Positions 1 through 64,000 of a DNA stretch of 64,000 nucleotides are shown piece by piece. Under the pieces are notes generated by a model. That model was not told where the DNA came from. It did no database searches and saw only the letters and a program-made list of their open reading frames with translations. Source of the DNA: Candidatus Limosilactobacillus intestinigallinarum (GTDB lineage: Bacteria > Bacillota > Bacilli > Lactobacillales > Lactobacillaceae); the NCBI GenBank assembly GCA_019117285.1, contig DXAA01000001.1:62001-126000 (forward strand), read 5' to 3'. The translations under genes and the position numbers were made by a program. The first letter of the stretch is position 1. Each line of letters begins with the position of its first letter.

Positions 1-434
1 GTTGCAGTATCTGTGGTAACATCACGGAGGATGATCCGTGTCCGATCTGTCGGGACAAGACCCGGGACCGGTCTAAGATTCTGGTGGTTGAACAGTCTCA
101 GGACATCATGGCCATGGAGCGGATGCATGAGTATCATGGGCTCTATCACGTCCTGCAGGGGGTCATCTCACCCGTTGCGGGAACCGGTCCTGAGGATATC
201 AACATCACGAGCCTGCTGAAGCGGCTCCAGAAGAATGACGAGGTCAAGGAGGTTATCATCGCGACCAACGCCTCCTCGGACGGGGAACTGACGGCGGGTT
301 ACCTCGCCAAGCTGATCAAGCCAGCGGGGATCAAGGTCACCCGGCTAGCCCACGGACTGTCCGTGGGGGCCGACATTGACTACGCCGACGAGATGACCCT
401 GTTCAAGGCGGTTCAAGGACGAACGGAGATGTAG
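1..434 (+). CDS. recR: Recombination mediator RecR (5' truncated by window edge)
   Basis: The reading frame is open from base 3 and ends at TAG 432-434, so about 143 C-terminal residues of a roughly 199-residue protein are visible. It begins with the RecR zinc finger (CSIC, then CPIC), followed by the Toprim segment starting KILVVEQ. RecR works with RecF/RecO to load RecA at gapped DNA. The order recR-yaaL-tmk that follows is the usual one in lactobacilli. The N-terminal helix-hairpin-helix lies outside the window. Confidence 0.95.
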
Positions 435-437
435 GAA

Positions 438-689
438 ATGTTATTCAGACGCCAGCCAAAGCATGAAGTGGAAAAGAAGCGCAACCAGCGGCTGCTGACC
501 ACGATTTACGAGACCAAGGCCAGTTGGGACCACGCCCGGGAGACTGAGCGGGCCGTCTATGAAGCCAACGTCAGCAGTGAGCTTCAGGACCGGTCCCACC
601 TGCAGGAGCAGAAGTACCTGTACCTGTACCGGATCGCCCGCCGCTACCACGTCCACGGCCAGCTTAACCATGGCATTGTCAGCCAATAG
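438..689 (+). CDS. yaaL: YaaL family protein (DUF2508)
   Basis: This small, charged, helical protein of 83 residues has no signal peptide or membrane segment. It sits 3 bp after recR and 14 bp before tmk, where YaaL/DUF2508 proteins normally lie in Firmicutes. Its function is unknown. The centre of the protein is rich in Arg, Glu and Tyr. Assignment rests on position, size and sequence character rather than a catalytic motif. Confidence 0.8.
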   Translation: MLFRRQPKHEVEKKRNQRLLTTIYETKASWDHARETERAVYEANVSSELQDRSHLQEQKYLYLYRIARRYHVHGQLNHGIVSQ

Positions 690-703
690 AAAGGAAACCA
701 AGC

Positions 704-1363
704 ATGAGTGGAAAGTTTATCTCTTTTGAGGGGCCCGATGGCGCAGGCAAGACCAGTGTGATCCGGCAGATCAAGGCCGACCTGGTTGCCCAATTAGGAG
801 CCGACCAGGTCTTGTACTCGCGGGAACCCGGTGGCAGTCCCATCTCCGAACAGATCCGGCAGGTCCTTTTTGCCCCGGAGAACACGGATATGGATGCCCG
901 GACTGAGGCACTTCTCTTTGCCGCATCACGCCGCCAGCACGTCGTTTCGACCCTCCGGCCGGCCCTGGCAGCTGGTAAGGTGATCCTGTGCGATCGCTAC
1001 GTTGACAGCTCGGTCGTTTACCAGGGTGTTGGCCGCCAGTTGGGCGAGGAGACCATCTGGAAACTGAACCAGTATGCCATCGATGGCCTGATGCCCGGGC
1101 TGACGCTCGACCTGGATGTGCCATCGGAGCTTGGTCTCCGGCGGATTGCCGAGCACCGGGCCGATCAGGTCAACCGCCTGGATAAGGAAAAACTATCCTT
1201 CCACCACATGGTTCGGCACGCCTTTCTTGACCTTCAGCGGGCCAATCCGGATCGGATCAAGTTGGTCGACGCCAGCCAGCCCCTCGACCAGGTGGTTGCC
1301 GATGTCAAGCGGCTGATTAACCAGCGCTACCCAGAACTATTCGCTAATGAAATACAGAGGTGA
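704..1363 (+). CDS. tmk: Thymidylate kinase
   Basis: Tmk phosphorylates dTMP to dTDP with ATP in the cytoplasm. The 219-residue protein starts after AAAGGA and carries the P-loop GPDGAGKT near residue 10, the DRY motif with the following SSVVYQG segment near residue 98, and a lid region. The length is normal for the family. It lies in the recR-yaaL-tmk-pstA-holB operon. The stop TGA (1361-1363) precedes the pstA start by 5 bp. Confidence 0.96.
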   Translation: MSGKFISFEGPDGAGKTSVIRQIKADLVAQLGADQVLYSREPGGSPISEQIRQVLFAPENTDMDARTEALLFAASRRQHVVSTLRPALAAGKVILCDRYVDSSVVYQGVGRQLGEETIWKLNQYAIDGLMPGLTLDLDVPSELGLRRIAEHRADQVNRLDKEKLSFHHMVRHAFLDLQRANPDRIKLVDASQPLDQVVADVKRLINQRYPELFANEIQR

Positions 1364-1368
1364 TTATA

Positions 1369-1692
1369 ATGAAGATGATTGTGGCCATTGTTCAAGCAAA
1401 GGATAGCAGCCGCCTGCGAAAGGCATTCACTGCTGCCAACATTCAAGTGACCCAGCTCTCCACGACCGGGGGGTTCCTGCGGGAAGGGAACGCGACCTTC
1501 TTGATTGGGATCCAGGATGACCGGGTTCAGGACGTCTTAAATGTCATCAAGAAAAACGCTAAGTCCCGGGAGCAATACATTACTTCCCAGATGCACATGG
1601 ACGTTGAGGGGGGCTCGGCCTTCCCGGTCAACGTCAAGGTTGGTGGGGCAACGGTTTTTGTCCTACCAGTTGATGACTTCATTAAATTCTAA
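1369..1692 (+). CDS. pstA: Cyclic-di-AMP receptor, PstA/DarA (PII-like)
   Basis: This 107-residue protein of the YaaQ/DarA family is a PII-like trimer that binds c-di-AMP in Firmicutes. Its key segment TTGGFLREGNATFLIG (T-loop/ligand-binding region) is present near residues 28-43. ATG 1369 was chosen over the upstream in-frame GTG 1360 because AGAGGTGA lies 6 bp before it and the GTG overlaps the tmk stop. It is placed between tmk and holB, as in other Firmicutes. A KimA-type potassium transporter, another protein family tied to c-di-AMP, is encoded at 31.9 kb. Confidence 0.92.
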   Translation: MKMIVAIVQAKDSSRLRKAFTAANIQVTQLSTTGGFLREGNATFLIGIQDDRVQDVLNVIKKNAKSREQYITSQMHMDVEGGSAFPVNVKVGGATVFVLPVDDFIKF

Positions 1693-1709
1693 GTAAGTGG
1701 GGGATTAAT

Positions 1710-2735
1710 TTGGCTGAGGAACCACGAGAACGTGCGGAAGAGCTCCAGCCGCAGATTGTCAACCGTCTTAAGCGCATCTTGGATAATCACGAATTGGCCC
1801 ATGCCTACCTGTTTGTGGGGCCAACTGGCTCTGGCAAGTTGGAGATTGCGCGCTGGCTGGCTTTGCGGCTCTTCTGTCTGCACCCGCAGAACGGTGAGCC
1901 GGACCTGACCTGTGCGGAGTGCCAGCGGATCCTGTCTGGCAACCATCCGGATATCGTGACGGCTGCCGCATCGGGTCGCCAGATCAAGGTTGACGAGATT
2001 CGTCACCTGAAGGCTGAGTTCACCAAGAGTGCCATGGAGGGGAGCCAGAAGCTCTTCATTATCCAGGACGCCGATAAGATGACCACCGGGGCCGCCAACA
2101 GTCTCCTGAAGTTCATTGAGGAACCGGGCCCTGGGGTCTACATCCTGATGCTGACGACCAACAAAAGCGCAGTTCTGCCGACGATTCGATCGCGGACCCA
2201 GGTCATCGAGCTGCAGCCGCTTAAGCGGGCCAACCTGCTTGACCAATTGGCTGCAGCGGCGGTTCCCAAGGGGGCGCGCCTGGTGGCGGTTGGGCTGACC
2301 GACTCCGTCCAGGAGGTTCAGGAGTGGTGCACCGATGATTGGTTCCAACAGGCGATCGTCGCGGTTACCCAATGGTTTAACAGTGCCAGTCAGGGCAACA
2401 TGTTGGCCTTCGTCGAGGTGCAGACCAAGCTGGTCAAGCTGGCCACCGATCGGGAGAAACAGCAGGTCTTACTCGACCTGATCACCCTGATCTGGCGGGA
2501 TGCCTTGCTGGTGGCCAACGGGGTCAGTGACCCGGACCGCCTACACTTCGTCAATGAACAGGGACAGATGCAGGCGCTGGCGAGTCAGTATTCAATGGCG
2601 CAGCTGTTGACCGTCAGCCAGTTGACGCTGGAGATTCGCCACCTGCTCAGTCAGAACATCAATTTTCAAAACATTGTCGAGCAACTAACCATTAGGATTG
2701 TTCAGACATTGCGTGCAGTGGGGGCAGAACAATGA
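1710..2735 (+). CDS. holB: DNA polymerase III subunit delta'
   Basis: HolB is the clamp-loader delta' subunit. The 341-residue protein has the AAA+ Walker A motif GPTGSGK near residue 37 and the cysteine cluster of the delta'/gamma zinc module nearby (C..., CAEC). It also has the SRT-containing motif TIRSRTQ near residue 155. The start is TTG 1710 behind the G-rich SD at 1698-1703. It overlaps yabA by 4 bp (ATGA at 2732-2735), implying translational coupling. Confidence 0.94.
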   Translation: MAEEPRERAEELQPQIVNRLKRILDNHELAHAYLFVGPTGSGKLEIARWLALRLFCLHPQNGEPDLTCAECQRILSGNHPDIVTAAASGRQIKVDEIRHLKAEFTKSAMEGSQKLFIIQDADKMTTGAANSLLKFIEEPGPGVYILMLTTNKSAVLPTIRSRTQVIELQPLKRANLLDQLAAAAVPKGARLVAVGLTDSVQEVQEWCTDDWFQQAIVAVTQWFNSASQGNMLAFVEVQTKLVKLATDREKQQVLLDLITLIWRDALLVANGVSDPDRLHFVNEQGQMQALASQYSMAQLLTVSQLTLEIRHLLSQNINFQNIVEQLTIRIVQTLRAVGAEQ

Positions 2736-3082
2736 GTGATAAGCAAGCAAACGGGAATATCTATGATCGCTTTGCCCAGGTGACCAAACAGACGCGGGAA
2801 CTGGTCGCCAACATGGAACAGCTCCAGGCCCAGATCACGGAAGTGCTGGAACAGAACGTGGAGCTGTCGATTGAGAACGACCATCTGCGCAAGGTAATCA
2901 AGAAAATGAAGGACCAGCATGGCGAACCGCAATTATCGGGGTCACGGCAGAACCTCAAGGAGCTCTATCAACAAGGCTTCCACGTCTGCAGTGAATACTT
3001 TGGTAAGCGCCTGGCACCGGGGGAGTCCTGTGCCTTTTGCACGGACGTCATCTTCGGTCATGATCCTGATAAAGCAAAGTAG
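2732..3082 (+). CDS. yabA: Replication initiation control protein YabA
   Basis: YabA restrains DnaA-dependent initiation by bridging DnaA and the DnaN clamp. The 116-residue protein shows the expected two parts: an N-terminal heptad-like coiled coil (about residues 15-65) and a C-terminal zinc-binding region with H-x-C followed by CAFC near residues 90-107. It overlaps holB by 4 bp and precedes rsmI by 8 bp, the normal Firmicutes arrangement. Confidence 0.93.
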   Translation: MSDKQANGNIYDRFAQVTKQTRELVANMEQLQAQITEVLEQNVELSIENDHLRKVIKKMKDQHGEPQLSGSRQNLKELYQQGFHVCSEYFGKRLAPGESCAFCTDVIFGHDPDKAK

Positions 3083-3090
3083 GTGAAGAG

Positions 3091-3960
3091 ATGCAACAAA
3101 TTAGCAGTTTCAATAATCAGGAGGTGGGGCACCTCTACTTGGTCCCCACCCCGATTGGTAACCTTGATGATATGACCTTCCGGGCGATCAAGACCCTGCG
3201 TGATGTTGACCTGATTGCGGCGGAGGATACCCGTCACACCCAGCAACTCCTGAATCACTTTGCCATCGATACCCGGCAGATCAGTTTTCACGAACACAAC
3301 ACGGAACAGCGAATTCCCGAGTTAATGGAGAAGCTAGCGGCGGGGATGGACATTGCCCAGTGTAGCGATGCCGGAATGCCGTCGATCTCTGATCCGGGAA
3401 AGGAGTTGGTGGCCGCCGCCACCCAGGCTGGGATTCCAGTAATTCCCCTACCCGGGGCCAACGCGGGGTTGACTGCCTTGATCGCCTCGGGCCTGGCGCC
3501 CCAGCCCTTCTATTTCTACGGTTTCTTGGAACGCAAACACCAGCAGCAGGTAACCGCCCTGCAGGAACTGCAGAAGCGACCGGAGACAATGATCTTCTAT
3601 GAGGCTCCGCATCGCTTAAAGAAGACCCTGGCAACGATGGCGGAGGTTTTCGGGGACGATCGCCCTGCCGTTCTGGCCCGGGAGCTGACCAAACGATATG
3701 AGGAGTTTAGCCGGGGAAGCCTAGGCGAACTCCGCGACTGGTTTGCGGAACACCAGGCCCGGGGTGAGTTCGTCGTTCTGGTGGCTGGCAACCCGCACCC
3801 GCAGACCACCGGCAACGATGAGGACCAGGACCTGCCGTTGACCGAGCAGGTGGATAAGGAGATTGTCGGTGGCCTTTCCACCAACGCGGCCATCAAGCTG
3901 GTGGCCAAGCGCAACCACGTCAAGCGGCAGGAACTATACAAGCAGTATCACAACCTATAG
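3091..3960 (+). CDS. rsmI: 16S rRNA (cytidine(1402)-2'-O)-methyltransferase
   Basis: RsmI 2'-O-methylates C1402 in the decoding centre of 16S rRNA using SAM. The 289-residue tetrapyrrole-methylase-fold protein has LVPTPIGNLDD near residue 16, AAEDTRHT near residue 45, the segment SDAGMPSISDPG near residue 95 and LPGANA. The length fits the family. It starts 8 bp after yabA behind AGGTGAAGAG and is followed 9 bp later by the thioesterase gene in the same operon. Confidence 0.95.
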   Translation: MQQISSFNNQEVGHLYLVPTPIGNLDDMTFRAIKTLRDVDLIAAEDTRHTQQLLNHFAIDTRQISFHEHNTEQRIPELMEKLAAGMDIAQCSDAGMPSISDPGKELVAAATQAGIPVIPLPGANAGLTALIASGLAPQPFYFYGFLERKHQQQVTALQELQKRPETMIFYEAPHRLKKTLATMAEVFGDDRPAVLARELTKRYEEFSRGSLGELRDWFAEHQARGEFVVLVAGNPHPQTTGNDEDQDLPLTEQVDKEIVGGLSTNAAIKLVAKRNHVKRQELYKQYHNL

Positions 3961-3969
3961 GAGGGCAGA

Positions 3970-4728
3970 ATGGAATTACGGCAAGAAAAGCAGGTATATG
4001 AGATGCCCCACCGGTTAACCTACTATGAGTGTGACGATACCGGTCATCCCACCATGGGTATGCTGCTCAGTATGATGACGATGGTCTCCGATGCTCACAG
4101 CATCGCCCTGGGCATGGACACGGCCACCATCCAGCAGACGGGTGGTGCCTGGGTGATCACCGAATATGACGGGGACCTGTCACCCGAACAACCGACCTTT
4201 GGTGACCAGGTTATCCTGGGGACGAGGGCCATTGCTTACAATCGTTTCTTCGCCCTGCGAGAATTCTGGCTGGATGATGCTCAGCACACGCACCGTTACC
4301 TTCACCTCCGGGCAACCTTCGTCTTCATGAACCTGAAGAAACGGCGGTTGATGTCGATCCCACCAGAGCTGATCACGCCCTTCAACTCACCGGAGGAGAA
4401 GCGACTGCCGCGGTTGGGCCGGCCGGGAGCGATCACGACTGAAAGTCCGGTCAGTCGTCAGTACCGGGTCCGTTACTTCGATATCGATGTCAACCACCAC
4501 GTCAACAACGCCCGCTACCTCGACTGGCTGCTTGACCCGCTCGGTGGAGAATTCCTCCGCCATCACCGGCCAACCAGGCTGGTGATCAAGTACGAACATG
4601 AGGTTCAGGCGGGGGCCACGGTCACCAGCCAGTACCAACTGGTTGATGATGACCAGGGCCTCCACAGCCATCATGCGATCCTGATTGACGGCCAGACCTG
4701 TGCGACGGCAGAGCTAGCATGGACATAG
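3970..4728 (+). CDS. Acyl-ACP thioesterase
   Basis: This 252-residue double-hotdog thioesterase probably hydrolyses acyl-ACP to release free fatty acids. The C-terminal hotdog carries the signature FDIDVNHHVNNARYLDW, supplying Asp, Asn and His of the FatA/FatB-like active site. The N-terminal hotdog begins with YYECDDTGHPTMG. A strong AGGAGG SD precedes ATG 3970. It is the last gene of the recR operon before the IS element, which inserted just downstream of its stop codon and may have separated it from its native terminator. Confidence 0.9.
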   Translation: MELRQEKQVYEMPHRLTYYECDDTGHPTMGMLLSMMTMVSDAHSIALGMDTATIQQTGGAWVITEYDGDLSPEQPTFGDQVILGTRAIAYNRFFALREFWLDDAQHTHRYLHLRATFVFMNLKKRRLMSIPPELITPFNSPEEKRLPRLGRPGAITTESPVSRQYRVRYFDIDVNHHVNNARYLDWLLDPLGGEFLRHHRPTRLVIKYEHEVQAGATVTSQYQLVDDDQGLHSHHAILIDGQTCATAELAWT

Positions 4729-4751
4729 TTAAGTAGTGTAACTGTGAACAA

Positions 4752-4969
4752 ACTCGGCCATAAATGACCGAGCTTCCAGATCTACACGGCTACAGTAGCG
4801 CATATAGGTTCTGGAAAACGTTTAGGCTATGCAGGGCTAACGCCCTGGTTCCCCATTTAAGGGGACTCAGCTACTAATTCGCACCCGTTTTGCAAGCTCA
4901 GGGTGATACGCCATTAGTAGCTCTCGTTGCCTTTAAGGACGACTAGGTTCTGTCTCGCCCATATAATTT
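4752..4969 (-). ncRNA. Candidate TnpB guide RNA (omega RNA) in the IS right end
   Basis: TnpB guide RNAs come from the transcript running through the 3' end of tnpB into the right end. Here the 218 bases after the tnpB stop are unusually structured. A 9-10 bp long-range stem pairs GCTACTAAT (from 4870) with ATTAGTAGC (near 4912) and encloses CACCC/GGGTG. There are also CCCC/GGGG, a perfect CAGGGC-TAAC-GCCCTG hairpin (4832-4847), and a terminal CTCGG/CCGAG hairpin (4754-4772). The guide would read out of the element into the thioesterase 3' flank. The 5' end probably lies inside tnpB. Role inferred from position and structure. Confidence 0.6.
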
Positions 4970-6337
4970 TTAGTTAATAGTGACTAGACTACTTGGCTTC
5001 AACGCCGGGTAGTCTTTTAGTTTGATGTGTTTTTCGGGGTTAAGACCCCATTCTAAGATGTTCCGACTGGCATTAAGGTCACGGTCAATTTTCTTCCCAG
5101 TGTACTTGGATGTCCATTTCCGGGGACCGTCAAGATTATGTTTTTCTTGATAGTCGGTGCCATATTCAACTTGGCTAGTCTTGTAGCTATCCACTAAGAC
5201 TAGGGTTTTGCCGCTCTTATCGGCCACTTGTTTGAGGCATTGCTGTAGCTCATAAGGCTTTATTTTAGCTAGGCGCCTATTCTTAGTGTGATTACCCTTG
5301 GTATCTAGGTTCTGTGACTTTTGCCGCATCTCTTTAGCACCTAGTTTTTCAACGACCAATAGGTCGTAGTCACTAAACAATTGCTTAGTCAGGTGCCGAT
5401 AATGGTTAGTAAGAATATTTGCCCGGTGAATGTTATAGAACCTGATTAAATTGTTTAGCCTTTGTATACGTCGTGAGTGTTGGCCCAGCCAAGTTGCCTT
5501 ATCTCTACGGCTTTTGAAGCCATCAATAATACGCTCGTATTTGTCAGCCTTAACTGAGACAAACTTGTCGAGGTAGAGCTTCTTGTTATCAGACGTATGA
5601 AAGATCTTACGATCTTTCATATTCCAGTCAACGCCACATACGTCTGTCGACTTTCGACGAGGTAGTTTATCCTTAAACACTAGTTGAAGTTCATAAGAGT
5701 TATCTCGCTTATGCTTGATTTTAGAGGTGACAATTTTTTGATGTTTCAAGTTGATAATATTTTCAACCACCTGGAGACTGCCATAGTCTTGAACTTTAAT
5801 ATGGTGAGCCGACAGCACCGCTATCTGACCGTTATCCGGGAGTGAAACTGTTTGGTGACTAGCTCCATTCCGTAAATAATTTAGTGATCCTTTGCGGTAC
5901 CAGGAACGGTAGTGAGGATTATTGTGATGCTTATTATTCCGGTAGTCCTCTTTCTCTTGGTCGGTCATCTTGGCCGCTTTTCTAAGTACCTTACGGTACT
6001 CACCAAAATTAGTTAGAAGAGTGAGTAGAAATTGATAAGCGGCCTGCGAATGTAAGCCAACTTTGTGAGAGTTCCACCGCTTTAGCCCATAGTTTTCTTT
6101 TAAGAAGCTAGGCAGGATTTCATCTTTGATAATATAAGTCTTCCCAGTACGTGTACCAGGAAACTTACGAGAAAGATGCTTATAGCCGTAGGCCCTTTCA
6201 AGATATTTAAGGGCGTAGTTGTGCAACCGATTTTCAGCCGCCAGGTTGGCTTGATGCTTCTTAACCAACTCTGGTGTAGCTACCAGCCGATAGCGACGCA
6301 CTCTGACATATTCAGTTGTACTTGGTAGTTTAAGCAT
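4970..6337 (-). CDS. tnpB: IS605-family TnpB (RNA-guided nuclease) lacking zinc-ribbon cysteines
   Basis: TnpB is the RuvC-fold, RNA-guided nuclease ancestral to Cas12. The 455-residue protein keeps the RuvC triad: D in CGVDWNMKD, E in LLVVEKLGAKE, D in KIDRDLNASRN. The segment between the last two, which normally holds a CxxC...CxxC zinc ribbon, reads TSQVEYG ... WTSKYTGKKIDRD here, with no cysteine. ATG 6337 was chosen over the adjacent TTG 6340 (GGAGA 8 bp upstream). tnpA ends at 6341, so the two are probably co-translated. Confidence 0.92.
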   Translation of the reverse strand: MLKLPSTTEYVRVRRYRLVATPELVKKHQANLAAENRLHNYALKYLERAYGYKHLSRKFPGTRTGKTYIIKDEILPSFLKENYGLKRWNSHKVGLHSQAAYQFLLTLLTNFGEYRKVLRKAAKMTDQEKEDYRNNKHHNNPHYRSWYRKGSLNYLRNGASHQTVSLPDNGQIAVLSAHHIKVQDYGSLQVVENIINLKHQKIVTSKIKHKRDNSYELQLVFKDKLPRRKSTDVCGVDWNMKDRKIFHTSDNKKLYLDKFVSVKADKYERIIDGFKSRRDKATWLGQHSRRIQRLNNLIRFYNIHRANILTNHYRHLTKQLFSDYDLLVVEKLGAKEMRQKSQNLDTKGNHTKNRRLAKIKPYELQQCLKQVADKSGKTLVLVDSYKTSQVEYGTDYQEKHNLDGPRKWTSKYTGKKIDRDLNASRNILEWGLNPEKHIKLKDYPALKPSSLVTIN

Positions 6338-6340
6338 CAA

Positions 6341-6769
6341 CTATTTCTCCTTTTTACGTTGATCGTCAATATATTTAGCTACCGCCTGCTCATTCACTGC
6401 ACCAATGCTTTCAACGTAGTAACTAGGCGACCAAAGGTGTCGCCCTTGCTTCTTCCAGTAGCTGGTCTGTAGCTCCGGGCATTGCCGGAAAAGCTGGTAA
6501 GCGGTAATGCCTTTAAGCCATCGCATAATATTTGTTACTGACAACTTAGGTGGGGCGCTAACCAGCATGTGTACATGATCGTCTTTGCCGATTTCCATGT
6601 GGGCTACTGTAAAGCCGTATTTATTGGCAATCTCCTGAACTTGTTCCCGGAAGACTGCTTCGACGTGTCCTTTCAGCACTTTGTTCCGGTATTTAGTACC
6701 CCAGATCAAATGATAGTTCAAATTGTAGACGGAAGTCCGCCCATATGTAATCCTATTTGTGTCTTTCAT
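6341..6769 (-). CDS. tnpA: IS200/IS605 Y1 transposase TnpA
   Basis: TnpA is the HUH single-strand transposase. The 142-residue protein starting MKDTNRITYGR has the metal-binding HVHM motif near residue 67 and the catalytic tyrosine in VAKYIDDQ near residue 135. Length matches IS200-type TnpA. An upstream extension to 6817 is open, but ATG 6769 fits the family start. A TATAAT at 6777-6782 places the transcript start at or next to this ATG, so the mRNA may be leaderless. No SD is visible. Confidence 0.93.
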   Translation of the reverse strand: MKDTNRITYGRTSVYNLNYHLIWGTKYRNKVLKGHVEAVFREQVQEIANKYGFTVAHMEIGKDDHVHMLVSAPPKLSVTNIMRWLKGITAYQLFRQCPELQTSYWKKQGRHLWSPSYYVESIGAVNEQAVAKYIDDQRKKEK

Positions 6770-6776
6770 ATTAACT

Positions 6777-6782
6777 ATTATA
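6777..6782 (-). promoter_or_regulatory. -10 box for tnpA
   Basis: A perfect TATAAT lies on the minus strand 7 bases before the tnpA ATG. The -35 position (CATATG) is poor. The spacing puts the transcription start on the start codon, which would give a weakly translated leaderless mRNA, in line with the low TnpA expression usual for this family. Confidence 0.5.
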
Positions 6783-6824
6783 TCACATTTCACCTCAACC
6801 ATATGAACTGTGTGCAAAAAGAGG

Positions 6825-6868
6825 CGGGCAATTCATCACGTCCTTAAAAGAACGTGTTTCCTTGCCCG
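6825..6868. repeat. Hairpin at the IS left end
   Basis: An imperfect palindrome: outer stem CGGGCAA (6825-6831) with TTGCCCG (6862-6868), inner stem CACGT/ACGTG, and internal loops between. Subterminal imperfect hairpins of this kind are the TnpA recognition structures of IS200/IS605 ends. The alternative is a + strand terminator for the thioesterase operon (TTTT follows), but the unpaired internal loops make that less likely. Confidence 0.5.
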
Positions 6869-6872
6869 TTTT

Positions 6873-6913
6873 CAAAAAAGCTTCATGCATCGTTGCAACG
6901 ACGCATGAAGCTT
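6873..6913 (-). terminator. Terminator of the EAL/GGDEF operon
   Basis: An 11-bp perfect stem AAGCTTCATGC/GCATGAAGCTT (with four more pairs inside after one mismatch) is followed on the minus strand by six T. It lies 9 bases beyond the EAL stop codon. Confidence 0.85.
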
Positions 6914-6921
6914 CTTTAATT

Positions 6922-7623
6922 TTAAATTTCGGCAGCGCCCTTTCCCCAATAGAACCCCTGCTGGAGGATCGTTGGGTTACCAGCGAATTGCTGGGCAATT
7001 TGCCGATCGGCAATCCCTTTGATCACGAAATCCAGGTGGTGTTTGGTGGCAAAGGCCAACCAGGCATCGACAAAGCGGCGGCTGGTGGCGCGGTCCTCGT
7101 TCTTAAACAGGAGGAGGGAGAGCTTGATCCGCCGGATAGTCCCCAGCTGGCGGGCGACAAAGGCGTAACTGTTGCTGCCGGCGCAGACATCGTCGATTGC
7201 CAGCTCGAAACCCAGCTGGCGCAGACGAGCGATCTCGTCGTCCAGGTGGGCCAGGCTGTGTACCGTTTCACGGCGCTCGGTCAGCTCAATGGCGACCTGG
7301 TCACCGTATTGCTGGTGGATCGTGGCCAAAAAGTGCCAGACATTGTCAAAACCCAGCTGACAGGGCTCAATGTTGATGTAGATCTTGCGGTGTGGGTGGC
7401 CGTTCAGGACGTGGTCCAGGGAGGATTGGCTGACGGTGATCCATCGTTGGTTCCCCGCAGTGGTTGTCAGGCTGGTCAGAAAGTCGACTCCCGGAAAGGC
7501 ATCCGCGGCGTTACGCATCAGCATCTCATAGGTATCGACGGTGGCGTGGAGCTGCTGGTCGACCCGGAGAATTGGCTGAAAAATATTATGTAATTGTAAT
7601 TGCTCGTTAATAATTGTCTTCAC
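6922..7623 (-). CDS. EAL-domain protein, probably degenerate c-di-GMP phosphodiesterase
   Basis: The 233-residue protein is a single cytoplasmic EAL domain with no membrane segment. Recognisable family positions are YEMLMR (EAL signature as EML), the metal Asn in INIEP, Glu in IELTER, the Asp pair in AIDDVCAG, Lys in IKLS and QGFYWGK near the C-terminus. The EGVE loop is replaced by KGIAD, so the catalytic glutamate there is Lys. It may therefore be a weak enzyme or a binding/regulatory protein. GTG start, 10 bp after the GGDEF gene, same operon. Confidence 0.85.
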   Translation of the reverse strand: MKTIINEQLQLHNIFQPILRVDQQLHATVDTYEMLMRNAADAFPGVDFLTSLTTTAGNQRWITVSQSSLDHVLNGHPHRKIYINIEPCQLGFDNVWHFLATIHQQYGDQVAIELTERRETVHSLAHLDDEIARLRQLGFELAIDDVCAGSNSYAFVARQLGTIRRIKLSLLLFKNEDRATSRRFVDAWLAFATKHHLDFVIKGIADRQIAQQFAGNPTILQQGFYWGKGAAEI

Positions 7624-7633
7624 CCATTCATTT

Positions 7634-8788
7634 TCAATTATGATCCCGCTGGTGGCCGGCCTGGTGCTTCTTGATCACCGCCTTATGATGATCAGTAACA
7701 ATCCAGCCACGACCGCTATTCTTTACACTATACAACATTTTATCTGCTCGCTTCAAGGTGTCATTTAGCTGTTCACCATTCAAATGATTAGTCAAACTGG
7801 CGGAGAAACTGATCGAAACGGAAATCCCTTCCTTGGTGGTGATTGGCTGACTGGTCAGTTCTTCCTCAATTGCCTGAAGGATGTTATAGGCCTCCCTGAT
7901 TGCGTGATTTGAGACGACAATGGAGAATTCCTCGCCGCCAAAGCGGTAGACATAGCCATGACCGGGAAAGGCGGCGTGGATGCGCTCGCGAAGCACCGTG
8001 GAGAAGTAGTTCAGGACCTCGTTCCCCACAAAATGTCCGTACGTATCGTTGATCTTCTTGAAGTGGTCAATGTCAAGGCCCCCGATCACGATGTTATGAA
8101 TGTCCCGGTTCTTGGTCAGGGACTTGATCTCCTGGCTGAGGGCCCGGTAGTTGAGTAGCCCCGTCAGATCGTCCCGTTCACTCTCGCGTTGCAGGAGCTT
8201 GATCCGTTGGTTGTTCTTGACCTCGCTTTTGTAGCGTTGCCCTTCAAAGATTAGGATGAGGAGCAGGCCAAGCGTGGACGCGGCAACGTTGGCAATCGTT
8301 AATCGATCACTGATCCCCAATGAAATCAGTTCAACGAGCCCCAGGCTAGCAATCGCCATGGTATAGCGGACACGGAGGGAGAAGTGCTGCCAAATGGTCA
8401 GTACTGCACAGATGGCCAAGAAGAGGGCTGATTCGAGGAACCACACCCACCAGGTACTGAACCGCTCAACCCCAAACAGGGCTTCGATGGCGTTGGCAAA
8501 CAGGGGGGTCAGGGCCAGCAGCAACCACCAGATCCGGTTTTGGTGGTTACGAAACAGCATGGTAAAGGGGACCACCATCATAAAGGCCACCTCGTTGATG
8601 TTGATCAAGGAGAGCTGAAGCAGGCAGTATTCCTGGATAAAATAGGTGACAGTGATGACCAGGTTCAAACCAATCTGGTGACGACTATGGGCGGTCTCGC
8701 GGTAGTCCTCAAAATAGATCTGGCCGATGATCATCGCGACAACAATTATTGGTAAATAGACAACAGCGTCAAAAATTTTGGCTGCCAA
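7634..8788 (-). CDS. Membrane-bound GGDEF diguanylate cyclase
   Basis: This 384-residue protein probably makes c-di-GMP from two GTP. The first half has about six hydrophobic segments (residues ~8-175). The C-terminal cyclase domain has DDLTGLLNYRA, DIDHFKKINDTYGH and the active-site loop FGGEEF, which is catalytically intact. No RxxD inhibitory site is obvious just before GGEEF. Start TTG 8788 follows AGGTGA. It is transcribed away from the polysaccharide genes at 9 kb, and the EAL gene follows. Confidence 0.92.
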   Translation of the reverse strand: MAAKIFDAVVYLPIIVVAMIIGQIYFEDYRETAHSRHQIGLNLVITVTYFIQEYCLLQLSLININEVAFMMVVPFTMLFRNHQNRIWWLLLALTPLFANAIEALFGVERFSTWWVWFLESALFLAICAVLTIWQHFSLRVRYTMAIASLGLVELISLGISDRLTIANVAASTLGLLLILIFEGQRYKSEVKNNQRIKLLQRESERDDLTGLLNYRALSQEIKSLTKNRDIHNIVIGGLDIDHFKKINDTYGHFVGNEVLNYFSTVLRERIHAAFPGHGYVYRFGGEEFSIVVSNHAIREAYNILQAIEEELTSQPITTKEGISVSISFSASLTNHLNGEQLNDTLKRADKMLYSVKNSGRGWIVTDHHKAVIKKHQAGHQRDHN

Positions 8789-8888
8789 AGTAACTTCACC
8801 TTTTCATCAATATTTTTGAAATAGCTTACAAATTTTACAGCGATTATGAAATTAAATCCAGTTACGACCGGAAAAAATGCCAAAATTT

Positions 8889-8902
8889 TCAATAATTATT
8901 GA
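8889..8902. promoter_or_regulatory. 14-bp palindrome in the divergent GGDEF / polysaccharide promoter region
   Basis: TCAATAATTATTGA is a perfect palindrome in the 227-bp region between the divergently transcribed GGDEF gene and the polysaccharide operon. It lies about 40 bp upstream of the operon's -10 box. It could be an operator for both directions. No regulator gene is nearby. Confidence 0.35.
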
Positions 8903-8937
8903 TAGGATAAAACAAGCAAAACGTCGTACGCATTGTG

Positions 8938-8946
8938 TGCTATACT
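8938..8946 (+). promoter_or_regulatory. Extended -10 promoter of the polysaccharide operon
   Basis: TGC-TATACT forms an extended -10 element with no convincing -35. An AAGGAG follows at 8968-8973, but no ATG, GTG or TTG lies at the right distance after it in the frame of the next gene. Confidence 0.5.
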
Positions 8947-9015
8947 TTACCCTTGGAATTTTATAATAAGGAGTATCTTAATCGACTCACGAGGGCCGGT
9001 TATCCAATAATTGCC

Positions 9016-9513
9016 ATGGATGTCAAAAATGATAAAAACTATCGTGACCATTACTTTGAACGTGGCCACTGGAGAACCAAAATTTGGCAAACGATTGTAA
9101 TGCTGCTCAGCTGGGTTGTCCTGGTGATACCGATTACGATTACCGTGGCGACGTACCTGGCCTACCGGACGCGGGGCCGCCATGGTCACTTCTTCTGGCA
9201 TTATGCCGAGGGCTTCCAGGAGCTGAACTTCTTGATGATCTTCCTGACCTTTGCCCTGGGGGTCATCGCGGTCTTTTGCTTCGCCATGGGTTACATTCAA
9301 TTGCAGCGGTCGCGCGGCCTGGTGGCGAAGTGGCCGATGTTTGATATGGCGAAGAACCGGTGGGAGCGGCACCGGGCCGAGCAGTTCATGACGGCCCGCT
9401 TTGGTGATGAGGTCTTCCGCCAGAGCCGGCGGAATTACACGGTCAAGCCGGAACAGAACCTGAAGAAGAACCAGCTGAAACAGGTTGTTAATGGTGAGGA
9501 GGATGAAGAGTAA
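9016..9513 (+). CDS. Two-TM membrane protein, PgaD-like position in c-di-GMP polysaccharide operon
   Basis: The 165-residue protein has two hydrophobic helices (about residues 22-45 and 70-95) and a charged, acidic C-terminal tail. It immediately precedes the GT2 synthase with a 1-base overlap (stop/start at 9513). In poly-GlcNAc systems PgaD is a small two-TM partner of the synthase PgaC that senses c-di-GMP. Size, topology and position suggest a similar role, but I see no diagnostic sequence similarity. ATG 9016 has no SD; the frame is open upstream to 8911. Confidence 0.7.
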   Translation: MDVKNDKNYRDHYFERGHWRTKIWQTIVMLLSWVVLVIPITITVATYLAYRTRGRHGHFFWHYAEGFQELNFLMIFLTFALGVIAVFCFAMGYIQLQRSRGLVAKWPMFDMAKNRWERHRAEQFMTARFGDEVFRQSRRNYTVKPEQNLKKNQLKQVVNGEEDEE

Positions 9514-10838
9514 TGGTTTCCAACATTATGAGTGAGGCCTTCCAAACCACGTCGCCGTGGATGACCTTCCTGCTCGTCATAAACCTGATCCTGTGCCTCT
9601 ACCCGATCCTTGGGGCGATGTTTTGGTTCTTCGGGGCCCTCTCGTACATGGTCTTTCGTCACAACGAGGAACTGACGCCGACCGATAACCAACTGACTAC
9701 GGAGCCACTAGTCACGATCATGATCCCGGCCCACAATGAGGAGGTCGTCATCCGGGGGACCCTGGAGTACCTCCTGAATGAGCTGACCTACCACAATTAC
9801 GAAATCCTGGTGATGGATGACGGCAGCACCGATGCCACCCCGCAGATCATCCACGAGCTCCAGAAAAGTTATCCCCGTCTGCGAACTATCCGGATCGAAG
9901 AGAACCAGGGGAAGGCCCACGCCTTTAACATTGGGATCTTCTTCGCCAAGGGTGAGTACATCCTGAGCAATGACGCGGATACCATCCCAGAGAAGGATGC
10001 GCTGACGAAGTACATGCGGTACTTCACGAGCCCGGAAGGCATCAACTACGCTGCCATTACGGCCAACATGGATGTCTATAACCGTTCTACCCTCTGGGGA
10101 AAGTCCCAGACCGTTGAGTTTTCAAGTATTGTCGGGATCATCAAGCGTAGTCAGACAGCCCTCAACAACACCATGTATGCCTATAGTGGGGCCAACACCA
10201 TGTACCGGCGCGACTTCCTGATCAATGTCGGCGGTTTTCGCCAGGATCGGGCTACGGAGGATATCAGCATCGCCTGGGACCATACATTCATGAATGTGAC
10301 CCCGAAGTTTGCGCCCGACATCGTCTTCCACATGAACGTTCCCGAATCATTTAAGGACCTCTATAAGCAGCGAAAGCGCTGGGCCCAGGGGGGAACCGAG
10401 GTCTGGCTGACCAACTTTACCAAGGTGTTGCGTCATCCCTGGCGGTACCGTTTCATTATCCCGATGCTCACCGATACAACCATGTCAATCATCTGGTCGT
10501 TCTTCTTCTGGATCACGAGTATTATTTTCGTCTTGCTGATGATTCACTTTGCCCTGGTCGGCAACGATGAGCGTATCTGGCATGGCATCGTGATGAGCAT
10601 GATCTTCATCACCTTCCAGCTGGTGGCGGGACTGTTCCAGGTCCTGGCAGCACTGATCCTCGACTTTGACGGTGCCAAGCTGCGGTACCTGATGTTCTCC
10701 CCGATCTACCTCCTCTTCACCTGGATCGTCAACCCGCTGACGATCGTCACCACCTTCGTCCAGGCGGTTAAGGCCGTGGCGGGTTACGGCAGTGGTAAGT
10801 GGGTCAGCCCTGAAAGGAAGGCCGGTAGCAATGACTGA
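9513..10838 (+). CDS. Processive GT2 glycosyltransferase (PgaC/BcsA-like polysaccharide synthase)
   Basis: The 441-residue membrane synthase probably polymerises and exports a polysaccharide from a UDP-sugar. It has an N-terminal TM pair, then MIPAHNEE, VMDDGSTD (first Asp motif), DAD in LSNDADTIP, TED in RATEDISIAWD, and QRKRW (QxxRW processive motif). Three or more C-terminal TM helices follow, from about residue 310. The motif set is that of cellulose, hyaluronan and poly-GlcNAc synthases. The product cannot be told from sequence. It is in an operon with the PgaD-like protein and an EAL-like protein, which implies c-di-GMP control. Confidence 0.93.
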   Translation: MVSNIMSEAFQTTSPWMTFLLVINLILCLYPILGAMFWFFGALSYMVFRHNEELTPTDNQLTTEPLVTIMIPAHNEEVVIRGTLEYLLNELTYHNYEILVMDDGSTDATPQIIHELQKSYPRLRTIRIEENQGKAHAFNIGIFFAKGEYILSNDADTIPEKDALTKYMRYFTSPEGINYAAITANMDVYNRSTLWGKSQTVEFSSIVGIIKRSQTALNNTMYAYSGANTMYRRDFLINVGGFRQDRATEDISIAWDHTFMNVTPKFAPDIVFHMNVPESFKDLYKQRKRWAQGGTEVWLTNFTKVLRHPWRYRFIIPMLTDTTMSIIWSFFFWITSIIFVLLMIHFALVGNDERIWHGIVMSMIFITFQLVAGLFQVLAALILDFDGAKLRYLMFSPIYLLFTWIVNPLTIVTTFVQAVKAVAGYGSGKWVSPERKAGSND

Positions 10839-11643
10839 GTTGAAAATTTTTCTCTGGTGGGTCTTCGTGACCTTCACCGCTATCTGCCTGGCCTTCTGTA
10901 TTGAAGCGCGCATTCGTTACCGGACCAAGCGGGGAATTGACGATGACCGCGGCTTTGATCGCCACTACGAGTACTTCGGTCAGCCAATCTATGACCAGGC
11001 GGGGAAGGTCTATGGTTACGAATTACTGCTGCGGGCGTTTGACCCCCAGCAGAAGCGTTGGTACCTGCCTAAGGATGTCGTTGACTTTCCCCTGAGCAGG
11101 ATGGTTCACGCGGTCAGTGAGATTGACCCTTACATCACGCCGACGATCAGGGTGCTGGCCCTGAACATGACTGTTAACCAGATCAATGATTTCCGGGCAG
11201 AATACTTCTTCAAGTGGGCCCGGGGGATGATCGGCGATCGCCAGCTATCGGTAGAACTGAATGCGGTTGACGTCTGCCGGGCACGCTTTTTTCAGCGGCG
11301 GCGGATGCGGGCCGTCCTAAGGCAACTTGACCATGCGCACATCAAGGTGACGATTGAGAATGTCAACTCGACGAAGCGGATGTTTAAGCGTCTGAAGAGC
11401 TTCCTACCGGTCGTCGACTACCTTAAGTTTGATGTTTCGACATTTAATAAATCTGCCGACCACTGGATTGACATCACGCTTGCCCAGTGGCAGCGACGAG
11501 CGCAGGACTACGAGGTGGTACCGATGGTCGGCAAGGTTGAGGACCCCGCGCAGGTCCAACTGGCCGATCAGTTGGGGATCGACCTTCGCCAGGGTTACGT
11601 GTATGGCCGCCCGGACCGGGTCCGGACCGAAGAAAGTGAATAA
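10831..11643 (+). CDS. Membrane-anchored degenerate EAL protein, candidate c-di-GMP receptor
   Basis: The 270-residue protein has one N-terminal TM helix (about residues 4-24) and a cytoplasmic EAL-like domain. It keeps YGYELLLR, the Asn in ALNMT, Glu in SVELNA, Lys/Asp in YLKFD and QGYVYGRP. The paired Asp motif is changed to ENVNS, and EGVE to GKVED. Phosphodiesterase activity is therefore unlikely, while binding may persist. ATG 10831 is preceded by AAGGAAG and overlaps the GT2 gene by 8 bp. I infer that it reports c-di-GMP to the synthase. Confidence 0.85.
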   Translation: MTELKIFLWWVFVTFTAICLAFCIEARIRYRTKRGIDDDRGFDRHYEYFGQPIYDQAGKVYGYELLLRAFDPQQKRWYLPKDVVDFPLSRMVHAVSEIDPYITPTIRVLALNMTVNQINDFRAEYFFKWARGMIGDRQLSVELNAVDVCRARFFQRRRMRAVLRQLDHAHIKVTIENVNSTKRMFKRLKSFLPVVDYLKFDVSTFNKSADHWIDITLAQWQRRAQDYEVVPMVGKVEDPAQVQLADQLGIDLRQGYVYGRPDRVRTEESE

Positions 11644-11653
11644 TCTAATGAAC

Positions 11654-11698
11654 AAGAGGATGAGTTAGGCCGCTAGCCGGACTCATCCTCTTAATTTT
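11654..11698 (+). terminator. Terminator of the polysaccharide operon
   Basis: A 12-bp perfect stem, AAGAGGATGAGT with ACTCATCCTCTT, has an inner GGC/GCC pair in the loop and is followed by AATTTTG. Confidence 0.8.
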
Positions 11699-11763
11699 GT
11701 TACCAAGCATGACTTTTATCATATTTAACGCTTTTTTACCTATTGGCTGCTAAGTGAATGTTC

Positions 11764-11769
11764 TATAAT
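11764..11769 (+). promoter_or_regulatory. -10 box of the polyphosphate operon
   Basis: A perfect TATAAT lies 42 bp before the ppx-like start. A weak -35 (TTGGCT) lies about 15 bp upstream. Confidence 0.5.
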
Positions 11770-11810
11770 TATTAATGAGTAAAGAATTATGAAGAAGAGG
11801 AGTGGTTAGT

Positions 11811-13322
11811 GTGAAGAATTCATTGACTGCAGTGATCTATTTGGAGCCTGACCAAGTTAGTCTGCGAATAATTGAGCTGCCAAAGGGCCGGGTGATCAAC
11901 GATGTTCACTCCGGAGCGCTGGCACTTGGCGACGGTAAGATTGCCAACTATGCCCAGAACATGGCGGCCATCGTCAACAACCTGGACGGTTTCAAGCAGC
12001 AGCTGAAGGACTACCAGGTTACGGATGTGCACTTCTACGGGGCAATCGAGGACCTGGCACCGATCGATGCCCGCTACGTTGCCGACCAACTCGAGGTCCG
12101 CACCGGGCTCAAGATTCAATGGTTGAACAACAACCAACTGATGGCCAAGACGATGGGCTGTGTTGTCAACCACCTGGCGGAATTCAAGGCGTTAAGCAAG
12201 CACTGCCTGTACCTGCTGACGCTGGGCCTGGACTCGATGACCCTGGCCTTCTTCCACCATGGCAATTTCGAGAAGCAGTGGGAGATTGACCTCGGTGGGG
12301 CCAAAATCAGCCGGCTGGTCCAACGGTTGCGGCAGACGACGACCAACCCGCAGGAGATCATCCAGGACTATATCTCGAGTAAGTTGGAGTACATCTCACC
12401 CGAACTGAAACGCAAGAAACGGACCGTCCTGCTCATCCAGAACGCCCCCGTTTTGAGTAGCCACTACATCAAGGAGGGTGAGCACCTGGCGGCGATTCCT
12501 CAGGAGCCGCTCAAGCAGGCCAACCAGGAACTAGGCGTCAATATCGATGCCCAGTATCCATGGTCGCAAAATATTGCCACCGAGCAGGAACACCGCCTGA
12601 TCGTCCCTAACTACCTGGTGATTGCCCGGACTGCCTACCTGGTTCATCCATTGAGCATCTATGTGACTGACATTTCGATGATGGATGGCCTGGTCAACGG
12701 CTTTGCGGATAGTCGGGCCCAAAGCCAGATCAATACAATGATCCGGACGTCCGCCGATGACCTGGCCCAGCGTTACGGGGTTGATGCGGCCCACAAGGAC
12801 TTTGTGACCAAGTTTGCCCTCCAGTTCTTCGACCAGTTACGGCCGATTCACCGGCTGGACAACCATGCCCGCCTCCTGTTGGAAATCGCCAGCAAGGTCG
12901 ACGACATTGGGAACTTTATCAACCAGGAGAGTCACTACCGGCACTCGGCCTACATCCTGAAGTCCAACCCGTTGATCGGGCTCTCTGACGATGACAATCA
13001 GATCATCGCCGAGGTGGCCCGTTACCACAGCGCCGAGAGCCCGACGGCGGCCCAGGAACACTACCGGCGGATGGACGATGACATTCAGCTGGTTGTGGCC
13101 AAGCTGGCGGCGATCCTCCGGCTGGTCGACTCCCTGGATGACTCGCGCCAGCAGAAGATTTCGGCGATCAAGCTCAAATTGACCAATGATAACCTCCTGA
13201 AGATCAAGGCCACCGCCAACGATGACCTGGTCCTGGAGAAGTGGTCATTTAGTAAGAAGTCACAGCTGTTTAACGACGTATTCGGCATCAAGCCGGTATT
13301 GATTGAAAGGGGCGGACACTAA
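11811..13322 (+). CDS. Ppx/GppA-like protein with HD domain, catalytic ASKHA motifs degenerate
   Basis: The 503-residue protein aligns in layout with exopolyphosphatases: two ASKHA subdomains and a C-terminal HD-like domain (LDNHARLLLEIASKVDDIG, then HYRHSAYIL). The first phosphate loop reads IYLEPDQVSLRI where active enzymes have IDLGSNSxRL, and the second reads TLGLDSMTLA where they have the GG-S/T-xE motif. The HD signature has Asp for the first His. It is probably a non-catalytic polyphosphate-binding or regulatory protein. GTG 11811 follows AAGAGGAG. It is the first gene of the operon with ppk and an intact ppx. Confidence 0.85.
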   Translation: MKNSLTAVIYLEPDQVSLRIIELPKGRVINDVHSGALALGDGKIANYAQNMAAIVNNLDGFKQQLKDYQVTDVHFYGAIEDLAPIDARYVADQLEVRTGLKIQWLNNNQLMAKTMGCVVNHLAEFKALSKHCLYLLTLGLDSMTLAFFHHGNFEKQWEIDLGGAKISRLVQRLRQTTTNPQEIIQDYISSKLEYISPELKRKKRTVLLIQNAPVLSSHYIKEGEHLAAIPQEPLKQANQELGVNIDAQYPWSQNIATEQEHRLIVPNYLVIARTAYLVHPLSIYVTDISMMDGLVNGFADSRAQSQINTMIRTSADDLAQRYGVDAAHKDFVTKFALQFFDQLRPIHRLDNHARLLLEIASKVDDIGNFINQESHYRHSAYILKSNPLIGLSDDDNQIIAEVARYHSAESPTAAQEHYRRMDDDIQLVVAKLAAILRLVDSLDDSRQQKISAIKLKLTNDNLLKIKATANDDLVLEKWSFSKKSQLFNDVFGIKPVLIERGGH

Positions 13323-13324
13323 TT

Positions 13325-15580
13325 ATGTATAAGGATTTCTATAAACCAGAGAATTATGTGAACCGGGAACTCAGCTGGATTGATTTCAACGGCCGGGTCC
13401 TCGGTGAAGCGACGGACATGAACAACCCGTTGCTGGAGCGGGCCAACTTCCTGGGGATTACCCAGAGTAACGTCGACGAGTTCTTCATGGTCCGGGTGGC
13501 CTCACTGCACAAGTTGGCGGCGGCTAACGTCACCACGACGGATGCGTCGGGCCTGACCCCCCAAGAACAGCTGGACGCGGTCAACGAGAAGGAACACCGG
13601 ATGGTTGAGGAACGTTACACGGTCTATAACCAACAGATCATCCCCCAGCTGGCGGAGCAGGGGATCAGGATCCTCCACATCAAGGACCTTGACGATAAGC
13701 AGTATGAGTTTATCCGGCGCTACTTCAACGACGAGCTGATGCCGGTCCTGACCCCAATGGCCGACGACAGTTCCCGGCCTTTCCCGTTCATCTCTAACAA
13801 CTCGCTGAACATTGCGGTTCAACTGCGACGGGACCCCACCCAGCGGGCCATGTCGATGAAGACCAAGGAGATCCTGGAGGGGGACCAGGAGGTGGAACGG
13901 CACCAGAACGAACCCCATGACGATTCCAAGGAGGCCGACATTAAGTTTGCCACGGTCCGGGTCCCGGAGATCTACAAGCGCCTGGTCCGGCTCCCTGGCG
14001 AGAACAACTTCATCCTGATCGATGAACTGATCAAGGAGTTTCTGTCCCTGCTCTTCCCTGGCTATCAGATCATCGAGACGGCCACCTACCGGGTCATGCG
14101 GGATATGGACCTCGACGTGGCCGAGGAGGATACCTCCGACCTGCTCCGGGCGGTCAAGCACCAGCTGCGGGAGCGTGAACACGGCCAGGTCATGCGGCTA
14201 GAAGTGGAGCATGATATCGACCCCTGGCTAGAGAACCAACTGATCGACAACCTCCACGTCAACGAACGGTCCCTTTACCGGGTCGATGGGCCGGTCGACC
14301 TGACCTTCCTGAAGAAGCTTTCGGGAATGGTCGACGGGCACGACGACCTGCGTTACAAGCCGTTTAAGTCCTACCTCAACCCGAAGCTGGACATGGACCA
14401 CAACATCTTCCAGTCGATCCGGGAGAAGGACTACCTGGTCCAGCACCCGTACGATAACTTCGACGCCGTGGTCAACTTCATTCACCAGGCGGCCGTCGAT
14501 CCCGAGGTCCTGGCGATCAAGATGACCCTCTACCGGGTTTCCGGAAACTCGCCGATCATCAAGTACCTGGGGATGGCCGCCCAGCGGGGCAAGCAGGTTA
14601 CCGTCCTGGTTGAGGTCAAGGCCCGCTTCGATGAGCAGAACAACGTCCGGTGGGCCCAACGGCTGGAACGGATGGGCTGCCACGTCATCTACGGTCTGGT
14701 TGGATTAAAGACCCACTGTAAGGTGGCCCTAGTCATCCGGCGGGATGAGGACGGCCTGCGGCGCTACATGCACCTGGGCACCGGGAACTACAACGACGTC
14801 ACGGCCCACTTCTACACCGACATGGGCCTCTTCACCTGTGACCACGAGCTGGGGATTGACATGACCAACCTCTTCAACATGCTGTCCGGGTTCGCCCGGC
14901 CACCGTACTTCCACCAGCTCCGCGTCTCCCCAGACGGGATTCGGGAATTCATCAACAAAAAGATTGATGAACAGATCGCCGTGGCCAAGAATGGTGGCCC
15001 GGCCCTGATCCGGATGAAGATGAACTCCCTGTCCGATAAGCAGATCATCGCCCGCCTGTACGACGCGGCGGCTAACGGGGTCAAGATTCAGCTGATCGTC
15101 CGGGGGATTACCTGCCTGCGTAACGACCTACCGGAACTTCACGATAACATCGAGGTTCACTCGATCGTCGGCCGCTTCCTGGAACACTCCCGGATCTACT
15201 ACTTCAAGAGCAACGGGAATGAGGAGATCTACCTGGCCAGTGCCGACATGATGACCCGGAACCTTAACCGGCGGGTTGAGGAACTCTACCCGGTCAAGCA
15301 GGCCGACACCAAGGCCCGGGCCATCCAGATCTTCAACATCATGTGGAAGGATAACACCAAGGCCCGGGTCCTAGAGGGCGACCACTACGAGCGGATCGAC
15401 CGTGGGGACGCGGCCCCGTTCAACGCCCAGGAGTACTTTGTCGAAGAGGCGGAGAAATTGAATCGGCAGGAACGGCACCAGCACAAGAGCCAGCGCCACC
15501 TGTCCTCGGTCTTCGAGACCCTGTCCAAGCACGTGCCGTCCCTGCACCTCAACGATGAAAAAGGTGATTCCCATGAATAA
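13325..15580 (+). CDS. ppk1: Polyphosphate kinase 1
   Basis: PPK1 reversibly polymerises the gamma-phosphate of ATP into polyphosphate. The 751-residue protein begins with the N-terminal domain segment YVNRELSWIDFNGRVL. It contains the phospholipase-D-like histidine regions LKTHCKVALVIR (autophosphorylation His) and RRYMHLGTGNYND. An acidic insertion lies around residues 180-215. It is 2 bp after the Ppx-like gene and overlaps the next ppx by 8 bp, so synthesis and degradation are encoded together. Confidence 0.96.
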   Translation: MYKDFYKPENYVNRELSWIDFNGRVLGEATDMNNPLLERANFLGITQSNVDEFFMVRVASLHKLAAANVTTTDASGLTPQEQLDAVNEKEHRMVEERYTVYNQQIIPQLAEQGIRILHIKDLDDKQYEFIRRYFNDELMPVLTPMADDSSRPFPFISNNSLNIAVQLRRDPTQRAMSMKTKEILEGDQEVERHQNEPHDDSKEADIKFATVRVPEIYKRLVRLPGENNFILIDELIKEFLSLLFPGYQIIETATYRVMRDMDLDVAEEDTSDLLRAVKHQLREREHGQVMRLEVEHDIDPWLENQLIDNLHVNERSLYRVDGPVDLTFLKKLSGMVDGHDDLRYKPFKSYLNPKLDMDHNIFQSIREKDYLVQHPYDNFDAVVNFIHQAAVDPEVLAIKMTLYRVSGNSPIIKYLGMAAQRGKQVTVLVEVKARFDEQNNVRWAQRLERMGCHVIYGLVGLKTHCKVALVIRRDEDGLRRYMHLGTGNYNDVTAHFYTDMGLFTCDHELGIDMTNLFNMLSGFARPPYFHQLRVSPDGIREFINKKIDEQIAVAKNGGPALIRMKMNSLSDKQIIARLYDAAANGVKIQLIVRGITCLRNDLPELHDNIEVHSIVGRFLEHSRIYYFKSNGNEEIYLASADMMTRNLNRRVEELYPVKQADTKARAIQIFNIMWKDNTKARVLEGDHYERIDRGDAAPFNAQEYFVEEAEKLNRQERHQHKSQRHLSSVFETLSKHVPSLHLNDEKGDSHE

Positions 15581-16538
15581 GTACCTAGTGGTAATTGACC
15601 TGGGTTCCAACTCAATCCGGCTCAAGATCAGCGAGCTCCAACCGGACGGGCAGACGGTGACCAAGCACTACGAGAAACGTTACGTCCGCCTGTCGTCTGG
15701 GATGGGTCCAGAGAAGGTCCTGAAGGAGGAGCCGATGCAGCGGACCCTTGCCGCCCTGCGTGAGTTTCGCCAGATCAGTGACCAGTATCCGGACAAGAAG
15801 GTCGTGGCGGTGGCTACGGCCGCGGTCCGGCAGGCCAAGAACCAGCAGGACTTTCTCCAGCGGGCCAAGGCGGCGAGTGGCTTTGATATCCAGGTGATCT
15901 CCGGTGAGCAGGAGGCCTACCTGGACTATGTCGGGGTCACCAGCACCCTGCCACTGCAGCGGGGGATCATCATCGATACCGGGGGTGCCAGCATGGAATT
16001 GATCGCCGTCGATGATGGGGCGGCCGAAGAGACGGTCAGCATCCCCTTCGGCTCGGTGACCCTCTCCCAGCGCTACCACCTGGGGGACCAGGTCAACGCC
16101 GCGGACCTGTTTGACGCCATGGTGGAGGTCGACGAGGTCCTCTCCCACCAGCGCTGGCTGAACCGCTTCCGGCGGACCAAGATCATTGCCCTGGGGGGGA
16201 GCAACCGGGCCCTGGCCAAGATTTACCGCTGGCGCAACGCGGTCGACGGCAAGGCGGCCCCAGTTCAGGGGTTGACCCTGCGTTCGGAAACCGCCTTTGC
16301 GATCATGCACCAGCTCCTTGAGGCCGACCGGGCAACCCGGGCCAGCATCCGGGGGGTCATGAAGGAACGGGCCGACGTGGTGATCGGCGGTCTGCTACCC
16401 CTGCTGGCCCTGATGCGGCAGCTGGCCATCGACGAGGTCAGTTTCAGCAACAGTGGTCTGCGGGAAGGGGTCCTGGTCAAGTACCTCGAACACGCGATGG
16501 ACCTGCCCGATCTGGCTCCCGATAAGGGCCATAAATGA
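15573..16538 (+). CDS. ppx: Exopolyphosphatase / GppA family phosphatase
   Basis: The 321-residue two-domain Ppx removes terminal phosphate from polyphosphate. It keeps IDLGSNSIRLKI near residue 8, the catalytic Glu in ISGEQEAYLDY near residue 115, and IIDTGGASMELI near residue 138. It has no C-terminal HD domain, unlike the paralogue at 11.8 kb. ATG 15573 is preceded by AAAAGGTG inside the ppk 3' end and was preferred over an in-frame upstream ATG. Confidence 0.93.
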   Translation: MNKYLVVIDLGSNSIRLKISELQPDGQTVTKHYEKRYVRLSSGMGPEKVLKEEPMQRTLAALREFRQISDQYPDKKVVAVATAAVRQAKNQQDFLQRAKAASGFDIQVISGEQEAYLDYVGVTSTLPLQRGIIIDTGGASMELIAVDDGAAEETVSIPFGSVTLSQRYHLGDQVNAADLFDAMVEVDEVLSHQRWLNRFRRTKIIALGGSNRALAKIYRWRNAVDGKAAPVQGLTLRSETAFAIMHQLLEADRATRASIRGVMKERADVVIGGLLPLLALMRQLAIDEVSFSNSGLREGVLVKYLEHAMDLPDLAPDKGHK

Positions 16539-16596
16539 AGCGGTTACAATTTTACGTAATTTTTACTAAAATTTGCTCGCCCTGGTGGGTAAACTG

Positions 16597-16605
16597 TGCT
16601 ACAAT
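16597..16605 (+). promoter_or_regulatory. Extended -10 promoter of galE
   Basis: TGC-TACAAT forms an extended -10 box 67 bp upstream of galE. No good -35 is seen. Confidence 0.5.
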
Positions 16606-16672
16606 GCCAATTGAAAGATAAATCAGATAAGCGATTTCATGCTTAGCTAGTCGACACAAGGAGGAATTTGGT

Positions 16673-17668
16673 ATGGCAATTTTAGTTGCTGGTGGTGCCG
16701 GATACATCGGCTCTCACATGGTCAAGGATTTAATCGAACACGGTGAGGACGTGGTTGTTGCCGATAACCTGTCAACAGGTCACCGGGACGCCATTAACCC
16801 AAAGGCAAAGTTCTACGAAGGTGATATTCGGGACCGGAAGTTCTTGGACAAGGTCTTTGATAACGAAGACATCACCGCAGTGGTTCACTTTGCGGCCTTC
16901 TCAATTGTTCCTGAATCAATGAGCAAGCCCCTGAAGTACTTTGATAACAACACTGGTGGCATGATCACCCTCCTGGAGGCCATGCGTGACCACAATATCA
17001 AGTACATCGTCTTCAGCTCGACCGCCGCTACTTACGGGGTCCCTGAACACATGCCAATCAAGGAAACTGACCCTCAAAAGCCAATCAACCCATACGGCTT
17101 GAGCAAGCTGATGATGGAGAAGATGATGGCCTGGGCGGACAAGGCTTACGGCATCAAGTTTGTGGCCCTGCGGTACTTCAACGTTGCCGGGGCCGCTCCT
17201 GACGGCACAATCGGTGAGGACCACGGTCCAGAAACCCACCTGGTACCAATCATTCTGCAGGTTGCCCAGGGCAAGCGTAAGGAATTGAGCATCTTCGGTG
17301 ACGACTACAACACGCCAGACGGCACCAACGTCCGTGACTATGTTCACGTCATGGACCTGGCCGATGCCCACATCCTGGCGATCAAGTACCTGAAGGCCGG
17401 CAACAAGTCCAACGCCTTCAACCTTGGTTCCTCCACCGGCTTCTCCAACAAGCAGATGCTGGAAGCCGCTCGGGAAGTTACCGGCAAGCCGATCCCGGCC
17501 AAGATGGCCCCACGGCGTCCCGGTGACCCGGACTCCCTGGTTGCTGCCAGTGACAAGGCCCGGACAATCCTGGGCTGGAAGCCAAAGTATGATGACGTTC
17601 ACGATATCATCGCCACAGCCTGGAAGTGGCACTCAACCCACCCAAAGGGCTACGATGACCGTGACTAA
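16673..17668 (+). CDS. galE: UDP-glucose 4-epimerase
   Basis: GalE interconverts UDP-glucose and UDP-galactose with bound NAD. The 331-residue short-chain dehydrogenase has [10 protein letters not shown] at residues 6-15, the catalytic Ser region FSSTAATYG, and YxxxK in INPYGLSK near residue 143. AAGGAGGAA precedes the ATG. It stands alone, away from Leloir genes, so it probably serves polysaccharide precursor supply. Its codon use resembles that of highly expressed genes in the window (groEL, galU). Confidence 0.95.
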
Positions 17669-17689
17669 TCAACGCTAACCAATTTCATG

Positions 17690-17727
17690 AATCTACCGTG
17701 CTGACGATGTTGGCCGGTAGATTTTTA
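17690..17727 (+). terminator. galE terminator
   Basis: A 9-bp stem, AATCTACCG/CGGTAGATT, is followed by TTTTTATTT. Confidence 0.85.
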
Positions 17728-17781
17728 TTTGCCCTGATCCCTGCTATAATGGGGCTGTTTGTAGTAAGGAGGGGATTCCGC

Positions 17782-17988
17782 GTGCAATTTAGTTTTGACA
17801 ACCAGCAGCAGACGATCATGGGGGTCGCCATCGCTGACCGCCAGTGTTACCGCTGCGTGCGGGACGCAATGCTGTTTAACGTTTATGAGGGCTGGCAACC
17901 GACCGTCGCCGATGTCCAGCAGGCGCTTCAAGCAGCCCAGGACCCAGATAGCCGTGGTAACCGCAAGTTTAGGGAGGTGTTCGAATGA
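17782..17988 (+). CDS. Small protein upstream of Fic, putative Fic antitoxin (VbhA-like)
   Basis: The 68-residue protein starts at GTG 17782 behind a strong AAGGAGGGG. Its stop overlaps the fic start (ATGA at 17985-17988), the arrangement of class I Fic toxin-antitoxin pairs. Such antitoxins carry an inhibitory helix [S/T]xxxE[G/N]. Here the segment FNVYEGWQPT keeps EG but has Phe at the Ser/Thr position. Function is inferred mainly from gene pairing. Confidence 0.55.
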   Translation: MQFSFDNQQQTIMGVAIADRQCYRCVRDAMLFNVYEGWQPTVADVQQALQAAQDPDSRGNRKFREVFE

Positions 17989-18563
17989 CCGATCAAGAGC
18001 TGTTTACCCGTTTCAAGTACCCCAACGGCACCATGAAGAATAAGCGGGGGATCACCGATCAGGCCACCCTGGACCAGCTCGAGTTTCGCCTGGTCAACGC
18101 CAACGCCCTTGCCCTTCTCCAGCACGCCACCCAGTTCCCTAAGATCAAGGAGATCGACCAGCTGGCGGTGGTCCACCGCTTTCTGTTTGGTGACCTCTAC
18201 ACCTGGGCGGGGGAGCTGCGGAACTACAATTTAGCCAAGGCCGGCCACTTCTTCCAGGACTTCCAGACCTTCCGGGAGGCGGCCCAGTGGATCAACAGCC
18301 TGTTGGCCAAGGCTAACCAGGTTGACCAGGTCCCGGCCAGTGCCTATGCCGAGCTGTTGGACAACATCAACGAGTACCATCCCTTCCGTGAGGGTAACGG
18401 GCGGAGCACCAAGACCTTCCTTCAAATTTTTGCCATCCAGCACCACCAGTACATCAACTTTCCGCGCCACCAGGACCAACTGGTGGCGGCCTTCAACCAG
18501 GCGGCCCCGATCGATTATCGGGCCCTGGGGCGGATGCTAGGCGTGCAGGATCTGGTGGAATAG
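17985..18563 (+). CDS. fic: Fic domain protein (probable AMP-transferase toxin)
   Basis: Fic proteins transfer AMP from ATP to target hydroxyls. The 192-residue protein has the full active-site motif HPFREGNGR near residue 130 and the flap region LYTWAGELRNYN near residue 70, close to VbhT-type toxins. The inhibitory motif is not within this protein, so inhibition in trans by the upstream 68-residue protein is likely. The pair lies between a terminator and tsaB without mobile genes around it. Confidence 0.9.
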   Translation: MTDQELFTRFKYPNGTMKNKRGITDQATLDQLEFRLVNANALALLQHATQFPKIKEIDQLAVVHRFLFGDLYTWAGELRNYNLAKAGHFFQDFQTFREAAQWINSLLAKANQVDQVPASAYAELLDNINEYHPFREGNGRSTKTFLQIFAIQHHQYINFPRHQDQLVAAFNQAAPIDYRALGRMLGVQDLVE

Positions 18564-18634
18564 GTGACCGACCGGGACTAATGGGACCGGTTGTGATAAG
18601 ATGTTAGTTGTGATTTGAAAGGATGGACGGAATA

Positions 18635-19360
18635 ATGAAAGTATTGGCAATTGATACATCAAACCACCCGATGAGCGTGGCCCTGGTCGAGGATGACCAG
18701 CTCCTGGCAACGACCACGCTGAATATGGTGCGCAACCACAGCATCTACCTGATGCCAACGATTGACCGGCTCTGCCAACTGGTCAAGTGGACGCCAAATG
18801 ACCTGGACCGGGTCGTCGTGGCCCAGGGTCCAGGGTCCTACACCGGGATCCGGATCGCAGCCACCACGGCCAAGGTGCTGGCTGATACCCTGAACATCGA
18901 CCTGGTCGGGGTTTCCAGCCTCGAGGTGGTGGCCCGCAACGTCCTGCCAACGACCATGGCCATCATCGTGCCGTTCTTCGATGCCCGGCGGGGGAACGTC
19001 TTCGCGGGGGCCTATCAGTGGCAGGACGGTCAGCTGACCAACCAGATTGCCGACCAGCACCTGGCGATGGCTGACCTGCTTGCCCAGCTGGCCAAGATTG
19101 ACCAGCCGGTGATGATGGTGGGGCACGTGACGAAGAAATTAGCTGATCAGGTTACCAAGTTACCGGAAAACGTCAGCCTAGCACCGCGGGCCTACGGGAT
19201 CCCGTCGACCTACCAGCTGGCCCTGGCGGGGGCGAACCGGCCGGCTGTCAAGGAGATTGACCCGTTCGTACCACATTACCTGCGGATCACCGAGGCGGAG
19301 GCTAACTGGCAGAAGCTGCACCCAGGAGTCACCAGGAAGAATTATGTTCGAGAAGTTTAA
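18635..19360 (+). CDS. tsaB: tRNA threonylcarbamoyladenosine biosynthesis protein TsaB
   Basis: TsaB is the non-catalytic partner of TsaD in t6A37 tRNA modification. The 241-residue ASKHA protein begins MKVLAIDTSNHPMSVAL and has AQGPGSYTGIRI near residue 65. ATG 18635 matches the family start; an upstream in-frame ATG at 18623 abuts the SD. Its 3' end overlaps rimI by 17 bp, and tsaD follows: the standard tsaB-rimI-tsaD cluster. Confidence 0.95.
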   Translation: MKVLAIDTSNHPMSVALVEDDQLLATTTLNMVRNHSIYLMPTIDRLCQLVKWTPNDLDRVVVAQGPGSYTGIRIAATTAKVLADTLNIDLVGVSSLEVVARNVLPTTMAIIVPFFDARRGNVFAGAYQWQDGQLTNQIADQHLAMADLLAQLAKIDQPVMMVGHVTKKLADQVTKLPENVSLAPRAYGIPSTYQLALAGANRPAVKEIDPFVPHYLRITEAEANWQKLHPGVTRKNYVREV

Positions 19361-19913
19361 AAATTGGTGCCGGGTGACCATCAACGGCCGGAAGTGGCCG
19401 ATGCTGGACTTTGCGCGCCGGGTCGTAATGATCAACCGTCACCAGTACGTGGTCCGGATGGCGACGGAGCAGGACATCAAGACGATGGTTGAGATCGAGC
19501 AGGCCATCTACGGGACCGCCCCGTGGAGCTACGCCGCCTTCCAGATCGAACTGCGGCGGCCCCATGACCGGCTTTACCTGGTGATCGTCGATGACGGCCG
19601 GGTGGTTGGCTTTATCGGCATGGCGGTCGACTGGTACCGGCTCGACCTCCACATCACCAACATCGGCGTCACCCCGGGTTACCAGCAGAAGGGGATCGGC
19701 ACCTACCTGATCAGCACCGCCCTCAACTACGCCCGGCACACCCAGTTACATTCGGTGAGTCTGGAGGTACGGATGCACAACCTGGTGGCCCGAAAGCTGT
19801 ATGAACACCTGGGTTTTCGGGAGCGGGAGATCAAGCACCGCTACTACCTTGATAACCACGAGGATGCGGTCGACATGGAAGCGGACCTATTGAGTAAAGG
19901 AGAGCAGAGATAG
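19344..19913 (+). CDS. rimI: Ribosomal protein alanine N-acetyltransferase RimI
   Basis: The GNAT-family acetyltransferase of 189 residues has the acetyl-CoA-binding signature [15 protein letters not shown] near residue 115 and the C-terminal [15 protein letters not shown] basic N-terminal extension of about 40 residues precedes the GNAT fold. AGGAAG lies before ATG 19344. It acetylates ribosomal protein bS18 in other bacteria. It is located between tsaB and tsaD. Confidence 0.9.
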
Positions 19914-19915
19914 TT

Positions 19916-20947
19916 ATGGCAGAACGTACGCTTATCTTAGCGTTTGAAACCAGTTGTGATGAAACCAGCGTGGCCGTGATCGAAAACGGCACCAAGATCC
20001 TCAGCAACGTGGTGGCCACCCAGATCGATAGCCACCAGCGGTTCGGCGGGGTCGTTCCCGAGGTGGCCAGCCGTCACCACATCGAGTGGATCACCCGTTG
20101 TGTCGACCAGTCCCTTGAAGAGGCCGGGGTCGGTTACGATGACATTACGGCCGTGGCCGTCACCTATGGCCCTGGCCTGGTCGGTTCCCTGTTGGTCGGG
20201 GTTACCGCGGCTAAGGTGATCGCCTGGGCCCACCAGCTGCCCCTGGTTCCGGTCAACCACATGGCCGGTCACCTGTACGCGGCGCGTTACGTCGGCGAGT
20301 TCAAGTATCCCCAGATGGCCCTACTGGTTTCCGGTGGGCACACGGAGCTGGTCTACATGCCGAAGGAACACGAGTATGAGATCATCGGTGAGACCCGGGA
20401 TGACGCGGCCGGGGAGGCCTATGACAAGATCGGTCGGGTACTAGGGGTCAACTACCCGGCCGGCAAGACGATCGACGAGTGGGCCGCCCAGGGGCACGAT
20501 ACCTTCCACTTCCCCCGGGCAATGGAAAAGGAGGCCAACTATGACTTCAGCTTCAGCGGCCTGAAGAGTGCCTTCATCAACACCGTTCACAACGCCGACC
20601 AACGGGGTGAACAACTGGACAAGTACGACCTGGCCGCCAGCTTCCAGCAGAGTGTTGTCGATGTCCTGGCGGAAAAGACGATGCGGGCCCTGGATCGTTA
20701 CCCGGTCAAGCAACTGATCCTGGCCGGCGGGGTGGCCGCCAACCATGGCCTGCGAGCCCGGCTCGACCACGACATGGCCAAGTTCCATCCTGAGGTGGGG
20801 ATGCTCCAGGCCCCACTGAAGCTGTGCGGGGACAACGCTGCCATGATCGGGGCCGCTGGCTACATCAATTACCAGCACGGTGACCGGGCCGGCCTGGACC
20901 TCAACGCGGTGCCTGGCCTGATGTTCAAGCGGATGACAGTCGAATAA
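19916..20947 (+). CDS. tsaD: tRNA N6-adenosine threonylcarbamoyltransferase TsaD
   Basis: TsaD transfers threonylcarbamoyl to A37 of ANN-decoding tRNAs. The 343-residue protein has [12 protein letters not shown] near residue 10, the metal-binding HMAGH near residue 113, and LVSGGHTEL near residue 135. The length is normal. It lies 2 bp after rimI. Confidence 0.96.
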
Positions 20948-20957
20948 TAGATCATAA

Positions 20958-21010
20958 AATAAGCCGTCACGGCGACACTTCATAAAGTGTGTTCGTGACG
21001 GCTTATTCTA
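20958..21010. terminator. Bidirectional terminator between tsaD and the convergent 21.0-kb gene
   Basis: AATAAGCCGTCACG (20958-20971) pairs perfectly with CGTGACGGCTTATT (20994-21007), and an inner ACACTT/AAGTGT stem is present. A/T runs on both sides serve both directions. Confidence 0.85.
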
Positions 21011-21011
21011 G

Positions 21012-21665
21012 TTAATGCCAGATGTGGTTAGCGATGGACTGGGCGTTGGCCGGGTCAGCCTGCATCCGGGTGATGGCACCGTTGATCTTGGTGGCCAGGT
21101 TGCGGTCGGCGTTGGTCGTCGCCTGTGCCAGCAACTGGTTGTTGCGGGCTTGGATGTTGGCAAGGCCGCTATTGAAGGCGTCAACGTCCTGGAACTCCGT
21201 GTACTGGCTGGCCAACTTGTTGAGCTCGGCCACCAGGTTGTTGAGTTCGGCCCCGACGGCGGTACCTGCGGCGGCATCGTATGGGGAGTCGTAGGCGGAA
21301 TTATCCTGCTCCGTGGTCGTCGTCGGGTTATTATTGGTTACCTGGTCGGTGCTTGAAGCAGGAGCGGTGGTGTTCCCGGTGTTCGGTGGGGTGGTCGTCT
21401 GACCGTCAGTTCCCGCTGTGGTGGTTGCCGCTGCCGGTTGGTCAGTGGCCTTCTCCGCCTGGTCCGCCTCCTTGGTCGTCTTTTCCGTCTTTTTACTCTG
21501 CTCCTTCTTGGTGGATTTCTTCACCTTTGCGGTCCGGGGGGCATCGGCCTCCTCCTTATTACCCGGGCGCATGATCCCCCAGGTGCCGAGGGCCAGGGCC
21601 AGGACGGCCAGGGTGCCAATCAGCCACCATGACGAGCGACGGCGCTTGTAATCTTTTCTTGTCAT
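21012..21665 (-). CDS. Membrane-anchored Thr/Lys-rich extracytoplasmic protein of unknown function
   Basis: The 217-residue protein has a basic N-terminus, one TM helix (about residues 13-31) and no lipobox. A Lys/Glu- then Thr/Pro/Asn-rich disordered linker (residues ~35-125) follows, and then a C-terminal helical domain of about 85 residues rich in Ala, Asn and Gln. It is most likely anchored with the C-terminal part outside. AAAGGAG lies before the ATG. I do not recognise the family. It is monocistronic, with its own promoter and a shared bidirectional terminator. Confidence 0.75.
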   Translation of the reverse strand: MTRKDYKRRRSSWWLIGTLAVLALALGTWGIMRPGNKEEADAPRTAKVKKSTKKEQSKKTEKTTKEADQAEKATDQPAAATTTAGTDGQTTTPPNTGNTTAPASSTDQVTNNNPTTTTEQDNSAYDSPYDAAAGTAVGAELNNLVAELNKLASQYTEFQDVDAFNSGLANIQARNNQLLAQATTNADRNLATKINGAITRMQADPANAQSIANHIWH

Positions 21666-21685
21666 CTTCTTTCTCCTTTGTTTTT

Positions 21686-21717
21686 TGAAAACGCTTTTTA
21701 CGATTTAAATTATAGCA
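21686..21717 (-). promoter_or_regulatory. Promoter with cre-like site for the 21.0-kb gene
   Basis: An extended -10 (TGC-TATAAT, minus strand 21709-21717) is followed downstream by TGAAAACGCTTTTT read on the plus strand (21686-21699). This resembles a CcpA cre site in one half only. A cre at this place would act as a roadblock. Only weak evidence. Confidence 0.35.
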
Positions 21718-21760
21718 TGAAGACTGTTCTGACGGTATTTAAGGTTCCATTAAAGTGTTA

Positions 21761-21796
21761 AAAAAAGGGTGTGGTAACGCGTGCTACCACACCCTT
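21761..21796 (-). terminator. proBAC terminator
   Basis: A perfect 12-bp stem, AAGGGTGTGGTA/TACCACACCCTT, is followed on the minus strand by a run of T just after proC. Confidence 0.88.
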
Positions 21797-21808
21797 ATTT
21801 AGGTTAAA

Positions 21809-22582
21809 TTAATCTTTACCGTTGGCCTTGTTGACCGCGTCGATCACGCCGAAGCGGAAGCCATGCTTCTCCAGGGCCTCGACCCCCTTGATCGTTGTGC
21901 CGGCCGGGGAGGTCACCTCGTCCCGCAGTGCGGCCGGGCTCTTGCCGGTATCGTAGGCCAGGGCACCGGTCCCCTTGACCATGCTGGCGATCAGCTCGTA
22001 AGCAGTCCGACGGTCGAGACCATGCTTGACCGCCGCATCGCTCATGGCGTCCATGAAGACGTCGACAAAGGCGGGACCGCAGCCGCCAACCACGCCCACG
22101 ATATCAAGTTTATCCTCGGCAACCATGATCACGTCGCCGAGCTGGTTCAGGACGTGGGTGACAATCGCCCGGGTTTCTTCACCGTCCTGGGTGGGGAGGG
22201 CCAAGCCGATGGTCCCGGCATTGACCGCCACCGGGGTATTCGGGATCATCGTGGCGATGGCGTTGTTAGGCAGGGCCTCCTGCAGGTCGTGCTGGCGGAC
22301 CCCCGCGGCGGCCGAAACAAAGACGGTGCTGCCCGGCAGGCCGTCGAGTTCCTTGGCCACGGCCACCGTGATGTTGGCGGGGGTGGTCAGGATAACAACG
22401 TCGGGCCGGTATTCGATGACCTCACTGGCCGTGGTAAACAGCTTGAAGCCAAGCCGGTCAGCCAGCTTGCTGACCCGGGGATTGGTGGGGTTGAGGCCGC
22501 TGATCTCATCGACGCCGCTGTTAGTTAGCCCCTTGATAATGGCGCCGCCCATGCTGCCGACGCCCACAACTGTAATCTTCAT
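21809..22582 (-). CDS. proC: Pyrroline-5-carboxylate reductase
   Basis: ProC performs the last step of proline synthesis, reducing P5C with NAD(P)H. The 257-residue protein has the Rossmann motif VGVGSMGGAI at residues 4-13. It also has the C-terminal signature region ALRDEVTSPAGTTIKG near residue 220. The second in-frame ATG (22582), 8 bp after GGAGG, is preferred to the first at 22588. It is the last gene of proB-proA-proC. Confidence 0.95.
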   Translation of the reverse strand: MKITVVGVGSMGGAIIKGLTNSGVDEISGLNPTNPRVSKLADRLGFKLFTTASEVIEYRPDVVILTTPANITVAVAKELDGLPGSTVFVSAAAGVRQHDLQEALPNNAIATMIPNTPVAVNAGTIGLALPTQDGEETRAIVTHVLNQLGDVIMVAEDKLDIVGVVGGCGPAFVDVFMDAMSDAAVKHGLDRRTAYELIASMVKGTGALAYDTGKSPAALRDEVTSPAGTTIKGVEALEKHGFRFGVIDAVNKANGKD

Positions 22583-22605
22583 ATTCATTTCCTCCTTCGC
22601 AAATC

Positions 22606-23850
22606 CTAGTGCCGGACCTGACCGTTACCGGTGATCTCGTACTTAATGGTAGTCAACTGGTCCAGTCCCATCGGTCCGCGGGCGTGGAGCTTCTGGGTAC
22701 TGATGCCGATCTCGGCACCGAAGCCGAAGACCCCACCATCGGTGAACCGGGTGGAGGCGTTGACGTAGACACAGGCGGAATTGATCCGCCGCTGGAAGGC
22801 CCGTCCCCGTTCGATGCTGTCGGTGACGATGACCTCGGAGTGGTGGGTACTGTGCCGGTTGATGTGCTGGATAGCGTCGTCGAGGGAGTCCACGACCTTG
22901 ACCGCCATGATCAGGTCGTTGTACTCGGTGTCCCAGTCCACGTCACTGGCCGCCTGCATCTGGGGAACGATTGTCCGCGCCCGGTCGTCACCACGGAGCT
23001 GGACGCCGTGGTCGATCAGGGCCTGAGCGATAGTCGGCAGGAACTTAGCCGCCACGTCCCGGTGGATCAGGAGTTTCTCGGCGGCATTGCAGACGGACGG
23101 CCGCTGAACCTTGGCGTTGACGGTGATATCGGTAGCCATCTGCAGGGCGGCGTCTTTGTCGATGTAGACGTGGCAGTTGCCGGCCCCGGTTTCGATGACT
23201 GGGACGGTGGCCGTCTTGACGACCCGCTGGATCAGTCCGCGCCCACCACGGGGGATGAGGACGTCAATGTAGTCGGTCAGGTTCATCATCTCCTGGGCGA
23301 GCTCGTGGCTGGTGTCCTCAATCAGCTGAACCGCATCGGCCGGGAGCCCCTGCTTCTCCAGGGCCGCCCGCAGGATGTTGGCCAGGGCGGTGTTGGTCCG
23401 GATGGCCTCCTTACCCCCACGGAGGATGACCGCATTCCCACTCTTAAAGGTCAGGCCGGTGGCGTCGACGGTGACGTTGGGCCGGGCCTCGAAGATGATG
23501 CCGATGACCCCCAGGGGAACCCGCCGTTGCAGGATCTGCAGCCCGTCGGCATTGATCCAGCCCCGGTCGATCCGGGCGGTTGGGTCGGCGAGTTGGGCGA
23601 CGGTCCGCAGCCCGTTGGCCATGTCGGCGATCCGCTGCGCGTTGACCATCAGGCGGTCGGTAAACTTCTTCGGCATATCAGTGGCCTGGGCGAGGTCCGC
23701 CTGGTTGGCGGCGATGATGTCGGCTTGGTGGGCCAGCAGGGCGTCGGCCATGGCGCCCAAGGCCTGGTTCTTGGTGGCGGTGTCAAGCAGGGCTACCTGA
23801 TCGGCGGCTGCCTGGGCCCGTTGACCGATCTTAACTAGTGTTTCGTTCAT
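22606..23850 (-). CDS. proA: Glutamate-5-semialdehyde dehydrogenase (gamma-glutamyl phosphate reductase)
   Basis: ProA reduces gamma-glutamyl phosphate to the semialdehyde. The 414-residue aldehyde-dehydrogenase-fold protein has the catalytic cysteine in RPSVCNAAEK near residue 255 and the signature segment starting YNDLIMAVKVVDS. The length is typical. It lies between proB and proC, with gaps of about 22 bp on each side. Confidence 0.96.
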   Translation of the reverse strand: MNETLVKIGQRAQAAADQVALLDTATKNQALGAMADALLAHQADIIAANQADLAQATDMPKKFTDRLMVNAQRIADMANGLRTVAQLADPTARIDRGWINADGLQILQRRVPLGVIGIIFEARPNVTVDATGLTFKSGNAVILRGGKEAIRTNTALANILRAALEKQGLPADAVQLIEDTSHELAQEMMNLTDYIDVLIPRGGRGLIQRVVKTATVPVIETGAGNCHVYIDKDAALQMATDITVNAKVQRPSVCNAAEKLLIHRDVAAKFLPTIAQALIDHGVQLRGDDRARTIVPQMQAASDVDWDTEYNDLIMAVKVVDSLDDAIQHINRHSTHHSEVIVTDSIERGRAFQRRINSACVYVNASTRFTDGGVFGFGAEIGISTQKLHARGPMGLDQLTTIKYEITGNGQVRH

Positions 23851-23872
23851 GAGAAATTCCTCCTTACTTTAT

Positions 23873-24661
23873 TTACTTACCAAACTGGGTGCCGACCTCT
23901 TCACCGTTGACAATCTTGAAGATGATCTTCGGGTCGGCACCGTTGCAGAGCACCATCCGCTGGTGGGCCTTCATCACGGTGGCCGCGGCGTGGAGCTTGG
24001 TAACCATCCCCCCGGTCCCGAAGCGGGTGCTGGAGCCACTGGCGGCGGCCGCCAGCTCCGGGGTCATCTCGGCTACCCGGCGGATCGGCTGGGCGTCGGG
24101 GTACTTGTGCGGGTCCTTGTCGTAGAAGGCATCGATGTCGGAGAGGACCACCAGCAGGTCGGCGTGGATCCGGGTGGCCACCAGGGCGGAGAGCTCGTCG
24201 TTATCACTGAAGGTGGTATGGTGGTCCAACTCGTCGACGGAGACGGGGTCGTTTTCGTTAATGATTGGCACCACCTGATCCGCCAGCAGGGTCGAGATGG
24301 TGTTGAGGACGTGCTGCCGGCTGACCGGGAAGTGGAGGACGTCCCGGGTTAAGAGGAGCTGGCCAACCTTGGTCTGGTAATCGAGGAAGCGTTGCGAGTA
24401 GATCCGCATCAGCTCGGTCTGCCCGATGGTGGCCAGGGCCTGCTGCTTGGCGATCTCGTGTGGCCGCTCCTTCAGGCCCTGACTGGCCAGGCCGACCCCC
24501 ATCGCCCCGGACGAGACGAGCACCATCTCGTAGCCCTGGTGGTTGAGGGTGGCGAGGGTGAACGCCAACCCATCAATTGCGTGCAGGTTAGTCTGCCCAT
24601 TGGGGAGGATCAGACTACTGGTCCCGACCTTGACGACGATTCGTTGTTTCTTTGCTGCCAT
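23873..24661 (-). CDS. proB: Glutamate 5-kinase (short form without PUA domain)
   Basis: ProB phosphorylates glutamate in the committed, usually feedback-inhibited step of proline synthesis. The 262-residue amino-acid-kinase protein has VVKVGTSSLI at residues 8-17, VSSGAMGVG and FGTGGMVTKL. It stops where the kinase domain ends, so the C-terminal PUA domain of longer enzymes is absent, as in many Gram-positives. AAGGAGGG lies before the ATG. A T-box leader controls the operon. Confidence 0.95.
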   Translation of the reverse strand: MAAKKQRIVVKVGTSSLILPNGQTNLHAIDGLAFTLATLNHQGYEMVLVSSGAMGVGLASQGLKERPHEIAKQQALATIGQTELMRIYSQRFLDYQTKVGQLLLTRDVLHFPVSRQHVLNTISTLLADQVVPIINENDPVSVDELDHHTTFSDNDELSALVATRIHADLLVVLSDIDAFYDKDPHKYPDAQPIRRVAEMTPELAAAASGSSTRFGTGGMVTKLHAAATVMKAHQRMVLCNGADPKIIFKIVNGEEVGTQFGK

Positions 24662-24677
24662 GAGGCAAATCCCTCCT

Positions 24678-24856
24678 TAAACAAAAGCACGCCTTTAATC
24701 GAGACACCCGTTACGGCGTTACCATTCTCGTTTAAAGACGTGCTTTACTCTTTTTTATTGTTTATTTACATGTTAAATCTGACTGGCTTGGATTCGGTGC
24801 GACGGTGGGGCTTACAGCCGGCGACCCCACTCTCTGGGCGGACCTACTATGACCAT
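24678..24856 (-). promoter_or_regulatory. T-box riboswitch (proline-specific) of proBAC
   Basis: On the minus strand the leader shows AGAGAG and a stem-I apical region (GTGGGG ... GGCTGTAAG ... CCCCAC). The specifier loop GAAT-CCA-AG offers the proline codon CCA. The T-box core AATGGTAACGCC lies inside a GAGA/TCTC antiterminator. A terminator stem (AAAGCACG/CGTGCTTT, extended by CTTTAA/TTAAAG) ends in TTTTGTTT before the proB SD. Uncharged tRNA-Pro should favour readthrough. The stem I is short. Confidence 0.88.
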
Positions 24857-24862
24857 ACCCTA

Positions 24863-24900
24863 ATTTAACTTCACCGCGATTTATTTGTCAAGCGTGAAGT
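24863..24900 (-). promoter_or_regulatory. proBAC promoter flanked by an inverted repeat
   Basis: TTGACA (24886-24891), a 17-bp spacer and TTAAAT (24863-24868) form a near-consensus promoter. A 7-bp inverted repeat, ACTTCAC (24894-24900) and GTGAAGT (24868-24874), flanks the -35 and spacer. It may act as an operator, or be a weak end structure for the upstream ABC-F transcript. Confidence 0.75.
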
Positions 24901-24903
24901 GGG

Positions 24904-26841
24904 CTAGTCCTGCTGGTCAAACTCCTCCAGCTTTTCGGCCGCCTCTGTCCAGGCCAGCTCGACCTCGTCGGCCTTCTCCTTGGCGGCGTCCAGTTCCTTC
25001 TGCAGGTCGGTCAGCTTGCCGATGTCGGTGGCGATCTCCGGCTGACTCATCTTCTCCTGGAGCTTGGTCTGCTGATCTTCCAGCTCGCCCATCTCGGCCT
25101 CCAGCTTATCTACCTGGCGCTGGAGCTTACGGCGGGCCTTCTGTTGTTCCTTGCTCTGTTGGTAGGACTGCTTGCCCTTGGAGACGGTTGGCGCCTGGCC
25201 AGCCGTCTCAGTCGTTGCACTGGCGGCCTGCTGCTTGGCCTGCTCGGCGAGGAAGTCATCGTAGTCGCCCTCGTAGTGAGTGATCCCGTCCTTATGCATG
25301 TCGAGGACGTCGGTCGCGACCTGGTTGATGAAGTAACGGTCGTGGGAGACGAAGAGGACCGTCCCGGTAAACTCGTTGATGGCATTTTCCAGGACCTCCC
25401 GGCTATCGATGTCGAGGTGGTTGGTCGGTTCATCGAGGATCAGGAAGTTGATCGGCTTGAAGGAGAGCTTGGTCAGCTCCAAGCGGGCCTTTTCACCACC
25501 GGAGAGGTCGTGGACGGGCTTGTAGACGTCATCACCGACGAAGAGGAAACTCCCCAGCAGGGAGCGGATGTCTTTTTCAGGAACCTCGGGGTGGTCGTCC
25601 CAGACCTCGTCGAGCACGGTCTTCTCGGGGTGGAGCTGTTGTTGTTCCTGGTCGTAGTAACCGATCTCAAGGTTCGCGCCAAACTTAACGTTCCCGCTGA
25701 TCAGGGGAATCTGGTGGAGGAGGGACTTGAGGAGGGTTGACTTACCGATCCCGTTCGGGCCGATGATCCCAATTCGCTGGGGTTTACGCACGGTGAAGGA
25801 GAGGGGCCCGGCCAGGACCTGGTCATCGTAACCAACCTTGGCGCCCTCAACGTCGAGCACCTCGGTCCCGCTATCCTGGTCACTGTGGAAGTGGAAGTGG
25901 ATCGACCGGTCGTCGGTCTCGGGCCGCTCCAGCCGGTCCATCTTCGCCAACTGCTTGCGCCGTGCCTGGGCCCGCTTGGTCGTCGAGGCGCGGACAATGT
26001 TCCGGTTAACAAAGTCTTCCAGCTTGGCGATCTTCTTCTGCTGTTGGTCGTAGTGCTTCCATTCCGCCTTGAGCCGCTCCTGCTTGTGGGCGACAAACTG
26101 GGTGTAGTTGCCCGTGTAGTGGGTCAGGGTCCGGTTATCAAGGTCGTAGACATCCTTGACGACATGGTCGAGGAAGTAGCGGTCGTGGGAGACGACGAGC
26201 AGGGCACCCCGGTAGCTCTTGAGGTAGTCTTCCAGCCAGGCCAGGACGTTCATGTCGAGGTGGTTGGTCGGTTCGTCCAGGATCAGGAGGTTGGGTTCCT
26301 GAAGGAGGATCTTGGCCAGGGCCAGCTTGGTCTTCTGACCACCGGAAAGGGCGTCGACTGGGGTGTCATAGTACTCCTCACCAAAACCGAAGCCGTGGAG
26401 GATGCCCCGCATCCGGGACTCATACTCAAAGCCGCCCCGCTTCTTGTATTCCCCCTGGAGGCGGTCGTACTTGTTAAGCACCTGCTGGTAGCGGTCACTG
26501 ACTGGATCCAGGCTGGCCAGCTGTTCTTCCAACTGGTGGATCTCCTTCTCCATCTCGTGGAGGGGGGCAAAGACTAGGTCGAGCTCGGCCCAGATGTTGT
26601 TCTGACTATCGAGCCCCTGGTCCTGGGCCAGGTAACCGATGGTCAGGTCCTTGACCTTGCTGATCGTTCCCTCGTCCGGCTGGGTGATCCCAGCGATCAT
26701 CTTCAGCAGGGTCGTCTTACCAGCCCCGTTACGACCGACGAGGGCCGTCCGTCCGTGGTCCTGGACCTGGAGATTAATATTGTGAAATAAGACGTCGGCA
26801 CCGAAGCGGCGCATGACGTCGTTGGTCTGTAAAAGTATCAT
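24904..26841 (-). CDS. ABC-F ATPase (YdiF/Uup-like translation factor)
   Basis: The 645-residue protein has two ABC domains and no membrane domain. Walker A motifs are GRNGAGKTT (near 37) and GPNGIGKST (near 353). Signatures are LSGGQKTKL and LSGGEKARL, each followed by LILDEPTNHLD. A P-site tRNA-interaction linker lies between them, and a Lys/Glu coiled coil occupies the last 90 or so residues. ABC-F proteins act on ribosomes. It is divergent from rex, as ydiF lies near rex in bacilli. No evidence favours an antibiotic-resistance subtype. Confidence 0.92.
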   Translation of the reverse strand: MILLQTNDVMRRFGADVLFHNINLQVQDHGRTALVGRNGAGKTTLLKMIAGITQPDEGTISKVKDLTIGYLAQDQGLDSQNNIWAELDLVFAPLHEMEKEIHQLEEQLASLDPVSDRYQQVLNKYDRLQGEYKKRGGFEYESRMRGILHGFGFGEEYYDTPVDALSGGQKTKLALAKILLQEPNLLILDEPTNHLDMNVLAWLEDYLKSYRGALLVVSHDRYFLDHVVKDVYDLDNRTLTHYTGNYTQFVAHKQERLKAEWKHYDQQQKKIAKLEDFVNRNIVRASTTKRAQARRKQLAKMDRLERPETDDRSIHFHFHSDQDSGTEVLDVEGAKVGYDDQVLAGPLSFTVRKPQRIGIIGPNGIGKSTLLKSLLHQIPLISGNVKFGANLEIGYYDQEQQQLHPEKTVLDEVWDDHPEVPEKDIRSLLGSFLFVGDDVYKPVHDLSGGEKARLELTKLSFKPINFLILDEPTNHLDIDSREVLENAINEFTGTVLFVSHDRYFINQVATDVLDMHKDGITHYEGDYDDFLAEQAKQQAASATTETAGQAPTVSKGKQSYQQSKEQQKARRKLQRQVDKLEAEMGELEDQQTKLQEKMSQPEIATDIGKLTDLQKELDAAKEKADEVELAWTEAAEKLEEFDQQD

Positions 26842-26926
26842 GAATGAAACCTCATTAATATAGTGTGAAATAAATCAGTTTCCATTTTAGCAGATTTTAC
26901 AGAATATATAAAAAATTGAATTTTTA

Positions 26927-26966
26927 TTGTAGATTGGTTCACAATCAAGGGGAAAGTTGCTAGAAT
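26927..26966 (+). promoter_or_regulatory. rex promoter with overlapping Rex operator
   Basis: An 18-bp site with half-sites TTGTAGA and TTCACAA separated by four bases (26927-26944) matches the Rex consensus TTGTGAA-N4-TTCACAA with two mismatches. Its right half is also the -35 (TTCACA, 26938-26943) of a promoter with an extended -10 TGC-TAGAAT (26961-26966) and 17-bp spacing. A second partial palindrome TGTGAA-T-TTCACA lies at 26976-26988. NADH-responsive autoregulation is inferred. Confidence 0.7.
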
Positions 26967-27077
26967 AAAGTGTAATGTGAATTTCACAAGCGTTGAAATT
27001 GTGATTGATCACTTGCTCAACCATAAGCGTGAGAGTCGAAATGAGCGATTGCTTAAAATATAACAGGAGGAAAAAAT

Positions 27078-27719
27078 ATGCCAAGCAAAAAGATTCCGCG
27101 AGCCACGGCCCGTCGTTTACCAATTTATTACCGTTACCTGACGGTACTCTTGAGTGCCAACAAGAAGCGGGTGTCATCCACCGAACTGTCCGAGGCCGTT
27201 CAGGTGGATTCGGCGACCATCCGGCGGGACTTCTCCTACTTCGGTGAGTTGGGGAAGCGGGGCTACGGTTACGACGTCGCCAACCTGCTGAAGTTCTTCA
27301 AGGGAATCCTCCACCAGGACTCCCTGGTCAGCGTGGCTCTGGTCGGTGTCGGGAGCCTGGGGAGTGCCCTGCTCAACTACAACTTCCATCAGGACACCAA
27401 CCTGCGGATCAGCGCGGCCTTTGATACCAAGCCCGAGTTTGCCAACACGGTCAAGAGTGGGGTCCCGATCTACCCAGCCGAGGAGATGACGACCCAGCTC
27501 AAGGAACAGCAGATCGACGTGGTCATCCTGACGGTGCCGGGTGCCAAGGCCCAAAAGGTTACCGACCAGCTGGTTGAGGCGGGCGTGAAGGGAATTCTGA
27601 ACTTCACCCCGGTCCGCCTGTCCGTACCAAAGGATGTGCAGGTCCAGAACATTGACCTGACCAACGAACTGCAGACCCTGATCTACTTCATCAAGAACTA
27701 CTCAGAAGATAACAAGTAA
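27078..27719 (+). CDS. rex: Redox-sensing transcriptional repressor Rex
   Basis: Rex senses NADH/NAD+ and represses fermentation and redox genes. The 213-residue protein has an N-terminal winged helix (RLPIYYRYL ... [20 protein letters not shown]) and a Rossmann domain with [13 protein letters not shown] near residue 90, then a C-terminal swapped helix. AACAGGAGG precedes the ATG. It is divergent from the ABC-F gene and precedes groESL. Its own promoter carries a Rex-like site. Confidence 0.96.
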
Positions 27720-27726
27720 CTGGTCA

Positions 27727-27764
27727 ACGGGCCGGGAATGCTGCATGCGTTGCCGACCCGTTTT
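27727..27764 (+). terminator. rex terminator
   Basis: An interrupted stem ACGGG-CCGG / CCG-A-CCCGT is followed by TTTT. Confidence 0.65.
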
Positions 27765-27819
27765 CGTATTTTAAACAATAGGAAGGACTAAAATAGTCAA
27801 AATTGGTCAAACTTTCTTG

Positions 27820-27847
27820 TTGCAATTCGGGGAAAAGATGTTATAGT
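27820..27847 (+). promoter_or_regulatory. groESL promoter
   Basis: TTGCAA (27820-27825), a 16-bp spacer and TATAGT (27842-27847) lie immediately upstream of CIRCE. Confidence 0.7.
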
Positions 27848-27858
27848 AATAAATGTGG

Positions 27859-27885
27859 TTAGCACTTAGGAACGTTGAGTGCTAA
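27859..27885 (+). promoter_or_regulatory. CIRCE operator (HrcA site)
   Basis: TTAGCACTT-N9-GAGTGCTAA matches the CIRCE inverted repeat with a single change (the last base of the left arm is T instead of C). It lies about 11 bp after the -10 box. HrcA binding here represses groESL outside heat stress. No hrcA is in the window. Confidence 0.95.
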
Positions 27886-27922
27886 AATGACAAACTAATT
27901 TTAACAAGATGGAGGGATTAAC

Positions 27923-28207
27923 GTGTTAAAACCATTAGGAGATCGCGTTGTTCTTAAAGCTGAAACTGAAGAAGAAAAGACGGTTGGTGGAATTGTCCTT
28001 GCTTCCAATGTAAAGGAAAAGCCAACTACTGGAAAGGTTATTGCCGTTGGTGAAGGTCGGACCTTAGACAACGGACAAAAGCTTACTCCAGCTGTTAAGG
28101 AAGGTGACCGGGTACTCTTTGACAAGTACGCCGGCAATGAAGTGGAATACAACGGGGAGAAGTACCTGGTTGTTCACGAAAAGGACTTAGTTGCGGTAAT
28201 CGACTAA
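27923..28207 (+). CDS. groS: Co-chaperonin GroES
   Basis: GroES is the 10-kDa heptameric lid of the chaperonin. The 94-residue protein starts at GTG 27923 after GGAGGG. It shows [14 protein letters not shown], the mobile-loop region [12 protein letters not shown] near residue 18 and the C-terminal EKDLVAVID. Translation is probably strong. Codon use is that of a highly expressed gene. It is cotranscribed with groEL under CIRCE. Confidence 0.97.
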
Positions 28208-28272
28208 GTTTTATTCAACATTCGAAATTAAACGTTAAAAATCATTACATTCATTTAATGAGGTGACAATAA

Positions 28273-29904
<1,632 letters not shown>

Positions 29905-29937
29905 TCTGCCCCTGATGAATTAAATTAAGACTAATCA

Positions 29938-29980
29938 AATAACCGGTTGAGGGTTCATCCTCAACCGGTTATTTTTATTT
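29938..29980 (+). terminator. groESL terminator
   Basis: A 15-bp stem, AATAACCGGTTGAGG with CCTCAACCGGTTATT, is followed by TTTATTT. Confidence 0.92.
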
Positions 29981-30103
29981 CCCGGGAAATAATTTCCACG
30001 TACTAAAAGTTTTTTTCGGGCTGTGCTGGAGTGGCTTTGTGGTAAAGTAGAGCATACACACTAATGCTTAAGAAAAAGTTAACCTTGGCAGAAGGGAGTC
30101 ATA

Positions 30104-31699
30104 ATGAAAAAGCTAAAAGTACAGAAGATTAGTCTCTTTTCGGGGATCATGCTGGCCCTGAATTCCTTGATCGGGTCTGGCTGGCTGTTTGGGGCCGGGA
30201 CCGCCGCAAAGGTGGCTGGCCCGGCCGCCATCATCTCCTGGATCCTCGGGGCGGTGATCATCATCAGTATTGCCCTGACCTACGTCGAACTGGGGGCGAT
30301 GTTCCCCGAGAGCGGGGGGATGAGCCGGTACGCCCAGTACAGTCATGGCCAGCTGCTCGGTTTCATCGCCGCCTGGGCCAATTGGATCTCCCTGATCACC
30401 CTGGTCCCGATGGAGGCGGTGGCCTCGGTTCAGTACATGAGTTCCTGGCCCTGGTCCTGGGCCAACTGGACCCACCACTTCATGAAGGACGGTAACATCA
30501 CGGCCAACGGCATGTGGGTGGTCGTCCTCTTCATGTTAGTCTTTACTTTGATCAACTTCTGGTCGGTCAAGCTGATGACCCGGTTCACCAACCTGATCTC
30601 GGTCTTCAAGATCGTCCTACCAACGCTGACCATCCTGATGCTGATCATTTCCGGCTTCCACCCGGGCAACTTCGGCCACAGTGTCGGGACCTTCATGCCG
30701 TACGGGAGCCGGTCGATCTTCGAGGCGGCGGCGGTCTCCGGGATCATCATGTCCTACGACGCCTTCCAGACGATCATCAACATGGGTGGTGAGATGGTCA
30801 ACCCCCACAAGAACATTGTTCGCGGGGTCCTGATCTCGATGATCATCACCGCGATGATCTACATCATGCTCCAGGTGGCCTTCATCGGGGCAATTGATCC
30901 GGCCATGCTGGCCAAGGACGGTTGGCACGGGATCAACTTCACCTCGCCGTTTGCCGACATCGCCATCCTGCTGGGGATGAACTGGCTGGCCATCCTGCTC
31001 TACATGGACGCCTTTGTCTCGCCGTTTGGGACTGGGGTGGCCTTCGTGGCGACGGCCTCTCGGGCCCTGGCGGCGATGACCCACACCAAGCACCTGCCCC
31101 AGTGGCTGGGGCGGCTAGCCCGGCGCTACATGATTCCCCGCTTTGCCATGGTGACCGACTTTATCCTGGCCGTCATCCTGGTCAACACCTTCCGGAACTG
31201 GAGCCTGCTGGCGACGGTCATCACCGGTTCGACCCTGATCGCCTACTTGACGGGGCCGGTGACCGTGATGACCCTGCGCAAGATGCGGCCCGACCTCAAG
31301 CGGCCCTTTGCCCCGGCCTATATGACCTGGCTGGCGCCGGTGGCCTTCGTCCTGGCCAGCCTGGCCATCTACTGGACGATGTGGCCGACCACGATCCAGG
31401 TCATCCTGGTGATCGCCCTGGGACTGCCGATCTACCTCTACTACGAGGTTCGCTACCACCACACGGCCTGGGGACCCCAGCTGAAGAGCAGTGCCTGGCT
31501 GTTGTGCTACCTGGTCTTCATCTCAATCATGTCCTACATGGGGAGTGCGGGCTTCGGCGGCCAGAACTGGATCAAGTACCCCTGGGACTTTGTCGTTATC
31601 ATCATCGTCTCCCTACTTTTCTACTGGTGGGGAACACACAGCCACCTGCCGGAGATTGATCCGGGGGCCGAGGAGGTCAACCAGCGGGTCAAACTCTAA
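30104..31699 (+). CDS. APC-superfamily amino acid permease
   Basis: The 531-residue polytopic protein has about 12-14 hydrophobic segments. It opens with the APC signature region (FSGIMLALNSLIGSGWLFG, residues 13-31), and GGMSRYAQYSHG near residue 75 matches the TM2-TM3 loop. The long form with an extended C-terminus resembles the YveA/aspartate-proton symporter group, but the substrate is not assigned. GAAGGGAG lies before the ATG. Monocistronic, between groEL and the KimA-like gene. Confidence 0.85.
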   Translation: MKKLKVQKISLFSGIMLALNSLIGSGWLFGAGTAAKVAGPAAIISWILGAVIIISIALTYVELGAMFPESGGMSRYAQYSHGQLLGFIAAWANWISLITLVPMEAVASVQYMSSWPWSWANWTHHFMKDGNITANGMWVVVLFMLVFTLINFWSVKLMTRFTNLISVFKIVLPTLTILMLIISGFHPGNFGHSVGTFMPYGSRSIFEAAAVSGIIMSYDAFQTIINMGGEMVNPHKNIVRGVLISMIITAMIYIMLQVAFIGAIDPAMLAKDGWHGINFTSPFADIAILLGMNWLAILLYMDAFVSPFGTGVAFVATASRALAAMTHTKHLPQWLGRLARRYMIPRFAMVTDFILAVILVNTFRNWSLLATVITGSTLIAYLTGPVTVMTLRKMRPDLKRPFAPAYMTWLAPVAFVLASLAIYWTMWPTTIQVILVIALGLPIYLYYEVRYHHTAWGPQLKSSAWLLCYLVFISIMSYMGSAGFGGQNWIKYPWDFVVIIIVSLLFYWWGTHSHLPEIDPGAEEVNQRVKL

Positions 31700-31739
31700 G
31701 CCGGAATTGTCGTAATTGACGAAAAAAGTTCCAAAATGC

Positions 31740-31769
31740 TTGTTGCAAACAACAGCAATAAATTATAAT
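31740..31769 (+). promoter_or_regulatory. Promoter of the KimA-like gene
   Basis: TTGTTG (31740-31745), an 18-bp spacer and TATAAT (31764-31769). The 86-bp leader that follows has no recognisable c-di-AMP riboswitch. Confidence 0.6.
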
Positions 31770-31855
31770 ATTATCCAGTTATCTAAATTAGAGTGATAAT
31801 TATATTAATGGAGCCAATTTACTGACCCAAATTAAATCAATTGGGAGGGAGAGAG

Positions 31856-33694
31856 ATGTGGCGTTATCTTAAACGCGTATTGATTGGAAAACCATTAAAG
31901 ACCCTTGATGAAGGGCAGACCCACCTGACTAAGTTCAAGGCCCTGGCGATGCTGTCATCAGATGCCATTTCGTCAGTCGCCTATGGTCCAGAGCAGATCA
32001 CGACGGTGCTGGTTACCCTGTCAGCAGCGGCAATCTGGTACTCAATCCCGATCGCGGCGATTGTCCTGATCCTGCTGCTGGCGATCACCCTGTCCTACCA
32101 ACAGATCATCCATGCCTACCCGAGTGGTGGGGGTGCCTACGTGGTGGCCACCCGCAACTGGGGGAGCAACGTGGGGCTGTTCGCCGGGGGCTCGCTTTTG
32201 GTCGATTACATGTTGACCGTGGCGGTTTCTACGACCTCGGGGACCGAGGCGATCACCTCGGCGATCCCGGCCCTCTACCACTATTCGGTGCCAATCTCGA
32301 TCATCATTGTCCTCTTGATCATGTTCATGAACCTACGGGGGATGAGTGAGAGTGCCAACTTCCTGACCGTGCCGGTTTACTTCTTCGTCCTGATGACGAT
32401 GGTCATGATCATCTGGGGTGGTTACAACATCATCACCGGTCAGATCCACTACCACGCGGTTGCTGACTATGGGACCCCGGTGGCCGGGATGTCGTTCGTC
32501 CTGTTCATCCGGGCCTTCTCGGCTGGTTCATCATCGCTGACCGGGGTGGAAGCCGTAAGTAACGCGGTGCCGAACTTCAACAAGCCTAAGGAGAAGAACG
32601 CGGCAACCACGCTGGCGATCATGAGTGCCATCCTGGCCTTCTTCTTCATCGCCATCATCTTCTTCAGCTTCTACCTGGGGGTCGTGCCGAACTCACGGAC
32701 CACGATCATGTCCCAGATGGCAGCTCAGATCTTTGGCGGCCACGGCATCGGCTTCTACCTGCTGCAGCTGTCAACGGCCATGATCCTGGCCGTTGCGGCC
32801 AACACTGGGTTCTCGGCCTTCCCGATCCTGGCCTTCAACATGGCTAAGGATAAGTACATGCCGCACGCCTTCATGGACCGTGGGGACCGGCTGGGTTACT
32901 CCAACGGGATCATCTCCCTGGCGATCGGGGCGATCATCCTGATCCTGATCTTCCATGGTCAGACCAACATGCTGATCCCGCTGTACGCGGTCGGGGTCTT
33001 CGTGCCGTTTACCCTGTCGCAATCCGGGATGATCATCCACTGGTTCCGGGAACGCCAGGGCTGGTGGGTCGGCAAGGCCTGCATCAACTTTGTGGGGGCC
33101 CTGATCTCCTTCATCCTGGTGGTCTGCCTCTTCTGGCAGCACTTCGGTAACGTTTGGCCATACCTGATCATCATGCCGCTCCTGCTCTACATGTTCCACG
33201 CCGTCCACTCCCACTACGTCAAGGTGGCGGCCCAACTGCGGGTGGCAGAGAAGACCAAGGTTCAGCTCCACGACTACGACGGGTCCACCGTCATTGTCCT
33301 GGTCGGCAACGTGACCCGGGTCACCCGGGGGGCCATCAACTATGCCCGGTCGATCGGTGATTACGTCATCGCGATGCACGTATCATTCGACGAGAACCCG
33401 GGGAAGGAACACAAGACGGCCAACGAGTTCAAGGCGGAGTATCCGGACGTTCGGTTTGTCGATATCCACTCCTCCTACCGGTCAATCGCCAAGCCAACCC
33501 TGCGTTTCGTTGACGTGATTGCCAAGCGGGCCGAGGCCCGGAACTACTCGACCACCGTTCTGGTTCCCCAGTTCATCCCGAAGCACCCGTGGCAGCTGGC
33601 CCTGCACAACCAGACCAGTGTCCGCTTGCGGGCTGTGTTGAACTCTCGTGAGAACATTATTGTGGCCAGTTACAACTATCACCTACATGAATAA
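31856..33694 (+). CDS. kimA: KimA-type potassium/APC transporter with C-terminal USP-like domain
   Basis: The 612-residue protein has 12 TM segments (residues ~20-450) followed by a soluble domain of about 150 residues with VIVLVGNVTRVTRGAINYA, as in KimA (YdaO). KimA is a high-affinity potassium importer whose soluble domain binds c-di-AMP. The transporter signature SSDAISSVAYGPEQ lies near residue 32. ATG 31856 follows GGAGGGAGAG. In Bacillus a c-di-AMP riboswitch precedes kimA; the leader here seems too short for one. The transported ion is inferred from family resemblance. Confidence 0.82.
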   Translation: MWRYLKRVLIGKPLKTLDEGQTHLTKFKALAMLSSDAISSVAYGPEQITTVLVTLSAAAIWYSIPIAAIVLILLLAITLSYQQIIHAYPSGGGAYVVATRNWGSNVGLFAGGSLLVDYMLTVAVSTTSGTEAITSAIPALYHYSVPISIIIVLLIMFMNLRGMSESANFLTVPVYFFVLMTMVMIIWGGYNIITGQIHYHAVADYGTPVAGMSFVLFIRAFSAGSSSLTGVEAVSNAVPNFNKPKEKNAATTLAIMSAILAFFFIAIIFFSFYLGVVPNSRTTIMSQMAAQIFGGHGIGFYLLQLSTAMILAVAANTGFSAFPILAFNMAKDKYMPHAFMDRGDRLGYSNGIISLAIGAIILILIFHGQTNMLIPLYAVGVFVPFTLSQSGMIIHWFRERQGWWVGKACINFVGALISFILVVCLFWQHFGNVWPYLIIMPLLLYMFHAVHSHYVKVAAQLRVAEKTKVQLHDYDGSTVIVLVGNVTRVTRGAINYARSIGDYVIAMHVSFDENPGKEHKTANEFKAEYPDVRFVDIHSSYRSIAKPTLRFVDVIAKRAEARNYSTTVLVPQFIPKHPWQLALHNQTSVRLRAVLNSRENIIVASYNYHLHE

Positions 33695-33698
33695 AAAT

Positions 33699-33728
33699 AA
33701 CGGTGTCCGGACTACGGGCACCGTTTTC
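33699..33728 (+). terminator. Terminator of the KimA-like gene
   Basis: AACGGTG-t-CCG ... CGG-g-CACCGTT stem followed by TTTC, right after the stop codon. Confidence 0.75.
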
Positions 33729-33746
33729 ACTATTAAGGAGTTTTTT

Positions 33747-34007
33747 ATGGATAAGAAACAACTGCTGTTCGGCCTGCTCTTTGGGCTGGGCCTCTTTTTC
33801 ACCGCCAGCTACTCCATCGACAACCGGGGCTTTCACTCGGGAATCTACGGGGTGATTGGCTGCCTGCTGATGCTGAGTGCCTACTGTGGCTTCAACTGGG
33901 CCAAACTAAAAGCCCACGACCACCAAACGCGGGTGATCCTGGGCTGGTTAGCGGCCATGCTGGCCGTGATTGTGATCTTGGATATTGCGGAAGCCGTCCT
34001 GGCCTAG
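33747..34007 (+). CDS. Small three-TM membrane protein of unknown function
   Basis: The 86-residue protein starts at ATG 33747 behind AAGGAG. It has three hydrophobic helices (about residues 5-21, 30-47 and 60-84) and short polar loops. No family is recognised. Its stop overlaps the stop of the convergent yigZ gene by 4 bp. The terminator that would serve it lies inside the yigZ coding sequence. Confidence 0.75.
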   Translation: MDKKQLLFGLLFGLGLFFTASYSIDNRGFHSGIYGVIGCLLMLSAYCGFNWAKLKAHDHQTRVILGWLAAMLAVIVILDIAEAVLA

Positions 34008-34645
34008 GCCGGCTGATAGGGCACCTCGTGATTGCGGGGTTGCCCCTTTTTTATTTGGAGCTGGTCGTTGAAGCGGTTGGTGAGCTGGGCGATCAGGTCA
34101 TCGCAGGCGTCCCGGTCGATGAAGATGGTGACCGTCACGTCCACCCCGTAGGCCTCGTTGGCGACTTCAACGTGGTGTTCCTTGAGGAAGTAGACGAGGG
34201 GGTCATGCTGGGCATAAGAGACGGTGATGTCAACGGCGGTCTGGATAACCCGCTGGACGAGGCCGGCTTGGTGGATGGCGTTGGTCGTGACGTTGCTGTA
34301 TGCCCGGATCAGGCCACCCGCCCCGAGCTTGATCCCGCCAAAGTACCGGGTCACCACGGCCACGACGTTGTGGAGCTTGGCCAGCTGGAGGGACTCCAGG
34401 ATCGGAACGCCGGCCGTTCCGCTGGGTTCACCGTTGTCACTTTCCCGTTGGACCTGGTCGTGGTCACCAACCATGTAGGCAAAGCAGTTGTGGGTAGCCT
34501 TGCGGTTGGCCGTTTGGACCTGGTCAATGAAGGCTTGGGCGGCTTCTTCGGTGTCGACCCGCCCGAGCGAGCAGATGAACCGGGACTTCTTGATGACCAT
34601 TTCAAAGCTGGTGTTTTTGGCGATGGTGATGAATGGTTCTGGCAT
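34004..34645 (-). CDS. yigZ: YigZ/IMPACT family protein
   Basis: The 213-residue protein has the UPF0029 N-terminal domain with the family core KKSRFIC, ATHNCFAYMVGD and the signature RYFGGIKLGAGGLIRAY near residue 106, then a DUF1949 ferredoxin-like C-terminal domain. The molecular function is not settled; relatives bind nucleic acids or regulate translation. ATG 34645 follows AAAGAGG; an upstream in-frame ATG at 34675 lacks one. It is divergent from the comFA operon. Confidence 0.92.
   Translation of the reverse strand: MPEPFITIAKNTSFEMVIKKSRFICSLGRVDTEEAAQAFIDQVQTANRKATHNCFAYMVGDHDQVQRESDNGEPSGTAGVPILESLQLAKLHNVVAVVTRYFGGIKLGAGGLIRAYSNVTTNAIHQAGLVQRVIQTAVDITVSYAQHDPLVYFLKEHHVEVANEAYGVDVTVTIFIDRDACDDLIAQLTNRFNDQLQIKKGQPRNHEVPYQPA
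34019..34052 (+). terminator. Terminator for the small membrane gene, embedded in the yigZ 3' coding end
   Basis: GGGCA-CC pairs with GG-T-TGCCC, followed by TTTTTTAT on the plus strand. The whole structure lies within the last codons of yigZ. Confidence 0.7.
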
Positions 34646-34709
34646 ATTACAACCTCTTTCGTGATTTTTGATCAAGCCTCCGTACTTATTAAGTAAGGGG
34701 GGAATGATG

Positions 34710-36038
34710 ATGAAATTAAGCGAATATTACGGCCGCCGGGTCCTGGTCGACCAGCCGCACTGGCGAGGGACGACCCCGCCCGCGCCGGTTGTGGTCCTGC
34801 CGACGATGGAGATGCATGGTCGGCGCGTGCGCTGCCTGCGCTGTGGTCAGGAGACGGATCGGCGGCTGGCGGCCCTGCCCAACGGGGAGTTCTATTGTCC
34901 TTGCTGCATCAACTTGGGTCGGGTCGCGACACTAAATAAATTCTATCATGTTCCGGAGCCAAATCAATTTACGGTCCACCGTCCGGTCCTGACCTGGACG
35001 GGGAAGCTGTCACCCCTGCAGGTGGACGCCGCCACGGCGGTTGACCGGGGAATGGCGGCCCACCGCCACCAACTTCTCTGGGCGGTGACCGGGGCCGGGA
35101 AGACGGAGATGATGTTTCGCGGAATCGCCCATGCTTTAGAGCGGGGCGAGCGACTGGCGGTGGCCTCACCCCGGGTCGATGTCTGCCTGGAGCTATATCC
35201 ACGGCTGACGGCGGCCTTCCAGAACACGACGATGGTCCTGCTGCACGGTCGCCAGGAGCTGCCCTACCGCTATGCCCAGCTAACCGTCTGCACGACCCAC
35301 CAGTTGTTGCGCTTCTACCACGCCTTCGATAACCTGATCATCGATGAGGTCGACGCCTTTCCCTTCGCCGCCAACGACGCCCTGCTCTTTGCCAGCCGCC
35401 AGGCGGTGAAGGCGGATGGAGGCTGCCTGTACCTGACGGCGACCCCGGGGCCGGCCCTCCTCCGTCGGGTGAAACGCGGTGAGCTGGCGGTCAGCTACCT
35501 GCCGCTGCGTTATCACGGCCACCTGCTTCCCCGGATCCGCCTCCAGTTGGCACCGGGCTGGCGGCGCGCTGTTCAGCGGGGCCGACTGCCGGCCAGCCTG
35601 CTTGTCCAGCTGCGCCGCTCCCTGGCAGATGGCTTTCGCTTTCTTCTCTTCCTACCGCACGTGGCGGACCTGGCGGCGGTGGAGCCCCTCCTGCGGGCCG
35701 CCCTGCCAGGCCACGCCTTTGCCACGGTCCATGCGGCGGACCCGCACCGGTTAACGAAGGTCCAGCAGATGCGGGACGGGGACTACGACTTCCTGGTGAC
35801 CACCACCATCATGGAGCGGGGGGTGACCTTCCCGGCGATCGACGTGTTTGTGCTAGGCGCCGACGACCCAGTCTTCTCCTCATCGGCCCTGGTTCAGATC
35901 GCTGGGCGCGCCGGCCGGTCCGTCAGCCGGCCGACGGGGACGGTACGCTTCTGGATCGCCATCCAGTGTCGGCGGGTGCGGATGGCGGTGCACCAGGTGG
36001 ACTTTATGAACCGGAAGGGCCGGGCCCTGCAGGGATGA
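34710..36038 (+). CDS. comFA: Competence helicase ComFA
   Basis: ComFA is the DEAD-box-like ATPase that helps pull transforming DNA across the membrane. The 442-residue protein has an N-terminal zinc finger (CLRCG, then CPCC), Walker A AVTGAGKTE near residue 118, IIDEVDAFPF near residue 210, TATPGP near residue 245 and motif VI QIAGRAGR near residue 400. Three ATG codons lie in tandem (34704, 34707, 34710) after AGGGGGG, and the third has the best spacing. It overlaps comFC by 4 bp. Confidence 0.92.
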   Translation: MKLSEYYGRRVLVDQPHWRGTTPPAPVVVLPTMEMHGRRVRCLRCGQETDRRLAALPNGEFYCPCCINLGRVATLNKFYHVPEPNQFTVHRPVLTWTGKLSPLQVDAATAVDRGMAAHRHQLLWAVTGAGKTEMMFRGIAHALERGERLAVASPRVDVCLELYPRLTAAFQNTTMVLLHGRQELPYRYAQLTVCTTHQLLRFYHAFDNLIIDEVDAFPFAANDALLFASRQAVKADGGCLYLTATPGPALLRRVKRGELAVSYLPLRYHGHLLPRIRLQLAPGWRRAVQRGRLPASLLVQLRRSLADGFRFLLFLPHVADLAAVEPLLRAALPGHAFATVHAADPHRLTKVQQMRDGDYDFLVTTTIMERGVTFPAIDVFVLGADDPVFSSSALVQIAGRAGRSVSRPTGTVRFWIAIQCRRVRMAVHQVDFMNRKGRALQG

Positions 36039-36712
36039 ACTGCCAACTCTGCAATGCCCGCTTGCCGGTCCGACTGAGTCTCCGCGACCTGGTCATGCTA
36101 CGTCCCCTGACGCCGCCAACCATCTGCGAGCGTTGTCGGGCCCGCTTCACGCGGATCGACCCGGCCCATGCCTGCCCGGGATGCAGTCGTCCCCAGGAGC
36201 ACACCCGCCTCTGCCTGGAGTGTGCAGCCTGGCAGCATCAATATGGTTGGCACCTCGAGCACCAGGCCCTCTACACCTATAATGACGCCATGAAGGAATA
36301 CATGCACCGCTACAAGTTCGGCGGTGACTATCGCTTGCGGACCGTCTTTCAAGCTGAGGTGCAGCAACGGATCCGCCAGCTGGGGGCGGACCTGGTGGTG
36401 CCAATCCCGGTAACCCAGACCACCATGGCCACCCGGGGCTTCAACCAGGTCTTGGGGATCCTGGGGGATGTGCCGGTGACCCCGGTCCTGCGCCACCGGG
36501 CCCTTGACAAGGTGGCCCAGTCTCACAAGACCCGCCGCCAGCGGCTCCAGACCCCGCAGCCGTTTATCCTGACTGATCCGACAATCGTCCGGGACAAACG
36601 AATCCTGCTGGTAGATGATATCTATACGACCGGTCGAACCCTTTACCACGCTGCCACCCTAATCAAAGCGGCGCAATGCCATGAGCTGGTAAGTCTTTCC
36701 CTCGCACGTTAA
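36035..36712 (+). CDS. comFC: Competence protein ComFC (phosphoribosyltransferase-like)
   Basis: The 225-residue protein has an N-terminal four-cysteine zinc module (CQLC ... CERC, then CPGC) and a PRT fold with the PRPP loop ILLVDDIYTTGRT near residue 190. ComFC is needed for DNA uptake in competent Firmicutes. The start overlaps the comFA stop (ATGA), so the two are translationally coupled. With comFA this shows at least part of a DNA-uptake machine. Confidence 0.92.
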   Translation: MNCQLCNARLPVRLSLRDLVMLRPLTPPTICERCRARFTRIDPAHACPGCSRPQEHTRLCLECAAWQHQYGWHLEHQALYTYNDAMKEYMHRYKFGGDYRLRTVFQAEVQQRIRQLGADLVVPIPVTQTTMATRGFNQVLGILGDVPVTPVLRHRALDKVAQSHKTRRQRLQTPQPFILTDPTIVRDKRILLVDDIYTTGRTLYHAATLIKAAQCHELVSLSLAR

Positions 36713-36729
36713 AGAATTTTAAAGGTTGA

Positions 36730-36768
36730 TGAAAACGGTTTGTTTATTGATCAGAACTACACTATAAT
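36730..36768 (+). promoter_or_regulatory. hpf promoter with candidate cre site
   Basis: TTGTTT (36740-36745), a 17-bp spacer and TATAAT (36763-36768) form the promoter. TGAAAACGGTTTGT (36730-36743) matches the cre consensus except for the last two bases and overlaps the -35, which would allow CcpA repression during glucose growth. CcpA control is inferred. Confidence 0.6.
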
Positions 36769-36844
36769 ATAAGTAGGATATGAGAAGAGTGGTCCTTCTG
36801 ATATCAGATCAAGCATATGCTTGGACTGAAAGGAGAGATGTTTG

Positions 36845-37387
36845 ATGTTAAAGTTCAATATTCGTGGTGAAAACGTTGAAGTTACGGACTCAATTCGTGA
36901 CTACGTGGTAAAGCGGATCAGCAAGCTTCAAAAGTTCTTCGAAGATAACGTTGAAGCTACCGCCCACGTGAACTTGAAGGTTTACCCAAACCGGACTTAC
37001 AAGGTTGAAGTAACCATTCCGCTTCCGTACCTGACGCTGCGGGCTGAAGAAACCTCCAACGACATGTATGGTAGTGTTGACCTGGTAACCGACAAGCTTG
37101 AACGTCAGATTCGGAAGTACAAGACCAAGATCAACCGGAAGTCCCGTGAAAAGGGCTTCAAGAACCTGGAATTTGTACCGAGTGATGACGACTCCGCAAG
37201 CACGGACGACCTGAAGATCGTGCGGACGAAGCAGGTTTCACTGAAGCCAATGGATCCTGAAGAAGCGGTTCTACAGATGGACATGCTGGGCCACGACTTC
37301 TTCGTCTTCCAAGACGCTGAAACCAACGGCACGAGCATTGTTTACCGTCGTCGTGATGGTCGCTACGGCCTGATTGAAGCTGAATAA
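36845..37387 (+). CDS. hpf: Long-form ribosome hibernation promoting factor
   Basis: Long HPF dimerises 70S ribosomes in stationary phase. The 180-residue protein has the N-terminal S30AE domain (MLKFNIRGENVEVTDSIRDY) and, after a linker at about residues 110-125, the C-terminal dimerisation domain (EEAVLQMDMLGHDFFVF). ATG 36845 is preferred to the adjacent TTG 36842. AAGGAG lies 9 bp upstream. Monocistronic with its own terminator. Confidence 0.95.
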   Translation: MLKFNIRGENVEVTDSIRDYVVKRISKLQKFFEDNVEATAHVNLKVYPNRTYKVEVTIPLPYLTLRAEETSNDMYGSVDLVTDKLERQIRKYKTKINRKSREKGFKNLEFVPSDDDSASTDDLKIVRTKQVSLKPMDPEEAVLQMDMLGHDFFVFQDAETNGTSIVYRRRDGRYGLIEAE

Positions 37388-37409
37388 TAAGACGGCAAGA
37401 ATTTGTCGG

Positions 37410-37446
37410 AAGGACTATGGCAGCGCGAGTTGCGATGGTCCTTTTT
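37410..37446 (+). terminator. hpf terminator
   Basis: AAGGACTATGGCA pairs (two mismatches) with TGCGATGGTCCTT and is followed by TTTAATTT. Confidence 0.8.
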
Positions 37447-37588
37447 AATTTGCCGACCCGCGGGTGCATCAGTTTTCAAAGCCAGGGGAACGTGGTAAAA
37501 TACTAAAGTTAGAATAAAATATAATTGGCTTGAGTAGCACTTTTTAATGGATTTTAGCTCGAGCTAGTAAATTAGGAAGGACGCTTTT

Positions 37589-39952
37589 ATGGCCAACATT
37601 TTAAAGAAATGGATTGAAAGCGATCGCCGTGAACTGCGGCGAATTAATAAAATCGCAAATAAAGTCGACAGTTATGCGAAGACGATGGCAGCAATGACCG
37701 ATGAGCAGCTGCAGGCAAAGACGCCAGAGTTCCGTCAACGCTACCAAAAGGGCGAATCACTGGATGACATGCTGCCTGAGGCTTTCGCGGTTGCTCGTGA
37801 GGGTGCTAAGCGGGTGCTCGGTCTTTACCCATTCCATGTTCAGGTCATGGGGGGAATCGTGCTTCACGAAGGGAACATTGCCGAAATGAAGACCGGTGAA
37901 GGGAAGACCCTGACCGCCACGATGCCGGTGTATTTGAACGCGATCTCCGGCAAGGGGGTCCACGTAATCACGGTTAACGAGTACCTCTCCAAGCGTGATG
38001 CCACCGAGATGGGGCAGCTTTACAACTGGCTGGGCTGCAGTGTCGGTGTCAACAACTCTGAGATGAGCCCTGACCAGAAGCGGGAAGCCTACAAGGCCGA
38101 CATCATGTACTCCACCAACAGCGAGATCGGGTTCGACTACCTGCGTGACAACATGGCCGTCTACAAGGAAGACCAGGTTCAGCGGGGGTTGAACTACGCC
38201 CTAGTCGATGAGGTGGACTCCATCCTGATCGATGAGGCGCGGACGCCACTGATCATTTCCGGCCCCGGCACGGGGACCTCTAAGCTCTACAAGCAGACGG
38301 ACCGGTTCGTCAAGCAGTTAAAGAATGAGGTTGACTACAAGGTCGACCTCGAGTCCAAGACGGTGGCCCTGACGGATGCCGGAATTCAGAAGGCGGAGAA
38401 GTACTTCAACCTGAAGAACCTCTATGACCCTGAGAACACCCCACTGACCCACCACCTGGACCAGGCGCTGCGGGCCAACTACATCATGCACCGGGACAAG
38501 GACTACGTGGTTTCCGACGGCGAAGTCCTGATCGTTGATTCCTTCACCGGTCGGGTCATGCAGGGGCGGCGTTTCTCCGACGGTCTTCACCAGGCCATTG
38601 AGGCCAAGGAAGGCGTTGAGATCCAGGAAGAAAACAAGACGATGGCCAACATCACCTACCAGAACCTCTTCCGGATGTACAACAAGCTGTCCGGGATGAC
38701 CGGGACCGCGAAGACGGAACAGGAAGAATTCCGGGAAATCTACAACATGGAGACCATCACGATTCCAACGAACAAGCCGGTTATTCGGAAGGATGAACCG
38801 GACCTGCTCTACCCAACCCTGCAGAGTAAGTTTGCGGCGGTAGTCAAGCGGATCAAGAAGCTCCACGCCAAGGGCCAGCCGATCCTGGTCGGGACCGTGG
38901 CGGTTGAAACCTCCGAATACCTGTCCCACCTGCTGGATCAGGAACACATTCCCCACGTGGTCTTGAACGCCAAGAACCACGCCAAGGAAGCCGACATCAT
39001 CAAGAACGCCGGTCAGAAGGGGGCCGTTACGATCGCTACCAACATGGCCGGGCGGGGGACCGATATCAAATTGGGCCCCGGTGTCCGTGAACTCGGTGGC
39101 CTGGCCGTGATCGGGACCGAACGGCATGAATCGCGGCGGATTGATAACCAGCTGCGTGGTCGTTCCGGTCGGCAGGGGGATCCGGGTCTGTCCCAGTTCT
39201 ACCTGTCCCTGGAGGATGACCTGATGAAGCGGTTCGGTGGTGACCGGATCAAGAACTTCCTGCAACGGATGAAGGTCAACGACGAGGATGCCGTTATCAA
39301 GAGTCGCTTCCTGACCCGTCAGGTTGAATCCGCCCAGAAGCGGGTTGAAGGGAACAACTACGACTCCCGGAAGAACGTCCTGCAGTACGATGACGTGATG
39401 CGTGAACAGCGTGAGATCATCTACAAGGAACGGCAACAGATCATCACCGAGGATAAGTCATTGAAGTGGGTCCTGATGCCAATCTTCAAGCGGACCATCC
39501 AACGTGAGGTTGAACAGCACACCCTCGGCGACAAGAAGGATTGGGACCTGAAGGGAATCGTCGACTTTGCCGAAGAGGTCCTGGTCAAGCCGGACACGAT
39601 CAAGGTTGATGACCTCAAGGGCAAGAGCAAGGACGAGATTGTGGACTACCTGATGTCCTTTGCCAAGGGCGTCTACAAGGACAAGCAACGCCAGCTCTAT
39701 GATCCGGCCCAGATGCTGGAATTCGAAAAGGTGGTCCTCCTGCGGGTGGTTGACTCCCACTGGACCGACCACATCGACGTGATGGACCAGTTCCGGCAGT
39801 CAGTTGGTCTGCGGGGCTATGGTCAGCTGAACCCACTGGTTGAATACCAGACGGCCGGCTACCACATGTTTGAGCAGATGATCGCCGACATCGAATACGA
39901 GACGACCCGGCTCTTCATGAAGTCCGAGATTCGGCAGAACGTGACCCGTTAA
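37589..39952 (+). CDS. secA: Preprotein translocase ATPase SecA
   Basis: SecA drives Sec-dependent export. The 787-residue protein has Walker [14 protein letters not shown] near residue 98, the DEVD box [18 protein letters not shown] near residue 205, [10 protein letters not shown] near residue 490 and the helical scaffold/wing regions. The C-terminal zinc-binding tail of longer SecA proteins is absent. It is the housekeeping SecA, followed by prfB as in other lactobacilli. No SecA2 is in the window. Confidence 0.97.
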
Positions 39953-39989
39953 AGTATGATAGTTAAATGATTGCTACTGGTTTGTAAGG

Positions 39990-40028
39990 TACGGCAGTAA
40001 GGTAACCCATGACGGTACCCCTGCCGTA
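39990..40028 (+). terminator. Stem-loop between secA and prfB
   Basis: TACGGCAG (39990-39997) pairs with CTGCCGTA (40021-40028), with an inner GGTA/TACC. Only a weak U-rich tail (TATTTATAT) follows, and the prfB SD starts 12 bp later. It may be a weak terminator or an mRNA processing/attenuation structure. Confidence 0.5.
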
Positions 40029-40051
40029 TATTTATATATGGAGGCATGATT

Positions 40052-41168
40052 GTGGAATTAAGTGAAGCCAAGAAACAAGTAGAAGCAATGCAACAAGACG
40101 TTGCCCGCTTCGGGAGGTCTCTTTGACCTCGATGCGCTCGACGAAAGCATTGCGGAAAATGAACAGAAAATGGCCCAGCCCGACTTCTGGAACGACAACG
40201 AGGCCGCTCAAAAGGTCATCAATGACAACAATGAACTGAAGGAGAAGCGTGACACCTACGTCCAACTGCGGGACCAGATTGCCAACCTGCAGACGACGAT
40301 CGAGCTGCTGACAATGGGCCCCGACCCGGACCTGCAAAAGGAGCTGGACGACTCCTTCGGCAAGACGAAAAAGGCCCTGGAACAGTACCGCCTCAACCAG
40401 CTCCTCGATGGGGAATACGACGCCAAGAACGCCATCCTGGAAATCCACCCCGGTGCCGGGGGAACCGAAGCTCAGGACTGGGGTTCGATGCTCTTGCGGA
40501 TGTACATCCGCTGGGGTGAGCAACACGGGTTCACCGTTGAGACGGCCAGTTACGAGGCCGGTGATGAGGCCGGGATCAAGAGCGTCACCCTGCTGATCAA
40601 GGGCCACAACGCCTTTGGCTACCTGCGCAGCGAGAAGGGGGTTCACCGCCTCGTCCGGATCTCACCGTTTGACGCGGCCGGCCGGCGGCATACCTCCTTC
40701 GCCTCGGTCGACGTGATGCCCGAGCTGGACGAGAGTGTCCACATCGACATCGACCCGTCCGACCTGCGGGTTGACACCTTTCGGTCAAGCGGGGCCGGTG
40801 GTCAGCACATCAACAAGACGGAATCTGCCGTCCGGATCACCCACCTGCCGACCGGGATCGTCACCTCATCACAGGCGGAACGTTCCCAGCTCCAGAACCG
40901 GGTGACCGCGATGAACATGCTGAAGTCGAAACTGTATGAATTAGAAGAGGAAAAGAAGGCCAAGAAGCGGGCCGAGATCGAGGGCGAACAGCTGGATATC
41001 GGCTGGGGGTCCCAGATCCGTTCCTACGTCTTCCATCCCTATACCCTGGTTAAGGACAACCGGAGTGGTTACGAGACCCATAACGGTCAGGCCGTGATGG
41101 ACGGGGACCTCGATCCCTTCATCAACGCCTACCTGCAGTGGAAGCTCAGTCAGAAGAATCCGCAATAG
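40052..41168 (+). CDS. prfB: Peptide chain release factor 2 (programmed +1 frameshift)
   Basis: RF2 recognises UGA and UAA. Coding is 40052-40123 then 40125-41168, giving about 371 residues. It starts at GTG 40052, 7 bp after GGAGG. After 24 codons the frame meets TGA at 40124-40126 in GGGAGG-TCT-CTT-TGA-C, and a +1 slip on CTT continues as GAC-CTC-GAT. The GGQ motif lies in [13 protein letters not shown], and the anticodon-like SPF in RISPFDAAG. It is an intact gene, not a pseudogene. Confidence 0.95.
40112..40127 (+). other. RF2 autoregulatory +1 frameshift site
   Basis: An internal SD-like GGGAGG lies three bases before the slippery CTT followed by TGA-C, a poor terminator context. Low RF2 lets ribosomes shift into the +1 frame and so autoregulates RF2 synthesis. 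Confidence 0.95.
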
Positions 41169-41231
41169 CCATAATGGTGATTGCGGTTACAGGTGAAAGC
41201 AAGTAATATTATCTTAAAAGGAGTGGTGTAA

Positions 41232-41570
41232 ATGCGTGAAAGTCGTCATCGTCGTCTGACCCGGTCCGCTTCCGACCGGATCATCGGTGGGGTCTTCGGG
41301 GGCTTTGGCCAGTATTTCCATGTCTCGGCCAACCTCCTGCGGATCATCTACGTTATCATAACCATCATGACCGCGATTGTCCCGGGTGTGATCATCTACC
41401 TGATCTTGATGATCATCATGCCGCCGGATCCCGCCAACCCGGGGCTTCTGGGAATGCTGCATACGTTGAATGACCTGGGAAAGCAGGCCACGCAGGATGA
41501 CCATTCCCAGTCGCGTCGCCAGTTGACTGACGTGGAAGAAAAGGATATTAAAAGAAACGAGCGATCATAA
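41232..41570 (+). CDS. PspC domain protein
   Basis: The 112-residue protein has the PspC fold: an N-terminal basic segment followed by RIIGGVFGGFGQYFHV and a hydrophobic hairpin (residues ~35-62). A polar, charged tail of about 40 residues follows. PspC proteins take part in envelope-stress responses. AAAGGAG precedes the ATG. The stop overlaps the next start by one base (TAATG), so the two are coupled. Confidence 0.88.
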   Translation: MRESRHRRLTRSASDRIIGGVFGGFGQYFHVSANLLRIIYVIITIMTAIVPGVIIYLILMIIMPPDPANPGLLGMLHTLNDLGKQATQDDHSQSRRQLTDVEEKDIKRNERS

Positions 41571-41929
41571 TGGGATTTTGGAAAAAAGTATTGATTGATA
41601 CAATCTTATTCATTGCTCTGGCGGGGCTCTTTGCGGGCACGGGGATGTTTTACATCAGCAGTGCCTGGATGGCGCTGCTGGCCAGCTTTGTGTTGGCGAT
41701 CCTGAACGTCTTGATCAAACCGATCCTCGTGATCCTGTCACTGCCGATCAACATCTTGACGTTGGGGCTCTTCAGTATTGTGATCAATGGGGTGATGCTT
41801 GAGCTGACGTCCGTGTTCGTCGGGTCGGCCCTCTTTCACTTCTCATCGTTCTGGAGTGCAATGCTGATTGCCATCATCATGTCGATCTGCAACACCCTGA
41901 TCACTGATCATCAGGAAAATAGTTATTGA
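41570..41929 (+). CDS. Phage holin family / YvlD-like four-TM protein
   Basis: The 119-residue protein has four hydrophobic helices and the family core ILNVLIKPILVILSLPINI near residue 45 and INGVMLEL near residue 70, as in YvlD/DUF360 proteins. These are chromosomal membrane proteins, often next to pspC; the holin name does not imply a phage. It overlaps pspC by one base and precedes hprK. Confidence 0.85.
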   Translation: MGFWKKVLIDTILFIALAGLFAGTGMFYISSAWMALLASFVLAILNVLIKPILVILSLPINILTLGLFSIVINGVMLELTSVFVGSALFHFSSFWSAMLIAIIMSICNTLITDHQENSY

Positions 41930-41946
41930 AAAAGGAGTGAATGGTT

Positions 41947-42903
41947 GTGGCAAACAGTGTTACGGTTCAGGAATTAGTTGAAAAGGTCCGACTGAAGGTC
42001 CTCCAGGGTGAGGACTACCTCGATCGGCCAATCACCACCAGTGATATCTCACGGCCGGCCCTGGAATTTGCCGGCTACTTCAAGCACTATCCGGCCCTCC
42101 GGATCCAGCTTTTGGGGATCACGGAAACGTCCTTCTCCAAGGACCTGACCCACGAGAAGATGGTCAAGTACATGACCAAGATGTGTACCCCCCAGACACC
42201 GTGCTTCGTCATCTCGACCAACCTGCCGATTCCGGCAGAGCTGAAGGTGGCGGCCAAGGATGCCCACATTCCGATCCTCGGGACGCACCTGACCTCTTCC
42301 CAGATCCTCAGTAACATGACCTCCTTCCTGCTGGGCCGGTTGGCACCGCGGAAGTCACTGCACGGGGTCCAGGTTGACATCAACGGGGTCGGGGTCCTGA
42401 TCACCGGTGATTCCGGGGTCGGCAAGAGTGAAACCGCCCTGGAGCTGGTTCGGCGGGGACACCGCCTGGTCGCCGATGACCGGGTCGAGGTCTACGCCCG
42501 GGACGAACAGACCCTGATCGGGAGTGCGCCAGCCATCCTGGAGCACCTGATGGAGATTCGGGGCATCGGGATCATCGACGTTGCCACCCTGTACGGGACT
42601 GGGGCCGTCATGCCGAACGACAAGATCGACCTGATTGTTCACCTGGAAACCTGGACGCCGGACGCCAAGTTTGACCGACTGGGGGACCGGGGTGACACCC
42701 AAACCATCCAGGGGGTCATCATCCCGAAGGTATCCGTCCCGGTTAAGATCGGGCGGAACCTGGCGATCATCATCGAATCGGCGGCGATGAACTACCGTGC
42801 CGAGACGATGGGCTATGACGCCACCGAGACCTTTGACCGTAACCTGAACAAGTTGATTCAAGAAAACTCTGCCCGGGACAGTAAGAAGAAGGAACAGAAG
42901 TAA
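41947..42903 (+). CDS. hprK: HPr kinase/phosphorylase
   Basis: HprK phosphorylates and dephosphorylates HPr at Ser46, the signal for CcpA catabolite control. The 318-residue protein has Walker A ITGDSGVGKSE near residue 150, ADDRVEVY near residue 175 and the HPrK signature LMEIRGIGIIDV near residue 200. GTG 41947 is chosen because it is 9 bp from AAAGGAG and gives MANSVTVQEL like known orthologues. ATG 41941 is too close. Its last base is shared with lgt. Confidence 0.95.
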   Translation: MANSVTVQELVEKVRLKVLQGEDYLDRPITTSDISRPALEFAGYFKHYPALRIQLLGITETSFSKDLTHEKMVKYMTKMCTPQTPCFVISTNLPIPAELKVAAKDAHIPILGTHLTSSQILSNMTSFLLGRLAPRKSLHGVQVDINGVGVLITGDSGVGKSETALELVRRGHRLVADDRVEVYARDEQTLIGSAPAILEHLMEIRGIGIIDVATLYGTGAVMPNDKIDLIVHLETWTPDAKFDRLGDRGDTQTIQGVIIPKVSVPVKIGRNLAIIIESAAMNYRAETMGYDATETFDRNLNKLIQENSARDSKKKEQK

Positions 42904-43724
42904 TGGGAACGACAATTACCGCGGCCCTCAACCCGATTGCCCTGCAGTTTGGTCCCTTCACCATCCACTGGTACGGGGTCATCATCGCAACGGGGGTGGT
43001 CCTGGCCCTTTGGTTGGCCATCCGTGAGGGAAAACGCCAGGGAATCCCGGAAGACGACTTCTACGACTACCTCCTCTGGGCCCTGCCGGTGGCCATCATC
43101 TGTGCCCGGATCTACTACGTCACCTTCCAGTGGCCGTACTATGCGGTCCACCCGGGGGAGATCATCGCCATCTGGGACGGGGGCATCGCCATCTATGGGG
43201 CGATCCTCGGGGGCTTCTTGGTCCTCTACCTGTTTTGCCGGGCCCGGCGGTTGTCGATGTGGACGATGCTCGACGTGATCGCCCCGACCGTCATCCTCGC
43301 CCAGGGGATCGGTCGTTGGGGTAACTTCATGAACCAGGAGGCCTTCGGGGTGGTCACGACGCGGGCCGCGTTGCTCGCGCAGCATATCCCCCGGTGGATC
43401 GTCAACCAGATGGACATTGCTGGCCAGTACCGGGTGCCGACCTTTTTGTATGAGTCACTCTGGGACCTCCTCGGCTTTGTCCTGCTGGTCAGCCTGCGTC
43501 ACCGCCGCCACTTCTTTCGGCGGGGGGAAGTCTTCCTGGCTTATGTGATGTGGTATGCGTTCGGCCGCTTCTTCATCGAGGGGATGCGGACGGACAGCCT
43601 GATGATCGGGTCCGTGATTCGGGTATCGCAGCTGTTGTCGCTGGTGTTCTTCTTGGGAGCACTGGTTGTTTTACTCGTTCGTCGTCACCGGGGTAATGTT
43701 CCCTGGTATCAGCAATCAAGGTAA
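42903..43724 (+). CDS. lgt: Prolipoprotein diacylglyceryl transferase
   Basis: Lgt attaches diacylglycerol to lipoprotein cysteines. The 273-residue protein has about seven TM helices. It shows IHWYGVIIATG near residue 21, the glycine-rich IWDGGIAIYGAILGG near residue 82, and the signature GRWGNFMNQEAFG near residue 138. It overlaps hprK by one base (TAATG). The order hprK-lgt-gpsA is the lactobacillus standard. Confidence 0.95.
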   Translation: MGTTITAALNPIALQFGPFTIHWYGVIIATGVVLALWLAIREGKRQGIPEDDFYDYLLWALPVAIICARIYYVTFQWPYYAVHPGEIIAIWDGGIAIYGAILGGFLVLYLFCRARRLSMWTMLDVIAPTVILAQGIGRWGNFMNQEAFGVVTTRAALLAQHIPRWIVNQMDIAGQYRVPTFLYESLWDLLGFVLLVSLRHRRHFFRRGEVFLAYVMWYAFGRFFIEGMRTDSLMIGSVIRVSQLLSLVFFLGALVVLLVRRHRGNVPWYQQSR

Positions 43725-43747
43725 TATTCATTAAGGAGAGATTAATC

Positions 43748-44764
43748 ATGACGGAAAAAGTAGCAGTGTTGGGTGCCGGTTCCTGGGGCAGTGTCCTAGC
43801 CAACTTGTTGGTTGACAACGGCCATGAGGTTGAATTGTGGTCACGGGATCAGGACCAGGTCGACCGTCTGAACAAGGAACACGTCAACCCAGCCTACATG
43901 AAGAACTTCACCTACTCCAGTAAGCTCCACGCCACGACCGACATGAAGGCCGCCGTGAAGGGGGCCGACGTTATTTTGATTGTGATTCCGACCAAGGGAA
44001 TCCGGCAGGTGGCCCACAAGCTCAACGCTGTCCTGACCGAGCTCGACCAGCAGTCCCTGATCGTCCACGCCACCAAGGGGCTGGAACAGAACACCTACAA
44101 GCGGCCGTCCGAGATGCTCAAGGAAGAGATTGATCCTAAGTACCGGCGTGACATCGTCGTGCTTTCCGGACCGAGCCACGCTGAGTCCGTGGCCATCAAG
44201 GACATGACGGCGGTAACGGCGGCCTGCGCCAACCTGGCGGATGCCGAGAAGGTGCAAAAACTGTTCAGTAACTCCTACTTCCGGGTCTACACCAACGATG
44301 ACGTGATCGGGGCCGAGTTTGGGGCCGCCCTCAAGAACATCATTGCCATCGGTGCCGGGGCCCTCCAAGGACTGGGCTACCATGATAATGCCCGGGCCGC
44401 CCTGATCACTCGGGGACTGGCCGAGATCCGGCGGCTGGGGGTGGCCTTTGGTGCCAACCCGATGACCTTCATCGGTCTGTCCGGAGTGGGGGACCTGGTG
44501 GTTACGGCCACGAGTAAGAACTCGCGAAACTGGCGGGCCGGTTACCAGCTTGGCCAGGGGCAACAGCTCGATGACGTCATTAACAACATGGGAATGGTGA
44601 TCGAAGGGGTCTACACCACCAAGGCCGCTTACGAGCTCAGCAAGAAGCGGCAGGTACCGATGCCGATTACCGACGCCCTCTACCGGGTCCTGTACGAGGG
44701 CGAGGACATTAAAACCGCGATTTCTCAACTGATGAGCCGAGATCTGACTTCCGAAATGGAATAA
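43748..44764 (+). CDS. gpsA: Glycerol-3-phosphate dehydrogenase [NAD(P)+]
   Basis: GpsA reduces dihydroxyacetone phosphate to sn-glycerol-3-phosphate for lipid and teichoic acid synthesis. The 338-residue protein has the Rossmann motif VLGAGSWGSVLA at residues 6-17, the catalytic-Lys region GAALKNIIAIG near residue 195 and the substrate-binding segment GLSGVGDLVVTATS near residue 240. AAGGAGAG precedes the ATG. Confidence 0.96.
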   Translation: MTEKVAVLGAGSWGSVLANLLVDNGHEVELWSRDQDQVDRLNKEHVNPAYMKNFTYSSKLHATTDMKAAVKGADVILIVIPTKGIRQVAHKLNAVLTELDQQSLIVHATKGLEQNTYKRPSEMLKEEIDPKYRRDIVVLSGPSHAESVAIKDMTAVTAACANLADAEKVQKLFSNSYFRVYTNDDVIGAEFGAALKNIIAIGAGALQGLGYHDNARAALITRGLAEIRRLGVAFGANPMTFIGLSGVGDLVVTATSKNSRNWRAGYQLGQGQQLDDVINNMGMVIEGVYTTKAAYELSKKRQVPMPITDALYRVLYEGEDIKTAISQLMSRDLTSEME

Positions 44765-44828
44765 GTATGGTAAAATATGATCGGGTAACTTTGAGAGAAA
44801 TTGAAGTTATGGAAAGGATTTTGTAGTT

Positions 44829-45740
44829 ATGAAACGTGTTAGAAAGGCAATCATTCCGGCTGCCGGCTTGGGGACCCGTTTTCTCCCCGCGACGAAGGCA
44901 TTAGCCAAGGAAATGCTGCCAATTGTTGATAAGCCAACGATCCAATTCATCGTTGAGGAAGCGCGGAAGTCAGGAATCGAAGACATCGTCGTGGTTGATG
45001 GAAAGAACAAGCGCTCCATCGAAGATCACTTCGACTCCAACCCAGAACTGGAAGACAACCTGCGTTCCAAGCATAAGGACGAAATGCTGAAGCTGGTGGA
45101 AGATACCACTGACATCAACATCTACTTCATCCGCCAATCACACCCACGTGGCCTCGGGGATGCCGTCCTGACGGCGCGGGACTTCATCGGTGACGAACCA
45201 TTCGTTGTCATGCTCGGGGATGACCTGAACAACATCAACAATAATGGTCAACCACTGACCAAGCAACTGATCGAAAGTTATCAACAGACGGGTGCTTCCA
45301 CGCTGGCCGTAATGCGGGTGCCACACGAAGACACCGCCAAGTACGGGGTTATTAACCCAAGCAAGGAAGTTACGCCGGGCCTCTACAACGTTACGAGCTT
45401 TGTTGAAAAGCCGGCCTCAAAGGATGCGCCAAGTGACTTGGCCATCATCGGTCGTTACGTCTTCACCCCAGAAATCTTTGATGTTCTGGCCAAGACGAAG
45501 CCGGGCAAGGGGAACGAAATCCAACTGACCGACGCCATCGATACCCTGAACCAAACGCAACGGGTCTTTGCTCGTGAATACAAGGGTGACCGTTACGACG
45601 TTGGTAACAAGTTTGGCTGGGTTAAGACCAACATTGAATACGGTCTGCAACACCCACAAGTTAAGGATGAATTACGTGCTTACATCAAGGAACTTGGTGC
45701 TAAGCTGACTGCCGAAGACAAGAAGGGCAGCAAGAAGTAA
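44829..45740 (+). CDS. galU: UTP-glucose-1-phosphate uridylyltransferase
   Basis: GalU makes UDP-glucose. The 303-residue protein opens with [20 protein letters not shown], the nucleotide-binding signature, and has MLGDDLNN for the DxD-like metal site near residue 132. With pgm (49 kb) and galE (16.7 kb) it completes the route from glucose-6-phosphate to UDP-glucose and UDP-galactose for the GT genes here. Codon use is that of a well-expressed gene. Confidence 0.96.
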
Positions 45741-45754
45741 TTCGCCAATTTAAA

Positions 45755-45787
45755 AACTCCGCTATCCAATCGATAGCGGAGCTTTTT
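45755..45787 (+). terminator. galU terminator
   Basis: Stem CTCCGCTATC/GATAGCGGAG followed by CTTTTT. Confidence 0.9.
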
Positions 45788-45990
45788 ACTTATTTTTAGA
45801 TAGGGTAAATCAGGTCGTTAAAATTACACCCTCTTCCAGGCTAGTAAGGCTACCCTGCGCAGAGTAAGCAATGTACTAACACTTAAATGCACTGACATTT
45901 TCCTCCAGTTAGATTTAGTTGTAAACCGCTCTGATTACCGAGTCCAGCAAGCGGTAGCACGGTAGCCTGATGCTCTTTATATTTCATTAG
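45788..45990. other. Unassigned 200-bp intergenic stretch before the toxin-antitoxin genes
   Basis: No conserved gene is recognised. On the minus strand, GGAGG stands 3 bases before an ATG at 45898 that opens a 24-codon frame (to 45824) starting MSVHLSVST and ending AWKRV. An ACCGCT/AGCGGT stem lies upstream of it. It could be a tiny peptide gene, an RNA, or debris. Confidence in any coding role is low. Confidence 0.3.
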
Positions 45991-46007
45991 TATGTTATAA
46001 TAACATA
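45991..46007 (+). promoter_or_regulatory. Palindromic operator over the -10 of the RelB/YafQ operon
   Basis: TATGTTAT-A-ATAACATA is a perfect 17-bp palindrome that contains the TATAAT -10 box (45996-46001). Toxin-antitoxin operons are typically autorepressed at such sites. Confidence 0.7.
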
Positions 46008-46025
46008 CAACCAGAGGTGATTAAT

Positions 46026-46316
46026 ATGACAACAACACCAACTACGATTCGTCTTGATGATAAGCTCAAGAAAGAATTAACGAAGGAACTAAAGTCCATG
46101 GGGTTAAGCGTTAATGGGTACTTCAACTTAGCCGCTCGTCAATTAGTTATTCAAAAGAAAGTGCCTTTTGAGGTCCTAGCCGAATCTGATGAACCAACAG
46201 AGACCACTAAGAAAGCCTTAGTAACAGCCCAAGCAAAGGAACTCGGAATTATTCCTGATGATTCCCCTAGTTTCGACAACGTAGACGAATTGAAGAACTA
46301 TTTGGATGAAGAATAA
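46026..46316 (+). CDS. RelB/DinJ-family antitoxin
   Basis: The 96-residue protein has an N-terminal ribbon-helix-helix (TTIRLDDKLKKELTKELKSMG ... VNGYFNLAARQLV, residues ~6-45) for DNA binding and dimerisation. An acidic C-terminal toxin-neutralising arm ends NYLDEE. ATG 46026 follows AGAGGTGA. Its stop overlaps the toxin start (TAATG, one base). Lower G+C than neighbours suggests acquisition. Confidence 0.9.
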   Translation: MTTTPTTIRLDDKLKKELTKELKSMGLSVNGYFNLAARQLVIQKKVPFEVLAESDEPTETTKKALVTAQAKELGIIPDDSPSFDNVDELKNYLDEE

Positions 46317-46804
46317 TGTATCAATTAAAGGTTGAACCCCAATTCAAGCGAGACTATCAACGATTGAAATATCATCACCCGGAATTAATTGGCGAGCTCA
46401 TGAATACCTTAAACCAGTTGCGCCTTAACGGAATCGTTAACGCTGAGTATCGACCACATATCCTAGACAATCGCGGCGGCAACTACAATGGTAGTTATGA
46501 GTACCATTTATCTGATGGCAAGGTTGATATACTAGTAATTTATATGCCCCATAGAACTAACCCATCAATTCGATTAATTCGCGTGGGTGGCCACAATGAA
46601 TTATTCCATAAGTACGCTAAAATAATTGTTCGTTCAGCAACGGGAGTTACATCATGCTCGTCTTTATATAACTTTTGGCTGCACTTACTAAAGGTAGGCA
46701 AATCGATAGACAAAGCGGGCCGTAATCGGTATGATGGGACTAACGATTCTAATGACGGGAGGAAGAACAGATGGCAGAGACAAAAAACTATGACGTGGTT
46801 GTAA
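46316..46804 (+). CDS. YafQ/RelE-family mRNA interferase toxin with anomalous C-terminal extension
   Basis: Residues 1 to about 100 form a normal YafQ-type toxin. It has FKRDYQRLK, PHILDNRGG, EYHLSDGKVDILVIY and RVGGHNELF, where the family ends shortly after HxxLF. The frame then runs on for some 60 residues of unrelated, polar sequence and stops inside trxB (34 bp overlap). That tail coincides with the trxB promoter and SD, so it is probably readthrough after loss of the native stop. Activity is uncertain. Confidence 0.85.
   Translation: MYQLKVEPQFKRDYQRLKYHHPELIGELMNTLNQLRLNGIVNAEYRPHILDNRGGNYNGSYEYHLSDGKVDILVIYMPHRTNPSIRLIRVGGHNELFHKYAKIIVRSATGVTSCSSLYNFWLHLLKVGKSIDKAGRNRYDGTNDSNDGRKNRWQRQKTMTWL
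46707..46735 (+). promoter_or_regulatory. trxB promoter inside the toxin-ORF tail
   Basis: TAGACA (46707-46712), a 17-bp spacer and TATGAT (46730-46735), with one mismatch to consensus in each box. Confidence 0.7.
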
Positions 46805-47703
46805 TCGGGGCTGGCCCCGGTGGGATGACGGCGGCGATGTACGCTTCTCGGGCCAACCTGTCCGTGGTGATGCTGGACCGGGGAATCTACGGCGGTAACT
46901 TGAACAACACGGCCTCAATCGAAAACTACACCGGCTTCAAGAGCGTCCAGGGACCGGAGCTGGCCAAGCAGATGTACGACGGGGCCACCCAGTTTGGCGC
47001 CGAGTACGCCTACGGAACGGTCACCAAGCTGGTCGATAAGGGTGCAACCAAGGAGGTTACCACCGACATGGGCGACACCTTCGTCGCCCGTGCCGTGGTG
47101 ATCGCCACCGGTTCAACCCAGCGCCACCTCGGCGTTCCTGGTGAAGAGGAGTTCAGTGGCAAGGGGGTCTCCTACTGTGCGGTCTGTGACGGGGCCTTTT
47201 TCAAGGGTCTCAACCTGGTCGTGGTTGGCGGTGGGGACTCCGCGGTTGAGGAGGGGATGTACCTGACTCAGCTGGCGGCCAAGGTGACCGTCCTCGTCCG
47301 TGGTGACCACCTGCGGGCCCAACCGCTGCTGCAGGACGAGGCCAAGAAGAACGATAAGATGGCGTTCGTCTTCAACACCAGCGTTACGGAGATCGTCGGT
47401 GACCAGGTCAAGGTGACCGGGGTCAAGACCCACAACAATGTCACCGGGGAAGACGGTGAGTTGGCCACGGACGGGGTTTTCATCTATGTCGGCAGCCTGC
47501 CGATGACCACGCCGTTTAAGGACCTCGGGATCCTCGATGATCAGGGCTGGGTTAAGACCGACACCCAGATGCGGACCAGCGTGCCAGGAATCTTCGCCAT
47601 CGGGGATGTCCGGGAGACTCCCCTGCGGCAGATCGCGACGGCGGTCGGTGACGGCGCCATCGCCGGTCAGCAGGTCTACCAATACATCAACGCCATGAAG
47701 TAA
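46771..47703 (+). CDS. trxB: Thioredoxin-disulfide reductase
   Basis: TrxB reduces thioredoxin with NADPH via FAD. The 310-residue protein has the FAD motif VIGAGPGGMTAAMYASRA near residue 11, the redox pair in SYCAVCDGAFF near residue 135, VVGGGDSAVEEG near residue 152 and the C-terminal FAIGDVRE motif. GGGAGGAAG precedes the ATG. In other lactobacilli trxB often follows galU; here the toxin-antitoxin pair has been inserted between them. Confidence 0.96.
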   Translation: MAETKNYDVVVIGAGPGGMTAAMYASRANLSVVMLDRGIYGGNLNNTASIENYTGFKSVQGPELAKQMYDGATQFGAEYAYGTVTKLVDKGATKEVTTDMGDTFVARAVVIATGSTQRHLGVPGEEEFSGKGVSYCAVCDGAFFKGLNLVVVGGGDSAVEEGMYLTQLAAKVTVLVRGDHLRAQPLLQDEAKKNDKMAFVFNTSVTEIVGDQVKVTGVKTHNNVTGEDGELATDGVFIYVGSLPMTTPFKDLGILDDQGWVKTDTQMRTSVPGIFAIGDVRETPLRQIATAVGDGAIAGQQVYQYINAMK

Positions 47704-47708
47704 CGATC

Positions 47709-47737
47709 AGCACCGACCAGATTGGTCGGTGCTTTTT
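47709..47737 (+). terminator. trxB terminator
   Basis: AGCACCGACCA/TGGTCGGTGCT stem followed by TTTTT. Confidence 0.92.
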
Positions 47738-47791
47738 TGGTATCTTCCCGTACTTACTAGATAGAGTAATTAGATACGGGGAGGTACGATC

Positions 47792-48727
47792 ATGGAAGAG
47801 ATCAGTATTCAGGAGGACTTTGTTTTCGGTAGCGTCATGAGCAACAAGCACCTTTGCCAGCACTTAATTCAAATCATCTTGCCGGAGTTACATATTGAGC
47901 GGATCGAGTTTCCCACCCTCCAGAAGGCCGTCCAGGAGAATATCATCAGCCGGGGCGTTCGTTTCGATGTCTACACCAAGGACGAAAACGGCGTGGTGTA
48001 CGAGATCGACATGCAGGTCCGTCACACTCGAGGACTACCCCAGCGGGTGCGCTACTATCAGGGCCGGATTGATGGTGACATGTTGCGACACGGACAGCCG
48101 TACGCCAAGTTGCGGCAGTCCTATGTGATCTTCATCTGTCCCTTTGACCCCTATGACAAGGGACTGCATAAGTACGAGTTCAGAAACTACTGCAGCCAGG
48201 ACAAGTCGCTGGCGATGGGGGATGGACGCACGGCGATCTTCCTCAACACTAAAGGAACGGTAAACGATGTCGACCAGGACTTGCGCAACTTCCTCGAATA
48301 CGTGGATAATAAGGATGTAAGGGATGATCACTATGTTGACGAACTGAGGGACTACATCAATGTCCTGAGTAAAGACACGGAATGGAGGAAAGAATACATG
48401 GACAATAAAACCCACATGATGTTTCATGACGAAGATGTCCGCGCGGAGGGCCGCGCGGAAGGCCTTAAGGAAGGTCAAGCAAAAGGCCTCAAAGAAGGCC
48501 AAGTAAAAGGCCGTAGGGAAGGTCTTAAGGAAGGTCAAGCAAAAGGCCGTAGGGAAGGCCTCAAAGAAGGCCAAGTAAAAGGCCGTATGGAGGGTCAGAC
48601 AATGACAATCAAGAAGACGGTCGCCATACTCAAGCAGATGGACGTTCCCGAAGCCGAGATTGCGCACAAGATTCAGCAGGTTTTTGATTTGACGGCGGAA
48701 CAGGCAGCTAGCCTGCTCAAACAATAA
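47792..48727 (+). CDS. Rpn-family PD-(D/E)xK nuclease, long form (RpnL-like)
   Basis: The 311-residue protein belongs to the Rpn / PDDEXK-transposase family. Catalytic positions are visible in RGVRFDVYTKDENG and VVYEIDMQVRH (D...ExDxQ, residues ~53-76). A C-terminal domain from residue 203 starts MDNKTHMMFHDE and contains 13 four-residue repeats of the type EGxx/KGxx. It ends in a helical segment that includes QMDVPEAEIAHKIQQ. A GGGGAGG SD precedes the ATG, partly paired with an upstream CCCGTA. Rpn proteins are toxic nucleases with anti-phage roles in E. coli. Confidence 0.9.
   Translation: MEEISIQEDFVFGSVMSNKHLCQHLIQIILPELHIERIEFPTLQKAVQENIISRGVRFDVYTKDENGVVYEIDMQVRHTRGLPQRVRYYQGRIDGDMLRHGQPYAKLRQSYVIFICPFDPYDKGLHKYEFRNYCSQDKSLAMGDGRTAIFLNTKGTVNDVDQDLRNFLEYVDNKDVRDDHYVDELRDYINVLSKDTEWRKEYMDNKTHMMFHDEDVRAEGRAEGLKEGQAKGLKEGQVKGRREGLKEGQAKGRREGLKEGQVKGRMEGQTMTIKKTVAILKQMDVPEAEIAHKIQQVFDLTAEQAASLLKQ
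48398..48727 (+). CDS. Internal in-frame gene encoding the Rpn C-terminal domain (RpnS-like antitoxin candidate)
   Basis: Inside the nuclease gene, in the same frame, GGAGGA (48384-48389) stands 8 bases before ATG 48398. This would yield the last 109 residues alone. In E. coli, Rpn short forms made from such internal starts neutralise the full-length nuclease, and their dimer helix carries four-residue repeats, exactly as here. Strong support comes from the free-standing duplicate downstream, which begins at the same Met with the same 18 residues. Confidence 0.72.
   Translation: MDNKTHMMFHDEDVRAEGRAEGLKEGQAKGLKEGQVKGRREGLKEGQAKGRREGLKEGQVKGRMEGQTMTIKKTVAILKQMDVPEAEIAHKIQQVFDLTAEQAASLLKQ
48446..48601 (+). 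repeat. 12-bp (four-residue) tandem repeats in rpn
   Basis: There are 13 units of 12 bp encoding (E/K)Gxx, with higher-order 60-bp duplication: the block encoding LKEGQAKG/LKEGQVKG recurs. Such arrays change copy number by slippage or recombination. Confidence 0.88.
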
Positions 48728-48739
48728 GAGGTGGAAGAC

Positions 48740-48964
48740 ATGGACAACAAAACCCACATGATGTTTCACGATGAAGACGTTCGCGCAGAAGGATACAGGC
48801 AAGGCCTGGCGGAAGGTCGCGCGAAAGGCCAAGTAATGGTAATCAAAAAGGCAGTTCCCATGTTCAGGCAGATGGGAATTCCCGAAGCCGAGATTGCGCA
48901 AAAGATCCAGCAGGCCTTTGACCTATCCGACCAGGAAGCGGCCGACCTGATCAGCACTAAGTAA
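48740..48964 (+). CDS. Stand-alone Rpn C-terminal-domain gene (duplicated RpnS-like protein)
   Basis: The 74-residue protein is a second copy of the Rpn C-terminal domain. Its first 18 residues are identical to the internal product (MDNKTHMMFHDEDVRAEG). It then has only four repeat units instead of 13, and a diverged tail with QMGIPEAEIAQKIQQ. AGAGGTGG precedes ATG 48740, 12 bp after the nuclease stop, so it is in the same operon. No nuclease domain precedes it. It may be an extra antitoxin. Confidence 0.8.
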   Translation: MDNKTHMMFHDEDVRAEGYRQGLAEGRAKGQVMVIKKAVPMFRQMGIPEAEIAQKIQQAFDLSDQEAADLISTK

Positions 48965-48992
48965 AAGTTTAGTAAAACAATTAGTAAACTTT
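48964..48992 (+). terminator. Inverted repeat after the rpn operon
   Basis: AAAGTTTA (48964-48971) and TAAACTTT (48985-48992) form an 8-bp stem with a 13-base loop. The U tract is short, so it is a weak terminator or an operator upstream of pgm. Confidence 0.4.
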
Positions 48993-49053
48993 CCCAACAA
49001 AAGTATTCTGCGGTATACTAGACAGCAGAGAAAATAGTAAAGGAGACTTCACT

Positions 49054-50781
49054 GTGAGCTGGAAAGATACCTATCAAGTTTGGAAAGAACGGACGGACCT
49101 CGATCCGCTGCTGAAGCAAGAATTAGACGCCATGAGCGATGACAAGGAGATTGAAGATGCCTTCTATGGTCCCCTGTCATTCGGGACGGCGGGGATGCGT
49201 GGCCTGATGGGGCCGGGGATCAACCGGATGAACATCTACACCGTTCGCCAAGCCACCGAAGGGTTAGCAACCCTGATGGATTCCCTGGGCGACGACGTTA
49301 AGAAGCGTGGGGTGGCCATCGGTTACGACTCTCGCCACCACTCCTACCAATTCGCCCACGATTCAGCCCGGGTTCTGGGGGCCCACGGCATCAAGGTCTA
49401 CATTTACGACAACGTCCGGCCAACGCCAGAACTGTCCTTTGCCGTTCGTGACAACCACACCTACGCCGGGATCATGATCACGGCCAGTCACAACCCAAAG
49501 GAATACAACGGCTACAAGATCTACGGTGAAGACGGTGGGCAGATGCCACCGAAGGAATCCGACATGATGACCGGCTACATCCGTAAGATCACCGACATCT
49601 TTGACATCAAGCTGGCTGACGAGCAGGAAATGCTCAACAGCGGCCTGGAGACGGTCATGGGTGAGGACGTTGACCACGCCTACCTGCAACACGCCAAGGA
49701 GGTCACGGTCAACCCTGAACTGGCTAAGGAATACGGTAAGGACATGAAGTTCGTCTTCACGCCACTCTGCGGGACCGGCCGGATGCTGGGTGAACGGGCC
49801 CTGCGGCAAGCGGGCTTCACCAACTTCACGATTGAACCCACCGAAGCCCAACCAAACGGTGACTTCCCAGGCCTGAAGCACCCGAACCCAGAGTTCCCGG
49901 AGGCCTTTGTGCGGTCCATCAAGCTTGGTAAGCAGATTGACGCCGACGTCCTGATCGCCACCGACCCCGATGCCGACCGGTTGGGTTGCGCGGTTCGGCA
50001 GCCCGACGGTGAATACCAACTGCTGACCGGGAACCAGATCGCTTCCATCATGCTTCACTACATCCTGGAAGCCCACAAGCAGGCGGGCACGCTGCCAAAG
50101 AACGCGGCGGCAGTTAAGTCGATCGTCTCCACCAACTTTGCGGCCAAGATTGCGGCCGACTACGGGGTATCGATGATCAACGTCCTGACTGGCTTCAAGT
50201 GGATCGCCGACCAGATCCACCAGTACGAGACCGGCCAGGCCGACCACACCTTCATGTTCGGCTTTGAAGAAAGCTACGGCTACCTGGTTAAGCCATTCGT
50301 CCGGGACAAGGATGCCATCCAATCCCTGACCCTGTTGGCCGAGGTGGCAGCCTACTACCGGAGCCGGGACATGACCCTGTACGACGGTCTGCAAGAACTC
50401 TTCAAGAAGTACGGTTACTTCCGTGAAAAGACGATCGCCAACACCTACGCCGGGGTTGACGGTCCGGCCAAGATCCAAGACCTGATGAAGAAGTTCCGGG
50501 AGGAGGCTCCTAAGGACTTCGCCGGTCACAAGGTCATGGTCACCGAAGACTTCGCCAAGGGGACCAAGACGACGGCCGATGGTCAGGTCAGCGAACTCGG
50601 CATCCCAGAATCCAACGTCCTGCGCTATGTCTTGGACGATGAGACCTGGATCGCCATCCGGCCATCCGGAACGGAACCAAAGCTGAAGTTCTACATCGGG
50701 ACCAGCGCGGATTCCCTCGACAAGGCCAATGCTAAGTTAGCCGACTTTGAAAAGGCCCTGCAGGCATTCGCTGCGGAATAA
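49054..50781 (+). CDS. pgm: Phosphoglucomutase / phosphomannomutase (alpha-D-phosphohexomutase)
   Basis: The enzyme interconverts glucose-6-phosphate and glucose-1-phosphate, feeding GalU. The 575-residue protein has SFGTAGMRG near residue 45, the phosphoserine loop ITASHNPKEYNGYK near residue 145, the metal loop TDPDADRLG near residue 300, GFEESYG near residue 405 and RPSGTEPK near residue 535. It is the long PgcA type. GTG start after AAAGGAG. An extended -10 (TGCGG-TATACT) lies at about 49014. Confidence 0.95.
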   Translation: MSWKDTYQVWKERTDLDPLLKQELDAMSDDKEIEDAFYGPLSFGTAGMRGLMGPGINRMNIYTVRQATEGLATLMDSLGDDVKKRGVAIGYDSRHHSYQFAHDSARVLGAHGIKVYIYDNVRPTPELSFAVRDNHTYAGIMITASHNPKEYNGYKIYGEDGGQMPPKESDMMTGYIRKITDIFDIKLADEQEMLNSGLETVMGEDVDHAYLQHAKEVTVNPELAKEYGKDMKFVFTPLCGTGRMLGERALRQAGFTNFTIEPTEAQPNGDFPGLKHPNPEFPEAFVRSIKLGKQIDADVLIATDPDADRLGCAVRQPDGEYQLLTGNQIASIMLHYILEAHKQAGTLPKNAAAVKSIVSTNFAAKIAADYGVSMINVLTGFKWIADQIHQYETGQADHTFMFGFEESYGYLVKPFVRDKDAIQSLTLLAEVAAYYRSRDMTLYDGLQELFKKYGYFREKTIANTYAGVDGPAKIQDLMKKFREEAPKDFAGHKVMVTEDFAKGTKTTADGQVSELGIPESNVLRYVLDDETWIAIRPSGTEPKLKFYIGTSADSLDKANAKLADFEKALQAFAAE

Positions 50782-50800
50782 AATTATAAATTTAATAACG

Positions 50801-50843
50801 AGCGGCACTGGGCGCGGATATTCTGCGCCTAGTGCCGCTATTT
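50801..50843 (+). terminator. pgm terminator
   Basis: Stem AGCGGCACT ... GGCGC / GCGCC ... AGTGCCGCT followed by ATTTG. Confidence 0.75.
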
Positions 50844-50953
50844 GTCTATTAATAGTAATTTAAATTACAATTAACTTGTACTATAATTAAGACATAATCA
50901 TTGCATAATTTATAAAAGTATAATCTGCATAGTGCAGTGAGGGGGAGTTTTCG

Positions 50954-52219
50954 GTGGATAACCAAACACAAAATACGGATCAGGAATTGGTGTTCTTCAG
51001 CTACATTGATAAGGATACGGGGAAGGTACTGGCCCAGGACCAGGCAGCCGGCCAGATCGGCCAACCGATCGATTACCAGCCCGATGAACGACTGGCGGCC
51101 CTGGGGAAGCAGGGATATGCCCTGGCCTACAATGGGTTTCCTGAGGGGGCCCGGTTTTCGGAGAATGATCAGATGAACCAGGTCTTCGCGATTCTGCTCA
51201 AGCACAAGCAGAAGCTGGTCACGAACGCCCAGGGTGTCAACCAGGCCAACACGTCCCGGACCTACACCCTGACGGTGCGCTTCGTTGACGACCAGGGAAA
51301 CGAATTACAACCGGCCGTGACCCAGCAATCGACCTGGGTCTGCCCCGTCATGATCGACGAGGTGACTGGGGTGGTGATCAACCAGCAAAATGACAAGTGG
51401 GCACCCACGCAGAAGCAGTATGAGCCGGTCCCGGCACCGGTGATCGCGGGCTACCTGGCCGATCAATCCGTGCTGCCGAGCCAACCAGTCGTCCAGCAGA
51501 ACATCAACAGTACGATCGTCTACCGGCCACTGGGGCGGATCGTGCCGGTCACCACGAATGGTCAGCCGGTGCCCAACGTTGCCCCGGCCCAGTACCAAAA
51601 CGATCCCAACGATGCCGGCAAGGTGATCGCCCAGAAGCTGCCCCAGGTGGCGGGCTATGCCAATAACCTGCAACGCCTGCTGCCGGTCGATCCCCTGAAG
51701 GACACCAAGGTGCTCTATGAGGCCACGGCGAGTAAATCCGTAACGCCGACCACAGCGACCAGCCAGGCCCCGGTCAACAGCGGGGATGCCCAGGAGGTTC
51801 ACCACTACACCGTCCACTTTCTGAATCAAAACGGTGAAAAGCTCGCCGAAGACAGTATCCAGAGCTCCATCTGGCGAAACGATGGCAGCCGAGATATCAA
51901 GAATTACCAGGATGTCAACGTACCAGTGATTAAGGGCTACTACACGATTGAACACCACATCAAGGGTCCGGTAGCCGTCCCGTTTGAGCTCAATCAGACC
52001 GTTATTTATCGCCGTTTAGGTAAGATTATCCCGATCGACGAGAACGGTCAGGAGATCGCGGGGGCCAATCAGCCGATTTATCAAAATAATCCGACCGACC
52101 CAACAGTACCGCTAGCCAACCAGCCGGTGCCAAACCTGGTTGGCTATTCGGCTGAGGTGGCCACAGTCACCCCCGACGATGGCGGTTTGAACACTAAGGT
52201 TATCTACCGACAAGGCTAA
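50954..52219 (+). CDS. MucBP/Mub-repeat protein without signal peptide or anchor
   Basis: The 421-residue protein has an N-terminal domain of about 90 residues (ELVFFSYIDKDTGKVLAQD) and then two related modules of about 150 residues (about 112-270 and 285-421). Each starts with a YTxxVxFxxxxG strand and ends VIYR or VLYE, as in mucin-binding repeats. There is no N-terminal signal, YSIRK motif, TM or LPXTG motif. GTG 50954 follows GAGGGGGAG, and no upstream in-frame secretion signal is present. It may be intracellular, exported another way, or a remnant of a larger adhesin. Confidence 0.8.
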   Translation: MDNQTQNTDQELVFFSYIDKDTGKVLAQDQAAGQIGQPIDYQPDERLAALGKQGYALAYNGFPEGARFSENDQMNQVFAILLKHKQKLVTNAQGVNQANTSRTYTLTVRFVDDQGNELQPAVTQQSTWVCPVMIDEVTGVVINQQNDKWAPTQKQYEPVPAPVIAGYLADQSVLPSQPVVQQNINSTIVYRPLGRIVPVTTNGQPVPNVAPAQYQNDPNDAGKVIAQKLPQVAGYANNLQRLLPVDPLKDTKVLYEATASKSVTPTTATSQAPVNSGDAQEVHHYTVHFLNQNGEKLAEDSIQSSIWRNDGSRDIKNYQDVNVPVIKGYYTIEHHIKGPVAVPFELNQTVIYRRLGKIIPIDENGQEIAGANQPIYQNNPTDPTVPLANQPVPNLVGYSAEVATVTPDDGGLNTKVIYRQG

Positions 52220-52231
52220 TCTAGAATTGTT

Positions 52232-52271
52232 AAAAAGACCGGTTGTCCCAGCGGGGGCGACCGGTCTTTTT
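52232..52271 (+). terminator. Terminator of the MucBP-type gene
   Basis: AAAAAGACCGGT pairs with ACCGGTCTTTTT around a G/C-rich loop. Works in both directions. Confidence 0.9.
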
Positions 52272-52592
52272 GGTTGCGCCGAAAGAACTGAGAATTTGGT
52301 TGGCATTAACCGAACCCGAGTCTATAAATAAAATGAGCTGGCAGCCTGCTTAACTTGCCGTTTAAAATTATTAATACTTAAAGTAAGTCATCTTATAATT
52401 CCCCTATAAGGTGGCTTTTTTATTGTGGAGTCGGAGCGGACGTAATAATTTATAAAATAATTAGGCCGGTAAACTTATACAAAAACTGGTCCATTAATTA
52501 ATTTGGCGGACATAAATCACATTCTATTACTTATCAGGTTTAAAAATAAAAGTAATTGATTTATAATAAAGACGTTGAAAAAATAAAAAGTT
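52272..52592. other. Intergenic stretch with an orphan terminator-like hairpin
   Basis: No gene is seen. A hairpin AAGTCATCTTATA/TATAAGGTGGCTT followed by TTTTTTATT (52385-52424) looks like a terminator with no gene before it, suggesting a deleted or decayed gene. The sequence turns strongly A/T-rich after about 52440, unlike the G/C-rich genes to the left. Confidence 0.5.
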
Positions 52593-52652
52593 TTGTATTT
52601 CTATTTTGCAACAATATAAAGGTATAAAACTATCAAAAATTTATTTTTGATA
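52593..52652 (+). promoter_or_regulatory. Promoter and leader hairpin of the giant adhesin
   Basis: TTGTAT (52593-52598), a 16-bp spacer and TATAAA (52615-52620) are followed by a perfect 9-bp hairpin, TATCAAAAA-TTTA-TTTTTGATA (52631-52652), in the presumed 5' UTR. It could stabilise the mRNA. Confidence 0.5.
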
Positions 52653-52666
52653 ACGACAAGCATGTA

Positions 52667-52694
52667 TGTAATGGGGGTTGCATAATATGGTCTC
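52667..52694 (+). repeat. Leader repeat shared by the two YSIRK genes (copy 1)
   Basis: A 28-base stretch from TGTAATGGGGG through the ATG to GGTCTC is identical to 60989-61016. It includes the SD and the original start codon (52687). In this copy the ATG opens only a 10-codon frame before TAA. Confidence 0.85.
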
Positions 52695-52722
52695 GAAAAA
52701 TAATAAGTACCAAAAATAACTG

Positions 52723-55700
52723 ATGACACTCGATCGTGAGGTTCCGCACTATAGTCTGCGGAAGCTGGGGATCGGTGTCGTTTCTGTATTGTTGGGAACA
52801 ACGATGTACCTGGGTGCCAACAGCACCGTGGCGAAGGCGGCTACTGCAGCAAACAGTAACGCAACAGGTAGCGACGCGGTTCAGGCAGATGCAGCATCAA
52901 AGACGGGTGCTTTACAAAGTGCCTCAACTGTGACGATGGCTAATACACCAGCAACAAGCGCAACCGCTGCCACGTCAGTAGCTCCAACACAAAACTCTGG
53001 TGCGCAAAACGTGGCTGCTAGTGAAGCAAACGAAACTGTATCATCACAGGCTACAGTTGAAAGTAACAGTCAGAGTGAAAACGCTAATGCATCAACTAGT
53101 ACTGCTACTCAGGCAATGGCAAATAGCAATGCAAACACGCAAAGCTTTACCGTTTCCACAGCAAATGGTTCTGAAAACAATGCTGCATCTTTAACAGAGT
53201 CTAAGGTACAGCAGGATGCAACAACAATTAATATAGGTAAGAGTGCATCATTGAGTACTACCACTACTACTTTAGAGGGCTATGCTAATGGTAAAGCAGT
53301 AATGAACTTTAAAGCTGTAGCTAATCCTGGTGATGTCTATACAATTAAGGTTCCTAAAAAATATGTTGACATGGCTTCAAAAGATGTTGCTCAGATTCAG
53401 GGTGCTATTGGAAACACAACATTTAATGATGATGATAAAGATTATTACGTTATAACTGATACATTTGCTAAGAGCGCTACTATTACTCAAGATATTAATT
53501 TGAATGCTAGTTCCACTTATTTAGGAAAATGTAGTCCTGACACCGTATACCCAGGTGAACGTTTTAAAATGGCAGTTACGTTAGAACATAATGGAGAAAC
53601 AAAGAAACTGCCACTGGAATATCAATTGCCTTCTAAATTCGGAGGAAGTCTTAGTTATGGCTTGCAAAGGGATCTGGATGATAATAATAGCAGATTCAAG
53701 CTCAACGGAGAGGTAGCTATTCGTAGTGGTCAATCATTGCCATATGTTGTCAGATTTTTAGAGTATGGAATTGACGGTGGATATTATGTATCAGCAATTA
53801 ATCATGGGGCAACTGTTCGGATACCAGTTCCTAAATATTTTAAACTTGATACAACCATCCCACTATATTGTTTAGACACCACTCAATCACACCTAATGAA
53901 TCTTGATGATTTAAGCAAGTTCAAAATAAGCCAAGCTGGAATTGGTCAAGACGTATTACTTACTATCCCAGCAGGAAGTAAAATTTTTGACAAAAGCCAA
54001 TTTAGTGAGGGTAATTCTGTAGTATTTCACGGAATAATGCAGGTCCCTGATAGTGTTTTATTAGGGAAAAAGACTGCTTTTTCTGCAAAAGGAAACCCAA
54101 CGGTTACTCAAGAGTTTAATGATGGTAAGCAAACTACAATAACGGCTGACAAAAATTATACTTATTATGTTCTTCCAGCTGTTAAGAACATTAGTGACGG
54201 TTATATTTTTGGCATTTCCCAAGTTAAGAGTGGGAATCACGTTGGCGGTACATACGATGATGGTACCGTCGCTGATGCAAATTATAATATCATGCAAGAT
54301 TCAGCCGGAAATAGATACACCGGATGGGATACGGCTACCTTCGGTGTTACCAATATTACAAATGAAGCCCAAAAGAATACAGTTATCCATATTAATTATC
54401 CCGATGGTTTAAATGTTTATAATCTTGATGTCAGAGCTATTGGGAATGATACTCAGTGTAAATATAGTGCAGTTATCACTTATCGAGATGGTACCAAAGA
54501 AAATATATCGGATATTACAAATCAATATGGATATAATAAACAAGAAAATAAGATAATTAAAAATGTTGACATTACTGTCAGCAATTTTCTGCCTGGGGCT
54601 TTTGTACAGGTAGCTCCATCGACAAACTATAAAATAGCAGCAAACTATTCAAATGGGAAATTAGTCACTGCCGGTGATAATCTTCGAACAACAATTAATA
54701 TTAATGATGATCAAAACAAGATTACTCAGGTTGATATGATTTTCCCTAAAGAAGTTATTCCATTAACTATTAGGGGAAATGTACTAACGAATCAACTAAA
54801 AACAAATCCTGGTGCACAAGCGGCAGGGTTTATAGAAATAAGTTTTGATCAAGCTAATACTTCGACAGATATAGACCTTGTTCGTCCAATTGTCTATATT
54901 AAGCTACCTAATAATGCTGTTCCTAAACTGGATAACGCAAGCTTCAAAATTTTCGACATAAATGATATTGTTCCAACTACTATTTATACCCCGAAGAGTT
55001 TGTCTACATTTACAGTAGGAAAAGATAAATTTTTGAAAATTGATTTATCAAATTATGACAATATCCCAAATGGGATCAATATTTACGGATACCTTCCTTC
55101 TATAAAGAGTCTTGGCCTTCCAGTTTCAAATAAATTTGATGCGCAAAGTTCAACAGAACCAATTGGGGCATTCATTCTAACACAGAACGCTAAAGATTTT
55201 ACTGGTTATTCCGCAAAAGAAAGTAACCTTGCAAATCTTGACAAAAATGTTGATCAAAGTAAATGGGGAAATGAAATTATTCAACATGATGGCATTGACC
55301 CTACATTAGTATTTGCCAGCCTTGATGAGCCGAAGTGGCAGATTTTGACGCCAACAGCAACTGTGCCTGCTGAAGCCGCTCAAGGAAATCAAGACAGTGG
55401 ATTGGTTCTCCAAGGCTCTTCTGAAGACCACCAGGGTTCAAAGATGAATTATGCTACTTCATTTGTTAACGGGACCAATACTACCCTTTATAATGTGGAG
55501 TCATTCACCAACTTACCTCAAAAAGACGGAAATAAGGGCTTTAATGTTACGTTAACGGGACCAGCACAAGTGATTAATGCGATGACGGGTGAGCAGATCA
55601 AAGATGCAACTATTAAGTATTCTACTCAACCGGTTGCGATTGCCGAATCTCAAAAGCCAAGTCAAGACGGCTTTGTAAGTGCTGATCAGCTTAATGGTAA

Positions 55701-58700
55701 TTGGTCAGCAGTTCGTTCAGTACTGGTAACCATGCCGTCCGTAAGTGGTAAAACATCAGTACGTATAGTATTCCCTGGTGAGGATAAGACTATTTACGAT
55801 GATGTTAACCAAACTGCCTACCTTGCTAGTTCCACTTGGGCTAGTGGTCGTAACAGTTCTGAAAAGCAAAAGCCATTCATTATCTCTGCTGGAGGTAACG
55901 GTAGTTCTAGCGTTACTGTTAAAGAGCAGGATAAGATTAACGTTGAAATCCACTACACGGATAAGAATGGTAAGGATGTCTATGTCAAATTACCTGATAA
56001 GGCCAAAGTTTATAACTATGGCGACACAATGAAGCAGACGGACTTCTTGAATAGTGATAGTGATTTGACCGCAGCTGATAAAGCATTATTACCATCGCCA
56101 ATCTACATTAACTATGCTCATCCGACGATTGAGAATTCAAACGAGAATTATGGGCCTAATTATAAGAATGGTACTGCTGAATTTGGGCAGAAGGTAAAAT
56201 ACGACTTTAATAATGATACGGTTGTTTATGAGGCTTCTTTAAACAATACGACGCCAACCAAGCGGACAACTACCGTTACTGAAGTTATTAAATACCAATA
56301 CGCAAATGGTGACCCCATTCCTGGTGACAAATACAAGGATCATGTTGTAACGGTTAAAGTAACCCAAACAGGAATCCATCATGGTGATACCAACACGGAT
56401 GACTGGAACGGTAAGATTAACAGTGCACAATTTGATGCAGTTACGAGTCCAGAACTAGAGAACTATACTCCAGATCAGGCTGTGGTTAATGGTCAAGTGG
56501 TTCAATTAACAAATGAAAACTGGGGTCCACAAACTATTACTAAGATCGTAAAGTACAGTGCAAATACGAGTACGGTATACCGTCACAAGGTAATTAACGA
56601 AACCATTAAATACGTTTATAGCAACGGCAAGACTGCTGCGCCAACAGTTACCAAGAAAGTTACTCTAACTCAGACGGGGACGAAGAACCTGGCAACCAAT
56701 ACCACCGATTGGAATGGCCAATGGAATAATCCAGCTACATTTGAAGCTGTTAAGAGTCCAACTATTTCAGGCTATACTCCGGATAAGCAGCAGATTGATT
56801 CACGAACAGTTCAAGTAACAAACGATAATTATGGTGACAATTTTGATAAGACGTTTACCGTAACTTATAAAGCTGACCAACAAAAGATTACGGTTAACTA
56901 CATCGATGATACGACGAAGACTACCTTGTCATCTAAGAGCTTGACCGGTGATTCAGGTGCGGATGCCAACTATACCACGAAGTCAACGATTGATAATTAT
57001 CTCAAAGAGCATTACCAGTTAGTTAGTGATGAAACCAATGGCCAAGACCTTGTCTTTGATAATAATGATAAGGTTGACCAAGTTTACAATGTGCACTTCA
57101 ACCACGCCACTGAACCTGCTAAGGATAGTCAAAAGATTACTGAAACTATCCACTACGTTTATGGCAAGGGCCCAAAGCAGGGGCCTGCTCAACCTGACAA
57201 TAATCAGGATGTAACATTTAGTCGGACCGGGACCAAGGACTTGGTCACCAAGAAGACGACTTGGCAAGCTTGGACACCAGACAGTGATCAGTTCAAGGCG
57301 GTTGATACACCAACAATCGAGGGTTACACCCCTGATAAAACACAAGTCAAGGCTACGACAGTCAAGCCTGGTGATAATAATATCGTTCAAACGGTTACCT
57401 ACAACGCTGACCAACAAAAGATTACGGTTAACTATATCGATGACACGACGAAGACTACCATGTCATCTAAGAACTTGACCGGTGATTCAGGTGCGGCTGC
57501 CAACTACACTACGAAGTCAACGATCGATAATTATCTCAAAGAGCATTACCAGTTAGTTAGTGATGAAACCAATGGCCAAGACCTTGTCTTTGATAATAAT
57601 GATAAGGTTGACCAAGTTTACAATGTTCACTTCACTCACGGAACCAAGAACGTTACGCAAAATCACAATGTCAATGAAACTGTTCACTATGTTTACGAGA
57701 ACGGTGACAAGGCAGCTGATGATTATAAAGCTACACCGATTGTCTTCACCCAATCGGGGGTTCAAGACCTTGTTACTAACCAAATTAAGTGGGGTAACTG
57801 GGACAAAGACAGTGCTATATTTGCACCAGTAGTCTCACCAACAATTCCTAACTACCAGGCAATGCCTGCCCAAATCAAGGCCCAAACGGTAACGCATGAC
57901 AGCAAGGACATTAATGAAACCGTTGTCTACATGCCAATGCAGAGAATGACGGTTACCTACGTTGATGATACGACTGGCAAGACGCTGGAGGTCTGGAAGG
58001 ATCAAGGTCCATCGAATGAGGACACTGGCTACAACACTCAGGCGACGATTCAAAAGTATGAAGGGGAACACTACCTCTTAGTTTCTGATGACACGCCAGT
58101 TGGCCAAGATCTGAAGTTTGATGATGACGTCAAAACTGATCAGAACTACACTGTCCACTTGAAACACGACATTTCAACCAAGGTTAAGCACGTCATGGTT
58201 GATGAGACTGTTCACTATGTCATGGCGGACGGAACGGCAGCACCGGCAGACTATACGGCAACGCCAATTACCTTTGATGTAACGACAGCACACGATTTGG
58301 TCACAGGTCTGGACACGGTCACTAAGACTCCTGAACAAGCTAAGTTTGCTCAGGTTGATAGTCCAGCAGTGCCGGGTTATGTTCCTGACCTGAAGTACAT
58401 CTCCGCACAGACTGTCACGGCTGATACTCCATCACCACTGCGGTTCCAGGTTATCTACAGCCCAGAATTCCAGGGGATTACGGTAAACTACGTCGACCAG
58501 ACGGATAACCAGCTGCTGGAGAGCAAGAGCCTGACGGGATCAGCTAACACGGATGCTAACTACAACACGCAGGCGACGATCCAAAAGTACCTGCAGGAAC
58601 ACTACAAGTTAGTTTCTGATAAGACCGGTGGCAGTGAATTGTGGTTCGGTAAGGACAACAGTAAGCCGCAGATTTACTGGGTATACTTCAACCACGAAAC

Positions 58701-60672
58701 TCAGCCAGTCAATGACCAATCAGTCGTTCACGAGACAGTTCACTATGTCATGAGCGATGGTACGAAGGCACCGAGTGATCACCAGGCTAGCCTAATCTTT
58801 ACCCGGACTGGCGTTAAGGATCTTGTCACTGGTCAAACCAAGTGGACGACGCCAGCTGAACAGACATTTAGTCGGGTTGAGTCACCAGCTGTTCCGGGCT
58901 ACACGCCAAACATCAAGACGGTTGCTCCAGTAACGGTAACCTATGGCTCAACTGATATTACGCGGGAAGTTGTCTACACGCCAGACACGCAGACAATCAA
59001 GGTTTACTACGTCGATCAGACGAATGGTGATCAGCTTGCTGATGACCAGATGCAAGGACCATCAAATGGTGATGCTAACTACAGCACTCATGACACGATC
59101 ACTAAGCTACAAGGACAACATTATGTTCTGGTTAATGACCAGACGAATGGTGACCAGCTGAAGTTTAGCAACGATGGTAAGCCACAAATTTACTACGTTT
59201 ACTTCACGCACGAGATGAAGCAGACGCAGGATAAGAAGCCGGTTAAGGAAACCATTCATTACGTTTACGCTAATGGTGGTCAGGCAGCACCTGACAAGAT
59301 CCAGACGGTTAACTTTAGCCGTTCCGGAAAGACTGACCTGGTAACCAATGTCACGAATTGGGACAATTGGACACCAGCGAATGGTCAGTTCACTAAGGTT
59401 GATAGTCCAGTTATTGCTGGTTACACGCCAGACATCAAGACAATTAATCCAACACTGGTAATGCCAACGTCTAGCGACATTACGCGGACCGTAATTTACA
59501 GCGCGGTTCCACAGAGTACACCACAGTCAACACCGCAGAGCACGCCACAATCGACGCCGCAGTCGACGCCACAGTCAACGCCGCAGAGTACCCCGCAGTC
59601 GACACCACAGAGTACTCCGCAGTCAACGCCGCAGAGCACTCCACAGTCGACACCACAGAGTACGCCGCAGAGTACTCCACAGTCCACACCGCAGAGTACC
59701 CCACAATCGACGCCACAGAGTACACCACAGTCAACGCCGCAGAGCACTCCACAATCAACGCCGCAGAGCACTCCACAGAGTACCCCACAGTCGACGCCAC
59801 AGAGCACACCGCAGTCAACGCCACAGAGTCAACCAAGCGGTCAACAGCCAAGTGGCCAGCAACCGAGTGGTCAACAACCAAGTGGTCAACAACCAAGTGG
59901 CCAGCAACCGAGTGGTCAACAGCCAAGTGGTCAACAACCGAGCGGTCAACAACCAAGCGGTCAACAGCCGAGTGGTCAGCAACCGAGTGGTCAACAGCCA
60001 AGTGGCCAACAACCAACCAAGAATCAGTCACAAACCGCTGAAGTTGTTTACGTTGACGAAGACAATGGCTTCAAGCAGATTACTAACTCAGGTAATCTGA
60101 CTGGTCAGCCAGGAACGAGAATTAACTACAGCACGGCTAAGACGCTGCAACAGTTAGCTGATGAAGGTTACGAGGTTGTTGAAAATGACTTCGATCCAAA
60201 TGGCCAAGCTCCAACGTTCGATAATGACAGTGGAAGCACGCAAGTTTACACCGTTGTTATGAAGCACAAGAACAATGGTCAACAGCCAAACGGTCAGCAA
60301 CCGAGTGCCCAACAACCAAGTGGCCAACAACCAAGAGGTCAACAATCGAACGGTCAACAGCCAAGTGGTCTGCCTGGCATGTTGTCTAATGATGGCAATG
60401 CTGGTGGATTCGGCAATGGTGGTGCAACCCCTACCAACATGCAGTCCGGCATTGTTGGCCAGCCAAGTGGTAACCTGGCTACCCTGGCTAATACTAAGCC
60501 GAGTGCTGGTACCGTAATTTCTAACGGTGCTGGGACGAACGGCAACGCTACTGGTCAGAGCGCATTGCCACAAACTGGTAACAGCACCGCTGAAGCAGCA
60601 TCTGCTGTAGCCCTCGGTCTGATGGGTATCGCACTTGCTGGTTTAGGCGCAACCAAGAAGCGTCATGCTTAA
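52723..60672 (+). CDS. Giant YSIRK/LPXTG mucus-binding-type adhesin
   Basis: The 2649-residue surface protein has a YSIRK-type signal (YSLRKLGIGVVSVLLGTT, cleavage near AKA, residue ~39), an Ala/Ser/Thr-rich spacer (to ~165) and a unique region (~170-1150) of A/T-rich sequence. Seven Mub-B2-like modules follow from ~1175, five of them followed by a MucBP unit. Then come 26 PQST repeats (~2263-2366), 12 PSGQQ repeats (~2371-2430), a terminal MucBP-like module, LPQTG (~2615), a TM and KKRHA. The original start at 52687 is cut by TAA at codon 11; ATG 52723 is the restart. Confidence 0.88.
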   Translation: MTLDREVPHYSLRKLGIGVVSVLLGTTMYLGANSTVAKAATAANSNATGSDAVQADAASKTGALQSASTVTMANTPATSATAATSVAPTQNSGAQNVAASEANETVSSQATVESNSQSENANASTSTATQAMANSNANTQSFTVSTANGSENNAASLTESKVQQDATTINIGKSASLSTTTTTLEGYANGKAVMNFKAVANPGDVYTIKVPKKYVDMASKDVAQIQGAIGNTTFNDDDKDYYVITDTFAKSATITQDINLNASSTYLGKCSPDTVYPGERFKMAVTLEHNGETKKLPLEYQLPSKFGGSLSYGLQRDLDDNNSRFKLNGEVAIRSGQSLPYVVRFLEYGIDGGYYVSAINHGATVRIPVPKYFKLDTTIPLYCLDTTQSHLMNLDDLSKFKISQAGIGQDVLLTIPAGSKIFDKSQFSEGNSVVFHGIMQVPDSVLLGKKTAFSAKGNPTVTQEFNDGKQTTITADKNYTYYVLPAVKNISDGYIFGISQVKSGNHVGGTYDDGTVADANYNIMQDSAGNRYTGWDTATFGVTNITNEAQKNTVIHINYPDGLNVYNLDVRAIGNDTQCKYSAVITYRDGTKENISDITNQYGYNKQENKIIKNVDITVSNFLPGAFVQVAPSTNYKIAANYSNGKLVTAGDNLRTTININDDQNKITQVDMIFPKEVIPLTIRGNVLTNQLKTNPGAQAAGFIEISFDQANTSTDIDLVRPIVYIKLPNNAVPKLDNASFKIFDINDIVPTTIYTPKSLSTFTVGKDKFLKIDLSNYDNIPNGINIYGYLPSIKSLGLPVSNKFDAQSSTEPIGAFILTQNAKDFTGYSAKESNLANLDKNVDQSKWGNEIIQHDGIDPTLVFASLDEPKWQILTPTATVPAEAAQGNQDSGLVLQGSSEDHQGSKMNYATSFVNGTNTTLYNVESFTNLPQKDGNKGFNVTLTGPAQVINAMTGEQIKDATIKYSTQPVAIAESQKPSQDGFVSADQLNGNWSAVRSVLVTMPSVSGKTSVRIVFPGEDKTIYDDVNQTAYLASSTWASGRNSSEKQKPFIISAGGNGSSSVTVKEQDKINVEIHYTDKNGKDVYVKLPDKAKVYNYGDTMKQTDFLNSDSDLTAADKALLPSPIYINYAHPTIENSNENYGPNYKNGTAEFGQKVKYDFNNDTVVYEASLNNTTPTKRTTTVTEVIKYQYANGDPIPGDKYKDHVVTVKVTQTGIHHGDTNTDDWNGKINSAQFDAVTSPELENYTPDQAVVNGQVVQLTNENWGPQTITKIVKYSANTSTVYRHKVINETIKYVYSNGKTAAPTVTKKVTLTQTGTKNLATNTTDWNGQWNNPATFEAVKSPTISGYTPDKQQIDSRTVQVTNDNYGDNFDKTFTVTYKADQQKITVNYIDDTTKTTLSSKSLTGDSGADANYTTKSTIDNYLKEHYQLVSDETNGQDLVFDNNDKVDQVYNVHFNHATEPAKDSQKITETIHYVYGKGPKQGPAQPDNNQDVTFSRTGTKDLVTKKTTWQAWTPDSDQFKAVDTPTIEGYTPDKTQVKATTVKPGDNNIVQTVTYNADQQKITVNYIDDTTKTTMSSKNLTGDSGAAANYTTKSTIDNYLKEHYQLVSDETNGQDLVFDNNDKVDQVYNVHFTHGTKNVTQNHNVNETVHYVYENGDKAADDYKATPIVFTQSGVQDLVTNQIKWGNWDKDSAIFAPVVSPTIPNYQAMPAQIKAQTVTHDSKDINETVVYMPMQRMTVTYVDDTTGKTLEVWKDQGPSNEDTGYNTQATIQKYEGEHYLLVSDDTPVGQDLKFDDDVKTDQNYTVHLKHDISTKVKHVMVDETVHYVMADGTAAPADYTATPITFDVTTAHDLVTGLDTVTKTPEQAKFAQVDSPAVPGYVPDLKYISAQTVTADTPSPLRFQVIYSPEFQGITVNYVDQTDNQLLESKSLTGSANTDANYNTQATIQKYLQEHYKLVSDKTGGSELWFGKDNSKPQIYWVYFNHETQPVNDQSVVHETVHYVMSDGTKAPSDHQASLIFTRTGVKDLVTGQTKWTTPAEQTFSRVESPAVPGYTPNIKTVAPVTVTYGSTDITREVVYTPDTQTIKVYYVDQTNGDQLADDQMQGPSNGDANYSTHDTITKLQGQHYVLVNDQTNGDQLKFSNDGKPQIYYVYFTHEMKQTQDKKPVKETIHYVYANGGQAAPDKIQTVNFSRSGKTDLVTNVTNWDNWTPANGQFTKVDSPVIAGYTPDIKTINPTLVMPTSSDITRTVIYSAVPQSTPQSTPQSTPQSTPQSTPQSTPQSTPQSTPQSTPQSTPQSTPQSTPQSTPQSTPQSTPQSTPQSTPQSTPQSTPQSTPQSTPQSTPQSTPQSTPQSTPQSTPQSQPSGQQPSGQQPSGQQPSGQQPSGQQPSGQQPSGQQPSGQQPSGQQPSGQQPSGQQPSGQQPTKNQSQTAEVVYVDEDNGFKQITNSGNLTGQPGTRINYSTAKTLQQLADEGYEVVENDFDPNGQAPTFDNDSGSTQVYTVVMKHKNNGQQPNGQQPSAQQPSGQQPRGQQSNGQQPSGLPGMLSNDGNAGGFGNGGATPTNMQSGIVGQPSGNLATLANTKPSAGTVISNGAGTNGNATGQSALPQTGNSTAEAASAVALGLMGIALAGLGATKKRHA
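56872..57102 (+). repeat. Near-identical MucBP module, copy 1 of a 534-bp period
   Basis: About 231 bp encoding ADQQKITVNYIDDTTKTT through VYNVHF recurs almost unchanged at 57406-57636, with only a few substitutions. This points to recent duplication or gene conversion within the adhesin. Confidence 0.9.
57406..57636 (+). repeat. Near-identical MucBP module, copy 2
   Basis: Second copy of the 56872-57102 segment, offset by 534 bp. The B2-like modules between the copies are much less similar to each other. Confidence 0.9.
59509..59820 (+). repeat. 26 tandem 12-bp units encoding PQST
   Basis: Each unit is CCN-CAG/CAA-Ser-ACN. The serine codon switches irregularly between AGT, AGC, TCA, TCG and TCC, while the protein is perfectly uniform. 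The array forms a proline-rich wall-spanning stalk. Confidence 0.95.
59833..60012 (+). repeat. 12 tandem 15-bp units encoding PSGQQ
   Basis: A second stalk repeat follows directly after PQST/PQSQ. A looser third set (xxGQQ/PSAQQ) lies at about 60274-60372 after the terminal MucBP-like module. Confidence 0.95.
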
Positions 60673-60722
60673 TAAGTGCTTTACTAGGAAGCATTGATCT
60701 GAAAATTGAATAAATTTTCGCG

Positions 60723-60759
60723 CAGCCCGTGTCAAGATCTCGACACGGGCTGTTTCTTT
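60723..60759 (+). terminator. Terminator of the giant adhesin
   Basis: Perfect 11-bp stem CAGCCCGTGTC/GACACGGGCTG followed by TTTCTTT. Confidence 0.9.
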
Positions 60760-61008
60760 ATACGGCGACTCACGATCATCTTTGATCTTGGGCCGCTTTT
60801 CTTATGTGGTGTGAGTAATACACTGATCGGCACGGTTGGTGAATTCTGCGCTCATAATTAAACGTTTGATTTAAAAAGTTTAATTACTGAACTATAATAG
60901 AGATGTTTAGAAAATAAAAGATTTCATATTCTTTCTAATATAAAAATGATTAACGAGACGTAATATAAGATAAGGCTATTGAGTAATGTGTAATGGGGGT
61001 TGCATAAT
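60760..61008 (+). promoter_or_regulatory. Intergenic region and promoter of the second YSIRK gene
   Basis: An imperfect hairpin followed by CTTTTC lies at 60761-60801. The rest is A/T-rich with a TATAAT at 60893-60898 and a poor -35 (TTAAAA, 16 bp upstream), giving a leader of about 105 bases. The last 20 bases before the ATG match the leader of the giant adhesin (28-base repeat 60989-61016). Confidence 0.5.
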
Positions 61009-62325
61009 ATGGTCTCAAAAGATAATCGGTATCGACAACAATTGACAACTGCCCGCGACGGTCTGCGGAAACTCGGCATGGGGGTCGTCTCGGCTTTACT
61101 GGGAACGACCCTGTACTGGGCGGGGGCTGGTAATAATATTGTCAAGGCCGACACCACTACCGTAGGAAACGACACCGGTAGTAATCAGGTGACATCCGGC
61201 AGCGGTTTGACGGGCAATCAGGCGGTGGTTTTGCATCAGAATGGTACTGAGCAGGAGGCGCCGGCCCGCTCCGCAGTCAGTGCAGTCGCCACGGTGCGGC
61301 CGGCTAATTCGGTAACGCCGCTTATCAAGACGAGCTCAGCGGCGGCGTTAACGGCGTCATCAGGACAGCCATTGGCTACGCAGGCGGTGGCCGCTGAAAA
61401 AGACGTGTCGCGCGCTGATTCGCCGGTCAGCGCTGCGGAGGGCGACCAACCCGTTCGGGATACGGCTATCAACTCCGCCGCGGTTATCAAGCCGGTCACT
61501 AGTGATCGCCAGGTCACCAGTCCCGCCGCATTGGTCACCGCTAAGGACACGTCGGCCACGGGTGATGTGGTGTCAGCCAGCGCAGCCGTCACCGGGAAGC
61601 AACCTGATCAGGGAGCTACTGTTAAGGACCACCAGTCCGCGGCCCCGGCGATTGACGATGACCACCCCAACAGCAGCTCGGCAAGTAGTGATAGCACTGC
61701 CCAGGACTCAGCGGTAAAAGAAGCGCCCACGATTCCCGCTGACGTTAAAACCAACTCAGGTCAGGGGACCCCAGCGGACATTAGCCATGAGCAAGTTAAC
61801 GTTGCCAAACCAGCGCGACGGAAGCAGACCGCGCGGGTGGTCTACTTGAACGCTGACGATGGTTTTAAGCCATTGGCCTCATCAGGCGATCTTAATGGCC
61901 AGGCGGGAACTAGGATCAATTACACCACCACGCCCACGCTGGACTGGCTCCACCAGGCCGGTTACCAGGTCGTGGAAAACGACTTTGATAATGCCCCACA
62001 ATACTTTGGTTTTAATAGTGACGAGCCGCAGGTTTACCCGATTACGTTGCAAGCCGTTGGGACTTCCACTGCGGGTGGCGCGGGATCCCCAATTAATGGT
62101 AAAGTAAAGCGGACGGCTGACCATCCGAAGGTCTCGAAGGGGATGGGTGGTACCCAAACGGCCCTTCCTTCCAACAAGGCCGGGATGGTCTTCAGCAAGT
62201 CGGCCGATCGTCAGACCAGTCTGCCAGGAAAGGTTAACGCCATGGCATTTGGCCTGCTCGGGGTGGCGACCGCAGTTGGTGTCGGTGTCGGCACGACTGC
62301 CAAGCGGCACCTATACAAGCGGTGA
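61009..62325 (+). CDS. Short YSIRK-type surface protein with degenerate sorting motif
   Basis: The 438-residue protein starts MVSKDNRYRQQLTTARDGLR with the YSIRK-like signal LRKLGMGVVSALLGTT. It then has a long Ala/Ser/Thr/Val disordered region (residues ~45-275) and one MucBP-like module (RVVYLNADDGFKPLASSG, ~285-360) clearly paralogous to the terminal module of the giant adhesin. A C-terminal TM and basic tail are present, but the sortase site reads SLPGKVN instead of LPXTG. It may stay membrane-bound, be released, or be a decaying gene. Confidence 0.82.
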   Translation: MVSKDNRYRQQLTTARDGLRKLGMGVVSALLGTTLYWAGAGNNIVKADTTTVGNDTGSNQVTSGSGLTGNQAVVLHQNGTEQEAPARSAVSAVATVRPANSVTPLIKTSSAAALTASSGQPLATQAVAAEKDVSRADSPVSAAEGDQPVRDTAINSAAVIKPVTSDRQVTSPAALVTAKDTSATGDVVSASAAVTGKQPDQGATVKDHQSAAPAIDDDHPNSSSASSDSTAQDSAVKEAPTIPADVKTNSGQGTPADISHEQVNVAKPARRKQTARVVYLNADDGFKPLASSGDLNGQAGTRINYTTTPTLDWLHQAGYQVVENDFDNAPQYFGFNSDEPQVYPITLQAVGTSTAGGAGSPINGKVKRTADHPKVSKGMGGTQTALPSNKAGMVFSKSADRQTSLPGKVNAMAFGLLGVATAVGVGVGTTAKRHLYKR

Positions 62326-62361
62326 TCAGCCGCGCCAAAACCACCAGAAAGGAATCCAAGC

Positions 62362-63879
62362 ATGAATTACTTTATTACCAGTCGCCAGGACATGCTGACT
62401 TCGGCGATCGAGTTAGCCCAGGTTAAGCGGCTGCGGATCTTCGATAGCCTGCACCAACCGGCGATGATTGTGACCCTCTGCTATAATTTTGACCATCGGG
62501 AGGTCGAGAAGAAGCTCGGGGTTGGTGGCCGGGTTATTAACCTGTTTCAGTACTTCCAGAAGTTGCCCTACCATGTCTTCAATCAGCGGACGGACAGGAA
62601 GATCGCCGCGCAGGTGCTGAACCAATCCGGCTATACGGTCCAGGAGGGCGAGAACGCCGCCTACTATGACGGCAAGAAACGGGTCCAGGTCATTTACAAC
62701 GACAACCGGCTGCGGCAGGTTGATTACTTTGATCGCTATGGCTTTGTCAACCACCGTGATTTCTACGATTGCGGCTGCCTAAGTTATACCGAATTCTTCG
62801 AGGACAAGGGCCGGATCGTCACGCGGCAGTACTATGACGGCCAGGGACGCCCCAAGCTCCTGTTTTACTACCGGGGTGGCGACCAGAATAAGCCGATCCT
62901 GACGATGATTCGCCTCGCTGACCAGGGGACGACCCACACCTTCGATACGGAGGATCAGCTCCGGGCCTACTTCCTGGACCAGCTTGTGAAGGACGATCCC
63001 CAGGCCGCCTTCATCAGTGACCGTTCCGACTACACCTTTGCGGCCTTCCGGTGGATGAAGTACCTGATTCCGCGCTACCAGGTCCTGCATTCTACCTTCA
63101 CCATGGATGGCCAGCCCCAGGGCGAGTTGTTCCCGATCTATAAGCAGGTGCCGGAGCTGCTGGAAAAGAAGTATCTCACCGGCCTGATCTCCGCCACCGC
63201 CCAGGAGGCCCAGGACGCTGGCCAGCGCTTTGGGACCACGGTCAGTTATGGTATCCCGGTCACCTACCTCGACCGGAGTCTATTGCTGAAGGATATCCCC
63301 TTTGACCAGCGGCAACCTGGTCAGCTGATTGCGGTCGCCCGCCTGACCGGGGTTAAGCGGCTCGACCAGCTGATTGCGACGGTGATCAAGCTGCGTGCCA
63401 AGCACCCCAATATTGACCTGAAAATCTACGGCTTCGATGATAGTTGGGATAACTATGCGACCTCGACGCACCTTAAGCAACTGGTTCGTGAGCAGGGGGC
63501 GAGCGACTTTGTTCACTTCAGCGGCTTCCGTCATGATTTGACGCCGGTCTATGAGACGGCTGACCTGGAGGTGCTGACCAGCTCCTATGAGGGCTTCGCT
63601 ATGGCCCTCCTGGAGGCGCAGGGGCATGCTTGTCCGGCCGTCAGCTATGACATCAACTATGGTCCGGCCGAGATTATTGAGGACGGCAAGAGCGGCCGAC
63701 TGCTGCCAGCGGGCGACACCGCTGCCTTGTATGCGACCCTGGACCAGCTCTTGAGCAATCGGGCGACCCTGCGTGAATACTCTGCCCACGCCCAGCAGGC
63801 CGCAGCCAGGTATTCGTTTGACAATGTCCGGGCGGTCTGGGAAGAATTCCTGCGGGCGGAGAAGCTGTTCCAGGATTAA
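62362..63879 (+). CDS. GT4 glycosyltransferase, TarM/TagE/GtfA-like
   Basis: The 505-residue cytoplasmic retaining glycosyltransferase has an N-terminal half with a beta-rich insert (residues ~95-185). Its C-terminal GT-B domain contains LIAVARLTGVKRLDQLI near residue 325 and the E-x7-E motif in YEGFAMALLEAQGH near residue 410, then YDINYGPAEIIEDGKSG. The architecture resembles TarM/TagE and the GtfA group, which glycosylate wall teichoic acid or Ser-rich proteins. Lying 36 bp after the YSIRK gene, it may modify these adhesins. AAAGGAA precedes the ATG. Confidence 0.82.
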   Translation: MNYFITSRQDMLTSAIELAQVKRLRIFDSLHQPAMIVTLCYNFDHREVEKKLGVGGRVINLFQYFQKLPYHVFNQRTDRKIAAQVLNQSGYTVQEGENAAYYDGKKRVQVIYNDNRLRQVDYFDRYGFVNHRDFYDCGCLSYTEFFEDKGRIVTRQYYDGQGRPKLLFYYRGGDQNKPILTMIRLADQGTTHTFDTEDQLRAYFLDQLVKDDPQAAFISDRSDYTFAAFRWMKYLIPRYQVLHSTFTMDGQPQGELFPIYKQVPELLEKKYLTGLISATAQEAQDAGQRFGTTVSYGIPVTYLDRSLLLKDIPFDQRQPGQLIAVARLTGVKRLDQLIATVIKLRAKHPNIDLKIYGFDDSWDNYATSTHLKQLVREQGASDFVHFSGFRHDLTPVYETADLEVLTSSYEGFAMALLEAQGHACPAVSYDINYGPAEIIEDGKSGRLLPAGDTAALYATLDQLLSNRATLREYSAHAQQAAARYSFDNVRAVWEEFLRAEKLFQD

Positions 63880-63916
63880 CGTTTGATAACTTTACCGATT
63901 TCAAGTCAATAAGGAT

Positions 63917-63953
63917 GAAAAGAGCTGCAGTCAGTGGACTGCAGCTCTTTTTC
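63917..63953 (+). terminator. Terminator of the glycosyltransferase gene
   Basis: Perfect stem AAAGAGCTGCAGTC/GACTGCAGCTCTTT with TTC following. No gene is seen between it and the window end. Confidence 0.92.
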
Positions 63954-64000
63954 AGTGAACTGTCAAAATTATTCAGCCGCTGGAAAAATCTATCAATAAA

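Follow-up and report, generated by a model that had tools for sequence, protein, structure and literature searches.

The closest described counterparts of the locus analysed here are the rpnE-ypaA and rpnC loci of E. coli. According to the available part of Zhong et al. 2023 (PMC10327210), the short protein RpnS, encoded within the rpn gene, blocks the long protein RpnL, and free-standing RpnS genes are found downstream of rpnE (ypaA) and of rpnC, where they are described as derived from their own rpn. The RpnA and RpnB antitoxins were reported to give no cross-protection, one extra repeat in RpnCS abolished neutralisation, the YpaA protein was detected in E. coli, and a fusion of an N-terminal domain with the rpnS region was noted (PMC10327210). 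As these stand-alone copies have been published, the arrangement itself is not new. Displacement, mismatch and arrays of stand-alone copies were not met in the available part of PMC10327210.

We analysed a 64,000-nucleotide stretch of DNA (the window) from Candidatus Limosilactobacillus intestinigallinarum. Like the E. coli loci (PMC10327210), it has an intragenic RpnS with four-residue repeats, behind which lies a second RpnS gene, here called the solo. The two copies carry unequal repeat blocks, as they also do in the rpnE and rpnC strains of E. coli read here. The nuclease domains are different: that of the window, from a Gram-positive genus, belongs to PF12784, whereas E. coli Rpn belongs to PF04754 according to the available part of PMC5350276. 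The downstream genes are also described differently: the E. coli copies as derivatives of their own rpn in the available part of PMC10327210, the solo here by a pattern of displacement.

The features of the locus are listed in Table 1. The preliminary description had proposed an in-frame internal start behind GGAGGA, which would give the C-terminal domain alone, and a separate downstream gene with its own Shine-Dalgarno sequence and the same first 18 residues. Both were found, coordinates included, when the sequence was read, and the repeat counts proposed for the two copies agreed with a count by eye. Only 12 bases lie between the rpn stop and the solo ATG, so the solo is probably co-transcribed with rpn. 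The leading 18 residues of the solo and the fused domain are identical; over 17 codons of this head we found seven synonymous and no non-synonymous differences, and only three differences were unique to the solo. The sole promoter-like match within rpn (48602) was at chance level, with two matches found in the region and 1.3 expected, and two terminator-like sites were found against 1.6 expected by shuffling. The neighbours of rpn, named from their translations, are presumably trxB and a phosphoglucomutase-type gene (pgm). Just upstream of trxB (46017-46804), a gene for a RelB-like antitoxin (PF04221) precedes one for a YafQ-type toxin (PF15738), which gives a second toxin-antitoxin pair. A 2649-aa protein is encoded at 52723-60672, and its translation shows a long PQST/QPSG repeat tract preceding a C-terminal LPQTG motif; we take it to be a surface-type protein with MucBP-like repeats.

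Table 1 Features of the rpn-solo locus (positions in the window).
Feature	Position	Strand	Description
Intrinsic-terminator-like hairpin	47709..47733	+	11 pairs; between trxB and rpn
rpn (RpnL)	47792..48727	+	311 aa; ATG 47792, stop 48725-48727 (read from the sequence); PD-(D/E)XK nuclease domain and C-terminal domain; TIGR01784 and PF12784 above cut-off
Internal Shine-Dalgarno sequence GGAGGA	48384..48389	+	8 bases 5' of ATG 48398; genus-wide codon-level selection at the site
Intragenic RpnS frame (fused C-terminal domain)	48398..48727	+	109 aa; in-frame ATG, ends at the rpn stop
Four-residue (12-nt) repeats of the fused domain	48446..48601	+	13 units, by eye; tandem arrays, period 12/24/36/60
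Shine-Dalgarno sequence GAGGTG of the solo	48728..48733	+	abuts the rpn stop; 6 bases to the solo ATG; match of 6
Solo, stand-alone RpnS copy	48740..48964	+	74 aa; 4 repeats; nearest to the fused RpnS of sister genomes
Four-residue repeats of the solo	48788..48835	+	4 units, by eye
Ancestral 3' flank	48965..49053	+	resembles the flank right after the rpn stop in four sister genomes

The rpn ORF scored 92.5 bits against TIGR01784 (cut-off 52.1) and 47.4 bits against PF12784 (cut-off 27.4). Residues D59, E71, D73 and Q75, which we take to be the catalytic residues of the nuclease, were invariant in all 13 aligned sequences. At the sequence level the gene thus combines a nuclease domain, an internal Shine-Dalgarno sequence with a start, and four-residue repeats of variable number, as in Rpn systems, and the proposal that this is an Rpn gene in which RpnS has an intragenic start held up. 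Like YpaA, the solo is encoded separately, behind rpn; its gene has a ribosome-binding site of its own and codes for an RpnS domain. The feature is real, and its assignment to the Rpn family is good at this level. The solo itself scored above no curated family cut-off, and PF14261 (DUF4351) was absent from the four families listed for it up to E = 1. This miss does not decide whether it is of the YpaA type, because DUF4351 is said in the available part of PMC10327210 to be annotated "in some species". The predicted structure of the solo (pLDDT 74, pTM 0.47) has a helix at residues 11-44 and short helices at 49-60 and 64-72. These predicted helices agree with the three-helix bundle with a long first helix described for RpnAS (PMC10327210, available part). 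An RpnL model built from 13 sequences was poor (mean pLDDT 51) and was not used. Sequence searches of the PDB with RpnL and with an RpnS profile revealed no convincing relative: the best E values were 0.0034, for a match along the repeat helix, and 0.3. A PADLOC scan found no match up to E = 1. Phage records gave five matches, 24-35% identical.

We then compared the locus with a sample of 50 genomes of the genus, its own included, of which 33 had PF12784 matches. One hundred regions were fetched (the PF12784 table rows G048:C111:609617 and G018:C32:34687 were left out), and together with the window they yielded 125 rpn-domain ORFs, 100 of them at least 200 aa long. Internal-start sites were picked by a protein motif alone, [WR]R..[YFAIL]M, which occurred once in 86 of these 100 ORFs. 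A Shine-Dalgarno match of at least 4 preceded all 86 motif sites; of the 343 remaining in-frame Met codons at residues 30-150, only 74 had one. The motif arginine was encoded by AGG or AGA in 78 of 86 sites, compared with 138 of 1162 upstream arginine codons in the same genes (Fisher 1e-55, ignoring relatedness). This enrichment provides codon-level evidence, from statistics that ignore kinship, that the internal start is under selection across the genus. The invariance of a 13-residue head in one alignment (A2) was set aside, since its sequences had been chosen by that motif (15 of 19 loci hold it).

We also compared the two copies with sister genomes. In all four sister loci read (G040, G046, G015 and G031), trxB, rpn and pgm follow each other without a solo; protein identity to the window is 92.6-94.5% for trxB and 96.9-97.4% for pgm. 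The nuclease domain is orthologous and constrained: among its 208 codons, 59-64 differ synonymously and 8-13 non-synonymously. The flank after the sisters' rpn stop aligns with the window flank after the solo. The RpnS frames of the sisters are 74, 74, 70 and 66 aa long, with 4, 4, 3 and 2 repeats by eye; the solo of the window has 74 aa and its fused domain 109. In the tail, 88-91 of 114 nt are identical to the sisters in the solo and 79-81 of 114 in the fused domain. Of the positions identical in all four sisters, 15 are changed in the fused copy alone, five in the solo alone and two in both, a difference in rate that is modest in the window (chi-square 1.8 to 5.1 over 114 nt). The shared 3' flank and the closer tail show that it is the solo that corresponds to the C-terminal domain of the sisters, and that the 13-repeat fused domain is the odd one out. 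By position and sequence, the solo has the older-type tail and the fused domain a divergent one. A donor of the fused tail was not found in 47 genomes of the genus, where the best matches were the four sister orthologues (65-67%) and the window's own solo (58%). At this and the other loci the pattern may reflect the insertion of a new tail or a deletion in relatives; a gain in the window lineage is only the simplest reading. The window's own genome, an incomplete assembly (66.87%), also encodes a 136-aa ORF (G000:C14:3009-3416; L139:2510-2917, minus strand) that retains an Rpn C-terminal domain, with a tail of another type, but lacks the nuclease part.

A search of related genomes for rpn genes followed by a solo C-terminal domain, a check suggested in the preliminary description, uncovered 21 intact pairs. 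We identified 45 non-rpn ORFs resembling rpn C-termini, 30 of which lie behind one of 90 genes with a recognised internal start. Six had no aligned start, leaving 24 pairs, and 21 remained after removal of those in which the solo was frame-shifted or broken or the upstream gene truncated. They represent 15 rpn genes in six genomes, and eight of the pairs come from a single genome, G005. Fused and solo domains were of equal length in none of the 21 pairs, the window's included. The tail identity of the solo to its neighbour was below 0.45 in 11 pairs (including seven of the eight in G005) and at least 0.55 in nine; the window's own pair, just under 0.55 and with 4 against 13 repeats, does not qualify as a cognate duplicate. 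Since random pairs would agree in length only about 2% of the time, the mismatch indicates that solos are not kept matched to their neighbours and gives no sign of avoidance. For the same reason we gave no weight to the observation that no two paralogues of one genome share an RpnS length (0 of 51 pairs). Among the rpn genes read from each genome, a partner that agreed with the solo in both length and tail type was present for only one of the 21. Behind some rpn genes (L097, L112, L086 and L124) two or three stand-alone RpnS genes were found, and in L097 and L086, both from G005, these were of different tail types.

A layout like that of the window, judged by sequence, recurs at one further locus of the genus and at two loci in complete E. 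coli genomes. One locus occurs in both G022 and G041; there, the solo of G022 together with its flank aligns collinearly with the fused RpnS of G041 and its flank, with 94% identity over 2678 nt beginning about 20 nt before the internal start. At E. coli rpnE, 13 of 17 strains read had a solo (six configurations) and four had none. All 13 with a solo combined a fused tail B with a solo tail A, and all four without one had tail A fused; the flank after the last copy was alike in the 12 of 17 strains where it was compared. The junction of tail B to the solo (a 91-base query, at least 80% covered) was found in 3099 of 5426 E. coli genomes. LB19b, which lacks the solo, and EC21Z, which has it, differ at 3 of 690 nuclease-domain positions, and in LB19b the fused repeat block is joined to the solo's tail, as recombination between the fused and solo copies would give. 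At rpnC, seven strains with a solo were read, in five configurations. Here the solo precedes a flank resembling that after rpnC in the solo-less strain MS20673, the EC958 solo and the MS20673 fused domain have the same end residues, and fused and solo tails are alike. The repeat blocks of fused and solo copies were unequal in all six rpnE and all five rpnC configurations (M21170 and O145 by eye). In K-12, YpaA, with tail A, has one repeat more than RpnE, with tail B.

We next asked whether the solos are maintained. The pN/pS of a solo against its nearest fused RpnS was 0.05-0.38 (pooled 0.18; 0.23 for the window's solo; 21 non-independent pairs), and it was 0.21, pooled, between solo tails. 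A neutral solo branch joined to a fully constrained fused branch would be expected to give about 0.5. All 21 intact solos start with ATG and have a Shine-Dalgarno match of at least 4. On these sequence measures the solos look conserved as proteins. Where a match to the solo lay far from any complete rpn gene, it turned out to belong to an rpn remnant that had lost its 5' part and kept the RpnS part, and such matches were rejected as independent solos; in L134-L138, these remnants have an intact RpnS frame with its start.

These results bear on the question of what the solo is. It could be a spare cognate antitoxin, arisen by simple tandem duplication, that raises the dose of RpnS or makes mixed dimers with the neighbouring RpnL. 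The solo has its own Shine-Dalgarno sequence a short distance behind rpn, its 18 leading residues are those of the fused domain, YpaA is made in E. coli (PMC10327210, available part), and the nine genus pairs with alike tails, as well as E. coli rpnC, could be explained by a tandem duplication whose repeats changed later. We nevertheless find this improbable, given that lengths or repeat blocks are unequal in every genus pair and in every rpnE and rpnC configuration, that the tail is clearly different in 11 of 21 pairs, and that a mismatch of one repeat abolishes neutralisation in RpnC (PMC10327210). The same observations, with the solo of older type and the fused domain divergent, count against the earlier suggestion that the duplicate tunes the neutralisation of its neighbour; mixed dimers may still form. 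We consider it very unlikely that the solo is a dead leftover of an rpn copy that was displaced or deleted. Truncated remnants that keep the RpnS part do exist (L134-L138, and L139 in the window's own genome), two of the 24 solos whose start could be aligned are broken, and K-12 ypaA is annotated as a pseudogene; against this stand the pN/pS of about 0.2 between solos, the uniform ATG starts and Shine-Dalgarno matches, and the detection of the YpaA protein (PMC10327210).

Alternatively, downstream RpnS copies might serve as a reservoir of alternative C-termini, whose recombination onto the nuclease domain would switch the specificity of toxin and antitoxin together. The LB19b/EC21Z pair, the E. 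coli polymorphism of fused A versus fused B with solo A, and the rpn genes with two or three solos, of different tail types in G005, are consistent with such exchange, as is the noted fusion of an N-terminal domain with the rpnS region (PMC10327210, available part). In G005, paralogue pairs have nuclease domains that are 93-98% identical and tails that are 16-36% identical. Among pairs with nuclease domains at least 90% identical, the tails fell below 0.45 in 18 of 27 same-genome but 5 of 36 between-genome cases, although the same-genome counts rest heavily on G005. The exchange may, however, be passive homologous recombination, without a dedicated enzyme, and deletion goes one way only; we regard a reservoir function as unlikely. 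We also entertain, with considerable doubt, the wider idea that Rpn loci are C-terminal cassette arrays, in which a selected store of specificities would allow the C-terminus of RpnL to be swapped by recombination at the conserved internal-start segments, a self-insulating switch under phage pressure. Because the toxin contains its antitoxin, any swap would change both together and be safe in one step.

The explanation that we consider probable is displacement: the original C-terminal domain would have been pushed downstream in an Rpn toxin-antitoxin locus, and the solo would be a maintained RpnS of older specificity that most likely does not neutralise its neighbour. This builds on the observed anatomy, the displacement pattern, the mismatch in length and tail and the low pN/pS of the genus solos. 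The fused domain now in RpnL, with its 13 repeats and divergent tail, would be newer or foreign, and the 74-aa solo, which has a ribosome-binding site of its own, would be the RpnS of ancestral type and would occupy the ancestral 3' end. Its repeat number is no longer that of the neighbouring RpnL, which makes neutralisation of that protein unlikely, and by the one-repeat rule seen in RpnC (PMC10327210, available part) it is probably no spare antitoxin for it. This rule comes from one E. coli protein, and we assume that it carries over to this genus; if so, an RpnL with 13 repeats would escape neutralisation by a solo with 4. The solo would instead block RpnL variants of the older specificity, either from other loci or as incoming alleles, and also the form that reappears when recombination joins the nuclease domain to the solo again. 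We infer that the solo is translated, that it has such a neutralisation specificity and that it brings a benefit, which may be protection against other RpnL forms, a store for switching, or something else.

Displaced C-terminal domains are also found downstream of a conserved N-terminal part in CDI and Rhs systems, whose orphan modules encode toxin tips together with immunity. The Rpn solos are alike in their placement but consist of the antitoxin-type domain only. A second likeness is to the orphan immunity arrays of the Vibrio cholerae T6SS, where, in the available part of PMC5361080, earlier immunity genes stay behind in the 3' region when the active toxin module is replaced by homologous recombination, and these leftover genes resemble partners found elsewhere. 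They may be likened to a displaced and still-kept RpnS of older specificity. The T6SS effectors are secreted and have separate immunity genes, whereas the Rpn antitoxin forms the C-terminus of the toxin itself and works intracellularly.

Stand-alone RpnS copies were already known and had been left unexplained. What is added here is the displacement pattern and a systematic mismatch combined with conserved protein sequence. E. coli and a Gram-positive genus share the same anatomy, with a solo at the old 3' end, a length mismatch in every pair read and a conserved protein sequence. The "extra antitoxin" thereby becomes a testable statement on displaced specificities, one that bears on how a gene-within-gene toxin-antitoxin pair can change its specificity without killing its host.
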